From Methylobacter sp. S3L5C (GTDB lineage: Bacteria; Pseudomonadota; Gammaproteobacteria; Methylococcales; Methylomonadaceae), in the NCBI RefSeq assembly GCF_022788635.1, contig NZ_CP076024.1:2294001-2358000 (forward strand): 64,000 nt of DNA, read 5' to 3'. Position 1 is the stretch's first letter; the number at the start of each line of letters is the position of its first letter. Positions 1-64,000 of this stretch are shown piece by piece. The notes beneath the pieces are model-generated. The model was given only the letters and a program-made list of their open reading frames with translations, was not told where the DNA came from and made no database searches. The translations under genes and the position numbers were made by a program.

Positions 1-502
1 CGGCATCAACTCGTTGTTCCAGAGCCTCAATCACTTCCTGAACGACATTCTGATAATAAGGGCTGTCCTGCATGGTTTTGGGTGTACCTTGGCTGTGCAT
101 TAAAATAATGGGTACGCCGGTTTGTGCGGCCAATGCCAATATGGCCGGATCATTTTGGCCTGCGGAAACATCATTGATGATATTGACTCCGGCCCCCAGA
201 GCCGCTTTGGCCACTATACTGGAGGTGGTATCAATACTGATTGAAATCGCGCTTTTTAGTTGTTGCCTGATGGCGGTTACAACCGGAATAACCCGGTGTA
301 TTTGTTCTTCCGGTGTTACTGACTCCGAGCCGGGGCGCGTTGATTCACCGCCTATATCAATAATATCTACGCCTTCAGCCAGCATGTGTTCGACTTGCTT
401 TAGCGCATCATTAAGCCCTGAGTATTTGCCGCCATCAGAAAAGCTGTCTGGCGTAACATTTAAAATACCCATAATCAGCGGTTTATTGAGTTGACTGAAC
501 AT
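1..502 (-). CDS. folP: Dihydropteroate synthase (N-terminal part, runs off the window)
   Basis: Condenses 6-hydroxymethyl-dihydropterin diphosphate with p-aminobenzoate in cytoplasmic folate synthesis. Read on the minus strand from an ATG at 500-502 the frame is open to the window edge, about 167 residues of a protein usually near 280. Visible family signatures are GILNVTPDSFSDGG at about residues 12-25 and GGESTRPGS further on, both part of the pterin-binding TIM barrel. An AGGAG at 510-514 lies 7 nt before the ATG and fixes the start. It is divergent from a C1-cofactor operon holding a second, archaeal-type DHPS-like protein. Truncated here only by the window edge. Confidence 0.93.
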   Translation of the reverse strand, partial: MFSQLNKPLIMGILNVTPDSFSDGGKYSGLNDALKQVEHMLAEGVDIIDIGGESTRPGSESVTPEEQIHRVIPVVTAIRQQLKSAISISIDTTSSIVAKAALGAGVNIINDVSAGQNDPAILALAAQTGVPIILMHSQGTPKTMQDSPYYQNVVQEVIEALEQRVDA

Positions 503-539
503 GTCCGGGCTCCTGTGAGAAGTGAAGTGTAGAATCGGG

Positions 540-545
540 TATAAT
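540..545 (+). promoter_or_regulatory. Candidate -10 element of the C1-cofactor operon
   Basis: A perfect TATAAT lies about 30 nt before the ATG at 576. No convincing -35 hexamer is seen at the right spacing, so this is a weak promoter call based on one motif. Confidence 0.35.
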
Positions 546-575
546 GGCTCAAATCTTTCGACTCTTAATGGTGTC

Positions 576-1130
576 ATGAATAAACCACGACTGGCTTGGG
601 CCATTACCGGCTCCGGTCATTATATAGAAGAATGCCTCAATTTCCTGCTTACCCTTGATGATGTTGATTTATATCTTAGTCAGGCGGCGGAGGAGGTGAT
701 AAAAATGTACGGCTTTAATCTTAATGAAATCCGTGAAAAAATGCCTGTATACCGCGATAAATCAGCATCATCACCCCCTGTTGGGCATTTTTATAAAGGT
801 TATTACCACACCTTTGTGATGGCACCTGCGACTTCAAATACGGTGGCTAAATGTGTACTGGGTATTTCCGATTCTTTGGTAACCAACTTATATTCCCAGG
901 CTGGAAAATGCCGTGTGCCGAGTATTGTGTATCCGTGTGATATTTCACCGGAGATGGAAACGACGGCGCCAGGGGGTAAAAAAGTGATGGTTTATCCACG
1001 AAAAATTGATTTGGAAGGTACCGATAAGTTAAGTACTCATGAATATACCAGCATCGTTAATAGTGTTGATGAATTAATCATTACTGTTAAAGCACGCCTG
1101 GTTTTTATGGCCAAAGAGAGTGACGCTTAA
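576..1130 (+). CDS. DmrB/AfpA-like flavoprotein, probable dihydromethanopterin reductase (acceptor)
   Basis: 184 residues beginning MNKPRLAWAITGSGHYIEE. The N-terminal glycine-rich segment and length fit the archaeoflavoprotein AfpA/DmrB family, FMN proteins that reduce dihydromethanopterin to tetrahydromethanopterin in the last step of cofactor synthesis. The frame extends upstream to 522, but that extension overlaps the promoter region and lacks family similarity, so I use the ATG at 576. The stop overlaps the start of the next gene by one base (TAATG), first link in a four-gene overlapping operon of H4MPT/methanofuran genes. The family is reasonably clear; the exact electron donor is not. 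Confidence 0.8.
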   Translation: MNKPRLAWAITGSGHYIEECLNFLLTLDDVDLYLSQAAEEVIKMYGFNLNEIREKMPVYRDKSASSPPVGHFYKGYYHTFVMAPATSNTVAKCVLGISDSLVTNLYSQAGKCRVPSIVYPCDISPEMETTAPGGKKVMVYPRKIDLEGTDKLSTHEYTSIVNSVDELIITVKARLVFMAKESDA

Positions 1131-2518
1131 TGAGTGAGCATCTCCTTTTTTTGACCGGCAAGCTGGCAGAAAAACAACTGCGCAGTATTTTAGAGAAAAT
1201 GCAGCCGGAATTTACTTACACCGTACATCAATTGGGGGTTAAAGTCGCCGCATTAATAACGGCCGATATGATAGGTCGCAGGTTGACAGACACTTTTGGC
1301 GCTAACCGTATTATTGTGCCCGGACGCTGTCGGGGTAATTTGGAAGCCTTGTCAGAAACCTTGGGTTTACCGATGGAACGTGGACCGGAAGAGCTTAAAG
1401 ATTTGCCGCAATATTTTGGCAAAGCCGCGCAAAAGCACGATTTAAGTCGTTATAGCGTCAAAATATTTGCTGAAATTGTTGATGCGCCCAACGTTAGTGT
1501 TGACGAAGTGGTTAAACGTGCCCATTACTATAAAAAAAATGGCGCTGACGTTATTGATATCGGTTGCTTACCCAGCACTAATTTTCCGCATATGGAAGAT
1601 ATTATTCAGGCCTTGAAACAGGAAGGCTTTACCGTCAGTATCGATTCCTTGGAGGCCAGTGATTTGCTCAGAGGTGCCAAAGCGGGAGCTGATTATATGC
1701 TCAGCTTGCATGAAAGCACGTTGTGGATTGCTGATGAAGTGGCGGCGACGCCAATTATCATTCCGGAAAAACATGAAGACCTGGCTTCACTGGATAGAGC
1801 CATTAAAGTGATGCAGGCAAAGAATCGGGCTTTTATTGTTGATCCGATTTTAGATCCGCTGCATTTTGGCTTCACGCAATCCATTGTGCGTTATCACGAT
1901 GTCAGAAAAAAATATCCCGATATAGAAATAATGATGGGGGTGGGTAATATTACCGAATTGACCCACGCCGATACGACGGGTATGAATACTTTGTTGCTGG
2001 GTATTTGTTCTGAACTTGATATTAATAATATTTTGGCGACAGAAGTCAGCAAGCATGCTTGCCGGGCTATTAAAGAAGCGGATCTGGCGCGGCGTATATT
2101 GTTTGCCGCCAAAGAAAACGATGCCTTGCCCAAACATATTGACCCCGGCTTAATGGCTTTGCATGAAATTTCGCCTTTTCCTTATTCGATGGAAGAAATC
2201 AGGGAGCTTGCCGGACAAATTAGCGATCCCAGTTTTCGCATTCAAACCAGCGCTGAAGGTTTGCATATTTTTAATCGTGATGGTTTGCATAGTGCGACCG
2301 ATCCGTTTGATTTATTTCCCAAGCTGCACGTTGACAGTGACGGCGGCCATGCTTTTTATTTAGGCGTTGAACTGGCTCGTGCTGAAATTGCCTGGCAATT
2401 GGGTAAACGTTTTACGCAGGATCAAGCGCTTAACTGGGGTTGTGCCACTGATCAAGCAGAACAAACTGTTGATTTGCACAGCTTTAAACCTGCCGGAACT
2501 ACTTTACAAAAATCCTGA
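1130..2518 (+). CDS. Archaeal-type dihydropteroate synthase-like protein (DUF6513 + DHPS-like barrel)
   Basis: 462 residues. It resembles the dihydropteroate-synthase-related proteins of methanogens and H4MPT-using methylotrophs: an N-terminal domain of about 110 residues, then a pterin-binding-like TIM barrel with ADVIDIGCLPS (about residues 140-150), SIDSLEASDLL and IVDPILDPLHFG. In this family it is thought to serve tetrahydromethanopterin synthesis, where the acceptor differs from the p-aminobenzoate used in folate synthesis. It overlaps both neighbours by one base, so it is cotranscribed with the flavoprotein, DUF447 and MfnB genes. The exact reaction is not experimentally settled as far as I know. 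Confidence 0.8.
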   Translation: MSEHLLFLTGKLAEKQLRSILEKMQPEFTYTVHQLGVKVAALITADMIGRRLTDTFGANRIIVPGRCRGNLEALSETLGLPMERGPEELKDLPQYFGKAAQKHDLSRYSVKIFAEIVDAPNVSVDEVVKRAHYYKKNGADVIDIGCLPSTNFPHMEDIIQALKQEGFTVSIDSLEASDLLRGAKAGADYMLSLHESTLWIADEVAATPIIIPEKHEDLASLDRAIKVMQAKNRAFIVDPILDPLHFGFTQSIVRYHDVRKKYPDIEIMMGVGNITELTHADTTGMNTLLLGICSELDINNILATEVSKHACRAIKEADLARRILFAAKENDALPKHIDPGLMALHEISPFPYSMEEIRELAGQISDPSFRIQTSAEGLHIFNRDGLHSATDPFDLFPKLHVDSDGGHAFYLGVELARAEIAWQLGKRFTQDQALNWGCATDQAEQTVDLHSFKPAGTTLQKS

Positions 2519-3081
2519 TGATTCAAGAAACTATAGTTACCACCCTGAATAATTCAGGCTTGGCGCATATTGCACCGATGGGCATACATGTCAACGGCGA
2601 TGAAATTATTGTCCTCCCTTTTCGCCCTTCTACAACGCTCGATAATCTACTGGAAAGCAAAACTGCCGTACTGAATTACTGCGATGATGTGCGTGTTTTT
2701 GCCGGTTGTTTAACCGGGCGGCGAGACTGGCCATTGATAGCGGCAGAAAAAATTAACGGACGGGTACTGCAATGTGCCTTGGCGCATACCGAGATTGAAC
2801 TGGTGCATCTTGAAGACGATCCCGTTCGGCCAAAATTATTTTGTAAAGCCGTGCATATCGTTAATCATGCGCCTTTTATGGGTTTTAACCGTGCCCAATA
2901 TTCAGTATTGGAAGCGGCTATTTTAATCAGCCGGTTATCGTGGTTGCCGATAGAAAAAATAGACGCTGAAATAGACTATTTGCGTATCGGTTTTGAAAAA
3001 ACAGCAGGAGACAGAGAAGTGGAAGCATGGGGTTGGTTGATGGATGTTATCGAAAAAATTAAAGCGGAGATTAAGCTATGA
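2518..3081 (+). CDS. DUF447 family protein, C1-cofactor operon
   Basis: 187 residues, DUF447, a family with a split-barrel FMN-binding type fold found in methanogens and H4MPT-dependent bacteria. The N-terminus MIQETIVTTLNNSGLAHIAP and the following NGDEIIVLPFRPSTTLDNL segment are typical of it. There is no signal peptide or membrane segment. It starts within the stop of the DHPS-like gene (TGATG) and ends with an ATGA overlap into mfnB. Gene fusion and neighbourhood link the family to methanopterin or methanofuran formation; the reaction is unknown. Confidence 0.75.
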   Translation: MIQETIVTTLNNSGLAHIAPMGIHVNGDEIIVLPFRPSTTLDNLLESKTAVLNYCDDVRVFAGCLTGRRDWPLIAAEKINGRVLQCALAHTEIELVHLEDDPVRPKLFCKAVHIVNHAPFMGFNRAQYSVLEAAILISRLSWLPIEKIDAEIDYLRIGFEKTAGDREVEAWGWLMDVIEKIKAEIKL

Positions 3082-3767
3082 CCGGTATGCTGGCCAGTGT
3101 AAATAGTCTGGCAGAAGCCTTGCTGGTGTTGAGTGCGGAGGTTGATATTATTGATCTTAAACAACCTGCTTTGGGCGCATTAGGTGCTTTGGACGTTACT
3201 GATGTTCAACTGATTGTTGCCGGAATTGCTGGTCGTTGCCCGGTGAGTGCAACCATTGGTGATTTGCCCATGCAGCCGGATTCCGTTTTTAATGCCGTAA
3301 AGGCGATGGCTGAAACGGGTGTCGATTATATAAAAATCGGCTTTTTCCCGGGCGATGACTGGACGGGAACCGTTAATAAACTGTCTGAATTAACCGGGCA
3401 AAACCATGCCTTAATTGCCGTGTTATTTGCCGATACACAACCTGATCTTGCTATTATGGGATTATTGAAAGAGGCAGGTTTTACCGGCGTTATGCTCGAT
3501 ACCATGGACAAAAAGAAAGGCTCATTAACTACGCTGATGACAAAAATGGAGCTTGGGCAATTTGTTACGAAAGCCAAAATCTTGCAATTACTTTGTGGAC
3601 TGGCCGGCTCACTGCGGCTGTCGGATATACCCGAGCTCATGCTTTATAACGCGGATTATCTCGGTTTTAGAGGTGCGTTATGTCAGGGACATGACCGGGT
3701 TGGCGAGTTAAATAAACCGGCTATTTTTCAGGTAAAACAGTGCATAAAAACTACCGGTATTGAGTGA
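3078..3767 (+). CDS. mfnB: (5-formylfuran-3-yl)methyl phosphate synthase
   Basis: Makes the furan building block of methanofuran from two glyceraldehyde-3-phosphate molecules, needed for formyl transfer in C1 oxidation. 229 residues, the usual length (DUF556). The expected lysines of this aldolase-like barrel are visible: DIIDLKQP (Lys28), VDYIKIGFF in the middle, and the MDKKKGSL segment near residue 150. The start overlaps the previous stop as ATGA, the end of a tightly coupled operon. Its presence argues that the organism uses the methanofuran/H4MPT formaldehyde oxidation route. Confidence 0.88.
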   Translation: MTGMLASVNSLAEALLVLSAEVDIIDLKQPALGALGALDVTDVQLIVAGIAGRCPVSATIGDLPMQPDSVFNAVKAMAETGVDYIKIGFFPGDDWTGTVNKLSELTGQNHALIAVLFADTQPDLAIMGLLKEAGFTGVMLDTMDKKKGSLTTLMTKMELGQFVTKAKILQLLCGLAGSLRLSDIPELMLYNADYLGFRGALCQGHDRVGELNKPAIFQVKQCIKTTGIE

Positions 3768-3836
3768 AGCTGTTACTTTAGAGGTGATTTGTTTAAGCGC
3801 CAGACAATTTAACTCTGCTCATTAACCGGTATGACG

Positions 3837-3842
3837 TATAAT
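3837..3842 (+). promoter_or_regulatory. Candidate -10 element of ispG
   Basis: A TATAAT lies 37 nt before the ispG start, in the 112-nt gap after mfnB. No good -35 is visible; single-motif evidence only. Confidence 0.3.
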
Positions 3843-3879
3843 TTATTTATAACTATAACTTTTTTAAAAGATCTGGACT

Positions 3880-5097
3880 ATGTCAATTAGCCTTAGAAAA
3901 ATTACCCATCAAGTTTTAGTCGGCGACATTAAAGTCGGCGGCGGTGCGCCTATCGTTGTTCAATCAATGACTAATACCGACACGGTTAATGTGTCAGCAA
4001 CCGTTAATCAAATTATAGAACTGTCTACCGCAGGTTCTGAAATGGTTCGTATCACGGTCAATTCAGAGGAAGCGGCAAAAGCCGTTGCCGAGATTCGCAA
4101 CACCTTAACGCAAAAAGGTTACTCTGTTCCTATAGTCGGTGATTTCCACTTTAATGGTCATAAATTACTGGAAAAGTATCCTGATTGTGCAGAAGCTCTC
4201 GATAAATATCGCATCAATCCCGGTAATGTCGGGCGTGGTAAAAGTCGCGATCCACAATTTCAGCAAATGATTGAATTTGCTTGCCAATATAACAAACCGG
4301 TTCGTATTGGTGTCAATGGCGGTAGTTTGGACCAATCGGTATTAACCCGATTACTCGATGATAACCGGCTCCAAAAACATCCTGAATCCTTACCCGCCAT
4401 AATCCGTAAGGCGATCGTTTTATCGGCGCTTGAAAGTGCCGCCAAGGCAGAAGAAATCGGTTTGGGAAAAGATAAAATTATTCTTTCCTGCAAGATTAGT
4501 AACGTACAGGAATTGATTAATATTTATCAGGATTTATCCAGTCGTTGTGATTATGCCTTGCATCTGGGTCTTACCGAAGCCGGTATGGGCTCCAAGGGCA
4601 TCGTATCGTCAGCTGCTGCCTTATCAGTATTAATGCAGCAGGGCATTGGTGATACCATCCGTATTTCGCTAACACCTGAACCCGGCGCCTCCAGAACCCA
4701 GGAAGTGATTGTCGGTCAGGAAATTCTTCAGACCATGGGCTTTCGATCCTTTACACCAATGGTTATTTCCTGTCCCGGTTGCGGTCGTACCACCAGTGAT
4801 TATTTCCAAAAACTGGCGATGGACATTCAAACCTATTTGCGGGATCAAATGCCGATATGGCGTACGCAATATCCTGGTGTTGAAACGATGGAAGTTGCCG
4901 TTATGGGTTGTGTCGTTAATGGTCCGGGCGAAAGCAAAAGCGCCAATATCGGTATCAGTTTGCCGGGTACCGGCGAAACACCGGTAGCGCCTGTTTATGA
5001 AGATGGTGAAAAAACAGTGACGCTTAAAGGCGATAGAATTGCTGAAGAATTTCAGGAAATAGTTCAACGTTATATAGAATCGCATTACGCTGCATAA
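3880..5097 (+). CDS. ispG: 4-hydroxy-3-methylbut-2-en-1-yl diphosphate synthase (MEP pathway)
   Basis: Reductively converts MEcPP to HMBPP in the MEP isoprenoid pathway. 405 residues, normal for the proteobacterial two-domain form. The N-terminal barrel carries VQSMTNTDT and GDFHFNGH; the C-terminal 4Fe-4S domain has its cysteines in [13 protein letters not shown] and [12 protein letters not shown]. The reading frame is intact and no partner gene adjoins. Flanked upstream by the C1-cofactor operon and downstream by a 1.2-kb gene-free stretch. Confidence 0.97.
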
Positions 5098-5176
5098 TTT
5101 GGCAGTTTGTGCTTTAAGCTGATTGATACCAGTTAGATGCCATGAATGTATTCGTTTTTTGTACAAAATAAAAAAA

Positions 5177-5238
5177 TTCACCATGAAGGCACGAAGGACA
5201 CGAAGTTTTTAATCTTTACTTCGTGCCTTCGTGGTGAA
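5177..5238. repeat. Palindromic intergenic repeat (CACGAAG type)
   Basis: Left arm 5177-5196 (TTCACCATGAAGGCACGAAG) and right arm 5219-5238 are reverse complements with one mismatch over 20 bp, separated by 22 nt. A related copy with a disrupted left arm lies at 54986-55107. It could also terminate ispG, but there is no clean T-tract directly after the stem. Confidence 0.75.
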
Positions 5239-5889
5239 TAATTTTTTTAACCTGTTTTTGATAATACTTTCACAGTCTCGTTAACTTCTGCATTCATGCA
5301 GTCTTAATCTAACCTGCGGCGCTGTTCTCATTTCCAGACCCCGGGCTTTGAAAACGAGTGTAACCAATGTTTCTCTGCCTCGGTTGGCAGATTTTTATCC
5401 TGTTCAAAATTTTACGCAAGACATCCTCCAGCCAGATGCCACAAAGTTTTGCCCTGCCGGCAGTCAATTTTCTATTTCATCGCCAAATCATTTAATCTGG
5501 TCTTATTCAGTGCAAAATATGCATCCAGCTGCACTTTATTGGAGCGATATATTCGTTAGCCTAAAAGTTAATGGTTACCAGCTATATACATCATTCTATA
5601 ATCTCTCCTGTAATAACTTGTATTTATTGAGCTATTTTAAATATAAATACGCATATAAAATTTTGGCATAACTTATGCTTTAATCCCATCATAGGGCTAA
5701 AGTTGAAGTCACCGCTCCCTGTATTGTTCCTGATATTCAGGGTTGAGATGCTTTTTTGTATTGTTGGCAGTCTATAAAAGCCTTGGCCAAGTTTTACCTT
5801 ACATTGTTTATTAAAGCCCATCTTCTCACTTCGTTATAAAAACCTTCAGGATTACTGCGAATCATTGTCTGAAAATTATTTATCCATGT
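5239..5889. other. Gene-free stretch, nothing recognised
   Basis: About 650 bases between the ispG-distal palindrome and the IS200/IS605-like element. Short open frames exist on both strands (for example 5348-5671 plus, 107 codons), but they lack a ribosome site and a protein-like composition. I see no RNA gene. Confidence 0.5.
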
Positions 5890-6252
5890 GTAGCGTAAAA
5901 CCCCGCCGTTCAGGGCGGGGATGTAAGCGGCTCAGATCTACTTGCTTCAAAATACGCACGTTGTTAAAATAACGCCCGTTTGCTGCCAGAGGCGGCTTAG
6001 GCTGGCTCTACGGCGGCAATTTGGTTTTTAAAGTATAGACTTCAAAAGCACTTTCAGCAAAAACCAAGCGATAGATGGAAGTCTTGAATACTCGATTAAA
6101 ATAGTAAAATAACCGTCGGATAGACGGGGCTAGTCTGTGAAGTGAACGGTGCAGTAATGCCATCAGCAGCAGGAACCAGTGAGCAGTAGCGATACCTACT
6201 CACTCTTGGGAAACCAGGAATCCCCCTTCCTTTATGTGGGGGAGGATGTCAA
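5890..6252 (+). mobile_element. Compact IS200/IS605-like element without tnpA, tnpB or iscB
   Basis: Two ends of the IS200/IS605 type frame about 360 bases with no open reading frame. The left end has a subterminal hairpin CCCCGCC (5901-5907)/GGCGGGG (5914-5920) followed by ATGTAAGCGG. The right end has CCCCC (5'-arm 6222-6226)/GGGGG (6238-6242) followed by AGGATGTCAA, closing at 6252, the form often seen at right ends of tnpB/iscB elements. No target duplication is expected for this family. The interior is a structured RNA rather than a gene. Exact ends are estimated. Confidence 0.65.
5901..6252 (+). ncRNA. Omega/HEARO-like structured RNA inside the compact element
   Basis: Base pairing seen directly: TTGGTTTTT (6021-6029) pairs perfectly with AAAAACCAA (6059-6067), while AGTAT (6032-6036) and GACTTC (6038-6043) pair with ATACT (6088-6092) and GAAGTC (6078-6083). 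The two helices interleave, so they form an H-type pseudoknot. Further hairpins are CCGTC/GACGG (6113-6117/6123-6127), GTGAG..GTAG/CTACTCAC (6179-6189/6196-6203), and the terminal C5/G5 stem. Known TnpB and IscB guide RNAs come from such element ends and contain pseudoknots. Assignment to omega RNA versus HEARO is by resemblance only. Confidence 0.55.
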
Positions 6253-6319
6253 CGGAACAACTATAGGATCTCGTCAATGCCTTATTTTGTTGTTTAACAC
6301 TTTAATAAGGATTAATTAG

Positions 6320-8890
6320 ATGCTATCTGAAGCCGAGCGCTTTGAAACTTTCTCCCCTTATATACGCAGCATTGCGCAGTGCAAGGAAATTCTCCGGGAC
6401 TTGAATGGTACTTGGGGACTGATTTCATCGATTGCTGAAATCAGTTGTCCTAAAGAGGCAGCTTCCATACTACCTGCGATGGAAGCAACAAAAAACGGCT
6501 TTCGTGATCTTGAAAGTAAATTAACCGGACAACTGGTTTCTGAAGAGATTAAAAAAACTTGTCTTGAACTTGAGTCCAAAGCGCAAGTATCGATAGATAT
6601 TTTGGTTCGTAACCTTTATGAACGGACTGCGGATATTGGTTTTCTGGCGACTAATGCCGATATATGTAATTTTGTAAATACTACGGTACAAGGTCAAAGA
6701 GCAGACTTGTCGATGATTAATCAATTACTCGACGAATACGGCTCAAAATATACCGTATACGATGACATTATTATTCTGGATACCGACAGTCGCATACTCG
6801 CCAGGCTCGACCGTAATACCGCAATAGTCAATCAAAGTATTTCCGACCCGATTATTCCTGAGACCTTACACTCAATCGAAGATTATGTTGAATCCTTTGG
6901 CAAAACTCAACTCCGGCCTGATATAGATCGGGCTCTTATTTATTCAAAAAGAATAGTCGATCCGGTTGATGACTCGGTGATTGGCGTTTTATGTCTGTCA
7001 TTTCGTTTTGATAACGAGATGGAAGGGATCTTTCGCAGCCTGCAGAAAAGAGGCGATAAAGCGGCGATGCTGCTTTTAAATGCCAATTCTGTCGTGATTG
7101 CGACGAGTGACCCTGACCATGTGCCGATTGGCCGGGTCATTGAAGCGGTTACGGAAGGTGATGACTATGGCGTGACTCAGTTTGCCGGGCGTGAATATTT
7201 ATCGGTAACGCATAGAGGTCGTCCCTATCAAAGTTATGCCGGCCAAGAGTGGTACGGACATGCGATGATTCCATTGCAGTCGGCATTTACTCCTTCTGCT
7301 GCTGACAAGGAAGTTAATGCCGAAATTATTCGCCATGGAGATTCGTTGTATCCCAAGCAATCCGGGGTTATTGCTGGCGCTGCCAAAGATATCAATCTGT
7401 TTTTGCACCGGGTAATTTGGAACGGTCAAGTTATGGCAACTAACGAGCATGGTAATATTATCTCGCTCAAAGCCATTTTAAGACAAATACGCTCCATGGG
7501 CGCACGTACGGCTCAAGCACTTGCCGATTCCAGTAGTAAGTTACATACCACGATGATCACCTCGGAACTTCGTAATGCCGAATCTATTGCACGGCTTATG
7601 ATTGATATTATGGATCGCAATTTGTATGAGCGCAGCAATGATTGTCGCTGGTGGGCCTTGACTTCAGAAATTCGGCGCATTATGTCGGCAGGCGATCTAC
7701 GTTCTGATGATAAGGCAAAAATTACCGATATTCTCTCTTATATTAATAAACTGTACACGGTCTATACGCGCATTGTTATCTATGATATCAAAGGGACTAT
7801 CATCGCTGAATCCAATTTGCATAATGATCCGGTGGTTGCAGTCGGGCGACAGGTAGATGCCGGTTATGCGCAGGAGAGTTTTTCCCTGCGCTCACCGCAA
7901 GAATACAAGGTTTCCAGTTTTGAAGATTCCTGGCTGTACGAGGGGAATTCTACTTATATTTACAATGCAGCTATCCGACATATTGATGATCTGGATAAAG
8001 TTGTTGGTGGTATTGGTCTTGTTTTTGATTCAACGCCTGAATTTAAACATATGCTTGATGATTGCCTGCCTGATGAGCCAGGCGTTTTCGGGTTATTTGT
8101 AGAACGTCCCAGCGGTCGTATTATTGCCTCAACCGGAGATTCCAGCTTTAAAAATGGTCAGATTTTTAGCGCAGATCCTGAGTTTTTGGAGCTGAAAGAA
8201 GGCAAAGGAAAATCCAAAATACTACTGTATAACAAAAAATATTATGCCGTTGGCTGTTACTCATCGGGTGGCTATCGTGAATTTAAAACAACAGGCGATT
8301 ACCATAATGATGTTGTCGCTTTCGTGTTTATTCCTATTGGTGAAAAGACCGAAGAGACAGAATCCAATCAACGTGAAATCATCGTTTATCCGCCAGAGCC
8401 TGTTGCAGGTAACGTTATCGATTTGGCAACATTCTATATTGGTTCTGAAATCTATGCCTTTTTTGCCGCCGATGTGCTGGAAGCGGTCGATGTTTCGCTG
8501 ATCAAAACCCTGCCCGGTACAAAGTCTTATATTATCGGCAGCGTGATGTATTGCGATAATAGTCCCGAGGGAATCAACGAAAAAATGCCGCTGATAGTCA
8601 TTGATGGCAGAATATTGACCAATATGCCCGTTGAGCAGGATCGGCAAGAAAAAGCAACGGGTGCCGTTATTATAATTCGTACCCAGAACGGCCAAATTGG
8701 TTTATTGGTTGATGAATTGGATGCCATTGCTACTTTTGAAGAAACGGCAATCCAGCCAGTTAACGGGTTACTTGGCGAGGACGGTGGCTATATAAAATCA
8801 TTAGCCAATATCCCGGACAGTAACGGTTCCAGTAAGATACTGATTGTATTGGATCAGAACATGATTCTCGATGCTGCTCGTAACCGATAA
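6320..8890 (+). CDS. Double-sensor protein with C-terminal CheW-like domain
   Basis: 856 residues, no signal peptide and no obvious membrane segment. Two related sensor units occur in tandem: NLYERTADIGFLATNAD at about residue 97 followed by a Cache-like KYTVYDDIIILDTD (about 143), and NLYERSNDCRWWALTSE at about 433 followed by LYTVYTRIVIYDIKG (about 477). The last 160 residues, from about 699, read as a CheW domain (FYIGSEIYAFFAADVLEAV, IGLLVDELDAI). The methyl-accepting coiled-coil signalling tip of chemoreceptors is absent. It may couple a sensor directly to CheA. TTAATAAGGATTAATTAG before the ATG gives a good ribosome site. Partner genes are not nearby. Confidence 0.7.
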   Translation: MLSEAERFETFSPYIRSIAQCKEILRDLNGTWGLISSIAEISCPKEAASILPAMEATKNGFRDLESKLTGQLVSEEIKKTCLELESKAQVSIDILVRNLYERTADIGFLATNADICNFVNTTVQGQRADLSMINQLLDEYGSKYTVYDDIIILDTDSRILARLDRNTAIVNQSISDPIIPETLHSIEDYVESFGKTQLRPDIDRALIYSKRIVDPVDDSVIGVLCLSFRFDNEMEGIFRSLQKRGDKAAMLLLNANSVVIATSDPDHVPIGRVIEAVTEGDDYGVTQFAGREYLSVTHRGRPYQSYAGQEWYGHAMIPLQSAFTPSAADKEVNAEIIRHGDSLYPKQSGVIAGAAKDINLFLHRVIWNGQVMATNEHGNIISLKAILRQIRSMGARTAQALADSSSKLHTTMITSELRNAESIARLMIDIMDRNLYERSNDCRWWALTSEIRRIMSAGDLRSDDKAKITDILSYINKLYTVYTRIVIYDIKGTIIAESNLHNDPVVAVGRQVDAGYAQESFSLRSPQEYKVSSFEDSWLYEGNSTYIYNAAIRHIDDLDKVVGGIGLVFDSTPEFKHMLDDCLPDEPGVFGLFVERPSGRIIASTGDSSFKNGQIFSADPEFLELKEGKGKSKILLYNKKYYAVGCYSSGGYREFKTTGDYHNDVVAFVFIPIGEKTEETESNQREIIVYPPEPVAGNVIDLATFYIGSEIYAFFAADVLEAVDVSLIKTLPGTKSYIIGSVMYCDNSPEGINEKMPLIVIDGRILTNMPVEQDRQEKATGAVIIIRTQNGQIGLLVDELDAIATFEETAIQPVNGLLGEDGGYIKSLANIPDSNGSSKILIVLDQNMILDAARNR

Positions 8891-8940
8891 CTACATTTTT
8901 TTACCAGCCAATTATTTATCAATAATTAGCCGGATTATCT

Positions 8941-8981
8941 GCTTAATGAAAATGCATGATTCATATGCGTTTTCATTAAGC
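8941..8981 (+). terminator. Strong hairpin after the CheW-domain gene
   Basis: GCTTAATGAAAATGCAT (8941-8957) pairs with 8965-8981 with one mismatch over 17 bp and a 7-nt loop. It lies 50 nt after the stop. There is no T-tract on the plus strand, so this is terminator-like or a transcript-end stem rather than a textbook intrinsic terminator. Confidence 0.45.
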
Positions 8982-9107
8982 AAAAAATGACAATGAGGTT
9001 ATGAAAGTGGAGCTTATTATTAACAGGATGCCAGCAGATCTGATTATCTGCATTTGACCCTGCCGGACGCAGTATAATTAAAAAAGCATTCACTATTAAA
9101 AGCCGTC

Positions 9108-9440
9108 ATGACTAAACATAATTATCAAAAACCATCTCAGCAAACTCAAGAGGAAGCGTTGAAAATAGCCAAGGGAATTCAACGTCCCGTTCAAACCAAA
9201 GAACAGACCAAACTGGTTGCTCAAGGTGTTCAAAAAGGTATTGATCTTTACAAAAAACAGCAAAAAGAAAAAGCCAGAGACTTGAGTAGAAAACTCAATA
9301 AAATATCACGACAAAAGGAGTCATCAATTGCATCGGATGCTCATGAAATACAAGAGAAAGTAACTTATAAGCAGCATTGGCTACCTTGGATGTTACTGTT
9401 TCTGACATGGCTGGGTATAGGTATTTATTTTCTGATTTAA
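9108..9440 (+). CDS. DUF2956 family small membrane protein
   Basis: 110 residues. The basic, glutamine- and lysine-rich N-terminal part with EEALKIAKGIQRPVQTKEQT and GVQKGIDLYKKQQKEKAR matches DUF2956, a gammaproteobacterial family without a known role. One C-terminal membrane segment (about residues 93-110, WMLLFLTWLGIGIYFLI) would anchor it by its tail, with the charged part probably in the cytoplasm. It stands alone, preceded by about 217 bases and followed by a 279-base gap in which I recognise nothing. Confidence 0.75.
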   Translation: MTKHNYQKPSQQTQEEALKIAKGIQRPVQTKEQTKLVAQGVQKGIDLYKKQQKEKARDLSRKLNKISRQKESSIASDAHEIQEKVTYKQHWLPWMLLFLTWLGIGIYFLI

Positions 9441-9719
9441 ATTCAAGATTGATGAATATTTGCTCATCAAAATTCCAAAACCAGGCTTATGCGTAATTAA
9501 TCAATATTGAAACGACTGAAAGCGTCTCTATTCATAGCTCGTAGTCTGGATTACTACTGAAAGGTGCCGGAGGTGCGTAGCATGAATGTCGAAAGGTAGA
9601 ATTGCATCAGGAATAGTGATTGTTAGCAATGCAGGAGCGATAGCGTAAGCTAATATTTGTCGGTTTGATATGTTGGGTTACGGTTGCCGCCTAAACTACA
9701 AACCTGTTGGAGTGAAGAA

Positions 9720-10598
9720 TTAGTGGAGAGTTGACATATCCAAAATAATTTTGTAATCCTTATCATTAACCGGGACAAACCTTTCAGCCTTCAATTTACT
9801 CAGTAAAGGTGCGATTTCTTCCCCACTATTAAAATATACCGCTCGAATTTGTTCTTTGAGTTGGCTACATAGCTTGTTACGGTATACCGTAGGTTCATTG
9901 GGGATGGGTGCGGATTTCCATAGCACTCTAAAATCGTTGCTGTTGAACATACCTTGGACGATGCTCTCATCAAGAAGTGCACTGGATACAAAAGCAGCTT
10001 GGGTATGCCCGTTTAGAACACTTTGAGCGGATCGTTCATGTGATCCGGAATAGACAATGCCGCCAAAAAAGTTTTCCAGTGGCATGCCGGTATTCCTGGA
10101 AAAAAGTACTCGTGGAATTAAAGCGCCTGAAGCGCTGGCAGGATCAACAAGGCTAATCTTTTTTTTTGCCAACGAATTGATGTCTTTGTATGGGCTGTTG
10201 GCTTTGACAATTAGCAGAGAATGGTAATTGACGCCTTCTTCATTAAAGGTACCTTGAGGACGGGCATAAGTGGCAAATACTTCAATGGACGAATCCCGAT
10301 GCTTGGCCTGCGCGTAGGCTGCCGGGCCCATTTCGGCAAAATCAATCTGTTCCGATAGCAGCCCTTCAATTGCTGTGTTGTATGAGGTGGGCAGTATGAT
10401 TTCAATTTTTCGACCAATTTTTTTCTCCAGAAAATTCAGTAAAGATCGATAATGTTGCGCTTGTTCGATTGCGTTTGTTTTGGTCATAAAAGAAAAATGT
10501 AAAGGATTAGGGTTGCTGCATTCTTTTGACTGCGCTACGGATATATAAAAAACAAATACCAGAACCAGGGTAAGAATTAAAAAGCGCTTCACGGGCAT
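9720..10598 (-). CDS. PhnD-like periplasmic substrate-binding protein, coupled to GGDEF-EAL gene
   Basis: 292 residues with a signal peptide (about 1-23, hydrophobic [17 protein letters not shown]). The rest is a phosphate/phosphonate-type ABC binding protein: [30 protein letters not shown], and the family-typical [15 protein letters not shown]. No permease or ATPase gene is nearby. It overlaps the stop of the upstream GGDEF-EAL gene: the ATG at 10598 shares ATGCCCGTGA with it, and a GTG at 10592 would give a four-base GTGA overlap. It may therefore act as the ligand-sensing partner of that membrane enzyme rather than in transport; this is inference. Ligand unknown. Confidence 0.8.
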
Positions 10599-12949
10599 AG
10601 TTTCTCTTTGATTAATAATTGCCTTATTGCATTGTCAGGGACAGGACGACTGAAAAAATAGCCCTGTACTTCGTCACAGCCGGATGCTCTCAAATAGACC
10701 AACTGTTCGCTGGTTTCGACACCCTCGGCAACGACTCGCATCCCCAAGTTATGAGCTAACGCAATGGTAGACGTCACAATCACCGCATCGTCATGACTAT
10801 TACGAATGTTTGAGATAAAGCTTCGATCAATCTTGATGGTATGGATGGGCAAATTTTTGATATAGCCCAAACTGGAGAAACCGGTACCGAAATCATCAAG
10901 GGCGATATGTATTCCAGAATCTGCTATATGATTAAGGATGGCTTTAGCCGTCTCAATGTTTTCTACCAGACTACTTTCCGTCAATTCTATCTGTAGATAC
11001 TTGGATTCAAGACCATATTGCTCCAAGCATTGAGTAAGGTATTTAGCGAGTGTATCGCTTTTAAGTTGTTGTCCGGAAACATTGATTGCCACTGGTACTA
11101 TTGGTATCCCTGCAGATTTCCATGCGGAAATTTGACGGCAACTGGCTTCTATCACCCAGTTTCCCAGTTCGATGATATGCCCGGTATTTTCTGCCAAAGG
11201 AATAAAAGTATTCGGAAATATTAGTCCGTGCTCAGGATGTTGCCAACGTACCAAGGCTTCAAGCCCAACAATCCGATAAGAAGAAAGATCAATTTTCGGC
11301 TGAAAATGTAATACAAACTCGCCATTTTTTATTGCTGTAGAAAAATGTTGATCTAAAGTGAACTCAAGAATATTTTCAGTATTAAGGCTGGCATCAAAGA
11401 ATGTATAGGAGCGGTTTTTGGAGTGTTTGGATTGGTACATAGCCAAATCTGCATTTTTCATAAGTGCAATAATTTCATTACCATCACGTGGAAAAATAGC
11501 GATACCAACACTGGGATAAATCTGTAAATCATGATTCGCCAAGTCGAGGCAGGGTTGGCTTACTGTTTCAACTATTTTTTTAGCGACACCAGTGATATCC
11601 TTTTCATTTTGCAGTCCGGTTAGCAAGATTACAAACTCATCCCCGCCAAAGCGCGCAATCACATCAGTTTTGCGTAACGTTGATTGAAGCCGGTCAGCAA
11701 CGGTCTGTAAGAGTAAATCACCTACATGGTGTCCCAAGCTATCGTTGATTGCCTTGAACCGATCCAGATCAATAAATAACACGGCATAGTGCAATCGGTT
11801 ACGTTTTGCATGAATTAAATATCTGCTGGCTAATTCTGTGAATTTGTTTCGGGTATAAAGGCCGGTCAGGTAATCAGTTTCTGCCAGATCGAAAGCTTTT
11901 TGCTTCTCATCATGGAGTTTCAAGATAAGTTCGTTTTTATCAATTTCTGATGTAACCAATGCCATGAAGGCTCGCTGTTTTCGTTGGATAGCAAACGCAA
12001 TTAATATCATGGAGATGATAACCACCATCGTTAAAAAAAATACCAGCAGTAGCGCTTCTCTTTTTTTCTCTCTGAAACTCTTCAACATCTCATTGATTTC
12101 CTGACTTACAATAATAGAGAAGGGATGCCGGTCTGAATGCTGGTAAGTGATTATGCGAGAAACTTGGTCTTGAAAAAGTGGCTTAAAATCAACGAAAGGG
12201 TTTGTCGAGTTGGCGGTGGTAATGTTTGATGTTATCAATGCACTCCCGCCAAATTCAAGCCCGGCTATACTGGCACGGGCAATTTCCTGGCTATCATCTG
12301 TCACAATATTGATGATCTCAGTCATACCCATTGCCAAGTTTTGATTAAGGCGTAAAAGATAACCAAGGTCTAGGACCAAAAGAAGTACACCAGTATTTTC
12401 TTCGCGGCTATCCTTGACGAGATAAAGCAGGGGGATTTGCCACGCATCAGAAAGTGTTTTTGGTATGGGTCCAAAGACCATTCCAGGCTTAACATTCTGC
12501 ATGTCAAGTGCCAGCCTTTGCTGAATGACAGTATTTAATGTTGCATCAGGTAGTGACGGAGCTGAAGAGAAGATCTTTTGACCATGTAGATCATAAATCT
12601 CAATTCGGTTGAAGGCTTGATCAGTGCCAAGCATGGCTGTTATTCTGGTTTGGGTAAGGGTATTTTGCTGATTTTCCAGTAACTGAGAGCTAAAGGCACA
12701 GAAGAGTTTTCCTCGATCAAGCAATTGGTTGAGATTTTCAGAGACAGTTGCCGACAGGTTATGCTGGAAAGATTTTGTATTTTCAATAACCAAGCGTTCT
12801 TGGTTTTCAATGCTTTGTAATATGTATAACCAGATTGCTAGAAGTATCAGTAATGACAGGCTTGCCGCTCCCAGCATTAAACGCCTCCAACTATTATGAG
12901 GGCCAAATAAAAATAGTTTGCCAAATACTCCTGAAATTGATCTGAACAT
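10589..12949 (-). CDS. Membrane GGDEF-EAL protein (c-di-GMP synthesis/breakdown) with periplasmic sensor
   Basis: 786 residues from the ATG at 12949, which has AAGG six bases upstream; the frame extends to a TTG at 13030 but that start is unsupported. Order: TM helix (about 23-45), periplasmic Cache-like region of about 250 residues, second TM helix (about 300-323), GGDEF domain with intact [14 protein letters not shown], then EAL domain with [20 protein letters not shown] and [12 protein letters not shown]. Both catalytic motifs are intact, so it may be bifunctional. Translationally coupled to the downstream PhnD-like binding protein, the likely source of its periplasmic signal. Confidence 0.92.
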
Positions 12950-13749
12950 TTGCAACCTTGTTTTTGCAAAGCTTTCATAATACGGCATACATATTACAAA
13001 ATTATGAATTTCATCAGTGACAGACGCCAATATTCTGTAAATTCTTTCAAGGACTTGTGAAAAAGAGGCTTAAAAGTTTGTCACAATTAGGTAATAGTTA
13101 AGACGGATGGAGGGATAGCTACTGTGACGGGATTCTAAGTAATAGCTTTAAATGGCAACCAGATATTCACTGGAAGTTTCTGACTATCTCTTCCTTGTAG
13201 ACTGCTGCCGTTAACAAGGTCCAGTTTGGATTCATAATTTGTAGCTTGGTGCTTTATAACTAAAATATCAATACGGGCCCAATTACAGGTAGCTACATGG
13301 CACCTTGCAGCAAATTATAATCTTGATTGTAATTCACAAACAGACCTACCTGCTATCTACATCATCAAGCGAAAAAACTTTAAAAAAAATATCCAAGCAT
13401 CCAGAAAAATTGATAATGCGCGGTGGCCATGCGTAGTAAATAGCTTCTCGCCCAGTCATTAAAAATCAACAAAAATCCTGCGCTACTTGGGTATATTTAT
13501 TCTTGGGCATCACCTAAAATTAAGCTTTACCATTAATGCTTGGCTATCTGTATTGTCAGCTATTTTAATAGGGAAACTTTTTCTTTATCCACTATATAAT
13601 TATGGTATCTTTCTTTCTGAGTTAGAGAGGGTTAGTAATTTTATTGGAAAAGTCTTTCATTTTTTTGGTCGACGAAAATCATGGCTTCTAATTTTTTTAA
13701 GCCGTGGTGCATTTATTAGATAATTTGACGCTACTTACGGAGCGATAAA
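12950..13749. other. 800-base gap upstream of the scp operon
   Basis: No gene I can support. An imperfect inverted repeat occurs near 13236-13317 (AATTTG..GGTGC arms, about four mismatches in 17). A dispersed 39-base repeat lies at 13477-13515. An open frame at 13487-13723 (78 codons) starts inside that repeat, lacks a ribosome site and looks spurious. I looked for a cobalamin riboswitch before the B12-dependent mutase and found no B12-box-like core. Confidence 0.5.
13477..13515 (+). repeat. Dispersed repeat, copy A (upstream of scpA)
   Basis: Begins CCTGCGCT and contains GGGTATATTTATT, TTGG and ATCACCT at the same spacing as copy B at 28036-28074; about 32 of 39 positions agree. Both copies stand upstream of a plus-strand central-carbon gene. 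Confidence 0.65.
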
Positions 13750-15888
13750 ATGGATGGGAAGTTGGATCAGTGGAAAGAATTAGCTAACTCTGAAGTAAAA
13801 AGAATGGGTAAGACTGTCGATGATTTGGTTTCCAAGACCTTGGAGGGTATTGATATCAAGGCGCTTTATACTGCCGAAGATATTAAGGATTTAGAAACCA
13901 TTGATTCCCTGCCGGGTATTTCTCCCTTTGTCCGTGGCCCAAAAGCTACCATGTATACCGCCAGACCTTGGACAATCAGGCAGTATGCCGGTTTTTCCAC
14001 TGCCAAAGAATCCAATGCTTTTTATCGCAAGAACTTGGCTGCAGGCCAAAAAGGTCTTTCTGTAGCGTTTGATTTGGCAACTCATCGTGGCTACGATTCC
14101 GATAATCCCCGTGTAGAAGGCGATGTTGGTAAGGCTGGCGTAGCAGTTGATAGCGTTGAAGATATGAAAGTGTTGTTTGATCAGATTCCTCTTGATCAGA
14201 TGTCGGTTTCCATGACCATGAACGGGGCCGTTATCCCGGTTTTAGCCTTTTATATTGTTGCTGCAGAAGAACAAGGTGTGGCACAAGCATTATTAACCGG
14301 TACGATTCAGAACGATATCTTGAAGGAATATCTGTGCCGTAATACTTATATTTATCCGCCGACGCCCTCGATGCGGATTATTTCCGACATCATTGAATAT
14401 TGTTCAAACAATATGCCCCGTTATAACACGATTAGTATCAGTGGCTACCACATGGGTGAAGCGGGTGCGAACTGTGTTCAGCAAGTGGCATTTACTATTG
14501 CCGATGGTATTGAATATATAAAGGCTGCCATCAAGGCCGGTCTGAAAATTGATGATTTTGCGCCGCGTCTCTCGTTCTTTTTTGGCATAGGCATGAATTT
14601 GTTTATGAACGTGGCCATGCTGCGTGCAGCCCGTTTCCTATGGAGTGATGCAGTCGAACAGTTTGGTGGCAATGAGCAATCCAAGGCCCTGCGTACTCAC
14701 AGCCAAACCTCTGGTTGGAGTTTAACCGAGCAAGATCCCTATAACAATATTATCAGAACGACCATTGAAGCCTTATCGGCAACGCTGGGTGGAACGCAAT
14801 CCTTGCATACCAATGCCTTTGATGAAGCGCTGGGTTTGCCAACCGAGTTCTCTGCCCGCATTGCCCGTAATACCCAGATTATTCTGCAAGAAGAGTCCGA
14901 GATTTGTAACACCGTTGACCCATTGGCCGGCTCTTACTATGTTGAAGCGCTGACGGATACCATCGTTCAGGAAGCCCGCAAGATTATGGCCCAAATCGAT
15001 ACTGCAGGCGGTATGGCCAGAGCCATTGAGCTGGGGATTCCCAAGCATATGATTGAAGAGGCGGCAGCAGAAACGCAATCGCTGATTGATCAAGGCAAAC
15101 GTGTCATTGTGGGTGTCAATAAGTACAAGTTGCAAAAAGAAGAAGCCGTTAATGTTATGGAAATTGATAATCAAGCAGTTCGCGAAGAGCAAATTGCCAA
15201 CTTGCAGCAGATTAAGCTCGCCCGTAACAGTGCCGATGTTAAAGAGACTTTGGCGAAAATTCGTGTTGTTGCCAAAGAGGGTGGTAATTTGCTGGCAGCA
15301 GCTATCGACGCGGCTCGTGTTCGCGCTACTCTGGGTGAAATTTCTGATGCGATGGAAACTGTTTTTGGTCGTTACTTGGTGCCTAGTGAGTGTGTAACGG
15401 GTGTCATTTCCAGAGAGTATCATAACAGTGAAAAAGGAGCCTGTGAGTTTGACGAGGTTAAGCAGTTGGTTGATGATTACGCTAACAACGAGGGTCGGCG
15501 TCCACGAATTTTGATTGCCAAGATGGGGCAAGATGGACATGATCGTGGTGCAAAAGTGATAGCCAGTGCGTACTCTGATTTTGGCTTTGATGTTGATTTG
15601 AGTCCGATGTTTTCGACACCGGAAGAAATTGCCAAGCTGGCCGTAGAAAATGATGTGCATTTTGTGGGCGCGTCTTCTCTGGCTGCCGGACACAAGACGC
15701 TCGTACCTGAGTTGATTAAACAATTGCAGGTGTTTGGCCGTGGCGATATTAAAGTGATTGTCGGTGGGGTGATTCCGCCACAGGATTACGATTATTTGCT
15801 GGAGCGTGGTGTAGCCAAAATTTATGGTCCGGGAACGCAGATGATCAAGTGTGTCCGTGAAGCGATGGAGCTTTTGAACCAAGAATGA
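13750..15888 (+). CDS. scpA: Methylmalonyl-CoA mutase
   Basis: Adenosylcobalamin-dependent interconversion of succinyl-CoA and (R)-methylmalonyl-CoA. 712 residues, about the length of the single-chain E. coli Sbm (ScpA). Substrate-binding barrel with [14 protein letters not shown] and the C-terminal B12 domain with the DxHxxG motif in [13 protein letters not shown] (about residues 594-606), followed by GGVIPPQDY. An AGCGATAAA precedes the ATG. First gene of a four-gene set in the E. coli order scpA-argK-scpB-scpC; the stop overlaps the GTPase start by four bases. Confidence 0.96.
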
Positions 15889-16892
15889 TTAATGCGATGA
15901 GTGCCGATGAAATCGTCGCAGAAATTTTAAATGGCAATAGAGCCATTCTTGCCCAAGCCATGACTATCATTGAGAGTATGCACCCCAAGCACTATAAACT
16001 GGCGGGTGACATTATAGATAAAGTAATGCCGTTGGTGGGCAAAGCCAGGCGAATCGGTATTACCGGTGTTCCGGGTGCCGGCAAAAGCACGCTGTTGGAA
16101 GTGTTGGGTATATATTTGATTAATAGTGGTTTAAAAGTAGCCATTATTGCGATTGATCCCAGTAGCAGTATTAGTGGCGGTAGCATTCTTGCCGATAAAA
16201 CCAGAATGACGACTTTGCTTAGAGAGTATAACGCCTTTATCCGTCCTGTTCCTTCCGGCGGTCATTTGGGCGGGACCAGCCGAAGAACCAGAGAGCTGAC
16301 TTTTCTTTTGGATGCGGCGGGCTTTGATGTTGTATTTATTGAAACGGTGGGTGTGGGTCAGTCTGAAATTGAGGTGGCTAACGTAGTCGACTTTTTCTGT
16401 CTGGTACAAATTGCCGGGGCAGGAGATGAGCTTCAAGGTATTAAAAAAGGGGTTATGGAAGTCGCGGATTTAATTATTGTCAATAAGTGCGATGGCGATA
16501 ATAAAGTGATGGCTGAAATTGCCCGAAGTATGTTTAAAAATGCGTTGCAGATAGTAAAGCCAAAATATAGTGAGTGGCAGGCACAGGCGTTAACGTGTAG
16601 TGCAAGAAATAATACGGGAATAAAAAACATTTGGGATGTTGTGGACAGATTTTATGCCACTATGCAGCCTAATGGAACCGTGTCATCAATACGCAAGCGT
16701 CAAAATATACGCTGGATGAAACAGCAGATTGAGGAAAATGTAATCAATATGATTTATAACACTCAGGATATTAACGAGCTATACAGTAAAGCGAAAGCCA
16801 GTGTGGAGTGTAATCAGCTTTCTCCACGAAACGCCGTAGAGACTATCAGTCAATACATTGCAGAAAAACTAACTTATGACGTTTTGAAATGA
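15885..16892 (+). CDS. meaB: Methylmalonyl-CoA mutase-associated GTPase MeaB/ArgK
   Basis: G-protein chaperone that loads and protects adenosylcobalamin on the mutase. 335 residues. Walker [10 protein letters not shown] (about 60-68), [20 protein letters not shown] as in the MeaB family, ETVGVGQSE (switch region) and the NKCD guanine specificity motif are intact. The ATG lies in the stop of scpA (ATGA) and the stop again overlaps the start of scpB, so the genes are translationally coupled. Confidence 0.95.
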
Positions 16893-17683
16893 ATCACTAT
16901 GAATTTGTAAAGGTTGAACTCAACGACAGGGTCGCTATTATTGAGTTTAATTATATAAAGAAATTGAATGCGTTGAGCGAATGTTTTATTCAAGATATTT
17001 TAAAAGCATTGGCAGACTTAAATGTTCCGGAGGTTCGTTGTGTTATTCTGCGAGCTGCCAAGGGCAGTAAAGTATTCTCCTCCGGTCATGATATCAGTGA
17101 GTTGCCAAAAGCCAAGCGCGATCCGCTTCCGCTAAGCTATCAAGATCCTTTACGCATTCTCACGCGCACCATTCAGCGCTATCCAAAACCGGTTATTTCC
17201 ATGATTGAAGGCAGTGTCTGGGGCGGCGCTTTTGAATTGATAATGAGTACCGATATTGTTATTTCCAGTGATAAATCCACTTTTGCCATGACGCCGGTAA
17301 ACTTGGGTGTTCCTTATAATGTTGTGGGAATTCATAATTTGATTCGCGATGCGGGTTTACATGTAATGAAAGAAGTTATTTTTACCGCGACTCCGATTAC
17401 TGCTGAACAGGCCTTAAAAATTGGTATATTGAATCATAGTGTTCCGGATGATGAGTTGGAAGATAAAACTCTTGCCATTGCCAAGTTGATTTGTGAAAAA
17501 GCGCCGCTTGCCATAGAAGTAATCAAAGAAGAAATGCGTGTCCTGTGTGAGGCAAATGCCATTAATCCAGATGAGTTTGAGCGGATTCAAGGGCTTAGAC
17601 GCTACGTTTATGACAGTCTTGATTATAGCGAAGGACTGACTGCCTTTTTTGAGAAGAGAAAACCTAATTTCATTGGAAAATAA
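16889..17683 (+). CDS. scpB: Methylmalonyl-CoA decarboxylase
   Basis: Decarboxylates methylmalonyl-CoA to propionyl-CoA. 264 residues, crotonase fold, closely resembling E. coli ScpB (YgfG) along its length: VAIIEFNYIKKLNALS at the N-terminus, SSGHDISELP oxyanion loop, EGSVWGGAFELIMSTD and the C-terminal FFEKRKPNFIGK. The MTPVNLGVPYNVVGIHNL segment, characteristic of this decarboxylase rather than generic enoyl-CoA hydratases, supports the call. ATGA overlap with meaB; scpC follows after a 240-base gap with a repeat. Confidence 0.94.
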   Translation: MNHYEFVKVELNDRVAIIEFNYIKKLNALSECFIQDILKALADLNVPEVRCVILRAAKGSKVFSSGHDISELPKAKRDPLPLSYQDPLRILTRTIQRYPKPVISMIEGSVWGGAFELIMSTDIVISSDKSTFAMTPVNLGVPYNVVGIHNLIRDAGLHVMKEVIFTATPITAEQALKIGILNHSVPDDELEDKTLAIAKLICEKAPLAIEVIKEEMRVLCEANAINPDEFERIQGLRRYVYDSLDYSEGLTAFFEKRKPNFIGK

Positions 17684-17782
17684 GCCTTGTGAGGCTGCCC
17701 TTGTAAAAGTTGCCATTGATTCGCAGATTATAAACAGGGTTAATCGGTGAATCTGTGGGCGTGGCAATGTCACTAAGTTAAG

Positions 17783-17840
17783 CCGTTCGCTGAGCGAAGT
17801 CGAAGCGATTTTGCCGGCTTCGACTCCGCTCAGCCAACGG
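17783..17840. repeat. Palindromic repeat between scpB and scpC
   Basis: Arms 17783-17805 and 17818-17840 pair over 23 bp with two mismatches (CCGTT.GCTGAGCG.AGTCGAAG). It lies inside the scp operon and could form a stable mRNA hairpin separating scpB from scpC expression. A shorter relative follows scpC. Confidence 0.75.
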
Positions 17841-17923
17841 TTTATCTTCTCAAGAGGCACTTAACTTAACGACATTCGGTGGCGGACTATTTGTTGCACT
17901 TTCCTTACCGGTAACAGGATCAA

Positions 17924-19399
17924 ATGATGACCCAATATTCACTATTAACCCCGGAAGAAGCGGCCAGTGTTATTAATAATAATGACATGGTTGCTTTCAG
18001 CGGGTTTACTGCCGCCGGATCTCCAAAAGTGTTGCCATTAGCCTTGGCTCAGCGAGCCAGATCTTTACATGAAAAAGGCGAAGACTTTGCCATACGCTTG
18101 ATTACCGGGGCTTCTGTGAGCGCTCAGGCTGATGACGAATTGGCGGCGGCAAAATGCATTAAATGGCGTGCCCCTTATCAGTCGGCATCAGGTATGCGTA
18201 AAGCCATTAACAATAATGAAGTTGAATTTGTTGATATGCACCTTGGTGAGGTTGCGCAAATGATACGTGCCGGATTTTTTGGTGAGATAGACGTGGCAGT
18301 GATCGAAGCGGTTGATATTACCAGTGATGGCCGTGTTTTTCTGACGTCCGGTATTGGCAATTCGCCCACTTTTTTGGAGCATGCAAAAAAAATAATTATT
18401 GAAAGAAATAGCTACTTTTCCTCACGAATTACCGAGTTTGCTGATAACGTCACTTTACCCGGTCCGCCCAAGCGTCCGGTTATTCCACTTTATGGCACGA
18501 TGGATAAAATAGGCAAGCCCTATGTGCAGGTTGATCCGGCTAAAATAGTGGGTATTGTCGAAACCAATCAGGCCGATCAGATTGAGGCATTTACAAAAAA
18601 TGATGAGACCTGTGTACAGATAGCACACAATGTCGAAAAATTTTTACTCAATGAGCTTAATTTGCGGCGTATCCCCAAAGCCTTTTTACCGATTCAAAGT
18701 GGTGTCGGTAATATCAATAACGCAGTGATGAATACCTTGGGTAAAAATCCCGATATTCCAACATTCACCTTATTTTCCGAAGTCCTGCAAGACTCTGTTG
18801 TTGATTTGCTTTTGAGCGGCAAGGTCACTGGAGCCAGTGCGTCCAGTTTGACGATTACGCCCGATAAACTGCAAACCATTTTTGATAATATGGACTTTTT
18901 TAGCGATAAAATTGTTCTCAGGCCGCAGGAAATTTCAAATAACCCTGAGCTGATCAGGCGTCTTGGTGTGATCGCTTTAAATGTCGGTCTGGAATTTGAT
19001 ATTTATGGTCATGCCAATTCATCGCACGCGTTAGGTTCCGATTTAATGAACGGTATCGGCGGCAGTGGAGATTTTGAGCGTAATGCTTATCTGTCCATTT
19101 TTATGGCTCCATCCATAGCCAAGGGTGGCAGAATATCATCGATTGTGCCTATGTGTGCCCATGTTGATCATAGCGAGCATAGTGTCAAGGTGATTATTAC
19201 CGAGCAAGGTATTGCTGATTTGAGAGGCTTGTCGCCCTGCCAGCGGGCTAAAGTTATTATCGAAAATTGTGCGCATCCGATGTATAAGGATGCGCTGTAT
19301 CGGTATTTATCTACTTGTAAGCCGGGTCATATACCGCATGATTTACATCATGCTTTTGATATGCATATCAAGTTTCTGGAAACCGGCAGTATGTTGTAA
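17924..19399 (+). CDS. scpC: Propionyl-CoA:succinate CoA-transferase (acetyl-CoA hydrolase/transferase family)
   Basis: Transfers CoA from propionyl-CoA to succinate, closing the Sbm cycle. 491 residues, nearly the same as E. coli ScpC (492). Family features include the N-terminal NNDMVAFSGFTAAGSPK, the central GIGNSPTFLEHAKKII, GSGVGN-type loop at SGVGNINNAV, and GIGGSGDFERNAYLS near residue 380. AGGA precedes the tandem ATGATG start. Separated from scpB by 240 bases but in the same order and strand as in E. coli, so I take it as the last gene of the operon; related succinyl/acetyl-CoA transferases are the alternative. Confidence 0.9.
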   Translation: MMTQYSLLTPEEAASVINNNDMVAFSGFTAAGSPKVLPLALAQRARSLHEKGEDFAIRLITGASVSAQADDELAAAKCIKWRAPYQSASGMRKAINNNEVEFVDMHLGEVAQMIRAGFFGEIDVAVIEAVDITSDGRVFLTSGIGNSPTFLEHAKKIIIERNSYFSSRITEFADNVTLPGPPKRPVIPLYGTMDKIGKPYVQVDPAKIVGIVETNQADQIEAFTKNDETCVQIAHNVEKFLLNELNLRRIPKAFLPIQSGVGNINNAVMNTLGKNPDIPTFTLFSEVLQDSVVDLLLSGKVTGASASSLTITPDKLQTIFDNMDFFSDKIVLRPQEISNNPELIRRLGVIALNVGLEFDIYGHANSSHALGSDLMNGIGGSGDFERNAYLSIFMAPSIAKGGRISSIVPMCAHVDHSEHSVKVIITEQGIADLRGLSPCQRAKVIIENCAHPMYKDALYRYLSTCKPGHIPHDLHHAFDMHIKFLETGSML

Positions 19400-19400
19400 T

Positions 19401-19426
19401 GTTCGCTTCGGCTCCGCTCAGCGAAC
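19401..19426. repeat. Short palindrome after scpC
   Basis: GTTCGCT (19401-19407) pairs with AGCGAAC (19420-19426); the loop has GGCTCCGCTC, as in the 17783-17840 repeat. Lies between convergent scpC and the NnrS gene; may serve as a transcript-end hairpin. Confidence 0.55.
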
Positions 19427-19449
19427 AGTTTAAGTCAATAGTATTGGGC

Positions 19450-20625
19450 TTAACCTTCTTGCCCATCACTTCGTGCGCTGGTTAAAATGGGTGCATAGAC
19501 AAACATAAACAAAGAAAAAGCTGCCAGCCAGGATAGCGTTGAGCCATAAATGATCAGGTTGTACCAGTTGGGTAATGCGAGCGGTAATAACACCCTGAGC
19601 AAGGCGGCGACATTAATTAATACAAATCCCACAGCCATGGCATTTGAGACTCTGAGAGCCCGGCCGGTATGGCCTAACGATACTCTGGTCATCATTCCCA
19701 GTGTTAACACACCGATGCCGCCAAGGGTAAAGGCATGCAGGGCCAACGAGGGTAATACCCAGGAATAGGCAGATAGTGCGGTTAATATAAAGCCCAGTAT
19801 AATCCACGCATAACCGGTATAAAGTATCCATAACAATGGTACATACCAGATACGTTGCACATACCAGCCAGCGAGCCTTGCACTATTGACCGCCACAGCG
19901 AAAATAGCGGATAGCGCTAAAAACAGGCCTGAAACCGCCGATAGTTGCAAAGCAAAAACAGTGACAGCCGAGCCAATGGATAAGGCATCCAGTAACGGAT
20001 TTTTGATGATCAGCGTGCCATGTAAACCGCGTTCGGTAAAAAACGGAAATACCCTGCCGGCAATGACCAGAATCATGATGATGATAATGGCAACGACCAG
20101 TTGAATGCCGATCCATGCAGTGTTTTGGCATAATCCCAGCATTTCGGCATGTATCAAAGCATTACCCAAAGTTAATAGCAATAACAGGCCGATAAAAACC
20201 AGGCTTTTGAAATGTCTGGCCTGGATAACGGGTTTGCTGATTTGATAAGCCAAAACGGGCAGGAAAGCAAAATCAATGAAGGCAATAAAAGTATCCGGTA
20301 ATAAACCGGCATAAAAAGGCAGAATGCGTCCATAAAGCCATAACAAAGCCAAGCCTGCTAATTTATCGCCGGTTAACGTGGGTTTGCCTGTCCAGTTTTT
20401 AACGGCGGTTAATAAAAATCCGGCAATAACGGCAACGGAATAACCCAGCAGCATTTCATGGGCGTGCCAATAACTGCTGGAGAAATAATTTTCAGCGCTT
20501 AAGGTGCCTTTAAAAATAGCATTCCAAAGCACGATTAAAATAAGTGCCGATGACCCGGCCAAGGCAAAGAAAACTCTAAATCCCAAGCCTAGAAGAGGGG
20601 TGTCAAAAATTTTATGTGTGTTCAT
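19450..20625 (-). CDS. NnrS family membrane protein
   Basis: 391 residues with about twelve hydrophobic segments. NnrS is a haem- and copper-containing membrane protein linked to nitric-oxide and nitrosative-stress tolerance. Recognisable stretch near the N-terminus: GFRVFFALAGSSA and SYWHAHEMLLGYSVAVIAGFLL with the conserved WHAHEM. The start is the ATG at 20625, which forms an ATGA overlap with the stop of the upstream DUF455 gene; the frame upstream of it is open but belongs to that gene's coding sequence. Cotranscribed with DUF455. Confidence 0.9.
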   Translation of the reverse strand: MNTHKIFDTPLLGLGFRVFFALAGSSALILIVLWNAIFKGTLSAENYFSSSYWHAHEMLLGYSVAVIAGFLLTAVKNWTGKPTLTGDKLAGLALLWLYGRILPFYAGLLPDTFIAFIDFAFLPVLAYQISKPVIQARHFKSLVFIGLLLLLTLGNALIHAEMLGLCQNTAWIGIQLVVAIIIIMILVIAGRVFPFFTERGLHGTLIIKNPLLDALSIGSAVTVFALQLSAVSGLFLALSAIFAVAVNSARLAGWYVQRIWYVPLLWILYTGYAWIILGFILTALSAYSWVLPSLALHAFTLGGIGVLTLGMMTRVSLGHTGRALRVSNAMAVGFVLINVAALLRVLLPLALPNWYNLIIYGSTLSWLAAFSLFMFVYAPILTSARSDGQEG

Positions 20626-21425
20626 AGGGTTGTATTTTCCAGCCAATCCAGCTCAGCATTTGAGAAGCCTGCAATTATACGCATTTCTCTGTTAAAAGGG
20701 CCTTTTGGCTTGCCGCCCTTATAATATTGTTTTATTAACTGACGATATTTAGCTTCAGGTTCAAGTCCTTGTTGCTCGCAAACCCATTTAAACCAGTATG
20801 ATCCACGTTCTACATGCCCTACCTCATCGGTTAAAATGCGGTTTAATAGGGCAACGCTGGCATCATCACCCAGGTGCGTAAATTTGGTGATGACAGCAGG
20901 CGTGACATCCAGTCCACGCGCTTCCATACAGCGCGGCACCATCGCTAATCTGGCCAGTAAGTCATCAGCTGTATCGGTGGCATGATCCCACAAGCCGTTA
21001 TGGGCGGGTAAATCGCCATAATTGACCCGCATGGTCTGCAAATGTTTGCTGAGTAATTCAAAATGCTGTGCTTCTTCATCAGCAACACGGAGCCAATCCT
21101 GATAAAATTGATCGGGCAGGCCGCGAAAACGATAAAGCATGTCCCACGCCAGATAAATTGCTATAAATTCAACATGAGTAATGGCGTGAAAGAAGGCTGC
21201 AATACCTTCGGTACTGCCGAATTTTCGTTTGGGCATATCACGTGGGGGCAATAATATCGGTCGGTCAGGAAACGTTACCTGCTCAATCGGTAATACTGGC
21301 TGTTCAGATAACAGGCTTAATTGACCGTTTTCCAGAGTTTGCCAAGCCTGGTGGGTCAATGCCAGTTTTTCGTCTATAGTGGTCTTAAGCAAACACGCTT
21401 CGGCAAATTTAAATATATTTTTCAT
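20622..21425 (-). CDS. DUF455 ferritin-like protein
   Basis: 267 residues, a family with a diiron ferritin-like four-helix fold. Possible metal ligands are in the paired motifs HVEFIAIYLAWD (about residues 85-96), DEEAQHFELL (about 112-121) and DEVGHVERG (about 208-216), i.e. repeated E-xx-H helices. Some family members act like tRNA-modifying MiaE-type hydroxylases, but this one cannot be assigned. ATGA overlap with nnrS. Start preceded by a short divergent gap to vanZ. Confidence 0.85.
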   Translation of the reverse strand: MKNIFKFAEACLLKTTIDEKLALTHQAWQTLENGQLSLLSEQPVLPIEQVTFPDRPILLPPRDMPKRKFGSTEGIAAFFHAITHVEFIAIYLAWDMLYRFRGLPDQFYQDWLRVADEEAQHFELLSKHLQTMRVNYGDLPAHNGLWDHATDTADDLLARLAMVPRCMEARGLDVTPAVITKFTHLGDDASVALLNRILTDEVGHVERGSYWFKWVCEQQGLEPEAKYRQLIKQYYKGGKPKGPFNREMRIIAGFSNAELDWLENTTL

Positions 21426-21445
21426 TACTGATAGATTACTGATAC

Positions 21446-21832
21446 ATGATTAAAATTCTGGATTTCGCGTTATTGTTATTTTATTGCCTGTTTATTTACT
21501 GGCTTTCTGATCAATCCTCTCTTAAAAGTCCTTTTGATTTCGGCTTTGACTATCAAGATAAACTTTATCACGCGGGTGCCTATTTTATTCTGGCGTTGTT
21601 GGCATGGCGCAGTTTTAAACATTTGATTGATTCGCCTATTATACTGGCTTTATTGAGTATAGCCTTTTGCAGTTTATATGGCTTATCTGATGAATGGCAT
21701 CAGTCATTTGTCGTTGGACGTGAGTCAGATAGCGCTGACTGGGTTGCCGATACCAGTGGCGCAATGTTGGCGATATTATTACTGTATAAGCTTACGAAAA
21801 TAGCTAGAATATACGTTTTACCCCTACCTTGA
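21446..21832 (+). CDS. VanZ family membrane protein
   Basis: 128 residues with four hydrophobic segments. VanZ signatures: FIYWLSDQSSL, DKLYHAGAYFILALLAW and the conserved YGLSDEWHQSFVVGRESDSADWVADTSG region (seen at about residues 78-105) typical of this family. The role outside teicoplanin-resistance clusters is unclear. The next gene starts 9 bases after the stop, suggesting cotranscription with the GNAT-nitrilase pair. Confidence 0.85.
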   Translation: MIKILDFALLLFYCLFIYWLSDQSSLKSPFDFGFDYQDKLYHAGAYFILALLAWRSFKHLIDSPIILALLSIAFCSLYGLSDEWHQSFVVGRESDSADWVADTSGAMLAILLLYKLTKIARIYVLPLP

Positions 21833-21841
21833 TAGAAATTC

Positions 21842-22441
21842 ATGGCCAAAGATATTCGCATTGAACGATACAGCGGCGCAGCGCTGCATCGTTATATTTC
21901 CGAACTTGCGCGCTTAAGAATTGAAGTGTTTCGTGATTTTCCTTACTTGTATGACGGGGATTATGATTATGAAAAAAAATATCTGCAACTCTATATTGAT
22001 ATACCTGAAAGCGTTGTTGTCTTGGCATTTGATGGCGATAAAGTGGTAGGTGCTTCGACCGCCATCCCCATGCAATATGAAACCGACCCGATTAAAAAGC
22101 CTTTTCTTGAGCAGGGTTACCCGCTTGATGAAGTGTTTTATTGTAGTGAGTCGGTGTTAAATAAAAACTATCGTGGCTTGGGTTTGGGGGTGCGGTTTTT
22201 TGAGGAGAGAGAAGCACATGCCAAAGATCTGGGTGGTTTTAAAACGCTTACTTTTTGTTGCGTAGAAAGGCCTGTCGATCATCCGCGCCGTCCGGAAAAT
22301 TATGTTCCATTGGATATGTTTTGGAACAAACGTGGCTATGTTAAACACCCGGAACTTAATACCACTTATCTCTGGAAGGATTTGGATGACACGCAAGAAA
22401 CTGCTAAACCGATGATTTTTTGGCTTAAAGATGAACGTTAA
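21842..22441 (+). CDS. GNAT family N-acetyltransferase
   Basis: 199 residues, probable acyl-CoA-dependent N-acetyltransferase. The acetyl-CoA loop appears as NKNYRGLGLGVRFF (about residues 105-118), the V/I-x-x-R-G-x-G pattern of motif A. Overlaps the downstream nitrilase gene by 11 bases. The same two domains are fused in some bacteria (for example B. subtilis YhcX), so the pair probably works together on an amino or amide substrate. Substrate unknown. Confidence 0.82.
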   Translation: MAKDIRIERYSGAALHRYISELARLRIEVFRDFPYLYDGDYDYEKKYLQLYIDIPESVVVLAFDGDKVVGASTAIPMQYETDPIKKPFLEQGYPLDEVFYCSESVLNKNYRGLGLGVRFFEEREAHAKDLGGFKTLTFCCVERPVDHPRRPENYVPLDMFWNKRGYVKHPELNTTYLWKDLDDTQETAKPMIFWLKDER

Positions 22442-23297
22442 AATTGCAGCGGCTCAGTACAATATCAGTTTTTTGGAAGATTGGGAGGCTTATCAACAAA
22501 AAATTGAACGCTGGGTTGTCGAGGCCACCACACAAGAGGCTAAGATTTTAGTATTCCCTGAATATTTCAGTATGGAGCTGGCATCATTGTTCAGCGAAGA
22601 GATCTATTCATCATTAAGCCGGCAGCTAGAGGCCATACAGTCATTGCATGATGATTTTATAGGGTTGTTTAGGGAGTTAGCCGAACAATACCAGTGCATT
22701 ATTCAGGCAGGTACCTTTCCGGTGCGTATCGATTCTGTAATTTATCGAAACCGCGCTTATTTATTTATGCCTGACGGTCAGTTTGATTATCAGGATAAAT
22801 TGATGATGACTCGTTTTGAAAATGAACAATGGCTAATTAAAGGCGGCAAGAAATTAAAGTGTTTTGATAGCCCATACGGAAAAATTGCTATTAACATTTG
22901 TTATGACAGTGAGTTTCCACTCCTGGCAAGAGCTCAGGCTGAAGGGGGATGTGTGTTGATTTTAGTGCCCAGTTGTACTGACACATTGGCAGGTTATCAT
23001 CGCGTTAAAATAGGTTGTCAGGCAAGAGCGCTGGAAAATCAGTGTTATGTTGTTCAGGCCTCGCTGGTAGGCAATGCTGAATGGTCCGAAGCTGTTGACA
23101 TTAATGTCGGGGCAGCGGCTATTTACACACCGGTAGATAAGGGCTTTCCTGATGATGGCGTGTTGTTGGTTGGTACCTTTAACGCAGTCCAATGGGTGAT
23201 TGGCGAGATCTCACCCAATGACTGCGAAATGGTACGAAACCATGGTCAGGTTTTTAATTATAAGGATTGGCCGTTGCAAGCCCCCTTTATTAATTAA
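22431..23297 (+). CDS. Carbon-nitrogen hydrolase (nitrilase superfamily)
   Basis: 288 residues. The Glu-Lys-Cys triad is visible: FPEYFSMEL (Glu about 43), YQDKLMMTRFE (Lys about 122) and INICYDSEFP (Cys about 157), so it is probably an active amidase or carbamoylase. Starts inside the end of the GNAT gene (11-base overlap). Ends 8 bases inside the 3' end of the convergent rpoS gene. Substrate not deducible. Confidence 0.88.
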   Translation: MNVKIAAAQYNISFLEDWEAYQQKIERWVVEATTQEAKILVFPEYFSMELASLFSEEIYSSLSRQLEAIQSLHDDFIGLFRELAEQYQCIIQAGTFPVRIDSVIYRNRAYLFMPDGQFDYQDKLMMTRFENEQWLIKGGKKLKCFDSPYGKIAINICYDSEFPLLARAQAEGGCVLILVPSCTDTLAGYHRVKIGCQARALENQCYVVQASLVGNAEWSEAVDINVGAAAIYTPVDKGFPDDGVLLVGTFNAVQWVIGEISPNDCEMVRNHGQVFNYKDWPLQAPFIN

Positions 23298-24276
23298 AAA
23301 CGGACTCAAAAGAAAAACCGTTGGTTTGTAAAATTTCTTTTAATTTCTTCAAGCCTTCAATTTGGATTTGCCGAACGCGCTCCCGGGTGACATCCAGCTC
23401 TTGGGCTACCTGCTCAAGGGTTGCTTCTTCATAACCGCAAATACCATAGCGCCTGCAAACTACTTCACGTTGCTTTTCAGGTAGCTCAAGCACGCATTGG
23501 GTAATGTTATTTTTCATGCAGTCTTTCTGTATTTGCTCGTCATGTGCCAAAACATCGGTATCTGAAATAGAGTCAATTAAAGGATTCTCAATATTCTGGG
23601 CTCCCGGTACATCAACTGAAATTACCCGATCATTAAGTTTTAGCATCCTTTCAACTTTGTCTAGCGGTTTATTCATATAATCAGCAATATCCTGGGCGCT
23701 GGGATCATGCTCAAGAGTTTGTACCAAATGGCGCTGGGCCTTTAGGTAAGTATTCATTTCTTTGACAATATGAATAGGTAAACGAATAGTTCGAGTCTGA
23801 TCCATAATAGCCCTTTCAATGGTTTGTCTTATCCACCATGTTGCATACGTTGAAAATCTAAAACCTTTTTCAGGGTCAAATTTTTCAACTGCACGGATTA
23901 ATCCCAGATTACCTTCCTCAATCAAATCCAATAAAGGCAAACCTTTATTCAGGTAACGGTAGGAAATTTTTACGACCAGGCGCAGGTTGCTTTCAATCAT
24001 AATCTTACGAGCAACCTGATCCCCTTGAAGGGCTTGAGTGCCATAGATTTTTTCCTGATCGGCTGTCAATAGCTTGGATTGACTAAGCTCATTCAAATAG
24101 GTTCGGGTCGCATCGAATTCACTGTTATTGCTTGTTTTAGGCGATAGTATCCCTTGCTTTTTAGGTATAACGGCTGCTAAATCATCATCATCAAGATCTT
24201 CGTCGTCAAAAGACAAGTCTCCATGGTACAAAATAGCTGTTTGATCGTGTGCTTGGTCTAATGCTTCATTCATCAT
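23290..24276 (-). CDS. rpoS: RNA polymerase sigma factor RpoS
   Basis: General-stress and stationary-phase sigma-38 factor. 328 residues with sigma-70 regions 1.2-4.2: TRTYLNELSQSKLLTADQE, the region-2 core LIEEGNLGLIRAVEKFDPEKG and FSTYATWWIRQTIERAI, and region-4 HTH LEQVAQELDVTRERVRQIQ. The C-terminal tail matches RpoS rather than RpoD or RpoH. The N-terminus is acidic (DDEDLDDDDL). An NlpD-like gene lies upstream as in other gammaproteobacteria. The 3' end overlaps the convergent nitrilase gene by 8 bases. Confidence 0.96.
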   Translation of the reverse strand: MMNEALDQAHDQTAILYHGDLSFDDEDLDDDDLAAVIPKKQGILSPKTSNNSEFDATRTYLNELSQSKLLTADQEKIYGTQALQGDQVARKIMIESNLRLVVKISYRYLNKGLPLLDLIEEGNLGLIRAVEKFDPEKGFRFSTYATWWIRQTIERAIMDQTRTIRLPIHIVKEMNTYLKAQRHLVQTLEHDPSAQDIADYMNKPLDKVERMLKLNDRVISVDVPGAQNIENPLIDSISDTDVLAHDEQIQKDCMKNNITQCVLELPEKQREVVCRRYGICGYEEATLEQVAQELDVTRERVRQIQIEGLKKLKEILQTNGFSFESVFN

Positions 24277-24493
24277 ATTAACTTCCTGGTTGATTAGCTT
24301 AGGTAATGCGCATTAAGTATCATGATCACTTTAAAACCGACGTGTTTCATCCTGAGGGTAGCCTAAGGATGACATTATCAAAGCACAAATTAGCCGATAT
24401 TTTAGAGCGTATGGTCTTAATGCTTCATTTAACACATCAATTGCGTTGATGATGATTTTTCCATGGATTACCCGGCATCACAATAGGTACAAC

Positions 24494-24517
24494 TACTTAG
24501 GTATTACTACGTAAGTG
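24494..24517. promoter_or_regulatory. Dyad-symmetric site upstream of rpoS
   Basis: TACTTAGGTA (24494-24503), four bases, TACGTAAGTG (24508-24517): the arms pair at 8 of 10 positions. It lies about 220 bases before the rpoS start in the nlpD-rpoS gap and has the look of a LuxR/NarL-type operator. No factor can be named. Confidence 0.35.
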
Positions 24518-24553
24518 TTTGTACTTATTGACGTGGTGTTAATAGTATGGGTA

Positions 24554-25432
24554 TTATTTTCTAGGTAGAAGATTCAGCGGGTTAACAGGTTTGCCTTTTT
24601 TTCTTATTTCAAAATGCAAATATGAGCGCTTTATTCCGGCCTTGCCCACCTCTGCGATAATTTGTCCTTTTTGTATATATTGTCCTTCCTTGGCCAAGAG
24701 TCGGCTATTATTGGCATAAGCGCTTAAATAAACAGAATTGTGTTTTATAATTAATAACTTACCGAAGCCAATCAGGCCTTGTCCGCCATAAACAACGGTT
24801 CCTGCTTCAGTCGCTTTTACTGACTGTTGCTGCTTGACTGCTATATCAATGCCTTTATTATGAGAGGGAGAAAAGCTTTTTAAAATTTTGCCTTTAATAG
24901 GCCAGCCAAAGCTTAGCGTAACCTTTTTTTTATCGTTTAGTGAGGTAATTGAGTTTTTTTGTGAGTTCTTCTGTTTTTTTACAGTATCGAGTTTAGCTGA
25001 CTGTTTTTTATCAATACTGCCAACTTTTGACGTTGATTTAATAGCTATGGGAGTGGTTTTTTTTGTTGTTATAGCGGGTCTTTTTCTGGTGGCAATGTTT
25101 TCTTTGGGGCTTTTAAATCCTGCCGATAAAGTAGCAGGAGACGATTTTTTGTTCCGGAGTGATGGTTGTTGAAAGGTATTTAGGGAAGCTGAATCGATAG
25201 AATTAGCGGGCCGTTGATAGACTACTGACTGGCGTTTTTTTATATCATTGGTAGTAATCAAGTGCTTTTTATTTAAAGGCTGATTGCCGGGTAAAAAAAC
25301 TTGTCTATCTTCGAAAGATTCATTGTTATTAGTCATTAGAGGTGCGTAATAACCATCTGTTGTACAGGCAGTTAACACAGAAAATCCTACCAGGATGACA
25401 ATAAAATAAAGCGTTGAATAAAAGAAATACAT
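24554..25432 (-). CDS. nlpD: NlpD-like lipoprotein with degenerate LytM (M23) domain
   Basis: 292 residues. Lipobox VLTAC near residue 23 gives a lipid-anchored protein. A low-complexity basic linker rich in Lys and Ser follows to about residue 170, then a LytM domain. Its metal site is incomplete: HNKGIDIA keeps His/Asp, but the usual catalytic His pair reads AYANNSRLL, with YLHFEI at the end, much like the amidase activator NlpD. No LysM domain is evident, unlike E. coli NlpD. Position directly upstream of rpoS supports the name. Starts 3 bases after the DnaJ-like gene. Confidence 0.85.
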   Translation of the reverse strand: MYFFYSTLYFIVILVGFSVLTACTTDGYYAPLMTNNNESFEDRQVFLPGNQPLNKKHLITTNDIKKRQSVVYQRPANSIDSASLNTFQQPSLRNKKSSPATLSAGFKSPKENIATRKRPAITTKKTTPIAIKSTSKVGSIDKKQSAKLDTVKKQKNSQKNSITSLNDKKKVTLSFGWPIKGKILKSFSPSHNKGIDIAVKQQQSVKATEAGTVVYGGQGLIGFGKLLIIKHNSVYLSAYANNSRLLAKEGQYIQKGQIIAEVGKAGIKRSYLHFEIRKKGKPVNPLNLLPRK

Positions 25433-25435
25433 GGA

Positions 25436-25933
25436 TTATTTTATTTTCAATAAAATCTTTTTAGCCAAATTTATTTTCGCAGCCAAATAATCGGAGCCAC
25501 CGCGGTCAGGATGTATTTTTTGCATTAATTTACGGTGAGCGAGAATGATGTCCTGCTCGGATGCGCCGGGTTTTAAGCCTAAGACTTCATAAGCCTCTTC
25601 AACAGACATTTTTCCTTTCACGCTGGCATCACTTTGTTGTTGTGACGCATGTTGTTTTGAACCGTAAAATTCTTGCCACAACCGTTGCAATTGGGGCGCA
25701 TAGTGTAGCAAGGTTGGCATCAATCTGAACAGATAAGCAACAGCCAAACCCAGCAACGCAAATAGCCAATTTAAGCGTCCGGTTGCCGTTAAATAAAGTA
25801 AGGTCAGGCCAATAATGCATAGCAATGACACTCTGGCATATTTTGCCAATAAAGAGGGTGAAGATTTTTGAAACGCACGCAAGCTAAAAAAGGCAATGAT
25901 GACCAGTAACAGAATTAAATAAATTCGAATCAA
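25436..25933 (-). CDS. Membrane-anchored protein with C-terminal J-domain
   Basis: 165 residues. Two hydrophobic N-terminal segments (about 2-17 and 35-65) anchor it; a short J-domain occupies the last 60 residues (SVEEAYEVLGLKPGASEQD, with the HPD tripeptide in MQKIHPDRGGS), so it should stimulate an Hsp70-type ATPase at the membrane. Architecture resembles Tim14/DjlC-like proteins rather than DnaJ itself. Probably cotranscribed with nlpD, 3 bases downstream. Confidence 0.85.
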   Translation of the reverse strand: MIRIYLILLLVIIAFFSLRAFQKSSPSLLAKYARVSLLCIIGLTLLYLTATGRLNWLFALLGLAVAYLFRLMPTLLHYAPQLQRLWQEFYGSKQHASQQQSDASVKGKMSVEEAYEVLGLKPGASEQDIILAHRKLMQKIHPDRGGSDYLAAKINLAKKILLKIK

Positions 25934-26008
25934 TTTTTTCTCCAGGATTAATGATCCTTAGTCAATAATACCTTAGAATAACGCATTCCACGATAACAGT
26001 CTGATGAA

Positions 26009-26542
26009 TTGAATGCCATGCAAAATGCTCATGTCCCCATATTAGGTTTTGCTGCTTTTAGCGGAACGGGTAAAACGACGTTACTTACACAAATAATCCC
26101 GATTTTAAAACAGTATGGCTTGCGTATCGGTTTAATTAAACACAGTCATCATAGTTTTCAAATAGATCAGCCCGGAAAAGACAGCTTTCGTTTGCGAGAA
26201 GCCGGGGCTTCGCCAGTTATGCTGGTCTCAACGCATCGTCGTGCAATGATTACTGAAATTACCCCGGAACAAGAACCCCGGTTGGATGATCAGTTAAAAT
26301 TATTTGATCAATCTGCACTGGATTTGATTCTTGTCGAAGGTTTTAAAGCCGAGCAATTTCCTAAAATTGAATTACATCGGCCCTCGCTTAACAAGTCGTT
26401 GCTTTACCCTAATGACCCAAACATTATTGCCATTGCTACTGATGAGGCAGTGGAAATACCGAATACTCTGACTTGGTTGGACATCAATCAGCCTGAAATG
26501 ATAGCCGATTTTATTTTACAGCAATTTATGAGGCATTTATGA
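26009..26542 (+). CDS. mobB: Molybdopterin-guanine dinucleotide biosynthesis protein MobB
   Basis: 177 residues. GTP-binding accessory factor in attaching GMP to molybdopterin. Walker A GFSGTGKTT-like motif (AAFSGTGKTTLL, about residues 16-27) and IGLIKHSHHSF are typical. The ATG at 26018 (MQNAHVP) is an equally possible start. ATGA overlap with moeA, so a two-gene molybdenum cofactor operon. Confidence 0.93.
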   Translation: MNAMQNAHVPILGFAAFSGTGKTTLLTQIIPILKQYGLRIGLIKHSHHSFQIDQPGKDSFRLREAGASPVMLVSTHRRAMITEITPEQEPRLDDQLKLFDQSALDLILVEGFKAEQFPKIELHRPSLNKSLLYPNDPNIIAIATDEAVEIPNTLTWLDINQPEMIADFILQQFMRHL

Positions 26543-27789
26543 TTGACTTATGTAGTCAGGAGCCAAAACCCTTGCTATCGGTTGAGGCGGCCTTGGCAAG
26601 AATTGAAGCGGCTTTCCGGCCTGTCGCAGAATCAGAAAATGTTTTTTTAAAAGATGCTTTAGGACGGGTTCTATCTGAATCCGTTTATTCACCGATCAAT
26701 ATTCCTCATGACAGAAATTCTGCCATGGATGGTTATGCTTTCTCCAGTCAGGATGCTCACCATGAACAACCTTTTACCCTGACTTTAGCCGGCACTTCAT
26801 GGGCCGGACGTCCTTTTAAGGGACCTTTACCTCCAGGATACTGTATCCGTATTTTTACCGGTGCAGTATTGCCTGATGAAGCCGACTCAGTGGTGATGCA
26901 GGAACAGGTTTTTGTTAAAGGACAAGTGATACATTTTTTAGCGAAAGCACGTTTGCGACAAAATATCAGAGAGATAGGTGAAGATATCCGGGAGGGTAGT
27001 TTATTGTGTACCGCTCCCAAAAAGTTGAATGCTATCGATCTTGGTTTGTTGGCTTCAGCAGGTATTGATAAACTTGTCGTTAAGCGGCCTGTCAAGATAG
27101 CCTTTTTTTCTACCGGAGATGAGTTAACGGCATTAGGCCTGCCATTGGTATCCGGGCAAATATACGACAGCAACCGTTATATGTTAGGTGGGCTATTAAC
27201 TGATGCCAGTTACTGTGTCACGGATATGGGTGTAATCGCTGACAATAAACAGTTGCTGGAGGAGCGTTTTATTGATGCTGCAAAAAATCATGATGTGGTT
27301 ATTACTACCGGTGGTGCATCGGTAGGTGAGGCCGATTATGTTAAAGAAATACTGGAGCGTTGTGGCGAGGTGGATTTTTGGAAAATCGCTATCAAGCCCG
27401 GAAAACCTTTGGCTTTCGGAAAAATAGGTGACTGTTATTTCTTTGGGTTACCGGGTAATCCTGTGGCGGTTATTGTCACTTTTCAGCACTTGGTAGTGCC
27501 GGCGCTTAAGCAGTTGTCCGGCGTATCTGCTATAAAACCTTGGCAATTAACAGCAACATGTACGTCACTATTAAAAAAAGCTCCTGGACGCCAGGAATAT
27601 CAGCGGGGAATCTTAAGTCAGGATCAATACGGCGAATTTTTTGTGGCATCATCGGGAAAGCAGGGTTCAAATATACTCAGTTCGATGAGTCAAGCCGATT
27701 GTTACATGGTGTTACCCATTGAATGCCAGGGTGTTGAAGTGGGTGATAAAGTAAAGATTGAGCTGATACGGAATGCTGAAATTATTTAG
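26539..27789 (+). CDS. moeA: Molybdopterin molybdenumtransferase MoeA
   Basis: Inserts molybdate into adenylylated molybdopterin. 416 residues, usual length. Motifs: PHDRNSAMDGYAF near the N-terminus, IFTGAVLPDEADSVVMQE, FFSTGDEL, YDSNRYML, TTGGASVGEADYVKE and the IKPGKPLAFGK ... FGLPGNPVAV stretch. Complete and coupled to mobB by ATGA. Confidence 0.96.
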   Translation: MIDLCSQEPKPLLSVEAALARIEAAFRPVAESENVFLKDALGRVLSESVYSPINIPHDRNSAMDGYAFSSQDAHHEQPFTLTLAGTSWAGRPFKGPLPPGYCIRIFTGAVLPDEADSVVMQEQVFVKGQVIHFLAKARLRQNIREIGEDIREGSLLCTAPKKLNAIDLGLLASAGIDKLVVKRPVKIAFFSTGDELTALGLPLVSGQIYDSNRYMLGGLLTDASYCVTDMGVIADNKQLLEERFIDAAKNHDVVITTGGASVGEADYVKEILERCGEVDFWKIAIKPGKPLAFGKIGDCYFFGLPGNPVAVIVTFQHLVVPALKQLSGVSAIKPWQLTATCTSLLKKAPGRQEYQRGILSQDQYGEFFVASSGKQGSNILSSMSQADCYMVLPIECQGVEVGDKVKIELIRNAEII

Positions 27790-28140
27790 CTGATAAATTC
27801 ATTGTTTATTGGATCGCTATCAGTCGTAAATGTTGGAGTCAACGTGTTAAAATATTTTTTGTGATTCGATTGGGCTTAATACGCTATTAAGGCTTTTGAG
27901 ATCATCCCTTACTTAGGTGGTTTCCTGCGAAAAATAGACTCCAACGTGTGGGTCTTTTTATTCATTTCTTGCGCTGTCAAAATAGTTATGTAGCCAGCTA
28001 CGCAGCTGTTTTTCCGCTTTGTTGTGAACAAAATTCCTGCGCTGTCGGGGTATATTTATTTTTGGAGATCACCTTAAGTTTTATATAAACAATCACTTTA
28101 GCCGTTTGGCAAAAGTATTAATTAAGCTGTGGAGATAATT
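27790..28140. other. 350-base gap between moeA and the isocitrate dehydrogenase gene
   Basis: Holds a 9-bp perfect inverted repeat (GTTGGAGTC 27832-27840, GACTCCAAC 27937-27945), a partial TCTTGCGCTGTC echo near 27974, then repeat copy B (28036-28074). No gene is seen. The whole piece looks like a composite of dispersed repeats. Confidence 0.5.
28036..28074 (+). repeat. Dispersed repeat, copy B (upstream of NAD-isocitrate dehydrogenase)
   Basis: CCTGCGCTGTCGGGGTATAT and following bases match copy A at 13477-13515 at about 32 of 39 positions. Ends 66 bases before the start of the downstream gene. Confidence 0.65.
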
Positions 28141-29151
28141 ATGCATAATGTCACGTTGATAAAGGGTGATGGTATCGGTCCTTCAATTATAGATGAGGCC
28201 GTAAAGATTATTGATGCGTCAGGCGTAAAAATTCATTGGGAAGAAGCGTATGCTGGAATGGCTGCTTTTGAAAAATTTGGTACGCCGCTACCTGATGAAA
28301 CCCTGGCATCGTTTGATAGAACCCGCTTGGCTTTTAAAGGTCCTTTGACGACTGTTGTTGGAACCGGATTTAGAAGTATTAATGTGGCTTTGAGGCAGAA
28401 ATACGAACTGTATGCCAATGTCCGTCCGGCTAAAAGTTGGCCGGGTATAAAAACACGTTACGAAGATGTCGATATTGTTATTGTCAGGGAAAATACCGAA
28501 GGCCTGTATTGCGGGCTTGAGCATTATCTTACACCTAAAAAAGATATCGCTGAAAGTCTGGCCGTGGTCACCCGAGTAGCTTCAGAGCGTATTATCGATT
28601 ATGCTTTTAAATATGCACGGGATAATGATCGACAAAAAGTTACCGTTTGTCATAAGGCCAATATTTTAAAATATACCCAAGGCTTGTTTCTGGATATTGC
28701 CAGAGAAACGGCGGTGCGTTATCCCGATATTCAGTTTGACGAAAAAATCGTTGATGCCGCTTGTATGCACATGGTTATGAATCCGCAGCAGTTTGATGTT
28801 GTCGTCTGTACCAATATGTTTGGTGATATTTTATCGGATTTGACGGCCGGTCTGGTCGGTGGGCTGGGCTTGATTCCCGGTGCCAACATAGGTGCTGACG
28901 CAGCACTATTTGAAGCAGTGCATGGTAGTGCACCCGATATAACCGGAAAAAATCTGGCTAATCCTATTGCCGTTATTATGGCAGGCGTGATGATGTTGAA
29001 TCATCTGGGCGAAACCCAGGCTGCAGCTCGCATTAAAAATGCGGTTGAAAAAGTGGTTAATGAGGGCAAGTTTGTTACCCAAGACCTTAATCCGCAATCA
29101 AAATGTGGAACGATCGAAATGGGTAATGCCATTTTAGACGCCATGCGATAA
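28141..29151 (+). CDS. Isocitrate dehydrogenase, NAD-type
   Basis: 336 residues, short form of the isocitrate/isopropylmalate dehydrogenase family, oxidatively decarboxylating isocitrate in the TCA cycle. N-terminal VTLIKGDGIGPSI, substrate-site VRPAKSWPG and RENTEGLYCG, metal-site CTNMFGDILSDL and the nucleotide loop EAVHGSAPDITGKNLANP. The loop after EAVHGSAPDI suits NAD better than NADP, an inference. I choose the ATG at 28141 because GGAGA at 28131-28135 is its ribosome site; the frame opens at a GTG 12 bases earlier that overlaps this site. Homoisocitrate or isopropylmalate dehydrogenase are less likely alternatives. Confidence 0.88.
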   Translation: MHNVTLIKGDGIGPSIIDEAVKIIDASGVKIHWEEAYAGMAAFEKFGTPLPDETLASFDRTRLAFKGPLTTVVGTGFRSINVALRQKYELYANVRPAKSWPGIKTRYEDVDIVIVRENTEGLYCGLEHYLTPKKDIAESLAVVTRVASERIIDYAFKYARDNDRQKVTVCHKANILKYTQGLFLDIARETAVRYPDIQFDEKIVDAACMHMVMNPQQFDVVVCTNMFGDILSDLTAGLVGGLGLIPGANIGADAALFEAVHGSAPDITGKNLANPIAVIMAGVMMLNHLGETQAAARIKNAVEKVVNEGKFVTQDLNPQSKCGTIEMGNAILDAMR

Positions 29152-29182
29152 TCATCATAAGTAAAAATCGTAATTTATAGAA

Positions 29183-29216
29183 TCCTGGGGTCGTCATCGT
29201 CTTGACGATTCCAGGA
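29183..29216 (+). terminator. Hairpin after the isocitrate dehydrogenase gene
   Basis: TCCTGG 29183-29188 pairs with CCAGGA 29211-29216, inner CGTCA 29192-29196 with TGACG 29203-29207. No T-tract follows, so an intrinsic terminator is uncertain. Confidence 0.4.
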
Positions 29217-29438
29217 ATCAATTGTTACTGCCTTCAAAGTCTACTGCGTAAAAAACAATTTAGCCGTGCGGCGTAAATGAGCTCATTCTTTGAGAGGCAT
29301 CGCCACAGGGTTTGTTTGCTTAAAAAGGCAACAAGATTTGCCCGTTTTATTTTTTTTGCAAGGGCCGGATTGACTGTCAAGTAAGAAAATTTTCCGGGTT
29401 ACGTTATCGATCGCTACTGCCGATGGCTTGTTTTCAGG

Positions 29439-29444
29439 TATAAT
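29439..29444 (+). promoter_or_regulatory. Candidate -10 element of argG
   Basis: Perfect TATAAT 35 bases before the argG ATG. No clear -35. Confidence 0.35.
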
Positions 29445-29478
29445 TTAAAACATTTTTAACTTGAAACACGAAGGCGTT

Positions 29479-30693
29479 ATGTCAAAAATCAACAAAGTTG
29501 TACTGGCTTATTCTGGAGGTTTGGATACTTCCGTTATTCTTAAGTGGTTACAGGATGTTTATGCCTGTGAGGTGGTCACTTTTACGGCAGATTTAGGACA
29601 AGGCGAAGAAGTTGAGCCAGCACGGGAAAAAGCCAAGGCTGCCGGTATAAAAGATATTTTTATTGAAGATTTACGTGAAGAATTTGCACGTGATTATGTT
29701 TTCCCCATGTTTCGTGCCAACACTATTTATGAAGGCGAGTATTTACTGGGTACTGCAATTGCACGGCCTTTAATTGCCAAACGCTTGATTGAAATCGCCA
29801 ATGAAACAGGTGCTACCGCCATTTCTCATGGCGCTACCGGTAAAGGCAACGATCAGGTGCGTTTTGAGTTGGGTGCTTACGCCTTGCGTCCTGATATACA
29901 GGTTATTGCGCCGTGGCGTGAATGGGATTTAAACTCAAGGCAAAGTCTGCTGGCTTATGCTGAAAAACATGGTATTTCTGTAGAACAGAAAAAAGGCAAA
30001 ACCTCGCCTTATTCAATGGATGCCAATTTACTGCATATCTCTTATGAAGGTCGTATCTTGGAAAATCCCTGGACAGAACCCGAAGAAGATATGTGGCGCT
30101 GGACAGTTTCACCGGAAGCGGCACCCGATACAGCGACTTATATTGAACTGACTTACCAACAAGGCGATATTGTTGCCATTGATGATGTGCCTTGTTCACC
30201 TGCGACGGTTCTGGAGCAATTAAACAAAATTGCAGGTAGCAATGGTATCGGTCGCCTGGATATTGTTGAAAATCGCTACGTGGGTATGAAGTCACGCGGC
30301 TGTTATGAGACACCTGCGGGTACGGTTATGCTAAAAGCCCATCGTGCGATTGAGTCATTAACCCTGGATCGGGAAGTGGCGCATTTAAAAGATGAGTTAA
30401 TGCCACGTTACGCATCATTAATCTATAACGGTTATTGGTGGAGTCCTGAGCGCCTTATGTTGCAAACCATGATTAATGCGTCGCAAGAAACCGTGAATGG
30501 TAAAGTCAGGCTTAAACTATATAAAGGTAATGTCGTGGTGGTTGGGAGGGCTTCTGATACCGACAGTTTATTTGATGAAAGCATTGCCACTTTTGAAGAT
30601 GATGGCGGTGCTTATAACCAAAAAGATGCCGAGGGTTTTATTAAGTTAAATGCGCTTAGAATGCGTATAGCAGCCGCTAAACGCTTGCGTTAA
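29479..30693 (+). CDS. argG: Argininosuccinate synthase
   Basis: ATP-dependent joining of citrulline and aspartate in arginine synthesis. 404 residues from the ATG at 29479 ([20 protein letters not shown], with the PP-loop SGGLDTS). Further motifs: [17 protein letters not shown] and [16 protein letters not shown]. The open frame extends to a TTG at 29461, but AAGG at 29471 fits the ATG. Single gene. Confidence 0.97.
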
Positions 30694-30848
30694 TAAAGCC
30701 GATAAAAATTAAGGGACAAATTTTATTTAGCTTGTATAATTCTGTTTCAGGTTGCCGTGATGGTTGTTTTATTATCATTCCGGCTATAAAAAATAATAGT
30801 AATCCAGCCGGGATATTCGTTGTTACCTGGTTTGAGAGGAAGTAAATA

Positions 30849-31424
30849 ATGAGTAAGTTACACGAGACGAAATCAGATATTGTAGTTCTGCAAAGAATAC
30901 CTTCTCATCATGGCTTGATGAAAGTGAATCGATGGTTAAGAGCTACGGTTTTTTTCTTGATGACTGTTATTGTTATCACCGGTTTTTTCTTCCTTCCTGC
31001 CAATGACCTAACCCACTTTAAAAAGGCTGAAGTGACTGTTACTGAAATGAATCCCGTATTATCTGCTGAAGTTAATATCTTGAAAGGGCAGTTTGTTGGC
31101 TTGGTCAGTGGTTCAATTGAAAGTAAATTAAGAGCATTAGAGCAAAGTATTCAACTCGGCTCAGTTTCTGCCTCATTAGGTACCATTGAGGATTTGAAAA
31201 ATGACATGCAAGTTCTGCGCTCTTATTCAGAGCCTGTTAAAAAAGCGAAAGTAATTATTCCTAATGAGCAATTAATGCAGGAAATGTCTGAGTTAAAGCG
31301 CCTTGTTTATCTGACAATTGCTTCTTGTGGATTGATGCTGGCGGCAGTTGCCGGTATCTGGTTTAAAAATCGTTATCGCCTGCCTTATAAAGCAACCATC
31401 ATGCATTATTTAGGCAAAAAATAA
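30849..31424 (+). CDS. Hypothetical two-TM membrane protein
   Basis: 191 residues, family not recognised. A basic N-terminus is followed by a TM segment (about 31-50, ATVFFLMTVIVITGFFFLP), a predicted exported middle part of about 100 residues with heptad-like leucines (about 75-140, possible coiled coil), a second TM (about 152-171), and a basic cytoplasmic tail. GAGAGGAAGTAAATA before the ATG is a good ribosome site, and a strong terminator follows, so it is likely a real monocistronic gene. Confidence 0.6.
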   Translation: MSKLHETKSDIVVLQRIPSHHGLMKVNRWLRATVFFLMTVIVITGFFFLPANDLTHFKKAEVTVTEMNPVLSAEVNILKGQFVGLVSGSIESKLRALEQSIQLGSVSASLGTIEDLKNDMQVLRSYSEPVKKAKVIIPNEQLMQEMSELKRLVYLTIASCGLMLAAVAGIWFKNRYRLPYKATIMHYLGKK

Positions 31425-31469
31425 TGCCGGGGCTACCTTTTTAGTCGCCCTAAAATTATATTCGCCCAT

Positions 31470-31508
31470 AAAAAAGCCGCCCCAGTCAATGATTAGGGCG
31501 GCTTTTTT
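31470..31508. terminator. Bidirectional intrinsic terminator
   Basis: AAAAAAGCCGCCC (31470-31482) pairs perfectly with GGGCGGCTTTTTT (31496-31508), 13-bp stem with flanking A and T tracts, between the convergent hypothetical gene and the cytochrome gene. It serves both strands. Confidence 0.9.
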
Positions 31509-31526
31509 TGTACTGCTTTTTATATA

Positions 31527-31865
31527 TTATTTACTGCTGATATAAGCATATAAGGCGTCAACAGCTTGATCTTCGCCATATCCTGCTTTTATAACAGCTT
31601 TGTTTGCCATAATTTCTGCGATAGCTTTTGGCATGCCGCCTTTACCTTCTTTCAGAACTTTTTCAAATGACGCTCTGTCCAAAGTGCCCGCTTTAATATT
31701 GGCACTTAACTGTGGATTTGAAGCGATATCGTGGCAAGTACCGCAACCACGGCCAAAAGCACGGTCATAAATTTTTTGACCAATTTCAAGTTGTTCGTCA
31801 GCCAATGCTGATCCACTTAAAGCGATTAAAACGATACCTGCTAATGTACCTAATGATTTTTTCAT
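31527..31865 (-). CDS. Small periplasmic class I cytochrome c
   Basis: 112 residues from the ATG at 31865, which has GAGGT upstream; the frame extends to 31892 but without a ribosome site. Signal peptide (KKSLGTLAGIVLIALSGSALA, cleaved after about residue 22), one haem motif CGTCH (about residues 42-46) and a likely Met ligand in GKGGMPKA. Mature size is about 90 residues. Probably a soluble periplasmic electron carrier; a methanol dehydrogenase link cannot be shown. Confidence 0.88.
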   Translation of the reverse strand: MKKSLGTLAGIVLIALSGSALADEQLEIGQKIYDRAFGRGCGTCHDIASNPQLSANIKAGTLDRASFEKVLKEGKGGMPKAIAEIMANKAVIKAGYGEDQAVDALYAYISSK

Positions 31866-31921
31866 AGTGACCTCTTTTGGTGTAAAAGCCAAGAGATCAG
31901 ATGATCTCTTGGCCAGGAAAT

Positions 31922-31927
31922 TATTAT
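31922..31927 (-). promoter_or_regulatory. Candidate -10 element of the cytochrome gene
   Basis: ATTATA on the plus strand reads TATAAT on the minus strand, 57 bases before the ATG, in an AT-rich 258-base gap. The -35 is weak. Confidence 0.35.
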
Positions 31928-32150
31928 ATTTGATTAAAATTTAATCTAACTAAGGATAGGGAATTTAACCGAATAATTCAATCTTTTATTTCCTTGAAAC
32001 GGTATTTTTGATCTTTCTTAAAGAATAATATGTGTATCTTATGAATAATTTTTGGTATTTCAAAATACTAATCAGTAGATTCTATAATTTGTCTTTTTTT
32101 AAAATAGTTTTTTGTTATTGCTATTCAATTCAATCAAGCCGACATAGGTA

Positions 32151-33380
32151 TTAGTCATTGCCCCGTTTAAAAATTAACGACGTATTTATACCACCAAAAG
32201 CAAAATTATTACTCATAACATATTTGCAATTTAATAGCCGAATCTTGTCCTTAATATAATCCAATTGTGCGCAAGCAGGATCTATGTTTTCAAGATTGGC
32301 AGTAGCATGAAACCAGCCTTCATTCATCATGTTGATTGCAACCCATGCTTCTAGTGCTCCGCATGCTCCCAGCGTATGACCGGTAAAGCTTTTTAGCGAA
32401 CTGATGGGCGTATTGGTACCAAATACGGCCGCCGTAGCATGACTTTCTGCAACATCGCCATGCACGGTCGCTGTGCCGTGAGCACTGATATAGCCGATAG
32501 CTGATGCATCCAGCTGAGCGTCCTGCAAAGCCAGGCGTATTACGGTTTCCATGCTGTGTTGGTCCGGCTGGGTTACATGCAGGCCGTCTGAATTGGTTCC
32601 GAAACCGATTAGTTCTGCATGAATATGAGCGCCACGGGCCAGCGCATGTTCGCGTTCTTCAAGAATCAGCGTTCCTGCACCTTCGCCTATGACTAAGCCA
32701 TCGCGATCACGGTCAAACGGTCTTGGACTTTTTTCCGGTGTATCGTTACGAATGCTTGTGGCAAACAGGGTATCGAAGACGGCGGCTTCAGCGGCAGAAA
32801 GTTCTTCGGCACCACCAGCCACCATTAATTTCTGGTAGCCATGTTTAATGGCTTCATAGGCGTAACCTATACCTTGACTGCTTGAAGTACAGGCGCTGGA
32901 TGTGGTATAAATCCGGCCGTTAATACCGAAAAAAAGGCCGATATTAACGGGTGTTGTATGCGCCATCATTCTGATATATGACGTTGCATTAAGGCCGTTG
33001 ACCGTGTGGTTGAGCAGCATGTTGCCAAATTCCGCCAAGGCCTCAAAACTGCCTGCACAACTGCCATAGGCTATGCCCGTTTGCCCGTTATTAAGGCAGG
33101 GATCATTTAACAAACCGGCATCAATCAGTGCCAGTTCTGTCGCATAAGTCGCCATTAGCGCAATACGGCCCATGCTCCGGATTTTTTTTCTGGAATAATG
33201 TGCCGGCTTGATAAAATCGACAGGTGCACCCAAACGGGTATTAAGGCCGATATAGTTATCCCATTCCGGCATAAATTGAATGCCGTTAGAGTTTATTTTC
33301 AGTCGTGCTGCAACTTGTTGCCAGTCGTTGCCGATTGGTGAAAGGCCGGCCATTCCGGTCACGACCACGCGCTTTAACAT
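32151..33380 (-). CDS. Beta-ketoacyl-ACP synthase, aryl-polyene type (ApeR-like)
   Basis: 409 residues, FabF-like condensing enzyme. Active-site Cys in TSSACTSSSQG (about residue 163), His in AHGTATVHGD and SFTGHTLGACGA, all intact. Last gene of the minus-strand arm of an aryl-polyene-type cluster; order KS-DH-KR-KS equals the apeO-P-Q-R end of the E. coli APE cluster, so this is ApeR-like. The start overlaps the ketoreductase stop by 7 bases. Confidence 0.88.
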   Translation of the reverse strand: MLKRVVVTGMAGLSPIGNDWQQVAARLKINSNGIQFMPEWDNYIGLNTRLGAPVDFIKPAHYSRKKIRSMGRIALMATYATELALIDAGLLNDPCLNNGQTGIAYGSCAGSFEALAEFGNMLLNHTVNGLNATSYIRMMAHTTPVNIGLFFGINGRIYTTSSACTSSSQGIGYAYEAIKHGYQKLMVAGGAEELSAAEAAVFDTLFATSIRNDTPEKSPRPFDRDRDGLVIGEGAGTLILEEREHALARGAHIHAELIGFGTNSDGLHVTQPDQHSMETVIRLALQDAQLDASAIGYISAHGTATVHGDVAESHATAAVFGTNTPISSLKSFTGHTLGACGALEAWVAINMMNEGWFHATANLENIDPACAQLDYIKDKIRLLNCKYVMSNNFAFGGINTSLIFKRGND

Positions 33381-34099
33381 AAACCACCATTGACTGATAT
33401 TACTTGTCGGGTGATATAACCTGCATCTTCTGACATTAAAAAAGCGACTGCGGCAGCAACTTCTTTAGGATTACCGATTCTACGTGCCGGTATCATTTTT
33501 TTGATTTCATCCAGTGGCAGTTCATTAATCATATCGGTTGCAATTAACCCCGGAGCTACACAGTTGACGGTAATTTCGCGTTTCGCCAGTTCCAGAGCCA
33601 GTGCTTTAGTGGCCCCAATGATACCTGCTTTTGCTGCGCTGTAATTGACCTGGCCGCGGTTACCGATAATACCGGAAGCTGACGACAAGGTGACAATGCG
33701 CCCGGGCTGCCGCCTTCTAATCATCGGCATAATGACTGGTTGCAATACGTTGTAGAAGCTATCAAGATTGGTGTGTATCACACTGTCCCATTCTTCTCCT
33801 GTCAGTGCCGGAAACGCATTGTCGGCGGTAATGCCGGCATTGCAGACCACTCCATAATAAGCTCCGTAAATGTCAATATCCTGATTGATTTGTTCGGCGC
33901 ATTGGCTACGGTTGGCAATATCGAATGGTAATAATCTTGCTGATTGTCCTAGCTGTTCAATTTCGGCGATCACATTTTCTGCTTGTGCTTGTTGGCTACG
34001 GTAATGGATCACCAAATCAAAGCCCTGTTTGGCCAGATATAAGGCAATAGCTTTACCTATACCTCGACTGGAACCGGTGACTAAAATTGTTTTTTTCAT
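33374..34099 (-). CDS. 3-oxoacyl-ACP reductase, aryl-polyene type (ApeQ-like)
   Basis: 241 residues, short-chain dehydrogenase. Cofactor motif TGSSRGIGKA at residues 7-16, NAG at about 88-90, and catalytic Ser with YSAAKAG (Tyr-x3-Lys, about residue 152). Reduces the 3-keto group on ACP during polyene chain growth, NADPH-dependent by family. Four-base ATGA overlap with the dehydratase gene and 7-base overlap with the downstream ketosynthase. Confidence 0.9.
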   Translation of the reverse strand: MKKTILVTGSSRGIGKAIALYLAKQGFDLVIHYRSQQAQAENVIAEIEQLGQSARLLPFDIANRSQCAEQINQDIDIYGAYYGVVCNAGITADNAFPALTGEEWDSVIHTNLDSFYNVLQPVIMPMIRRRQPGRIVTLSSASGIIGNRGQVNYSAAKAGIIGATKALALELAKREITVNCVAPGLIATDMINELPLDEIKKMIPARRIGNPKEVAAAVAFLMSEDAGYITRQVISVNGGLC

Positions 34100-34539
34100 G
34101 ATCCGGTTTTTTGCCTGGTTTCTATGAGAGGTTGATAAACATTGAGGTTGGAACTGATTTCAATACCGATGCCATGAATTTTGCAATCAAAAACCCCCAG
34201 TTTTTCGTCTTGTATAATACTCTTTATCTGTATTGTCAACGTAGAGCCAACGTTAATACTGTCGACATTACTGGTATAAAGACGTGTGCCAAGTAAAAAC
34301 CCCAGCTTTATCGGTTCTCCTGACTGCTTGGACTTGATACCTCCATAAGCCGCTACTGCTTGCGCCATATATTCAATACCTACCCATGCTGGTATCGTTT
34401 TTTGGTTACCGAAAAGGCCGTCATCACGAACAACCAACTCGGCAGATAGCGTGTATTCATCATAGTCAATAATTCTATCCAACAATACCATGGAGCCGCT
34501 ATGCGGGATAAGTTCCGCAATATCAGTACAATCTATCAA
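34096..34539 (-). CDS. 3-hydroxyacyl-ACP dehydratase, aryl-polyene type (ApeP-like)
   Basis: 147 residues with a single hot-dog fold. LIPHSGSMVLLDRIIDYDE at the N-terminus matches the FabZ/ApeP group, PHSGSM replacing the usual PHRxPM, and WVGIEYMAQAVAAYGG is the central helix. In characterised clusters ApeP pairs with ApeI to form an active heterodimer; an ApeI-like domain is found at the end of the ligase gene near 42.5 kb. Preceded by a 190-base gap with a perfect palindrome. Confidence 0.85.
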   Translation of the reverse strand: MIDCTDIAELIPHSGSMVLLDRIIDYDEYTLSAELVVRDDGLFGNQKTIPAWVGIEYMAQAVAAYGGIKSKQSGEPIKLGFLLGTRLYTSNVDSINVGSTLTIQIKSIIQDEKLGVFDCKIHGIGIEISSNLNVYQPLIETRQKTGS

Positions 34540-34593
34540 GCTAAAGTTCCTCAGAATTTGATTAATTTCTCTACTTATATGGGCACTTTGTAA

Positions 34594-34620
34594 CCTAACC
34601 GTAACCCGGTTACGGTTAGG
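34594..34620. promoter_or_regulatory. Perfect 13-bp palindrome within the minus arm of the cluster
   Basis: CCTAACCGTAACC (34594-34606), one C, GGTTACGGTTAGG (34608-34620). With only one unpaired base it cannot form an ordinary hairpin loop without opening the centre, so it looks more like an operator than a terminator. It lies 55 bases upstream of the dehydratase start and 110 bases after the ketosynthase stop. Confidence 0.5.
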
Positions 34621-34729
34621 TATCTTCCAATAAGTTATTGTTTGGGTATATTAGTAACTTTCTATATAGTTAGTATAACAAACACTTGGCGTACAATTGC
34701 CTTTTGGGTTTCAAAAAACGAGTGAATTC

Positions 34730-35902
34730 TTATGTTCTTGCGATGATAATAGATAAATTATTGCCGCCAAACGCGAAGGAGTTGCTTTGGCAGACATTAA
34801 TACTACGCTCCAGTTTATCGCCTTTTTTAACCAGATTGAGCGGTGCCAAGCCGGTATCCGACTCATCATCGTTAATATTGGGAATTAATGCCCCCTGTTC
34901 ATTTTCAGCCAGTAGCATCCAACAAAAACCCAACTCCAAAGCGGCGGCCGCACCCAAGGTATGACCGGTCATGCCTTTACTGGAACTGGCTGCAACTTTG
35001 GAACCGAATATTGCATTGGCGGCTTTGCTTTCCATCCTGTCGTTTAACACGGTAGCCGTACCATGTAAATTAAGGTAATCCACCTCATTTGGCTGCTTTC
35101 CGGCATCGTTCAAGGCCTTCTTCATAGCGGTAATGACAGCTGTACCGGTCGGGTCGGGTGCGGAAAAATGATAGGCGTCGCTACTGGCTCCTATACCCAG
35201 TAATGCTACCGGCCCCGGTTCTTTGCTCAGGACAAAAAGACTTGCCGCTTCGCCGATATTAATGCCGTTGCGATGTTTGCCGAACGGTTTGCAGTAGCCT
35301 GTGCTGAGAGACTCAAGCGCGGCAAAGCCGTTAATAGTCAGATTACATAAGCTATCGGCGCCACCGACAATGACAGCGTCGCATAAATCAAGATTAATCA
35401 GGCGACGAGCCGAAGCAAAAGCCTTGCCGCTGGATGAACAGGCTGTGGAAATGGTGTAAGCGGGGCCGGTCAGGCCCAAATAGGCGCCAAGGAAATCGGC
35501 ACCTGCACCCATTTGTTGTTGTTTATAATGGAAATTGTCCGGTAATGATGCGTGTTCAGCCAGATAAGCTAATGCCAGTTCAGTGCTTCTGACGCCGGAT
35601 GTGCTTGTGCCCAGTACAATACCGATGCGGTCGGAACCAAATTTAGCTGTCACCTTGTCTACGGTCGCTCTGATCTGGTTTAACGCCGCCAGTAACAACT
35701 GGTTATTCCTGCACTGATAAATAGAGTATTGGGGATCTATTTCAGGCAGTTCATCTGTGCACTGTCCGACGATGGTTGCAGGTCCGAAGGCATTTGTTGC
35801 GATTAAGCCGGAACGATCGCCGGCCAACAAGCGTTTTAAGACTTCGGGCCTGGAATTTCCGGCCGCGCATAACAAGCCTAAATCATTCAGGTAAAGACTC
35901 AT
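34730..35902 (-). CDS. Beta-ketoacyl-ACP synthase, aryl-polyene type (ApeO-like)
   Basis: 390 residues, FabF-like. Cys in ISTACSSSGKAF (about residue 153), His in LHGTATVLND and KGMTGHTLGAAA. Probably the catalytic partner of the chain-length factor encoded on the other arm (ApeO-ApeC pair). Start overlaps the DUF3261 gene by 20 bases. Followed by 190 non-coding bases before the dehydratase. Confidence 0.87.
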   Translation of the reverse strand: MSLYLNDLGLLCAAGNSRPEVLKRLLAGDRSGLIATNAFGPATIVGQCTDELPEIDPQYSIYQCRNNQLLLAALNQIRATVDKVTAKFGSDRIGIVLGTSTSGVRSTELALAYLAEHASLPDNFHYKQQQMGAGADFLGAYLGLTGPAYTISTACSSSGKAFASARRLINLDLCDAVIVGGADSLCNLTINGFAALESLSTGYCKPFGKHRNGINIGEAASLFVLSKEPGPVALLGIGASSDAYHFSAPDPTGTAVITAMKKALNDAGKQPNEVDYLNLHGTATVLNDRMESKAANAIFGSKVAASSSKGMTGHTLGAAAALELGFCWMLLAENEQGALIPNINDDESDTGLAPLNLVKKGDKLERSINVCQSNSFAFGGNNLSIIIART

Positions 35903-36608
35903 AATTAACCGTTTTAATGTGCAAATAGTAGTTGTAGTGATGGTTGGTTACCTTCACTTCTTTAGCCCATAGGCTGTCAGGCTGTAAATAATCAACGTCA
36001 ACGCGTAGTTCATTGTGGTAATACAAGCGCCGATGTTGGCTATCAGCTTCCAGGCGCCAATAGCGAGGCAATATTTTTTGTAATTCGGCCTGTGGCCAGT
36101 AAACCAGTTGCAGATCTTTGATGATAAGTTCGGGGGAAAAACTATCCGGCAATAGCGGGCTTTTATTCAGCGTTAACGATTTGCCGTCATAGTTTAAATT
36201 GAACAGGCTGAGGCCTTCGTTACTTAATCCCGCTATCGCAACGTGTTTACTATCAAGCTCCAGTACGCAAATTAGTGTTTCCTGCCGACCTGGCCAGGAT
36301 GCCGTTATTTGTTGCATAACACGCCTGGCAGGGCTTATAGGTGATGCCATGGGTATTGATTTAGCTGATTCAGACTCTTCTGGATGGGTTAATAATGCAC
36401 AACTGCTTAGGCAGGCCAGGATTATTAAAGCTATTGGCAGTTGTTTAAAAATGTCACGAATCCAATCAAACTTTATTCGAAATAAAGGCGGTGTGAAAAT
36501 GCGAAAAAACCAAGTGACTATAAAGCCCATGAATTTTTTGAGTTCTTGCGTAATGCCGTTATGGATAGTGGTAGTCGTTTTTAAACGGCTTTTTAATTCG
36601 CGCGGCAT
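35883..36608 (-). CDS. DUF3261 lipoprotein of the aryl-polyene cluster
   Basis: 241 residues. A lipobox-like LSSC occurs at about residue 70 after the hydrophobic PIALIILAC segment, unusually far from the start. The body, with SWPGRQETLICVLELDSKH and the C-terminal LYYHNELRVDVDYLQPDS, resembles DUF3261, a family found almost only in aryl-polyene/flexirubin-like clusters and thought to act in outer-membrane delivery. The ATG at 36530 is another start, still leaving a long leader. Overlaps both neighbours (16 and 20 bases), so cotranscribed. Confidence 0.75.
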   Translation of the reverse strand: MPRELKSRLKTTTTIHNGITQELKKFMGFIVTWFFRIFTPPLFRIKFDWIRDIFKQLPIALIILACLSSCALLTHPEESESAKSIPMASPISPARRVMQQITASWPGRQETLICVLELDSKHVAIAGLSNEGLSLFNLNYDGKSLTLNKSPLLPDSFSPELIIKDLQLVYWPQAELQKILPRYWRLEADSQHRRLYYHNELRVDVDYLQPDSLWAKEVKVTNHHYNYYLHIKTVNYESLPE

Positions 36609-37810
36609 AATTCGACCAGTGTATCCAGTCTGGAACGGGCGTTTTTTACATAAGGATTCGCTTCATCCCAGGCATAGCCTGCGAGTATCGAACAAATCAT
36701 TGTTTTGATTTTTGGTTGTTGTTTTTGGTGAAAAATTACATCCTGAAAACGTCCGTCATACCAAGCATCGACAAATACGCGAAAAGTATCGACTCCGCGC
36801 TGCAACGGGATGGCATAGTCGGTGTTCCAGTCCACGGCTTCCTGTTTAAATTGCCTGTCCAGAACAGCCGCTGCCAGGCTTGCTGATTTCATCGCAATCG
36901 TTACACCCGATGAAAATACGGGGTCCAGAAACTCGCCGGCATTACCAAGTAGGGCGTAGCCTTTGCCATACAAACTTTTTACATTCGCTGCATAGCCGGT
37001 AATCGCATTGATTTTGTCATCAAACACAGCATTTTTTAGTAACGTGCGCAAGCTGTCATCCTGGTTAATGATGTCTTTCAGGGCAATATCGTTACAATCC
37101 CACGTCTGAAAAAAATCAGTTTGTGCGACAACACCAACACTGCTGCGGCCATTGCTAAATGGAATTACCCATAACCAAACATCTTTATGGTCAGGATGAA
37201 CGGTAATTCGTATTTTGTTTCTGTCAAACTGCGCATCATCAATACGATCTTCAATATGCCCAAACAAGGCTTTTCTGACCGGAAAACCGGAAGGTGATTC
37301 CAGATCCAGTAAACGCGGCAATATACGTCCGAAACCACTGGCATCGAGGACAAAATCAGCCTCATAAGTTGTTACTTCACCTGATGGGTTACGTACGTCA
37401 AGTTTTGGTTTGTCGCCTGAAAAATCAACGGCAGTTACCTCTGTCTGCCAGCGTATATCAACGCCCATTCGAACGACTTCATTGGCAAGTATTTCATCAA
37501 ATCGGCCACGTTGAACCTGGAATGTAGTGCCAATACCAGCGGTAAATTTGTCTTCAAAATTAAACTCCGTGTGCTGGTCTTTGTAAGCAAAGGATGCACC
37601 ATTTTTAAACTGAAAACCGGCATTAACAACGGCATCCATCATACCAGCCTGCTGGATGAATTCCATGCATTGCGGCAGCAGGCTTTCGCCTATGCTGAAG
37701 CGTGGAAATTGCTGACGCTCGAGAATGGTGACCTGATGGCCGCTGTTATGTAATAATGCTCCGGCGATACTGCCCGAAGGCCCTGCGCCGATGATAATAA
37801 CTTTACACAT
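36593..37810 (-). CDS. FAD-dependent halogenase-like oxidoreductase
   Basis: 405 residues. FAD motif GAGPSGS at residues 8-14, GESLLP near residue 43, and WLWVIP at about residues 211-216, which fits the WxWxIP signature of flavin-dependent halogenases; DASGFGR follows the second FAD segment. Such genes occur in xanthomonadin and some aryl-polyene clusters, where pigments can be brominated or chlorinated, though some relatives are only hydroxylases or reductases. First gene of the minus arm, divergent from the plus arm. Halogenation is inference. Confidence 0.78.
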   Translation of the reverse strand: MCKVIIIGAGPSGSIAGALLHNSGHQVTILERQQFPRFSIGESLLPQCMEFIQQAGMMDAVVNAGFQFKNGASFAYKDQHTEFNFEDKFTAGIGTTFQVQRGRFDEILANEVVRMGVDIRWQTEVTAVDFSGDKPKLDVRNPSGEVTTYEADFVLDASGFGRILPRLLDLESPSGFPVRKALFGHIEDRIDDAQFDRNKIRITVHPDHKDVWLWVIPFSNGRSSVGVVAQTDFFQTWDCNDIALKDIINQDDSLRTLLKNAVFDDKINAITGYAANVKSLYGKGYALLGNAGEFLDPVFSSGVTIAMKSASLAAAVLDRQFKQEAVDWNTDYAIPLQRGVDTFRVFVDAWYDGRFQDVIFHQKQQPKIKTMICSILAGYAWDEANPYVKNARSRLDTLVELCRAN

Positions 37811-38147
37811 TTGACTGGTTCCGTTTATTGTTGTGGCCTGCTTAAGAGCATACTAAAAACAGGGCCAAGTAGGTTGGCAATGAATAGTCATTGTGATTGC
37901 TTTAAAATTCTGGCGTTGGTAGATTCATTAAACTATTTTGTGGGATTTTACAGGCTTATCGTTGATGAATGTTATGGTATTTAGTTGAGTTTTTAATTAT
38001 GCGCCTTACAGGTGTGTGCCAAGGTATATTTTTGTGGGTCTTGTTGCAGGCTTTTTTCTGTTCCCTGTAAGTTGTTGGTTATTGTTCATATGCCGTTAAC
38101 GCTGAATAAGTTACAACGTCAACGTTTATAGAAAGTTTGAGGATGAC
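37811..38147. other. Divergent control region of the aryl-polyene cluster
   Basis: 337 bases between the two arms. AT-rich with several weak -10-like stretches in both directions, but I cannot single out a promoter or a clear operator. TGAGGATGACATG at its right end supplies the ribosome site of the small lipoprotein gene. Confidence 0.4.
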
Positions 38148-38369
38148 ATGGTCAACGTAGTTATAAAATTTTTTACAGGCCTGACGCTGTTATGCCTGCT
38201 GGTCGCTTGCGCTGAATTTAAAGAAGCGGGTCGGTCAATCGGCCAGACAACAAAAAATGTAACAACAGACATTGGTCATGGCTCGCGTAATACTTTTCAA
38301 GCTATCGGCAGGGGTACAAAAAGAGTCGTCAACTCGGTTACTGAAGAACAGGAACACCCCAGTGAATAG
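38148..38369 (+). CDS. Small lipoprotein at the head of the plus arm
   Basis: 73 residues. Hydrophobic leader (about 4-20) ending in a lipobox LLVAC, then a polar 50-residue tail with GRSIGQTTKNVTTDIGHG, reminiscent in layout of entericidin-type lipoproteins, although I do not recognise a family. Good ribosome site (GAGGATGAC-ATG). It sits between the two arms and is separated from the chain-length-factor gene by 130 bases, so its link to the cluster is by position only. Confidence 0.65.
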   Translation: MVNVVIKFFTGLTLLCLLVACAEFKEAGRSIGQTTKNVTTDIGHGSRNTFQAIGRGTKRVVNSVTEEQEHPSE

Positions 38370-38502
38370 TTTAAAGCCAATTATATTTAATCGCTTGTCT
38401 GGCTTGCAGAGTTAACTGATTATTTCAGACTTCCGGCAAGTACCAGCGATGTTGCTTGTTAAATGAAAATACCAACACTGTAATGTGATGTAATGAGTGA
38501 TG

Positions 38503-39204
38503 ATGTCTGATTTTATCTTGTGTCAATGGAGCGCATGGGCTCCGGGCTTTAGTGCCAGAGATGACAGGTTGATGGAACTTGGCAACTCTGTCGTACCAGA
38601 GTGCGTACCTAAAATGCTACGGCGCCGATTAACGCCATTGGCCAAAGCTGTTTTTAATGTCGCTGATCTATGCATCAATGGAGAAAAAACATTCCCCGTC
38701 GTGTTTAGCTCTGCACATGGTGAAATATGTAAATCATTAACCATGCTTCAAACGATTCAGGCAGGTCATGAGCTTTCTCCGACAGCGTTTAGCCTGTCCG
38801 TACATAATGCTATCGCTGGCCTGTTTTCTATTGCTTATCGCAACACTCAGGAAATAACTGTTATTGCCCCGGGACAAGAAGGTATTGCCCCCGCTTTTAT
38901 AGAAGCGCTCGGTATGCTGTATGAAGGTGCTGATGAAGTTCTAATTATTTTATACGATGAGCCCATTGCTGATTTTTATCCCATCGCTCCTTTTAATCTT
39001 AATAGCCCTGATCCATGTGTACTTGCATTAAGAATTGCCTTGGTCGGTGATGGTTTACCTTTTCAGCTTGACCGTTGCACGCAATCTCGTGATGATGGCG
39101 AGCATCCTGTACAATTACAACTATTTTTAAGGTTTCTTCTTGCTAAAGAGCCATCATTAAGTTTAGGCAATCAGGGGCATAGCTGGACATGGCACAAAAA
39201 ATAA
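38503..39204 (+). CDS. Beta-ketoacyl synthase chain-length factor (ApeC-like)
   Basis: About 233 residues, only the N-terminal half of a ketosynthase fold and no active-site Cys; VVFSSAHGEICKSLTMLQ and SLSVHNAIAGLFSIAY are typical of the APE chain-length-factor family. In studied clusters ApeC pairs with the ketosynthase ApeO and sets chain length. Three start codons (GTG 38497, ATG 38500, ATG 38503) lie in a row with poor ribosome sites; I use the last. Overlaps the acyltransferase gene by 16 bases. Confidence 0.82.
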   Translation: MSDFILCQWSAWAPGFSARDDRLMELGNSVVPECVPKMLRRRLTPLAKAVFNVADLCINGEKTFPVVFSSAHGEICKSLTMLQTIQAGHELSPTAFSLSVHNAIAGLFSIAYRNTQEITVIAPGQEGIAPAFIEALGMLYEGADEVLIILYDEPIADFYPIAPFNLNSPDPCVLALRIALVGDGLPFQLDRCTQSRDDGEHPVQLQLFLRFLLAKEPSLSLGNQGHSWTWHKK

Positions 39205-39983
39205 TCCGAAAATTAAGCTATGGCTGGCGTCTTTTTGCGACAGGTTTTAGTTTTTTTATTTTCGCCATGGGCGGGTTGTTGTTGTGGTTGCTGGTTTTTC
39301 CGGTGTTGTCAGTGTTGCCAGGTAATAATTTGCAGAAGGCAAGCAGGGGACAGGGCGTTGTCCATTACAGTTTTTATGTTTTTATTGGTCTCATGCACAG
39401 AATTGGGATCATGACTTACGAAATAAATGGCCTGGAAAAACTTAATCGACCGGGACAGCTGATCATGGCTAATCATCCGACGCTGGTCGATATTGTCTTT
39501 TTAATCAGTCGTATTAAGCAGGCAAACTGCATAGTTAAAGACAGTCTTTGGCGTAATCCCTTTATGCGTGGGGCTATAGTCAATGCCGGCTATATCAGTA
39601 ACAGCGATCCTGAGAAAATGATAGCCGACTGTGTCGAATGGTTAAAGTCAGGCGGCACCATGATTATTTTTCCGGAAGGAACACGCTCGATGCCAGGCAA
39701 GCCGTGCCTTTTTCAGCGGGGAGCCGCTGCGATAGCGTTGCAGGCCAATAAAATCGTAACACCGGTGACACTCTCATGTTACCCGAGTACCTTAACGAAA
39801 GCCGAGCCATGGTATCAAATCCCGGAGCGCCGCTTTCATCTGGTGATGCACGTAGGGAATGATATTGCCCTGGATGAATTTCTTTTAATACAACCTAAAT
39901 CAATTGCTGTACGCCGTTTTAACCAGTACTTGCAGGATTATTTTACGCAACAGAGAGAACGCTATAAAAACTATGGAAAATGA
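39189..39983 (+). CDS. Lysophospholipid-type acyltransferase (PlsC family, ApeD-like)
   Basis: 264 residues, one or two N-terminal hydrophobic segments (about 13-40). Catalytic HxxxxD in NHPTLVDIVF (about residue 94) and FPEGTRS (about 160) are intact. Probably transfers an acyl or aryl-polyene chain to a lipid acceptor in the cytoplasmic membrane. Overlaps the upstream chain-length-factor gene by 16 bases and the ACP gene by 11. Confidence 0.88.
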   Translation: MAQKIIRKLSYGWRLFATGFSFFIFAMGGLLLWLLVFPVLSVLPGNNLQKASRGQGVVHYSFYVFIGLMHRIGIMTYEINGLEKLNRPGQLIMANHPTLVDIVFLISRIKQANCIVKDSLWRNPFMRGAIVNAGYISNSDPEKMIADCVEWLKSGGTMIIFPEGTRSMPGKPCLFQRGAAAIALQANKIVTPVTLSCYPSTLTKAEPWYQIPERRFHLVMHVGNDIALDEFLLIQPKSIAVRRFNQYLQDYFTQQRERYKNYGK

Positions 39984-40221
39984 ATTAAAGCAATTGATTA
40001 TCGATGCACTGGATCTTGAAGATATCAGTGTTGCCGATATAGATAGTCATGCACCGCTTTTTAATGAGGGGCTGGGGCTCGATTCAATAGATGCACTGGA
40101 GCTGGGGTTGGCTATCCGCAAAAAATACAATGTAAAAATTGAGGCTGAAAAAGAAGATGTCGTAAAGATTTTTTCTTCCGTTTCAACTTTGGCCGATTAT
40201 ATTAAATCAGTGCAGGGTTAA
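39973..40221 (+). CDS. Acyl carrier protein 1 (ApeE-like)
   Basis: 82 residues from the ATG at 39973; the frame is open further upstream but inside the acyltransferase gene. Phosphopantetheine Ser in GLGLDSIDALELG (about residue 38). Carries the growing aryl-polyene chain as a thioester. Overlaps the previous gene by 11 bases; a second ACP follows after 7 bases. No phosphopantetheinyl transferase gene is in the window. Confidence 0.9.
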   Translation: MENELKQLIIDALDLEDISVADIDSHAPLFNEGLGLDSIDALELGLAIRKKYNVKIEAEKEDVVKIFSSVSTLADYIKSVQG

Positions 40222-40228
40222 CGCGATC

Positions 40229-40477
40229 ATGAATAATCGTGAAGAAATTTTAAGTGCTATTAAAACTATTTTGGTCGAGATGTTTGAAGTCGATGAAAAA
40301 GCGATTACGCTGGAAGCACGCTTATACCAAGATCTTGATTTCGATAGTATTGATGCCGTCGATATGATTGTGCGGATTAAGGAAATGACCGGAAAATCGG
40401 TTAAACCCGAAGATTTCAAGAGCGCCCGCACTATCTCCGATGTGGTTGAAGCCGTTTACAGTATGATCCATGATTAG
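40229..40477 (+). CDS. Acyl carrier protein 2 (ApeF-like)
   Basis: 82 residues with the attachment Ser in LDFDSIDAVDMI (about residue 37). Two separate ACPs are standard in aryl-polyene clusters, one apparently for the starter and one for elongation, but which is which cannot be read from sequence. Its stop overlaps the GTG start of the membrane-protein gene by one base. Confidence 0.9.
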   Translation: MNNREEILSAIKTILVEMFEVDEKAITLEARLYQDLDFDSIDAVDMIVRIKEMTGKSVKPEDFKSARTISDVVEAVYSMIHD

Positions 40478-41076
40478 TGACCTTGCAGGGCAAGCAGTCG
40501 CTATGGCTGTTGTTTATCATTAGTATGCGCATAATAATAAACAGTGTCATAGGTCTATTGACCATGCTCTATCCATTTGCTGTTTATTTTGGCATGCATT
40601 ATTTGGAACCATGGAAAATAGCGAGCGTTTTATTGGTTTTACTCGGTATCAGACTGATTGCCAGTTACGCCATTAAGCATTGGAGTTGTCCGTTGTTAAT
40701 GATGGGTATGGTTTATTGTAGCTTTGCAATTTGGAGCAATGAGTTGCTCACTTTACGGATTTATCCTGCTATCGCTAATGCGGCGATGTTGTTGCTATTT
40801 TCATGGAGCTTACTGTCGCCGCCGAGTTTGGTTGAACGCCTGGCCAGAATTCAGCATCCCGATTTGCCGCCGGAAGGCATTATTTATACGCGGCGGGTTA
40901 CCCAGATCTGGTGTGTATTTTTTATTGTCAATGGGAGTATTGCCTTGGCAACAGCGCTGTGGAGCAGTTTTGAAGTCTGGAGTTTATATAACGGTTTTAT
41001 TGCCTACGTGTTAATGGGTATTTTATTCATAGGGGAATATATAGTCAGGATGAAAACCCGTAAACATGTCAAATGA
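40477..41076 (+). CDS. COG4648-type membrane protein of the aryl-polyene cluster (ApeG-like)
   Basis: 199 residues with five or six hydrophobic segments. LLTMLYPFAVYFGMHYLEPWKIA near the start and FSWSLLSPPSLVERLAR plus PPEGIIYTRRVTQIWCVFF (about residues 128-146) recall the COG4648 family found with APE genes; function unknown. GTG start overlapping the ACP2 stop; an internal ATG near 40525 is an alternative. Stop overlaps the ligase gene by 11 bases. Confidence 0.75.
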   Translation: MTLQGKQSLWLLFIISMRIIINSVIGLLTMLYPFAVYFGMHYLEPWKIASVLLVLLGIRLIASYAIKHWSCPLLMMGMVYCSFAIWSNELLTLRIYPAIANAAMLLLFSWSLLSPPSLVERLARIQHPDLPPEGIIYTRRVTQIWCVFFIVNGSIALATALWSSFEVWSLYNGFIAYVLMGILFIGEYIVRMKTRKHVK

Positions 41077-42799
41077 AAATATTGCCTTGTCAGACTGCGT
41101 GCTGATAAGAAGGGATTTTACTACTCCAATTGCCTTTCATGCCGGGCGTTATTATCATGCTGATGATTTTTATGCGGCGGTAAAGTATTGGGTCAGGCAA
41201 CTGCAAGCCCAACCATTTCAGCGTTATGCCTTATTTACCGAAGATGCCTATCCTTTTTCCGTGTTGTTATTCGCGTTGTTTCATGCCGGAAAGCAGGTCT
41301 GGATTGCCGGCAATAACCGGCCCGGTACTGCGCAGCAACTTCAGCAACACGATTGCCGATTAATAGGTGATTGGAATAAAGGTAAACTGTTTGATTATTA
41401 TTTGACGGCAACAGATGCTTTGGCTTTGTCATTATCACCATTAAACCTCGAAGAAACTCAACTGGTGATTTTTACGTCCGGCTCTACCGGGCAACCAAAA
41501 CCGATAGAAAAGCATTTGATTCAATTCCAGCTTGAAATCACTGCGCTGGAAAAGCAGTGGGGAAAGCTTCTTGGGTCTGCCGAGATTTTGGCAACAGTCA
41601 GTCATCAGCATATTTACGGCCTGCTATTTCGTATTTTATGGCCGTTATCGACAGGCCGATGTTTTCACAGTCCGATTTATATTAATCCTGAAACGCTGGT
41701 CAATGCTATTCAGACGGGTGCTGCCTGTTGGGTTGCCAGTCCGGCTCATCTAAAACGTCTGGATCAAAACTCACCGTGGATCGGTATCGCCGGATTAAGC
41801 GTTATTTTCAGTTCGGGCGGCGCCTTGAACGAAGTGGCCAGGCAGCAGATTAATGCCAATAGCGGACAGCAGGTGATTGAAATTTACGGTAGTTCGGAAA
41901 CTGGTGGCATCGGTTGGCGACAGTTCGAGATGGCCTGGCAGTTGTTTGACGGGTTACGTTTAAGCTGTTTGGATGACTGCTGGCAATTGTCTTCGCCTTA
42001 TTTACAAATTATCCCTTTTGCAAAGGGCGAAGAAAACGAGCCTTTTCAATTGGATGACCAGATCAGTTTACAAGACGATGGCCTGTTTATCATGCATGGA
42101 CGGGCGGATCGCATTGTTAAAATAGAAGAAAAGCGCCTGTCTTTATCTGAAATGGAACGGCGCTTGGCTGAAACGCCTTGGGTGGCTGAGGCATTTACCG
42201 TCGCCATAACAAAAAGCAGGGATGTGGTCGGTGCAGCGGTGGTATTGACTGAGGCAGGTAGTAACACTCTAAAAATCGAGGGCAGGAATGCTTTAATCAG
42301 GCAACTGCGTGCATCGCTTTATCAATGGTTTGATAGCATTGTTTTACCCAGAAAATGGCTGTTTCTGGACAGTATGCCATTGACGACGCAAGGTAAAATT
42401 GACCAGTATCTTCTAAATGCGCTGCTGGATACCGATAACCAAAGATTGCCCCAGGTTCAAGGTGTTTGTATAAAGCTCAATACCGTTAAGCTGACACTTA
42501 AAGTTCCTGAAGATTTGATTTATTTCCCCAATCATTTTTCAACTTACCCGATTCTTCCCGGCGTAGTTCAGATTGCGTGGGCAGAATATTTCGGCAAATT
42601 GTTTTTTGCCATCGACCAGTCGTTTTTAGCGATGGAAGTCATTAAATTTGTCAAAGCCATTCAGCCCGGCAATACCGTTAAATTAACGCTTAACTGGAAT
42701 ATGTCGCCTGATAAACTGCATTTTCAGTTCCGATCAGAAGATGGTATTTATAGTTCAGGGCGACTTGTTTATGCAGCCAAATGCAGAGAACAGCCATGA
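41066..42799 (+). CDS. Aryl-acid ligase fused to ApeI-like dehydratase
   Basis: 577 residues, two domains. Residues to about 465 are an AMP-binding acyl-activating enzyme (VIFTSGSTGQPKPIEK at about 133-148; EIYGSSETGGIGWRQF; GRADRIVKIEEKRLS), which would load the aromatic starter acid onto an ACP. The last 105 residues form a hot-dog domain (FSTYPILPGVVQIAWAEYF), resembling the separate ApeI dehydratase. In the E. coli cluster these are two genes (apeH, apeI). ATGA overlap with the glycosyltransferase gene. Confidence 0.85.
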   Translation: MSNENIALSDCVLIRRDFTTPIAFHAGRYYHADDFYAAVKYWVRQLQAQPFQRYALFTEDAYPFSVLLFALFHAGKQVWIAGNNRPGTAQQLQQHDCRLIGDWNKGKLFDYYLTATDALALSLSPLNLEETQLVIFTSGSTGQPKPIEKHLIQFQLEITALEKQWGKLLGSAEILATVSHQHIYGLLFRILWPLSTGRCFHSPIYINPETLVNAIQTGAACWVASPAHLKRLDQNSPWIGIAGLSVIFSSGGALNEVARQQINANSGQQVIEIYGSSETGGIGWRQFEMAWQLFDGLRLSCLDDCWQLSSPYLQIIPFAKGEENEPFQLDDQISLQDDGLFIMHGRADRIVKIEEKRLSLSEMERRLAETPWVAEAFTVAITKSRDVVGAAVVLTEAGSNTLKIEGRNALIRQLRASLYQWFDSIVLPRKWLFLDSMPLTTQGKIDQYLLNALLDTDNQRLPQVQGVCIKLNTVKLTLKVPEDLIYFPNHFSTYPILPGVVQIAWAEYFGKLFFAIDQSFLAMEVIKFVKAIQPGNTVKLTLNWNMSPDKLHFQFRSEDGIYSSGRLVYAAKCREQP

Positions 42800-43530
42800 A
42801 ACCCTGTATTATTATTCCTGTTTATAATCATGAACACGCCATTGCTCAGGTTATTGCCAAATTAAAACCCTATGGTATTTCTTGTTTTTTGGTTAATGAC
42901 GGCAGCTCGGTAGCTTGCGCGGAAGTACTGGAAGACTGCGCCAGACAAGAAGCCAGCTGGCTTACCTTGTTAAACCGGAAGGAAAATGGCGGTAAAGGTG
43001 CAGCGGTTATGGAAGGCTTTAACGCGGCACAATGTTTAGGATACACGCATGCCATACAAATTGATGCCGATGGCCAGCATAACACCGATGATATTCCACG
43101 TTTTCTTGAAGCCGGCAAGCTAAACCCTGATGCGATGATTTTAGGTCAACCTGTTTTTGATAAATCCGTTCCTAAAAACCGGCTGTATGGGCGGTGCATT
43201 ACCAACTTTTGGATAGCAATCCATACGTTGTCCCTGGCAATAGCCGACGGGATGTGCGGCTTTCGACTGTATCCGCTGGCCGCCGTAGATAAATTAATCA
43301 GCACGACGCAGATTGCACAAGGCATGGCTTACGATATCGATATTATCGTACGCCTGTACTGGCAGGGTGTCGATGTTGTCAATATTCCGACTGCGGTATG
43401 CTACCCCTCGGATGGTGTGTCACATTTCAGGTTATTGCATGATAATGTCATGATTTCAAAAACCCATACCAAATTATTTTTTGGCATGTTGGTACGTATT
43501 CCCAAGCTGCTGCTACGATATTGGCGATGA
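42796..43530 (+). CDS. Glycosyltransferase family 2 (ApeJ-like)
   Basis: 244 residues starting MKPCIIIPVYNHEHA, with NDGSS and the DADGQH metal site (about residues 91-96). Cytoplasmic GT-A fold, dolichol-phosphate-mannose-synthase-like. Could glycosylate the lipid or aryl headgroup. Start chosen at 42796 because its ATG makes an ATGA overlap with the ligase stop. In some clusters this domain is fused to the acyltransferase encoded next; here the two are separate but coupled. Confidence 0.87.
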   Translation: MKPCIIIPVYNHEHAIAQVIAKLKPYGISCFLVNDGSSVACAEVLEDCARQEASWLTLLNRKENGGKGAAVMEGFNAAQCLGYTHAIQIDADGQHNTDDIPRFLEAGKLNPDAMILGQPVFDKSVPKNRLYGRCITNFWIAIHTLSLAIADGMCGFRLYPLAAVDKLISTTQIAQGMAYDIDIIVRLYWQGVDVVNIPTAVCYPSDGVSHFRLLHDNVMISKTHTKLFFGMLVRIPKLLLRYWR

Positions 43531-44462
43531 AAAAACCACCGCATTGGGCGCAAATCGAGGAGACCAGCGTTATTTGGGGTATGCGGTTTCTGTTGAGTAT
43601 TTATCTGTTATTTGGCCGCAGGGTTCTGCAACTATTTTTATACCCGGTTGTAACTTATTACTGGTTGATTAATCGACCGGCCAGACAGGCCAGTCAAGAT
43701 TATCTCAACAGACTGGCAATTTTTGCGCCGTCATTAAAACTGAGCGGTAGTTTATTATGGAGTTACCGGCACTTTATCAGTTTTGCCAATGCCATTGTTG
43801 ACAAATTAGCTGCCTGGTCAGGGGCACTGGCAATTAGTGAAGTCGACTATCACGGGCGTGATGAATTATTTACGGCAATTGGTAAAGGGAGGGGGGCGCT
43901 ATTACTGGGCTCGCATTTGGGTAATCTTGAGGTCTGTCGAGTGATTGCCGATCTGGATAATGCCATTGGTGTTAATGTGTTGGTACATACTAAACACGCC
44001 CAAAAATTTAACCAGTTGTTAAATCAGACCAGCGACAACAGCCGGTTAAATCTGATTCAGGTGACTGAAATTACTGCAGCAACCGCAGTGTTGCTAAGCG
44101 ACAAAATTGATGCCGGTGAATTAGTCATCATCGCCGCTGACAGAACACCTGTTAGCGGCCAACAACGCGTTACCAAAGTTAGCTTTTTGGGTGCTGATGT
44201 GCTGTTTCCACAAGGGCCGATTATTCTGGCTGCGTTATTGAAGTGTCCCGTTTATACCGTGTTCTGTCTAAAACAGCAGGGCAGACATGTCATTTATTTT
44301 GATTATTTTAGTGACATATTGACGTTTCCCAGAAAAACGCGCGAGCAGGCCATGCAGCAAGTCATTCAGCAGTATGCGAACTGTTTGCAAACTTACTGTT
44401 TAAAAGAACCACTGCAATGGTTTAATTTTTTCAATTTTTGGCGTGTTACGGATGATGAATAA
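43527..44462 (+). CDS. LpxL/HtrB-like acyltransferase
   Basis: 311 residues from the ATG at 43527 (ATGA overlap with the glycosyltransferase stop). One N-terminal hydrophobic segment, then the lipid A acyltransferase family core: LLLGSHLGNLEVCR, with the HxxxxE pair, and IIAADRTPV. It does not adjoin lipid A genes; by context it would acylate the glycolipid carrier of the aryl polyene. Overlaps the ammonia-lyase gene by about 11 bases. Confidence 0.87.
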   Translation: MKKPPHWAQIEETSVIWGMRFLLSIYLLFGRRVLQLFLYPVVTYYWLINRPARQASQDYLNRLAIFAPSLKLSGSLLWSYRHFISFANAIVDKLAAWSGALAISEVDYHGRDELFTAIGKGRGALLLGSHLGNLEVCRVIADLDNAIGVNVLVHTKHAQKFNQLLNQTSDNSRLNLIQVTEITAATAVLLSDKIDAGELVIIAADRTPVSGQQRVTKVSFLGADVLFPQGPIILAALLKCPVYTVFCLKQQGRHVIYFDYFSDILTFPRKTREQAMQQVIQQYANCLQTYCLKEPLQWFNFFNFWRVTDDE

Positions 44463-45987
44463 CAAAAATACCGTTGTTTTTAACAGTAATTTCTTAACTA
44501 TAGAAGATATTTGCGATATAGCAGGGCAACAGGCAACTATTGAACTTAGTACACAAGCCGATTTTATTAAACGCATTGATAAAGGGGCGTTATTTATTGA
44601 TAGCCTGTTAAAAGAACAAGGCTTTGTCTATGGCGTAACTACCGGCTATGGTGACTCTTGTACCGTATCGATTCCATTACATCTGGTTGAAGAATTACCC
44701 CGGCATTTATACACTTTCCACGGCTGTGGTCTGGGTAATCATTTTGATGCCCAGCAAACCCGCGCTATTCTGGCCGTACGTTTAACTAGTTTGGCACGCG
44801 GCTTTTCAGGTGTCCGCTATCAATTATTGCAGCAATTGACGACTTTATTAACGCAGGATATTCTGCCGTTGATGCCACAAGAGGGGTCGGTAGGAGCGAG
44901 TGGCGATTTAACGCCGTTGTCTTATTTGGCGGCAGTGCTGGCTGGCGAACGCGATGTGCTGTATCAAGGTGAGCAGCAGTCGACGGATACGGTTTTTGCG
45001 CGGTTAAACATTCAACCGCTGACTCTTAAGCCCAAGGAAGGCCTGGCCATTATGAACGGTACGGCGGCTATGACCGGCATTGCCTGTCTTGCCTACCAAC
45101 GCGCCGAATACTTGTCGCAGCTCAGTACCCGTATCACCAGTCTGGCTTCAATAGCGTTAAATGGTAACGCCTACCATTTTGATGAAAAGCTGTTTTCGGT
45201 TAAACCCCATCCGGGCCAAAACCGGGTTGCTGAACGTATCCGTGCCGATTTGCAGGTCACCGAAAGTGCGCCGCGTAACGATACCCGCTTACAGGATCGT
45301 TACTCGCTACGCTGCGCTCCGCATGTTATTGGCGTCCTGGAAGATTCTTTGCCGTGGCTGCGGCAGTTTATTGAAAACGAACTGAATAGCGCCAATGACA
45401 ATCCCATTATCGATGCAGAAGCAGAACACGTTTTGCATGGCGGGCATTTTTACGGTGGTCATATTGCCTTTGCGATGGATAGCCTGAAAACAGCGGTCGC
45501 CAATCTGGCCGATTTAATGGACAGGCAAATGGCGCAATTAATGGATACCAAATTCAACCACGGCCTGCCTGCCAATTTATCCGGTGCCGATGCCGAACAG
45601 GCGATGATTAATCACGGTTTTAAAGCCGTGCAAATTGCCGTGTCAGCCTGGACGGCTGAAGCGCTTAAATTAACCATGCCGGCGAGTGTATTTTCCCGTT
45701 CCACTGAATGTCATAATCAAGACAAGGTTAGCATGGGTACGATTGCAGCAAGGGATTGCATACGCATACTGGAGTTAACCGAACAGGTGGCTGCGGCGGT
45801 ATTGTTCGCGGCGGTACAAGGGGTGGAATTGCGCGGCAACCTTGAGACGTTAAGTCCGGCTGTCCAAAATACCGTTAAGTTTGTACGCCGGTTTAGTCTA
45901 TTCTTAAGTGTTGATAGGGCATTGGAACAAGAGCTACGCCAGTGTCTGGTGTTAATTCGTGAAAAACGCTGGGATTTATATGATTAA
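44452..45987 (+). CDS. Aromatic amino acid (HAL/PAL/TAL-type) ammonia-lyase
   Basis: 511 residues. MIO cofactor tripeptide Ala-Ser-Gly lies in GSVGASGDLTPLSY at about residue 148. Active-site loop VYGVTTGYGDSC and NHGLPANLSG-type segment at KFNHGLPANLSG are present. The substrate-selectivity position reads Phe-His (TFHGCGLG), neither clean HutH nor clean TAL. By location it should deaminate tyrosine or phenylalanine to a cinnamic acid as the polyene starter, not degrade histidine; no hut genes adjoin. Confidence 0.86.
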   Translation: MMNNKNTVVFNSNFLTIEDICDIAGQQATIELSTQADFIKRIDKGALFIDSLLKEQGFVYGVTTGYGDSCTVSIPLHLVEELPRHLYTFHGCGLGNHFDAQQTRAILAVRLTSLARGFSGVRYQLLQQLTTLLTQDILPLMPQEGSVGASGDLTPLSYLAAVLAGERDVLYQGEQQSTDTVFARLNIQPLTLKPKEGLAIMNGTAAMTGIACLAYQRAEYLSQLSTRITSLASIALNGNAYHFDEKLFSVKPHPGQNRVAERIRADLQVTESAPRNDTRLQDRYSLRCAPHVIGVLEDSLPWLRQFIENELNSANDNPIIDAEAEHVLHGGHFYGGHIAFAMDSLKTAVANLADLMDRQMAQLMDTKFNHGLPANLSGADAEQAMINHGFKAVQIAVSAWTAEALKLTMPASVFSRSTECHNQDKVSMGTIAARDCIRILELTEQVAAAVLFAAVQGVELRGNLETLSPAVQNTVKFVRRFSLFLSVDRALEQELRQCLVLIREKRWDLYD

Positions 45988-46402
45988 AAGTTTGCATCAA
46001 ACGTCAGTTGATTTACTTGTCCCTTTTCATGATATTGATATCATGGAAGTGGTATGGCATGGTCATTACGTAAAATATTTTGAAATTGCACGCTGTGCTT
46101 TGCTGGAGAAAATACATTACAACTATCCGCAAATGCTTGACTCAGGTTACTCCTGGCCGGTTATTGATTTAAATGTGCGTTATATAAAACCATCGGTGTT
46201 CGGGCAAGTCATTACCGTACAGGCCAATATTGTAGAGTGGGAAAATCGCTTGAAAATCAATTACCTGATTACTGATAAGCTGACAGGATCAAGACTCACC
46301 AAGGGCTACAGCATTCAAGTCGCGATTGATAGCCAGACCAAAGAAATGTGTTTTGAATCACCCAAGGTTTTATTTGAAAAGTTGGGTGTGTTGGTTTCTT
46401 GA
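45980..46402 (+). CDS. Hot-dog acyl-CoA/ACP thioesterase (ApeK-like)
   Basis: 140 residues from the ATG at 45980, overlapping the ammonia-lyase stop by 8 bases. 4-hydroxybenzoyl-CoA thioesterase-type sequence: PFHDIDIMEVVWHGHYVKYF, Asp of the FHDID motif expected to be catalytic. Likely releases or edits aryl-acyl chains. The upstream frame extension to 45959 lies inside the lyase gene. Confidence 0.87.
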   Translation: MIKSLHQTSVDLLVPFHDIDIMEVVWHGHYVKYFEIARCALLEKIHYNYPQMLDSGYSWPVIDLNVRYIKPSVFGQVITVQANIVEWENRLKINYLITDKLTGSRLTKGYSIQVAIDSQTKEMCFESPKVLFEKLGVLVS

Positions 46403-46567
46403 ATCCATTATATAGAGCCACAACCTGATTAAATGACATAATAAGCGTGTGTCCTAAAGGCTGCTTGATTGGTGAGCAGTCCTGTATTACTTAATCACTG
46501 AAAGCCTCTTTATACATACAAATGTTGGGGTTCGTAGCTCACGCCAACTTGTTAAAACTAATATATT

Positions 46568-47152
46568 GTGATTTTTCTAAAAGTCTTACTACTTTTTTTA
46601 CTCTCGTTCAATCAAAGCTATGCCGACGATGTGTTAGCTCAAATCACCGCGCGCTTGGTAAAAACGTCCATAACCCAAGGTAGTTTTCAACAGGAAAAAC
46701 GCTTAAAAGTTTTACGCAAACCGTTAATTTCTACAGGCACATTTACTTATCATCAAAGCAAAGGGGTGATCTGGAAAACGCTTACGCCTATTCCGTCTTT
46801 ATTGCTGATTAATGAATCGCATCTGTTGACAGGGCAGGGTGAGCAAGCCGTACCGGCGGCTTTTGGCAAGGTGTTTAAAGCCATGCTGGGCGGGGATTTA
46901 AAGCAATTGACCGAGGGTTTTTTAATCGCCGGAGAGAATAGAAAGCCCTCCTGGCAATTACAACTCAAACCTAAAGATGAATTTTTGCAGAAAATAATCA
47001 GCACTATTTTACTGACCGGCGACACCGAGTTGCGGGCATTGGAAATACAGGAAGTCACTGGTAATCTGACACGGATTAGTTTTACTCAAGTGACTCATCC
47101 TGCAAACATACTTCCTGAACAAGAAACCGATTTTGAACGTTTATCACCCTAA
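46568..47152 (+). CDS. LolA-like outer-membrane lipoprotein carrier
   Basis: 194 residues, GTG start. Signal peptide (FLKVLLLFLLSFNQSYA, cleaved about residue 19), then ITQGSFQQEKRLKVLRKPL and GTFTYHQSKGVIWKTL, the typical LolA half-barrel start. In aryl-polyene clusters a LolA-like periplasmic chaperone probably carries the lipid-linked pigment across the periplasm. A 165-base gap separates it from the thioesterase; the MMPL gene overlaps it by about 20 bases. Confidence 0.87.
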   Translation: MIFLKVLLLFLLSFNQSYADDVLAQITARLVKTSITQGSFQQEKRLKVLRKPLISTGTFTYHQSKGVIWKTLTPIPSLLLINESHLLTGQGEQAVPAAFGKVFKAMLGGDLKQLTEGFLIAGENRKPSWQLQLKPKDEFLQKIISTILLTGDTELRALEIQEVTGNLTRISFTQVTHPANILPEQETDFERLSP

Positions 47153-49505
47153 AGTAACTGCATGGCTTTGGTTGCTGGGTATGCTGTTTATCGGTTTTCT
47201 CGGCAGTCAATCGTTGACCAAAGACTGGCTGGAAACAGGTTTTTTGGCATTATTGCCGGTTACCGAACAAAAGCCCGAAATCGCCAAGGCTGTCCGGCAA
47301 CATAATGAACAACTCAACCGAAAAGTCATCTGGCTGACTGGTGCCTTAACGTCTAAGGATGCCATTGCCCATGCGCAGCAGCTTAAACAGCAGTTGCAAC
47401 AGAGCGGTCTGTTTGGCGAGCTGATGCTGGAGTTGCCACAGCAGACCATGGTTAAACAGTATCAGCAGTTATTTTCCTACCGTTATCAGTTGCTGGATGC
47501 ACAGACACGGCTCACGCTGGATAATAACCCCAAGGACTTGCTGGCCCAAAATCTGGAAACGCTTTATAGCCCGATTGGCCAGATGACGGCGGCTGATCTT
47601 GAGCATGATCCGTTGCTATTATTCAGCCGTTATTTTAATGCGCAAAATCCGCTCAAACTGACAGTAGAGCAGGGCATTGTTATTCTGCATGACGCTGACC
47701 AATTTTGGGCCTTACTGCTGACCGACCTTGAAGACCAATATTTACAGTTGGACAAGTTGGAAACCTTGCTGGCGTTAGTGAATAGTTCAACCGCGCAAAC
47801 GCAGGCGGCAGGCGGTGACTTAATGGTGACCGGGATGCCGTTGTTTACTGCTCAGGGATCGGATTCTGCGAGGCAGGAAATTTCAACGGTAGGTTTGGGT
47901 TCCAGTGCGGGAATTGTTGTTTTGCTGCTGCTGACTTTTCGAAGCTTACGGCCTTTGTTGTTGTCGTTTCTGGCTATAGGCAGCGGCCTGTTTGCAGCCC
48001 TTGTCGTGAGCGTACTGTTTTTTGGCAAGATACATATTATTACCCTGGTTTTTGGTGCCAGTTTAATCGGCGTTGCTGATGATTATGCCATCCATTTTGT
48101 CTGTGACAGTTTCGGAGCCAAAAATTGGTTACCACGCCAGGGATTACGTTATATTTTTCCGGGGCTGGTCATTGGATTATTAACCAATCTATTAAGTTAT
48201 GCGGGTTTGGTGGTTTCACCGTTTCCGGGTTTACAGGAAGTGGCTTTGTTTTCGGCCGTTGGTCTGTTAGTCGCCTGGCTTACCGTGGTTTTGCTGTTTC
48301 CCTTATTACTGACCGGATTTAAACCTGATCATCAGCCGCTTATTTTGGTTTGTGCCAACTACTGGCAACAGCATTGGCCGGTTTGGTTGTTAAAAAACAG
48401 GCACTGGCTAATACCGTTTTTGCTGGTTTTTATTGCTGGTGGGCTATGGCAACTAACACCGCGCGATGACGTACGGTTGTTGCAATCAGCTCCGGCTGAA
48501 TTACTAAAAACTGCCGATAAGATTAAGCAATTATTGCCGGTGAGCCAGGAAAATCAGTTTTTTCTGGTATCGGGCCACGATATCAATGACTGGCATCAAC
48601 ATGAACAGCAACTCCTTGAGCGTCTTAACCTGTTAACCCAACAGCATAAGCTAATGGCTTACCAAGGCCTAAGTGGTTACTGGCCTGATGAGGCTAATCA
48701 GCAGACAAATTACCGGTTACTGGACAAAATCCTGTATCAATCGGGCTTACTGAAGCAATATATGATGGAGCTGGGATTTAGTGGCCAAGCCATTAACACC
48801 GAACTAAAACAGTTTAGTGAGGCAAAAAACAGGTCGATTTCCTTACCTGAATGGTTGGTGACTGCCGATGAAACAAAACAGCAATTATGGCTGGGTTGTG
48901 ATGTAGAGCGGTGCTTAAGCCGGGTTGTCTTAACCGGAATAACCGATTTGCCGTCATTAGCTGCCCTGCAAAGCCTGCAAGGTGTTGCCTGGGTTGATCA
49001 GGTCGAGCAATTATCTTCCTTGTTTGCCCGTTATCGGCTCAGTGTCAGTTTGCTGTTAATTGTAGCTTATCTGTTGGTTTTTAGCGGCCTGGGGTTAAAG
49101 TTTGGCTGGCACAATGCGTTGAAGATAACCGCCATTCCTGTCGTTGCGGCACTGGTTTCATTAGCCATGATGGGCTGGTTTGATCAATTGTTTAGTTTGT
49201 TTAATTTATTTGCGCTGTTGCTGGTGTTGGGAATTGGGGTTGATGATGCTATTTTCTTTTTTATGGCAGACAGTTCAGCCGCATTGTCCAATGAGACGGT
49301 CCACGATCGGCGTGCCAGTACATCATTGGCGGTTACCTTATCGGCATTAACGACATTACTGGCTTTTGGCTTGCTGGCGGTAAGTTCTACCGAGATTGTT
49401 CATGCCTTTGGTTTTACCGTTGCGACCGGTATTTTAACGGCACTGGTATTGTCGCCTTTGGTTGGACATCGAACCCAGGGCTCTTGGGAGATAAAGCCGT
49501 CATAG
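47133..49505 (+). CDS. MMPL/RND-family exporter (ApeM-like)
   Basis: 790 residues with two sets of about six TM helices and two large periplasmic loops, as in MMPL lipid exporters: first TM at about 8-23, a loop to about 250, TM cluster with GVADDYAIHFV (about 312-322), then a second loop and TM cluster with GVDDAIFFFMAD (about 706-717). The paired Asp in these helices are the proton-relay positions. TTG start is uncertain; a Met at about 47178 is an alternative. Probably exports the aryl-polyene lipid. Confidence 0.88.
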   Translation: MNVYHPKVTAWLWLLGMLFIGFLGSQSLTKDWLETGFLALLPVTEQKPEIAKAVRQHNEQLNRKVIWLTGALTSKDAIAHAQQLKQQLQQSGLFGELMLELPQQTMVKQYQQLFSYRYQLLDAQTRLTLDNNPKDLLAQNLETLYSPIGQMTAADLEHDPLLLFSRYFNAQNPLKLTVEQGIVILHDADQFWALLLTDLEDQYLQLDKLETLLALVNSSTAQTQAAGGDLMVTGMPLFTAQGSDSARQEISTVGLGSSAGIVVLLLLTFRSLRPLLLSFLAIGSGLFAALVVSVLFFGKIHIITLVFGASLIGVADDYAIHFVCDSFGAKNWLPRQGLRYIFPGLVIGLLTNLLSYAGLVVSPFPGLQEVALFSAVGLLVAWLTVVLLFPLLLTGFKPDHQPLILVCANYWQQHWPVWLLKNRHWLIPFLLVFIAGGLWQLTPRDDVRLLQSAPAELLKTADKIKQLLPVSQENQFFLVSGHDINDWHQHEQQLLERLNLLTQQHKLMAYQGLSGYWPDEANQQTNYRLLDKILYQSGLLKQYMMELGFSGQAINTELKQFSEAKNRSISLPEWLVTADETKQQLWLGCDVERCLSRVVLTGITDLPSLAALQSLQGVAWVDQVEQLSSLFARYRLSVSLLLIVAYLLVFSGLGLKFGWHNALKITAIPVVAALVSLAMMGWFDQLFSLFNLFALLLVLGIGVDDAIFFFMADSSAALSNETVHDRRASTSLAVTLSALTTLLAFGLLAVSSTEIVHAFGFTVATGILTALVLSPLVGHRTQGSWEIKPS

Positions 49506-49605
49506 CGGCGATGATAAATATCAGGCCATGTGACTTTGCAGTAATGATAAGACCAGTTGGCCTACTTAATGACAAATTATCTTACCCGATTAGTTACCTT
49601 ACCAG

Positions 49606-50376
49606 ATGACCTTTAATTCAACCCGTATCTGTTTCCTCATCGCCATCAGCATTATTGGCTTGCTCCACCATTTTTTCGTAGTCAGTTTATGGTGGCTTGT
49701 ATTGCCATGCCTGGTTTATTCGGCTTTAATTATTTATGGTTCGTCTGTCATCCAGGCGAACTTTTACGCCCCGGTTTATTGTTATGGCGAGTCGTTAGAA
49801 AAAGAAATTGTCCTGTCGTTTGACGATGGTCCAAACTCCGAATATACGCCGCAGGTGCTGGCAATCTTGGCGGAGTACAACGCTAAGGCGACTTTTTTTG
49901 TTATCGGAAAAAATATTCCGGGTAACGAAAGCCTTTTGCAACAAATAGATGCCGCCGGACACAGTATTGGCAATCACAGCTACACACATTCTTTTTTTGT
50001 CGATTTTAAACGTGTGCAAGGCTTTAAGGATGAACTTAATCAGACCGCAGAAAGTGTTTTCAAGGTCACCGGCAAACGCCTGAAATTATTCCGGCCGCCC
50101 TACGGTGTCACCACTCCCAGTCTTGCCAAGGCCTCAATGCTGTTAAACTACAGTATTATCGGCTGGTCGATTCGCTCGTTGGATACTACAGCCGATAGCG
50201 AACAAGTTATAACCCGACGCGTACAATCACAAATAAAACCGGGAGCCATCATTTTATTTCATGACGCGTCGGATAAAACCATTCAGGTATTAAAGCAGAT
50301 GCTTGATTTTGCGAAAGCAAATGGTTATAAAATTGTTGGTATTGAGCAGCTTTTAAAGATTAAAGTCTATGAATAA
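49606..50376 (+). CDS. Polysaccharide deacetylase (NodB family, carbohydrate esterase 4)
   Basis: 256 residues. Two N-terminal hydrophobic segments (about 7-40) then the NodB domain: SFDDGP (catalytic and metal Asp), HSIGNHSYTH (metal His pair) and RPPYG. Likely deacetylates an N-acetylated sugar lipid or polymer at the membrane. Lies 100 bases after the MMPL gene on the same strand; it may be the end of the cluster, but deacetylases are not core aryl-polyene genes. Confidence 0.88.
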   Translation: MTFNSTRICFLIAISIIGLLHHFFVVSLWWLVLPCLVYSALIIYGSSVIQANFYAPVYCYGESLEKEIVLSFDDGPNSEYTPQVLAILAEYNAKATFFVIGKNIPGNESLLQQIDAAGHSIGNHSYTHSFFVDFKRVQGFKDELNQTAESVFKVTGKRLKLFRPPYGVTTPSLAKASMLLNYSIIGWSIRSLDTTADSEQVITRRVQSQIKPGAIILFHDASDKTIQVLKQMLDFAKANGYKIVGIEQLLKIKVYE

Positions 50377-50423
50377 CTGAACCAAGTGGGTAATGACAGG
50401 TATTGAGTACCCACTTGGTTCAG
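50377..50423. terminator. Perfect 16-bp hairpin between convergent genes
   Basis: CTGAACCAAGTGGGTA (50377-50392) pairs perfectly with 50408-50423, 15-nt loop. Located right after the deacetylase stop and before the convergent cysG end. No T-tract, so a mixed terminator/processing hairpin. Confidence 0.5.
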
Positions 50424-50451
50424 CAATCACTCTCAACTAATTGTAAGATTT

Positions 50452-51894
50452 TTAATCTTCATGGCTGCCATGAAACCATTTTAGCTTGTCATGGAGCGTC
50501 ACTACCGTACCAATAATAATCAAGGTGGGCGGTTTAATATCCAGACTGGCAATGGTCGCCGGTAAGGTTTCCAAAGTACCGGTAATAACGCGCTGATTAA
50601 CGGTAGTGCCTTGTTGAATCAGGGCAACAGGTAAATCTTTAGGGCTGCCGTGGGCAATTAAAGACGCGCATATTTTTTCCAGTCCGACCAGACCCATGTA
50701 AATAACGATGGTTTGATTGGGTGCTGCCAGTTGTGTCCAGTTTAAATTAATCGAATTATCTTTCAGGTGGCCGGTAACAAAAGTACAAGACTGTGCGTGA
50801 TCTCTGTGCGTCAACGGAATACCGGCATAAGTGGCGCAACCTGACGCGGCAGTTATGCCGGGCACCACTTGAAAGCTGATGCCTTGTTCCATTAAGGTTT
50901 CAATTTCTTCACCGCCGCGACCAAAAATAAAAGGATCACCGCCTTTTAACCGCACCACGCGTTTGCCTGCCTTGGCCAAATCTGCAAGTAGAATATTGAT
51001 GGATTCCTGGGGCAGGGTGTGTTTATCCCTTTGCTTGCCAACGTAAATTTTTTCTGAATCGCGGCGTGCCAAATCGATAATTTCCGGTGAAACCAGATGG
51101 TCATAAACAATGACATCGGCCTGCTGCATCAAGCGTAAGGCGCGAAATGTCAACAAGTCGGGCGCACCCGGGCCTGCGCCTATCAGGTAGACTTCACCTT
51201 GGGTAACGGTGTCGGCTTGTTTGATGATGGCTTGTTTTAATTGTTGTTCTGCTGCTTTTTCATTGCCGGCAAAAACCAATTCAGCAACTGAACCCTGAAA
51301 GATGTTTTCCCAGAAAATTCGCCGTTGTGCCGGATCTTTAAAGTGTTTTTTAACATCGTCTCTATAGCTTTCCGCAAGTTGTGCCAGTCGTCCATAAGCG
51401 GGCGGGATGATGGTTTCAATCTTGGCCCTGAGCAAGCGCGCTAAAACCGGCGCAGCACCGCCAGAAGAGACAGCAGCAACGATGGGTGAGCGGTCAATAA
51501 TAGCCGGAAAAATAAAACTGCATAACGCGGGATTATCAACGACATTAACCAGAATATTTTGTGCCTCAGCGGCGTCGGCAACCAATTGATTGGTTTCTTT
51601 GCTATCGGTAGCTGATACCACCAGTCTAAAGCCACACAAATCAGTGGGAGCAAAGGGTTTTTGTTGTATTTGTAAACGACAAGGCCCTTCAAGGCTTGAG
51701 ACATGGTGGCTTATTTCATTGGCGATTACCGTTATTTTTGCGCCGGCACGGGCTAATAGTTCGATTTTGCGGGCCGCGATTTCTCCCGCTCCGATAACCA
51801 GGCAATGCTTGTCTTTAAGTTTTACAAAAACGGGAAAATAATCCATTTCGTTACGATGATTCATAGATTGATTAGGGAATGGTATTATAAGCAA
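50452..51894 (-). CDS. cysG: Siroheme synthase (trifunctional CysG)
   Basis: Makes sirohaem from uroporphyrinogen III. 480 residues: N-terminal precorrin-2 dehydrogenase/ferrochelatase with [15 protein letters not shown], then the SAM uroporphyrinogen methyltransferase with [35 protein letters not shown] and [18 protein letters not shown]. Start is uncertain: TTG at 51894, ATG at 51864, or ATG at 51849 (MDYFPVF, the common start of the family); no ribosome site decides. Divergent from the TusA-like gene. Confidence 0.94.
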
Positions 51895-51922
51895 TCTACC
51901 GTTTTGTGAGTAACTAAAAACA

Positions 51923-52153
51923 ATGATTGAATTTAGTATGGAAGTCGATGCCAGTGGTTTACTGTGTCCGTTGCCCTTATTACGTTTAAAAAAAGCGTTA
52001 ATGGGAATGGCCAGTGACGATGTCGTTAAAATTATCGTAACCGATCCGGCTGCACATCTTGATTTTGGTGTTTATGCCAACCAATCGGGTCATAAAATCA
52101 TTGACTTGATAAAGCAGGATAATCAGCAGATTTTTTATATCAAAAAGAAATAG
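51923..52153 (+). CDS. TusA/SirA-like sulfur carrier protein
   Basis: 76 residues. The sulfurtransferase Cys is in [15 protein letters not shown] (CPLP, about residue 15), and the domain covers the whole protein. Members carry persulfide sulfur for 2-thiouridine or molybdenum cofactor synthesis; proximity to the divergent cysG fits sulfur metabolism but does not specify a role. Confidence 0.88.
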
Positions 52154-52225
52154 TCAGTTTAAAGCTCAAGCTTGTGCTTTGTACCTTTACATTGACTTCA
52201 ATAACATACAACTTATTAACAGCCC

Positions 52226-53884
52226 ATGACCACAAACGATACTCAACCTTTGGCAAATTTTATTCGTCAGATTATTACCAATGATCTTAAAGACAACAAA
52301 AATAATGGCAAGGTAGCCACCCGATTCCCGCCGGAGCCTAATGGTTATCTCCATATTGGTCACGCAAAATCAATTTGTCTGAATTTTGGTATTGCCACCG
52401 AATTTAACGGTACTTGTAACCTGCGTTTTGATGATACCAATCCTGAAAAAGAAAACATCGAATACATGGAAGCGATCGAAAGGGATGTGCAATGGCTGGG
52501 TTTTGACTGGGCACAATTGCATCACGCTTCCGATTATTTTGAACAGCTTTATAATTATGCCGTGCAATTGATTGAGCAAGGCCAAGCTTACGTTGACAGT
52601 TTATCTGCGGAACAAATCAGGCTTTATCGTGGCACCTTAACGGAACCTGGCAAAGAAAGTCCTGATCGTAGTCGGTCAATTGCCGATAATCTGGATTTAT
52701 TTAGCCGTATGCGTGCCGGTGAATTTGCCGATGGCCAGTATGTGCTACGTGCCAAAATCGACATGGCATCGCCCAACATTAATATGCGTGATCCGGCAAT
52801 TTATCGAATTCGTCGCGTCCATCATCACCGTACCGGCGATGCCTGGTGCATTTATCCGATGTACGATTATACCCATTGTATTTCTGATGCCATCGAAGGT
52901 ATTACCCATTCGTTGTGTACCTTGGAATTTGAGGATCATCGTCCACTTTATGATTGGGTACTTGAGCAACTACAAACGCCTGTCCATCCCCAACAAATAG
53001 AATTTGCCCGACTGCAACTGGAATACACCATTGTCAGCAAGCGCAAACTGAATCAATTAGTAACAGAAAAGCATGTCCACGGCTGGGATGATCCACGCAT
53101 GCCGACTATTGCAGGTCTGCGTAGAGCCGGCTTTACGCCGAAATCAATACGGGATTTTTGCGAACGTATCGGTGTTACCAAGCAAAATTCATGGATAGAA
53201 ATGGGTGTGCTGGAATATTGTATTCGTGAAGATTTAAACGAAAATGCACCCAGGGCTATGGCGGTTTTACAGCCGTTACGGGTGGTGATAGACAATTATC
53301 CTGAAGACCAAACAGAGCAGCTGGAAATAAGCAATCACCCGCAACGCCATGAATTGGGCAAGCGCAATGTGCCTTTTTCCCGAGTGATATTAATTGAGCA
53401 GGATGATTTTGCCGAAGTCCCACCACCAAAATTTAAGCGTTTGATTGCCGGTGGTGAAGTTCGTTTACGCGGTTCTTACGTTATAAAATGTAACGAAGTT
53501 ATCAAAAATGCCGAAGGAATTGTGACTGAACTGCGTTGTACCTATGATACTGACACGCTGGGTAAAAATCCTGAAGGTCGTAAGGTAAAGGGCGTTATTC
53601 ATTGGGTTTCCGAGCAACATTCACATCCGGCAGAAATTCGATTGTATGATCGTTTGTTTAAAGTGCCTAATCCCGATAGTGAAGAAAACTTTTTGGATGT
53701 TATCAATCCTGCTTCACTGGAAGTTCTTGAGGGTTGTCGGGTAGAAGCGAGTCTCGCAGAAACACAGTCAGACGGCCGCTATCAATTTGAACGAATCGGT
53801 TATTTTTGCCGGGATGCGGTGGACAGCGTTGACGGTAAACTGGTTTTTAACCGGACAGTATCGCTCCGAGAAGGCGGCTGGTAA
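52226..53884 (+). CDS. glnS: Glutaminyl-tRNA synthetase
   Basis: 552 residues, class I synthetase. HIGH signature as [14 protein letters not shown] (about residues 37-50) and the KMSKS counterpart as VSKRKLNQL (about 271-279). The anticodon-binding beta barrels fill the C-terminal third. Presence of GlnRS suggests the direct Gln charging route typical of gammaproteobacteria. A hairpin at 53976-54004 lies downstream. Confidence 0.97.
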
Positions 53885-53975
53885 AAAGCTTGATTTAAAA
53901 AAGAGTAGTCCACGAAAAGCAGGGAAAAATAAACAGGGAAGTGATCCAGAAACAATAGTTGGACAGGTTATGCTC

Positions 53976-54004
53976 ACGCGTAACGGGGTTGCACCGTTAT
54001 GCGT
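53976..54004. repeat. Hairpin after glnS
   Basis: ACGCGTAACGG (53976-53986) pairs with CCGTTATGCGT (53994-54004) with one G-T mismatch, 7-nt loop. May mark the glnS transcript end or be a dispersed palindrome. Confidence 0.45.
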
Positions 54005-54049
54005 TGATTAAAAATTGACAGTCATTAAATTAAAATGTATTGTCAAATT

Positions 54050-54280
54050 ATGAGTAAATTAGATGAAGTTAAAGAAATTTTAAATACGTTAAGAGTGGCA
54101 ATGAGTTTGACATTCGGTATGTTGATAATTGTAGTGGGTGGAATAATCAAACGATTTGATGAGAACCATGTAGATTCTATATTCTGGCTTGGCGCATTTT
54201 TTACCGTATTTTTATTAGCAGTTATTTTTTTATTGGTAATCAAGATTTCTCAAAGAACAAAAGAGATCAAGGAGTTATAG
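54050..54280 (+). CDS. Small two-TM membrane protein
   Basis: 76 residues from the ATG at 54050 (MSKLDEVKEILNTLRV); an ATG at 54035 would add five residues. Helical amphipathic N-terminus, TM segments at about 18-36 and 47-66 separated by a short loop (KRFDENHVDSI), and a charged tail KISQRTKEIKEL. Similar small proteins of unknown function occur scattered in bacteria. A micropeptide gene starts 3 bases after its stop. Confidence 0.6.
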   Translation: MSKLDEVKEILNTLRVAMSLTFGMLIIVVGGIIKRFDENHVDSIFWLGAFFTVFLLAVIFLLVIKISQRTKEIKEL

Positions 54281-54282
54281 TT

Positions 54283-54372
54283 ATGTTAATGGGTTTACTT
54301 GCAATTATTGGTATAGCGGTGTTGACGGCTGCATTGTTGTTGTTTGCCGTCTATAAGCTATCGGAAGAATAA
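54283..54372 (+). CDS. 29-residue single-TM micropeptide
   Basis: MLMGLLAIIGIAVLTAALLL begins an almost wholly hydrophobic protein ending FAVYKLSEE. A strong GGAG (54271-54274) stands 8 bases before the ATG. Its start follows the stop of the upstream two-TM gene after 2 bases, so the two are likely cotranscribed. Family not recognised; such peptides are often subunits of membrane complexes or small toxins. Confidence 0.5.
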   Translation: MLMGLLAIIGIAVLTAALLLFAVYKLSEE

Positions 54373-54538
54373 TCACGTTCGAATGAAAGATGCATAAAAA
54401 CTCCACGCAGCTCGGAGGTTTGCGACTTTGTCTCATTAAGATAACTATTTATCGTGTCGCTTGGGAAGCCCTTACTTTTTGTTTTCGTGCTTTTCATGGA
54501 CAATGCAACCCATTACTAATTTATAAACTTGGAAAAAC

Positions 54539-54949
54539 ATGAATCAACAAGACAGTATTAACTTGGTAGAACGTTACTATGCAGCCTTTAATGGCGGCGA
54601 TATGGAGACTTTTTTAAATTTGCTGACGGACGATGTCATTCATGATATTAATCAAGGCAAACGGGAAATTGGCAAAGAAGCTTTTACCCAGTTTATGGCC
54701 TGCATGAATTTTAACTATAAAGAACAGCTGGTTGACATGGTTATTATGGCGACAGACGATGGCAAACGCGCCGCTGCTGAATTTGTGGTGTTGGGTGAGT
54801 ATATTAAAACAGATGAAGGGTTGCCTGCCGCAAACGGACAGAAATATCAGTTACCTGCCGGGGCTTTTTTTGAAATCCGTGATAATAAAGTTGCCCGCAT
54901 CACCAATTATTATAATCTGCAAGACTGGATTGCTCAGGTTAGTCATTAA
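54539..54949 (+). CDS. NTF2/SnoaL-like protein
   Basis: 136 residues, single NTF2-like cone fold: VERYYAAFNGGDMETFLNLLTDDV at the N-terminus, HDINQGKREIG and KYQLPAGAFFEIRDNKVARI near the end, with the typical alpha-beta pattern. Related to ketosteroid-isomerase-like proteins whose substrates vary widely, so no reaction is assigned. Stands alone on the plus strand. Confidence 0.8.
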   Translation: MNQQDSINLVERYYAAFNGGDMETFLNLLTDDVIHDINQGKREIGKEAFTQFMACMNFNYKEQLVDMVIMATDDGKRAAAEFVVLGEYIKTDEGLPAANGQKYQLPAGAFFEIRDNKVARITNYYNLQDWIAQVSH

Positions 54950-54985
54950 GCAATCGTATTAATTTGTAAGATAATTTTAAAAATA

Positions 54986-55107
54986 TCACCACGAACGACT
55001 TGCATGGATGCAGGAGGTAGAGCAACGCAGGGAGCAGTTGCCGAGACACGAAGTAAAATAATCGCTTTTATTCAATGTAGTGAAAACTTCGTATCCTTCG
55101 TGGTGAA
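54986..55107. repeat. Interrupted copy of the CACGAAG palindrome
   Basis: Right arm CTTCGTATCCTTCGTGGTGAA (55087-55107; listed as 21 with first base loose) matches the right arm of the repeat at 5219-5238. The left arm TCACCACGAA (54986-54995) is separated from AGACACGAAG (55044-55053) by about 48 bases, suggesting a second short repeat inserted in the first. Confidence 0.55.
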
Positions 55108-55118
55108 TAAAAATAGAC

Positions 55119-56216
55119 TTACTTTTTCGTTTGAAACTCTGCCATATATTTACCGTAGCCGGCAGCTTCCATTGCTTCTACCGGAATGAAGCGTAATGCC
55201 GCCGAGTTAAGGCAATATCTGAGTCCGGTGGGTTTTGGGCCATCTTCAAAGACATGGCCCAGATGTGAGTCACCATAACGGCTACGAACTTCAGTACGTG
55301 GCAAAATCATTAAAAAGTCCTTCTTTTTAGTAACATTGTCAGCGACCAGTGGGCGGGAAAAACTGGGCCAACCGGTACCTGAATCAAACTTGTCTTTGGA
55401 TGAAAATAGCGGTTCACCGGTGACAACGTCCACATAAATACCGTCCCGTTTTTCATCCCAGTAAGTGTTTTTAAACGGTGGCTCGGTGACTTCTTCTTGA
55501 GTTACCTGATATTGCAGGGGCGTTAGCGTTTCGCGTAAAACTTCATCGGCGGGTTTATGGTAAGGCGTGCTGCTTTTTAGCAGGTCGATTTTTGCATGTA
55601 ATTCAGCTCCCCAGGTTTTTTCCAGATATTGATCCCGACCAGACTTAAAACGGTAGTAATTATAACGAACAGGATTCTTTTTGTAATAATCCTGATGATA
55701 TTCTTCAGCCGGATAAAAAGTCTCAAATTTTCTTATTTCAGTAATAACAGGCGCGGTATAACGTCCTGAGGCATTTAATAATTGACGCGATTGTTCGGCT
55801 TGTTGTTTTTGTTCTTCAGTGTGATAAAAAATTAATGACCGATACTGTTCGCCCCGGTCAACAAACTGTCCGGCATTGTCGGTTGGATTAATCATCCGCC
55901 AGAAGGCCTCCAACAGGGCATTATAACTAATAAGTTTGGGATCATAATAAATCTGAACGCTTTCTACATGCCCGGTAATGCCTTTTGAAACATCCTCATA
56001 GCTTGGATTAACAACCTGCCCGCCACTATATCCGGAAATAACTTCTTTTACGCCCGGCAACTTTTCAAAATCCGATTCAGTACACCAAAAGCAGCCACCG
56101 GCAAAAGTAGCAACGGATTCATTTATCGCTTTTACTGTTGAGTCTGTTTTGGCATAACTGTTGGGTGCCAAAAGAGCTGCAATAGTGAGCAATAATGAAA
56201 ATAGACCTGTTTTCAT
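55119..56216 (-). CDS. msrAB: Peptide methionine sulfoxide reductase MsrA-MsrB fusion
   Basis: 365 residues with a signal peptide (about 1-22, [15 protein letters not shown]). MsrA domain with [13 protein letters not shown] (catalytic first Cys at about 42) repairs the S-sulfoxide, MsrB domain from about residue 220 with [11 protein letters not shown] and the catalytic Cys in [11 protein letters not shown] repairs the R form. Exported, so it repairs periplasmic proteins. The usual CxxC zinc pairs of MsrB are not evident. DUF2231 lies upstream on the same strand. Confidence 0.93.
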
Positions 56217-56269
56217 GGTATGTCCTTAAATGAAAAATCCAACGACCTGTTGTCGTATATAACTCTTTA

Positions 56270-56971
56270 TTAATGCGCGTGCTCATGATTATGGTCATGA
56301 ACAGGTTCAGGCTCGGGTTTCGGCTCCGGTTGCAGCTCATCGGCATGTTGATGCTCGTCGCCGTGATCATGATCATGACCGACTTCAGTAACGGGAACTG
56401 CTTTAACAGCAACGCCGTATTGATAAACCATTAAACCGCCCAAGTCAGCGCCCAGTACCATAAGCACGCACAGTAACGCTGAACATAACAAAAACAAGCT
56501 GTTAGCCGCGCCCCGAATCAACGTGCCGCTTGCCATTCGCCAAACTGACAACAGCACTGCCAAAGCAAGTACTGCTATACCAAAATGTTCATGACGCTCC
56601 ATAATTTCATGGACATTGCCGCCGTGTACGACAGAATCTGCGGCAATAAAACCTGCAATTACAGTAAATGTAGCAGCGAGGGTACCAATATAAAGAAACC
56701 AACTGGCAACATTGCGCCAATGTGATTTGTTTGCCAATGTGGCAATGACATCCAAAACAAAAAAAGCCGACAAAAAGGCAAGAGGAAAATGCACCAGCAA
56801 GGGGTGAATATTATCCATGCCGGCTATTCCCGGTAAAATGGAAGAAAAAATAGCTGCGGGCTCTTGAGTCGTCAGACTCTCAAAAAAAGCCAGCAGGCTT
56901 GAGATACTTTCTACAATACCGCCGTCGTGGTCGGCTCCACCATGAATCTGAAAAGATAAAAAGTTATTCAT
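56270..56971 (-). CDS. DUF2231 membrane protein with His-rich tail
   Basis: 233 residues. Four TM segments (from about residue 57: [20 protein letters not shown], then others to about 175) match DUF2231. The C-terminus is a His/Glu/Asp-rich tail ([11 protein letters not shown] and HDHNHEHAH), probably binding Zn, Cu or Ni. The family is often found with haem or metal-related redox proteins; here an MsrAB gene follows after 53 bases. Confidence 0.82.
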
Positions 56972-57113
56972 TGTTATTTTTTATTTAATGGGTAAAAGGA
57001 ACAATCTACTTGAAATTTGGTTAATTGCAAATAAACAGGATTAACGTGTAAGTAGTTAAGGGATACAACACTTGATTAAAAAATCATCCACTGTAGGGCG
57101 TTCCATCAAAGCC

Positions 57114-57932
57114 TTAGGTGCTTTCATCATGTCGCTTGGCATCAATCGGTAATTTAGCAAAGATGGGGTGTTTACTGATGCCATAGTGTTCCGGGTAGTA
57201 AACTGCACCCAGATACAAACCATCAGGTGGTGCGGTTATGCCGCCCAATTTGCGACTTTTAACATCAAGCAGTTCTTGCGTCCACGCTACTGGTTGTTTT
57301 TCCGAGCCTATCGCCATTAGCACCCCGGCGATATTTCTAACCATGTGATGTAAAAAAGCATTGGCGGAAATATCGATAATAACGTTGTCACCTTGCCGAT
57401 AGACATCAATAAAGTGCATCGCCCGAAAAGGGCTTTTGGATTGACAGCCTTGTGCCCTAAACGATGAGAAATCATGTTTGCCGATTAAGTATTGCGCCGC
57501 TTCGTGCATTTTTTCGACATCCAGCGGTGCATGACACCAGGTCACTTGCTCGCGTAATAACGCTGATTTAATAGGCCGATTGAGAATGATGTAGCGATAA
57601 AAACGGGCGATGGCACTGTATCTGGCGTGGAAATCACCTACCGCTTCTTTAACCCAAGTGATTCTGACATCATCCGGCAGATTGCTGTTACCGCCCAGTA
57701 TCCAGGCATGAAGTTCGCGTTCTATGGTGACGTCAAAATGGATAACCTGCTCAAGCGCATGGACACCGGAGTCGGTTCTTCCTGCACACTGCACGATAAC
57801 CGAATGATTAGCAACTTTTGATAACGCCTGTTCAACAACTTGTTGAACACTGCGTTGATTGTTTTGCCTCTGCCAGCCCGAAAAATTGCTGCCATCGTAT
57901 TCAATCCCTAAAACCAAGCGCGTTTTATCCAT
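57114..57932 (-). CDS. truA: tRNA pseudouridine(38-40) synthase
   Basis: 272 residues from the ATG at 57932 (MDKTRLVLGIEYDGSNFSGW); the frame extends upstream into the L,D-transpeptidase gene. Catalytic Asp in CAGRTDSGVHA (about residues 47-57). Modifies uridines 38-40 of tRNA anticodon arms. Overlaps the transpeptidase gene by 8 bases. The stop is followed by about 55 bases that read as open in another frame, but no gene is supported. Confidence 0.95.
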   Translation of the reverse strand: MDKTRLVLGIEYDGSNFSGWQRQNNQRSVQQVVEQALSKVANHSVIVQCAGRTDSGVHALEQVIHFDVTIERELHAWILGGNSNLPDDVRITWVKEAVGDFHARYSAIARFYRYIILNRPIKSALLREQVTWCHAPLDVEKMHEAAQYLIGKHDFSSFRAQGCQSKSPFRAMHFIDVYRQGDNVIIDISANAFLHHMVRNIAGVLMAIGSEKQPVAWTQELLDVKSRKLGGITAPPDGLYLGAVYYPEHYGISKHPIFAKLPIDAKRHDEST

Positions 57933-58431
57933 GAATATAAACCTTAATCCCTGCATCCACCCGATTAAACAAATCCAGCATGTCGGCATTATTCATACGA
58001 ATACAGCCATGCGACTCAGGTTTGTCGGTCATTAACTCATCAGGACAACCGTGGATATAAATGTAACGCCACGTACTATCAACTTTACCATAACGGTTTT
58101 TGCCCGGCTCCAAGCCGCCTAACCATAAAATACGGGTTAACATCCAGTCGCGCTGCGGATATTGCTTGCTCAGATCGGTAGTGTAAATTTCACCGGTGGC
58201 ACGTCTGCCGATAAATACGGCATTTAACGGCTGGCCAGTACCAATTTTAGCCCGGATTTTGTGCCAGCCTGTTGGCGTGCATTCACTGCCCATCAGTTCG
58301 CCGCTGCCATTTTTGGCGGTGGAAACGGGGTAACACCGCACGCTGTTGCCATTTACATAAATTGTCAATTGCTGACTGGCGATATCAATATCCAGATAAT
58401 CCTGTACCTCCATTGCCTTATTATTTTTCAT
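57925..58431 (-). CDS. L,D-transpeptidase (YkuD domain) without visible signal peptide
   Basis: 168 residues, a YkuD domain over the whole length. Catalytic motif IHGCPDELMTDKPESHGCIR, with the catalytic Cys in SHGCIRM (about residue 140). Members crosslink peptidoglycan 3-3 or attach lipoproteins, but no export signal is visible, so location is uncertain. Starts with ATG at 58431, preceded by GATCA; downstream truA overlaps by 8 bases. Confidence 0.87.
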   Translation of the reverse strand: MKNNKAMEVQDYLDIDIASQQLTIYVNGNSVRCYPVSTAKNGSGELMGSECTPTGWHKIRAKIGTGQPLNAVFIGRRATGEIYTTDLSKQYPQRDWMLTRILWLGGLEPGKNRYGKVDSTWRYIYIHGCPDELMTDKPESHGCIRMNNADMLDLFNRVDAGIKVYIHG

Positions 58432-58524
58432 TGATCATCCAAACTTTATTCCCATCAGAACACTTAGACTTAAGCCATGCATCATAAAGCAATATGAGTT
58501 AAAAAGTTAGCGGGGGTTGGGTGC

Positions 58525-58685
58525 GTACTGCGTATATTTGGAGTTTAATATGGGCCAGCTCACCATTTATATGATACTCGACGTGATTTAGTGGTTTATC
58601 TACTGCTGTCAGGCGGCGTAAATCAACTCAAAAACGTGATATCAAGCATGCCATAGTTATGGCTCTTACCTTACCAAAGGATTAA
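58525..58685 (+). pseudogene. Decayed RelE-type toxin gene, C-terminal part
   Basis: In the plus frame, TAT GGG CCA (58549) onward translates to YGPAHHLYDTRRDLVVYLLL and then SGG, the C-terminal core of addiction-module killer proteins; an in-frame TAA precedes it at 58546. After 58617 the frame shifts; with a two-base skip, AAATCAACT (58620) continues as KSTQKRDIKHAIVMALTLPK with a stop at 58683-58685. Thus a stop codon plus a frameshift destroy the gene, and the N-terminal half is missing. Confidence 0.7.
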
Positions 58686-58689
58686 TACG

Positions 58690-58860
58690 ATGACCAATTT
58701 TACCTACTTTGACGCAGCTGATTATCTTGATAATGAAGAAACCATTGCGGCCTATCTGACAGAGGCGCTTGAAGATTCTGATATGTTTATTGTTGCCGTG
58801 AAGACTGAAACCCGTGCGCGTGGTATCACACAACTGGCTAAAGATAGCGGCCCTGGATAG
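58690..58860 (+). pseudogene. Truncated HigA-type addiction-module antidote gene
   Basis: 56 codons: MTNFTYFDAADYLDNEETIA at the start, then AYLTEALEDSDMFIVAVKTE and TRARGITQLAKDSG, the N-terminal 55 residues of the antidote family. The HTH continuation (normally GLSRESLYKAL) is lost after SGPG and a stop. Starts 4 bases after the toxin remnant, the usual toxin-first order for this family. Confidence 0.7.
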
Positions 58861-59177
58861 GGCAGCGCGAAACCCAACGCATAAGGAATCAATGATGATG
58901 GGTTTCGGCTATCGTCTCTACTCATTCTAAGCGCTGCATGAGGCTACTTGTTGATAATATTAGTCATGAATAATAAAAATATTTGGCTATCTTAATCGAC
59001 AGCGAATATAAATAATACAATGGGAGCACAAAAGTTATGTATTACAATCAAGATAATGTGATTTTGCAAGATCTGACCCTTTGTCCCTCCTTTTTTATTG
59101 GTTTCCACTCAATAATAGCCATTGTCTCCTTGGTATGATATTTTAGTACTTATATAAGCACTAAAAGAGGTCTAAAT
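58861..59177. other. Gap between decayed and intact toxin-antitoxin modules
   Basis: About 317 bases without a gene. A short stretch near 59070-59100 (GACCCTTTGTCCCTCC) looks like common insertion-sequence debris, but no element end is proven. A TATTTTAGTACTTATATAAG stretch near 59140 may hold the promoter of the intact module. Confidence 0.4.
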
Positions 59178-59441
59178 ATGAATACTATTCCTGCTCAAGA
59201 GATCAAACGGCGTGGAATTACCGCTGTGGATGATCTAATTATTAAAGGTGATGTCCATGTGATTCGAAATAATCAGCCGCATTACGTGGTAGTGCTCGAA
59301 GCTCGTTATCAAGCGTTACTTGAAGCAGAGAATGAGGCTTACATGGCACGGTTGCTGGCTTCGATGGAGGATCTGCGTGTAGGTCGAGTGCATCGTGGCT
59401 CAGCGGCAGAACTGCTTGAAGAACTGAAAATAGTAGATTGA
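59178..59441 (+). CDS. Phd/YefM-type antitoxin
   Basis: 87 residues. N-terminal NTIPAQEIKRRGITAVDDLI and VIRNNQPHYVVVLEARYQALLE match Phd/YefM-type antitoxins, DNA-binding N-terminus and toxin-neutralising C-terminus. Precedes the toxin by 3 bases in the antitoxin-first order. AAGAGGTCTAAAT before the ATG gives a good ribosome site. A RelB-like relation is an alternative. Confidence 0.85.
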   Translation: MNTIPAQEIKRRGITAVDDLIIKGDVHVIRNNQPHYVVVLEARYQALLEAENEAYMARLLASMEDLRVGRVHRGSAAELLEELKIVD

Positions 59442-59444
59442 CGC

Positions 59445-59720
59445 ATGTACACACTTGTCTGGACTGCAAGTTTCACACGAACAGCCGGAAAATTTCTCAA
59501 ACAACATTCAGAATTAAGAGAAAAATTTGCTGCAATTCTGGGTGATTTGGAACGAGATCCTTTTCAACCGCACCTTCGTTATCACCATCTTGGCGGAAAG
59601 CTAAAAAATATACAGGCGGTCAGTATCACCTCTAGTTATCGCCTTACCTTAACCTTAGTGCTTTCAGATCAGGACATCATCTTGCTTGATGTCGGCAGCC
59701 ATGACGATGTATATCGATAA
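59445..59720 (+). CDS. RelE/ParE-type toxin (YafQ-like)
   Basis: 91 residues, single RelE fold. YTLVWTASFTRTAGKFLKQH at the start, FQPHLRYHHLGGKLKNIQAV, SSYRLTLTLV, and the C-terminal IILLDVGSHDDVYR, the His-x-x-Val-Tyr-Arg ending typical of mRNA-interferase toxins such as YafQ. Likely ribosome-dependent mRNA cleavage, inferred from family. Forms an intact two-gene module with the upstream antitoxin. Confidence 0.87.
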   Translation: MYTLVWTASFTRTAGKFLKQHSELREKFAAILGDLERDPFQPHLRYHHLGGKLKNIQAVSITSSYRLTLTLVLSDQDIILLDVGSHDDVYR

Positions 59721-59843
59721 AAGGCGTTTATAATAAGGTAACCGGTAGGGTAGATTCTTTATTGGATAGCAATTAGCCTCGAGGTAACAATTCATGCGGC
59801 GCAATACACTCCGCTATTGCGCCCTACATAATAACGGCGTTAT

Positions 59844-61178
59844 TTATTTTTCAAACAAGGCTATCGATTCAACATGTCCGGTTTGCGGAAACATATCCAT
59901 CACGCCGGCTTTAACCAGTTTATAACCCAGTTCATTAACCAGGATTCCGGCATCGCGGGCTAGGGTTGAAGGATTACAGGAGACATAAATAATCTGCTCG
60001 GGTTGCCATTTTTTAAAATGTTGCAACACATCGGAAGCTCCTGCTCTGGAAGGATCCATCATGATTTTAGTAAATTTTTGCTTGGCCCAGGGCTGATCGT
60101 CAAGATCTTTGCTTAAATCGGCGGCATAAAATTCGGCATTGGTAATACCATTATGACGGGCATTTTCTTTGGCATGATTAACCAACGGTTGATCGCCTTC
60201 TACACCAACAACCTTGCCGGCAAATTTTGCCAGCGGTAAGGTAAAATTACCCAAGCCGCAAAACAAATCCAGTACGGTATCGTCTTTAGTCAGCTTTAAT
60301 GTTTCCAACACCCGGTTAATCATTTGCCGGTTAATTTCGTAATTAACCTGGGTAAACATGGCGGGCCTGAATTTAAACTCCAGGTCCAGATCGGGCAGGG
60401 CATAAGTAGGTATCACTTCCGGTTCGCCATCCAGAGGCACAATGGTATCGGGGCCTTTCGGTTGCAGGCAGAGACTTAAATTATGTTCATGGCCAAAAGC
60501 CCGCATCTTTTCCTTATCGGCATCGGTTGGCGGTTCCAGAACCCGAAAAGACAATACGCATTGGTCATCACCAATCGCTACTTCTATCTGTGGAATTTTA
60601 TCCCGGATGGTTAATTCAGCGATCATTTCCCCCAAGGCTACCATCTTGGTACCCACCATTGGGTGCATAACAATACAGTTATCAATTTCGGCTAAATAGG
60701 GATGGCGTCTTTCCCTGAAACCAACTAGGGCCCGATTTTTTTTGGCAACGTATTTAACTCCCATACGTGCTTTTCGGCGATAACCCCAATGCGGGCCTTT
60801 TAAGGGTTCCCATAGTTCAGGTAAATCAACTTTGCCGATGCGTTTAAATTGCTCTGCCAGTAATTCTTGCTTGATTCTGATCTGTGCAGACGATTCGACA
60901 TGCTGAAAGCTGCAACCGCCGCAGACGCCATAATGCGGACACAAAGCATCGACCCGGTCGGCAGCGCGACTTAACAGTTTAACAACTTTACCTTCGGCAT
61001 AATCCTTACGGCTGTCGGTATAGACAAACTCGACTTCTTCACCCGGCAGAGCCTCATCAATAAATATCACTTTGCCATCAACATGACCAACGCCACGACC
61101 GTCATGAGCCAGGGATTCTATGGTAATTTTAATCGGCGTTTCCGAGAAGGTTTTCTTTCTTAATCGTTTCCTAGCCAT
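59844..61178 (-). CDS. rlmD: 23S rRNA (uracil(1939)-C(5))-methyltransferase RlmD
   Basis: 444 residues from the ATG at 61178 (MARKRLRKKTFSETPIKI). TRAM domain, 4Fe-4S cysteines in CPHYGVCGGCSFQHV, SAM motif DLFCGLGNFTLPLA and catalytic SCNPSTLARD with the nucleophilic Cys. Methylates U1939 of 23S rRNA. The start codon follows the DUF1318 stop with a 3-base overlap region, so they may be cotranscribed. Confidence 0.93.
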   Translation of the reverse strand: MARKRLRKKTFSETPIKITIESLAHDGRGVGHVDGKVIFIDEALPGEEVEFVYTDSRKDYAEGKVVKLLSRAADRVDALCPHYGVCGGCSFQHVESSAQIRIKQELLAEQFKRIGKVDLPELWEPLKGPHWGYRRKARMGVKYVAKKNRALVGFRERRHPYLAEIDNCIVMHPMVGTKMVALGEMIAELTIRDKIPQIEVAIGDDQCVLSFRVLEPPTDADKEKMRAFGHEHNLSLCLQPKGPDTIVPLDGEPEVIPTYALPDLDLEFKFRPAMFTQVNYEINRQMINRVLETLKLTKDDTVLDLFCGLGNFTLPLAKFAGKVVGVEGDQPLVNHAKENARHNGITNAEFYAADLSKDLDDQPWAKQKFTKIMMDPSRAGASDVLQHFKKWQPEQIIYVSCNPSTLARDAGILVNELGYKLVKAGVMDMFPQTGHVESIALFEK

Positions 61179-61180
61179 GC

Positions 61181-61768
61181 TTATTTCTGCTTCCAAGTTC
61201 CAGAGGATTGATACCACCAGCCAGCTTGAGCATTACTCACCCAGCTGGCGGCAAAAGTTGATTTAATTTGTGTAGCCCAATCAGGATGGCCGTTTGCATT
61301 GGCAATCGCCTGATACAGGTTTTGCCGATCGGCATTTTCCGCAGCGATCAGTGTATTAAGCTGATTTCTGTCTTTAAGCGGCACGCTCGCCGCATCTCTG
61401 ACGGCTAAAAAACCGTCGGCTTGAATGCCAATAAGCCCCGCAGCATAAAAAGTTTGCAGGGTGGCAAAACGGGTTGCCATGGTTGCCCGTAATTGTCTGA
61501 TTTGGGGACTATCAATGCTTAAGTCAGCACCGTCTGCCTGTGCCGGTGAGATCACCACATTGATGGCAGAATCCAGCAATTTATAAGCTGCTATTTCCCA
61601 ATTCGTTAAACCGGCCTTGGGCTTTAGTTCTTGTTTGGGTGGCGTAATACTTTGGATATCCTTGATGATTTCATCGGCCGCTTTTTCAGCCGCAGCGGCA
61701 GGAAAGTAAATATTAATGGTGACACAGGCGGTCAATAATAACGCCCCCAATACTGATAGCTTTCTCAT
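61181..61768 (-). CDS. DUF1318 (YdbL-like) lipoprotein
   Basis: 195 residues from the ATG at 61768, which has GGAGAG upstream; a TTG at 61780 would extend the frame. Lipobox LLTAC at residue 18. The segment VTINIYFPAAAAEKAADEII after it recalls the beta-strand tail of YnbE, while the C-terminal third (NQLNTLIAAENADRQNLYQ, then QAGWWYQSSGTWKQK) is a YdbL-type DUF1318 domain. It thus looks like a YnbE-YdbL fusion. Downstream of a YdbH-like gene, as in E. coli ydbH-ynbE-ydbL. Confidence 0.8.
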   Translation of the reverse strand: MRKLSVLGALLLTACVTINIYFPAAAAEKAADEIIKDIQSITPPKQELKPKAGLTNWEIAAYKLLDSAINVVISPAQADGADLSIDSPQIRQLRATMATRFATLQTFYAAGLIGIQADGFLAVRDAASVPLKDRNQLNTLIAAENADRQNLYQAIANANGHPDWATQIKSTFAASWVSNAQAGWWYQSSGTWKQK

Positions 61769-61781
61769 AATGCTCTCCAAA

Positions 61782-63821
61782 TTATTTTACGATCACTTCA
61801 TCTGTTGTCGAAATGCGTTTTAAACGTTCCATTAGTACAGTCCAGTCAAGTCGGGGATTATAGCCGATTACATCAAGTCGTGGCAGACCGCCGCCGGTAA
61901 TAATGGCATAACCCTCAGGGACAGCTTTTACCCCCATCATCTGGCATACCCCATCATGCAGATAGCAACCCAAGCCTATTTTGTCATAGCCAAAGGTTTC
62001 AAAGATATTTAAAAAACTTCTTGATAGTATATCTGAGGCGCCACCACCGCCAATGCTGGCGATGTTTTTTACCGCTTTTTGGCTGATTCTGTGCCGGGAA
62101 TCATCATCATCGGGTGTTCCCAACCACGCGTAAAAACTGACCGGATGCCAGTTTTCCAAAGACAATTGCCTGACAAATCCCGATAACTTACCGGTAATAC
62201 CGCCAAAATCAAACTTGCCCGTCAACTGATCCAAATCCAGATTATTAATTTCCAGGTCACTATAAAAGCTGGGGAAATCAGTAAATAATCCTGATGAGGC
62301 CAGTTTGGTCACTTTAATCTCACCGTCAAAAACATTGATGAGCAATTCCCCGTCCAAATTAAGCGTTTTATTGCGGTACTCAACCTTTGGAATATTGCCA
62401 CTGATGGTGCCGGATAACGGTGTCCAATTTAACGCTTTCGACCACTTTTCCAGGGAAACATTGGTTAGGCTACCGGCAAAGGAAATTTCCGGTTCATCCT
62501 GTTTTTTTGCTTGCCAGTCCAATTGATTAATAGCGATTACGCCACCCAAAAAAGGCAGACGAGGTTTTTTAAGTAAGGTAAAACTGTTGGCACGAGTTAG
62601 AAATACCAGTTCGGCACGGCCGATAGGTAAGGCATGTAGTTGTAGTTGCTGCCAGGTAAACGTTGACGGTTGCTTAAAGGTCTCATTAATCGACCAGTTA
62701 ATCGTGCCAAAGCCACCCTCAACTTTGAAGCGTTCGGCAGGGTCGTTAACTGCCAATTTATTAACAATGGCTGTCAAGGTGGTTAATGAATCCTGAGCAA
62801 TGGACATATCGGCGTTTAAGGTACCCGCCAAAGTAATGCCCGCTAATGGGGTTTGTTCGAAAAAGGGCTTTAAGTAAATGGCCGATAACTTTTGCAGATC
62901 ATCGCTATGTAACGATAACCCGGCTTGTTCAAGTTTTATGCCTTTGTCATAGTCAACGATTGCACGACCGTTTATTGCCAACGTATTTGCCTGTTGATAA
63001 TTGGCATAGATTATATTCACTCGGGTTTTGTTGGAACTCCAGTTGCCTTGTGCAGCAAAAATTAGGGGTTGTTGGTTTGCTTCCAGATAAAGCGGTTCAA
63101 CATATAAAGCGCCATCAGTAAAGCGGGTCTGGCTTTGCCATTGCCACAAGTCCTGATGGTTTTGTGCTTTTAATTTTGTCTGTAAAGTTAATGCTTCAGT
63201 AGCAAACTTGCCATCTTTGGTTTGTACTGTCATGCCGTTTATTTCGCTGGTTAAACTGAAATAATCTATAAGTGAGTGATGACCGGATGCGCTTAACTGT
63301 AAATTAACGCGGCCACTTTTTAAGGTAAACGGCACAGGTTTAAATAGTTTTTGCAGTAACTCGGCGTCGACCCCTTTGGCATTAATTCGTAGCTTCCATT
63401 GGTTGTCTTGTTCTTCAGCATTAACAGATATGAGGCCACCGGCCAGTTGTAAACGGGTTAATTTTAAGGTGCTGTGTTTGTCTTTGATATGAAAAGAAAA
63501 ATTGGCCGTTGGCGATTGCCATTGCTTTGAACTTAATTTTGCGCGGCCTTGTGTACACAATAACTCGTTAGCTTGCCAGCTAAAAGAAGTGCACTGGATA
63601 TTGACCAAATTCAGATCATCAAACGGTTTTGGCAAACGTAATTGTTTGATTGTTACGGTTAGTTTTTGTGGGTTTTTGCTCAGGTCAGTTAAAGCAACAT
63701 GAATACCCTGTAATTTCCAGCCACCGGCTTCCATGCTGCCAATAGTAAAGGAGGCATTATCCAGTGCCGCTGCTGTGGCGCTGAATAAGAAAAGAACAAC
63801 AGCCAGGATGAACCTCGGCAT
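61782..63821 (-). CDS. YdbH-like AsmA-superfamily protein
   Basis: 679 residues, signal peptide (MPRFILAVVLFLFSATAAAL). Long beta-rich body of repeated strands, as in YdbH/TamB/YhdP intermembrane lipid-transport bridges. The family's C-terminal region shows GFVRQLSLENWHPVSFYAWL and the final SIGGGGASDILSRSFLNIF and CYLHDGVCQMMG. Shorter than E. coli YdbH (about 880). Believed to span the periplasm and move phospholipids to the outer membrane together with YnbE/YdbL; the latter follows directly, 13 bases downstream. Confidence 0.82.
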   Translation of the reverse strand: MPRFILAVVLFLFSATAAALDNASFTIGSMEAGGWKLQGIHVALTDLSKNPQKLTVTIKQLRLPKPFDDLNLVNIQCTSFSWQANELLCTQGRAKLSSKQWQSPTANFSFHIKDKHSTLKLTRLQLAGGLISVNAEEQDNQWKLRINAKGVDAELLQKLFKPVPFTLKSGRVNLQLSASGHHSLIDYFSLTSEINGMTVQTKDGKFATEALTLQTKLKAQNHQDLWQWQSQTRFTDGALYVEPLYLEANQQPLIFAAQGNWSSNKTRVNIIYANYQQANTLAINGRAIVDYDKGIKLEQAGLSLHSDDLQKLSAIYLKPFFEQTPLAGITLAGTLNADMSIAQDSLTTLTAIVNKLAVNDPAERFKVEGGFGTINWSINETFKQPSTFTWQQLQLHALPIGRAELVFLTRANSFTLLKKPRLPFLGGVIAINQLDWQAKKQDEPEISFAGSLTNVSLEKWSKALNWTPLSGTISGNIPKVEYRNKTLNLDGELLINVFDGEIKVTKLASSGLFTDFPSFYSDLEINNLDLDQLTGKFDFGGITGKLSGFVRQLSLENWHPVSFYAWLGTPDDDDSRHRISQKAVKNIASIGGGGASDILSRSFLNIFETFGYDKIGLGCYLHDGVCQMMGVKAVPEGYAIITGGGLPRLDVIGYNPRLDWTVLMERLKRISTTDEVIVK

Positions 63822-63892
63822 TAGGGTAAGAACCGGTAGCGCTTAAAAAGCCGGGAGTGGGTCTCTGTGATAATCACGACTAAAGTGATGCC

Positions 63893-63915
63893 GGTCGGGG
63901 CTTGTAATCCCGACC
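63893..63915. repeat. Hairpin repeat near the right edge
   Basis: GGTCGGG (63893-63899) and CCCGACC (63909-63915) form a perfect 7-bp stem, typical of dispersed palindromes. Confidence 0.5.
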
Positions 63916-63956
63916 GAAACGTTTGAAGATTTGAATAGCTTCCAAAACGTGAGTGC

Positions 63957-63973
63957 CGGAGTTGCAAACTCCG
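63957..63973. repeat. Second hairpin repeat near the right edge
   Basis: CGGAGT (63957-63962) and ACTCCG (63968-63973), 5-nt loop. Same intergenic stretch as the previous hairpin; both resemble REP-type units upstream of the ydbH-like gene. Confidence 0.45.
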
Positions 63974-64000
63974 TCATGCTTCAGAATATTGATAATTATG

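Follow-up and report, generated by a model that had tools for sequence, protein, structure and literature searches.

What is a short, protein-less insertion with structured RNA doing between ispG and the next gene of a methanotroph? The question is raised by a locus in Methylobacter sp. S3L5C, in a 64,000-nucleotide stretch of DNA that was analysed as a whole and is called the window here. The initial annotation placed an element at 5890-6252, with ends like those of tnpB/iscB elements, no reading frame and several stems inside. Two readings were offered, namely a trans-acting guide locus, for which HEARO RNAs of IscB were the model, and a minimal element mobilised by proteins in trans. The features of the locus are as follows.

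5879..5883, + strand: target pentanucleotide TTTAT, found at the left border of differently flanked copies and in the empty site of the relative G034
5884..6252, + strand: whole element, 369 bp, ending in TCAA (borders set exactly by comparison with the empty site of G034)
5901..5920, + strand: left-end hairpin, CCCCGCC/GGCGGGG (from the sequence)
5942..5970, + strand: promoter-like site, TTGCTT - 17 nt - TAAAAT with TG extension (by eye; TGTTAAAAT at 5962-5970)
5980..6019, + strand: hairpin A, TTGCTGCC...GGCGGCAA (from folds)
6037..6084, + strand: hairpin B, stem AGACTTC (6037-6043) / GAAGTCT (6078-6084) (stem kept across lineages)
6054..6071, + strand: loop of hairpin B, TCAGCAAAAACCAAGCGA (matches tnpB mRNA at the (E/D)(N/S)QA codons before RuvC-II)
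6109..6252, + strand: omegaRNA scaffold of the IS605 TnpB type, start approximate (model R1, position of the tnpB stop, covariation)
6222..6242, + strand: right-end hairpin, CCCCC/GGGGG, within the scaffold (from the sequence and the scaffold structure)
6253..6272, + strand: predicted guide, host DNA outside the element (omegaRNA rule of PMC10278001; aligned with the empty site)

Comparison with G034 showed that 5884-6252 is a single insertion. The target was not duplicated, and the insertion point lies exactly after TTTAT: the junction reads ...GAAAATTATTTAT / CGAAACATCTACAGG... in G034, and ...GAAAATTATTTAT / element / CGGAACAACTATAGG... in the window. The right end had been placed correctly at first, but the left end lies six bases further out, at 5884. 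The right flanks of the two genomes are 94% identical over 948 nt, and the left flanks 83%, then 70%. Among 35 genomes of the same genus, G034 was the only other one in which the right flank was found, and the site there is empty. Copies in unrelated flanks have TTTAT (sometimes in a near form) and the left hairpin in common, and their 3′ terminus is mostly TCAA, which bears out the IS605-type ends. The copies are multiple and lie in different flanks, and this implies mobility. We infer that TTTAT is also the TAM of the guided nuclease. The left end is 89% identical over 57 nt to that in locus L063, and a similar left end is found in the complete element L171. Inside 5884-6252, no ORF of 60 aa or more exists; the longest has 51 aa, too short for a transposase gene, so the absence of a protein gene was correctly noted. 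With its fixed short target, insertion without target duplication, near-terminal palindromes related to an IS605 element, and LE and RE as in L171, the sequence qualifies as a PATE, an element derived from IS200/IS605 that has neither tnpA nor tnpB. It lies 67 bp ahead of the downstream ORF at 6320. Between ispG and the element, an inverted repeat, CCATGAAGGCACGAAGGACACGAAG...CTTCGTGCCTTCGTGG, was also seen at 5177-5239; a shortened form is present in G034.

The right 144 nt of the element is the omegaRNA scaffold of an IS605 TnpB, not a HEARO RNA. The covariance model R1, which the window row itself helped to build, scores 160.9 bits at 6109..6252. This stretch is 81-94% identical to 12 omegaRNAs filed as TnpB-linked, the 94% match being L049, a contig-edge copy filed as such from 22 nt; the identity to the omegaRNAs of L171, L017, L051 and L185 is 92%. 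The tnpB stop codon is read at the start of the shared block in L017 and L051, and in L017, L051, L171 and L282 the scaffold sits at the 3′ end of tnpB and extends to the RE. L171, from a Candidatus Methylobacter titanis MAG, is the complete partner: it has TTTAT, a similar left end, a divergent tnpA that contains HVHLLV, a 393-codon tnpB whose GNQPSDRRG end lies inside the shared block, and TCAA. Matching places carry a TnpB annotation in plasmid records, among them one of Pseudomonas aeruginosa.

The structure of the scaffold covaries. Across 20 aligned copies, the score was 0.452 compared with 0.044-0.097 for slid controls, with both-side changes in 20 of 30 pairs and none of 500 shuffles reaching the score; the structure was derived from the very alignment that was scored. 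When only TnpB-less rows were used (n = 27), helices 1-5 still covaried: the score was 0.340 compared with 0.042-0.075 for slid controls, 97.2% of the cells were paired and 0/500 shuffles reached the score. The right-end helix was omitted here, since mapping the structure to that alignment failed, and the structures of both tests came from one of the alignments. Part of the covariation among TnpB-less rows may be inherited from TnpB-bearing ancestors. The several stems first described were confirmed for the whole element, which folds better than 100 shuffles (z -2.7), and for its 5′ part, which folds better than 200 shuffles (z -3.2), but not for the omegaRNA part alone (149 nt; z -0.6, with 54 of 200 shuffles as good). 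The omegaRNA part is not unusually stable alone, so its structure rests on covariation.

The initial annotation counted the lack of any other copy in the genome or in relatives among its grounds for refutation. The element has no second copy in its own one-contig genome (G000), yet relatives carry it, so on copies the annotation is not refuted. Under stricter filters, with 31 candidates scored per genome, R1 matched in at least 25 of 101 genomes, the own genome included. There were 131 non-redundant omegaRNA places, and 104 of them had E <1e-15; the other 27, partial copies among them, were excluded. In 52 of the 104 loci a left end lies 21-345 nt upstream and no TnpB is present. Another 21 follow directly on TnpB, 24 are located no more than 300 nt from a contig edge, and seven have neither left end nor TnpB. 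The left end had E <1e-3 in 46 of the 52 and was weak in L213, L056, L181, L057, L149 and L222. The excess of TnpB-less loci is inflated because fragmented assemblies break at repeated TnpB elements. The layout of the window, with the left end about 230 nt before the omegaRNA, is also found in ZH-Oct18-38, LH_M5, titanis and E2 bin 55; in ZH-Oct18-35 the left end is at 251 nt, and nine copies in genome G030 have a shorter layout (157-175 nt). Within genomes, TnpB-less and TnpB-linked omegaRNAs are 74-97% identical, and the best value, 97%, was reached in G101 and in G030 (there against the contig-edge copy L049). A search with the TnpB of L171 found an intact gene coexisting with TnpB-less copies in G102 and G105, fragments only, several at contig edges, in G030, G101, G103, G104 and G106, and nothing in G000 and G034.

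The 5′ domain served as a check from the opposite direction. A second model, R2, built on this domain only, was positive in at least 18 of 311 genomes of the order. Ten candidates were scored per genome, and the counts are therefore lower bounds; some of the 18 genomes had, by their contig coordinates, already been seen under other handles. The omegaRNA lies directly behind the 5′ domain in 26 of 30 loci. Three of the others (L297, L300 and L305) reach the contig end, and L299 is rearranged, with the omegaRNA inside the matched stretch. No match to the TnpB of L171 was found by tblastn in the 30 loci. An exact DNA pattern scan of a collection of 84,980 species returned 28 stretches, all titled Methylobacter or Methylococcaceae MAG. 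Relatives of the element are thus scattered through other methane-eating bacteria in many copies, which suggests a way of life as bare guide RNAs that depend on the proteins of fuller cousins.

Individual copies showed further variation. A similar pattern scan of viral contigs returned one stretch. On viral contig IMGVR_UViG_3300045995_000547, locus L190 (8437-8586 and upstream) holds a TnpB-less element with left end, GATAACCAAGCG motif and omegaRNA. In several own-type copies of G104 (L216, L261 and L263), one shared sequence (GCGTTACTCTACCTCCTGCATCCATGCA...) stands in place of the first half of the left end, which looks like the acquisition and later spread of a new left end. In G314, the own-type element L307 is an example of decay, with an omegaRNA match that stops after about 30 nt.

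Between left end and scaffold, the spacers of own-type elements hold, in order, TGTTAAAAT, hairpin A and hairpin B. The promoter-like site was located in relatives with a permissive pattern and is conserved in their alignment; a consensus promoter scan reported no promoter. Several copies in G030 have TTGACT-16 nt-TATACT in the spacer. Over 66 between-species pairs from 13 elements, identity was 85.6% for the omegaRNA without the right-end hairpin, 83.6% for the left end, 80.7% for hairpin A, 74.8% for hairpin B and 47-59% for the linkers. Counted over 16 of 21 own-type rows, since five ZH38 rows with a misplaced gap were omitted, 93.7% of the cells in the named stems pair, compared with 30-51% when slid. 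The covariation of the own-type 5′ domain (0.090) was not above slid controls (0.111 at +2 columns), and in hairpin A, at 81% identity, no pair is changed on both sides. Hairpin A had no match above shuffles in complete elements, and no origin was found for it there. When 11 spacers were compared with two tnpB genes and the tnpA/LE region of L171, those of ZH38 (tnpB nt 130-290), G043_L149 (tnpA/LE region) and G012 (left end) beat 200 of 200 shuffles, and the ZH35 spacer had 1/200 in tnpB; most spacers did not stand out. The matches are few and at differing places, and a general origin of the spacer as decayed tnpB is unsupported, the loop of hairpin B excepted.

The stem of hairpin B occurs as AGACTTC/GAAGTCT, AAGTTTC/GAAACTT, AAGGTTTT/AAAGCCTT and other variants. 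In nine lineages, only 8 of 20000 permutations with swapped arms did as well as the matched arms; this test is partly post hoc because the register was chosen after inspection, and an unrestricted test was weak (64/2000). The stem was not apparent in the first spacer alignments, which we read as misalignment of the arms, and it is absent from the viral copy. The loop TCAGCAAAAACCAAGCGA matches L171 tnpB at nt 785 in 16 of 18 positions, and 0/300 shuffles were as good. For 15 of 16 TnpB-less variants, the loop 18-mer has its best match at one same site in each of three tnpB genes; the sixteenth maps to this (E/D)(N/S)QA site in one of the three. The Glu of VIEDL, which we take to be the RuvC-II residue, lies four codons after the end of the (E/D)(N/S)QA codons. 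Several protein-less lineages keep a segment from the RuvC-II side of tnpB as a hairpin, and hairpin B most likely derives from tnpB mRNA.

The initial annotation left the decision to the TnpA, TnpB and IscB proteins of the organism, and the own genome was searched for them. It has no TnpB match. Fourteen Y1_Tnp matches were found, none of them close in sequence to the cognate TnpA: one intact gene of 142 aa, which is 23.6% identical to the TnpA of L171 over 123 aa and is the best of the set, broken copies, and two longer genes that are presumably RAYT-like. No intact IscB was found; the only RRXRR match in the genome is the IscB-like fragment L313 (G000:C1:3120769-3120912), with 48 of 174 RRXRR positions. 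The element looks stranded in its own genome because neither a TnpB match nor a cognate TnpA was found.

Of the two initial readings, a trans-acting guide and a minimal element mobilised in trans, both fit these data and they are not exclusive; it is the HEARO/IscB type of the guide that fails. The IscB-like fragment and a structured, protein-less element with IS605-like ends would suit such a guide. Against it, homology ties the right half to the 3′ terminus of tnpB and its omegaRNA, and the sole RRXRR match covers 48 positions. In the window, no Rfam family, HEARO included, reached its gathering score; near the element, the covariance-model check gave five chance-level matches at E<=10, none of them HEARO, and the best HEARO (RF02033) score in the genome was 20.5 of 83 bits, away from the element. 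A guide of this type is thus extremely improbable. We also regard it as very unlikely that the host has retained the element to serve as a terminator or a regulatory RNA in the interval from ispG to the gene at 6320. The single copy, its intact RNA parts and its position 67 bp before the downstream ORF would agree with a host role, but the only other same-genus genome found with the right flank has an empty site, and copies inserted at unrelated positions show conservation of these parts too.

A plain PATE is harder to dismiss. Here, the element would be a deletion remnant moved by TnpA in trans, with an omegaRNA that has no guide function and is kept by recent descent or by its overlap with the RE. 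The lack of a TnpB match in the own genome is in line with this, as are partial omegaRNAs in relatives: besides L307 with its ~30 nt, L020 lacks the 5′ part, and L060, L061 and L143 match the last 49-75 positions only. TnpA should need the right-end hairpin region only, but about 110 nt upstream of this hairpin are 86% identical between species, against 47-59% for linkers, and covariation of helices 1-5 is seen in the TnpB-less rows. Conservation extends to hairpins A and B, for which we know of no role in transposition. We hold a plain PATE to be possible but rather doubtful.

We consider it fairly probable that this is a non-autonomous IS200/IS605 element that has remained a complete guide-RNA gene, served in trans and stranded in this genome. 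As read from sequence, the gene would consist of the left end, its own promoter, hairpins A and B, the omegaRNA scaffold, the right end and a guide read from the flank. Transcription would start from the promoter-like site of the spacer. In a cell with an L171-like full relative, the TnpA of the latter would move the element in trans, and TnpB loaded with the omegaRNA of the element would cut the empty TTTAT site left by excision. Repair after the cut would then restore the element (homing), and hairpin B may tune the cutting by TnpB. Retention of this kind follows the model described in PMC11870625 and PMC10278001.

Both PATEs and omegaRNAs are known. In 2021, Altae-Tran and colleagues reportedly described stand-alone omegaRNAs of IscB in Ktedonobacter. 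The idea of guides encoded apart from the nuclease is shared; unlike those RNAs, the present guide is of the TnpB type and is itself a mobile, multi-copy element. We take ISDra2 as a further example of the IS200/IS605 TnpB omegaRNA systems compared here. As in these systems (PMC10278001), the scaffold ends at the RE and the guide lies outside, and in relatives of the element tnpB runs into the scaffold or stops right next to it. Unlike them, the element has no tnpB upstream, and its RNA is predicted to start at a promoter inside the element and to carry hairpins A and B ahead of the scaffold. With PATEs, as described in PMC3119063 and PMC7290912, it shares the short length, IS605-type palindromic ends, absence of target duplication and lack of coding capacity. 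One published PATE is made up of LE, the final 58 nt of tnpB and RE (PMC7290912), and another keeps an extended terminal segment (PMC3119063, PMC7290912). What sets this element apart is a full omegaRNA with covarying structure, plus a promoter-like site and two more hairpins, all kept across species; in the accessible text of the two papers, PATEs are not treated as guide-RNA genes. In our literature search, which saw its sources in part and does not establish absence from print, we noticed no paper on TnpB-less mobile guide genes or hairpin B.

According to Nety et al. (PMC10278001), a segment of AmaTnpB mRNA (nt 825-875) adjoining the RuvC-II site inhibits DNA cleavage, and they propose its pairing with the omegaRNA as the mechanism. 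The loop of hairpin B matches a roughly similar place of the tnpB message, beside RuvC-II. Unlike the AmaTnpB segment, it sits in protein-less elements, and pairing with the omegaRNA is unsupported: this was weaker than the shuffle mean in nine of 11 lineages and above it in G043_57 (60/200 as strong) and tit_214 (15/200). Any role of hairpin B therefore differs from the AmaTnpB proposal. Sense mimicry of the omegaRNA core was also tried, and was clear only in ZH38 (0/200), LHM5 (4/200) and OWN (9/200) of the 11.

We tentatively put forward a wider proposal. Guide-only transposons with a promoter, a conserved regulatory tnpB-mRNA hairpin and an omegaRNA might be widespread and exploit TnpB and TnpA in trans. 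The tnpB-mRNA hairpin might be a general switch on the RuvC-II side that restrains the nuclease, kept because bare guides need restraint. If so, the omegaRNA and not TnpB can be the spreading unit, and TnpB serves dependants that bring their own guides. Nety et al. ask whether inhibition by tnpB mRNA is conserved (PMC10278001), and this would become testable.

In the tnpB mRNAs themselves, pairing of the same two arms tends to be stronger than in synonymously recoded versions. The pairing was above the recoded mean in 14 of 16 regions, where the arm windows were picked after seeing L171 and several regions are near copies of each other; recodings were as strong in 1/300 (L171), 4/300 (L231), 2/300 (L282) and 24/300 (L026). 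The minimum free energy of the region, unlike arm pairing, was not unusual in most of the 16 genes. With windows fixed, eight further plasmid genes (L315-L322) were all above the mean, with tails of 47, 64, 22, 66, 33, 278, 25 and 390 of 1000. In many, though not all, of the genes tested, synonymous codon choice favours pairing of the two arms around the site before the RuvC-II codon.
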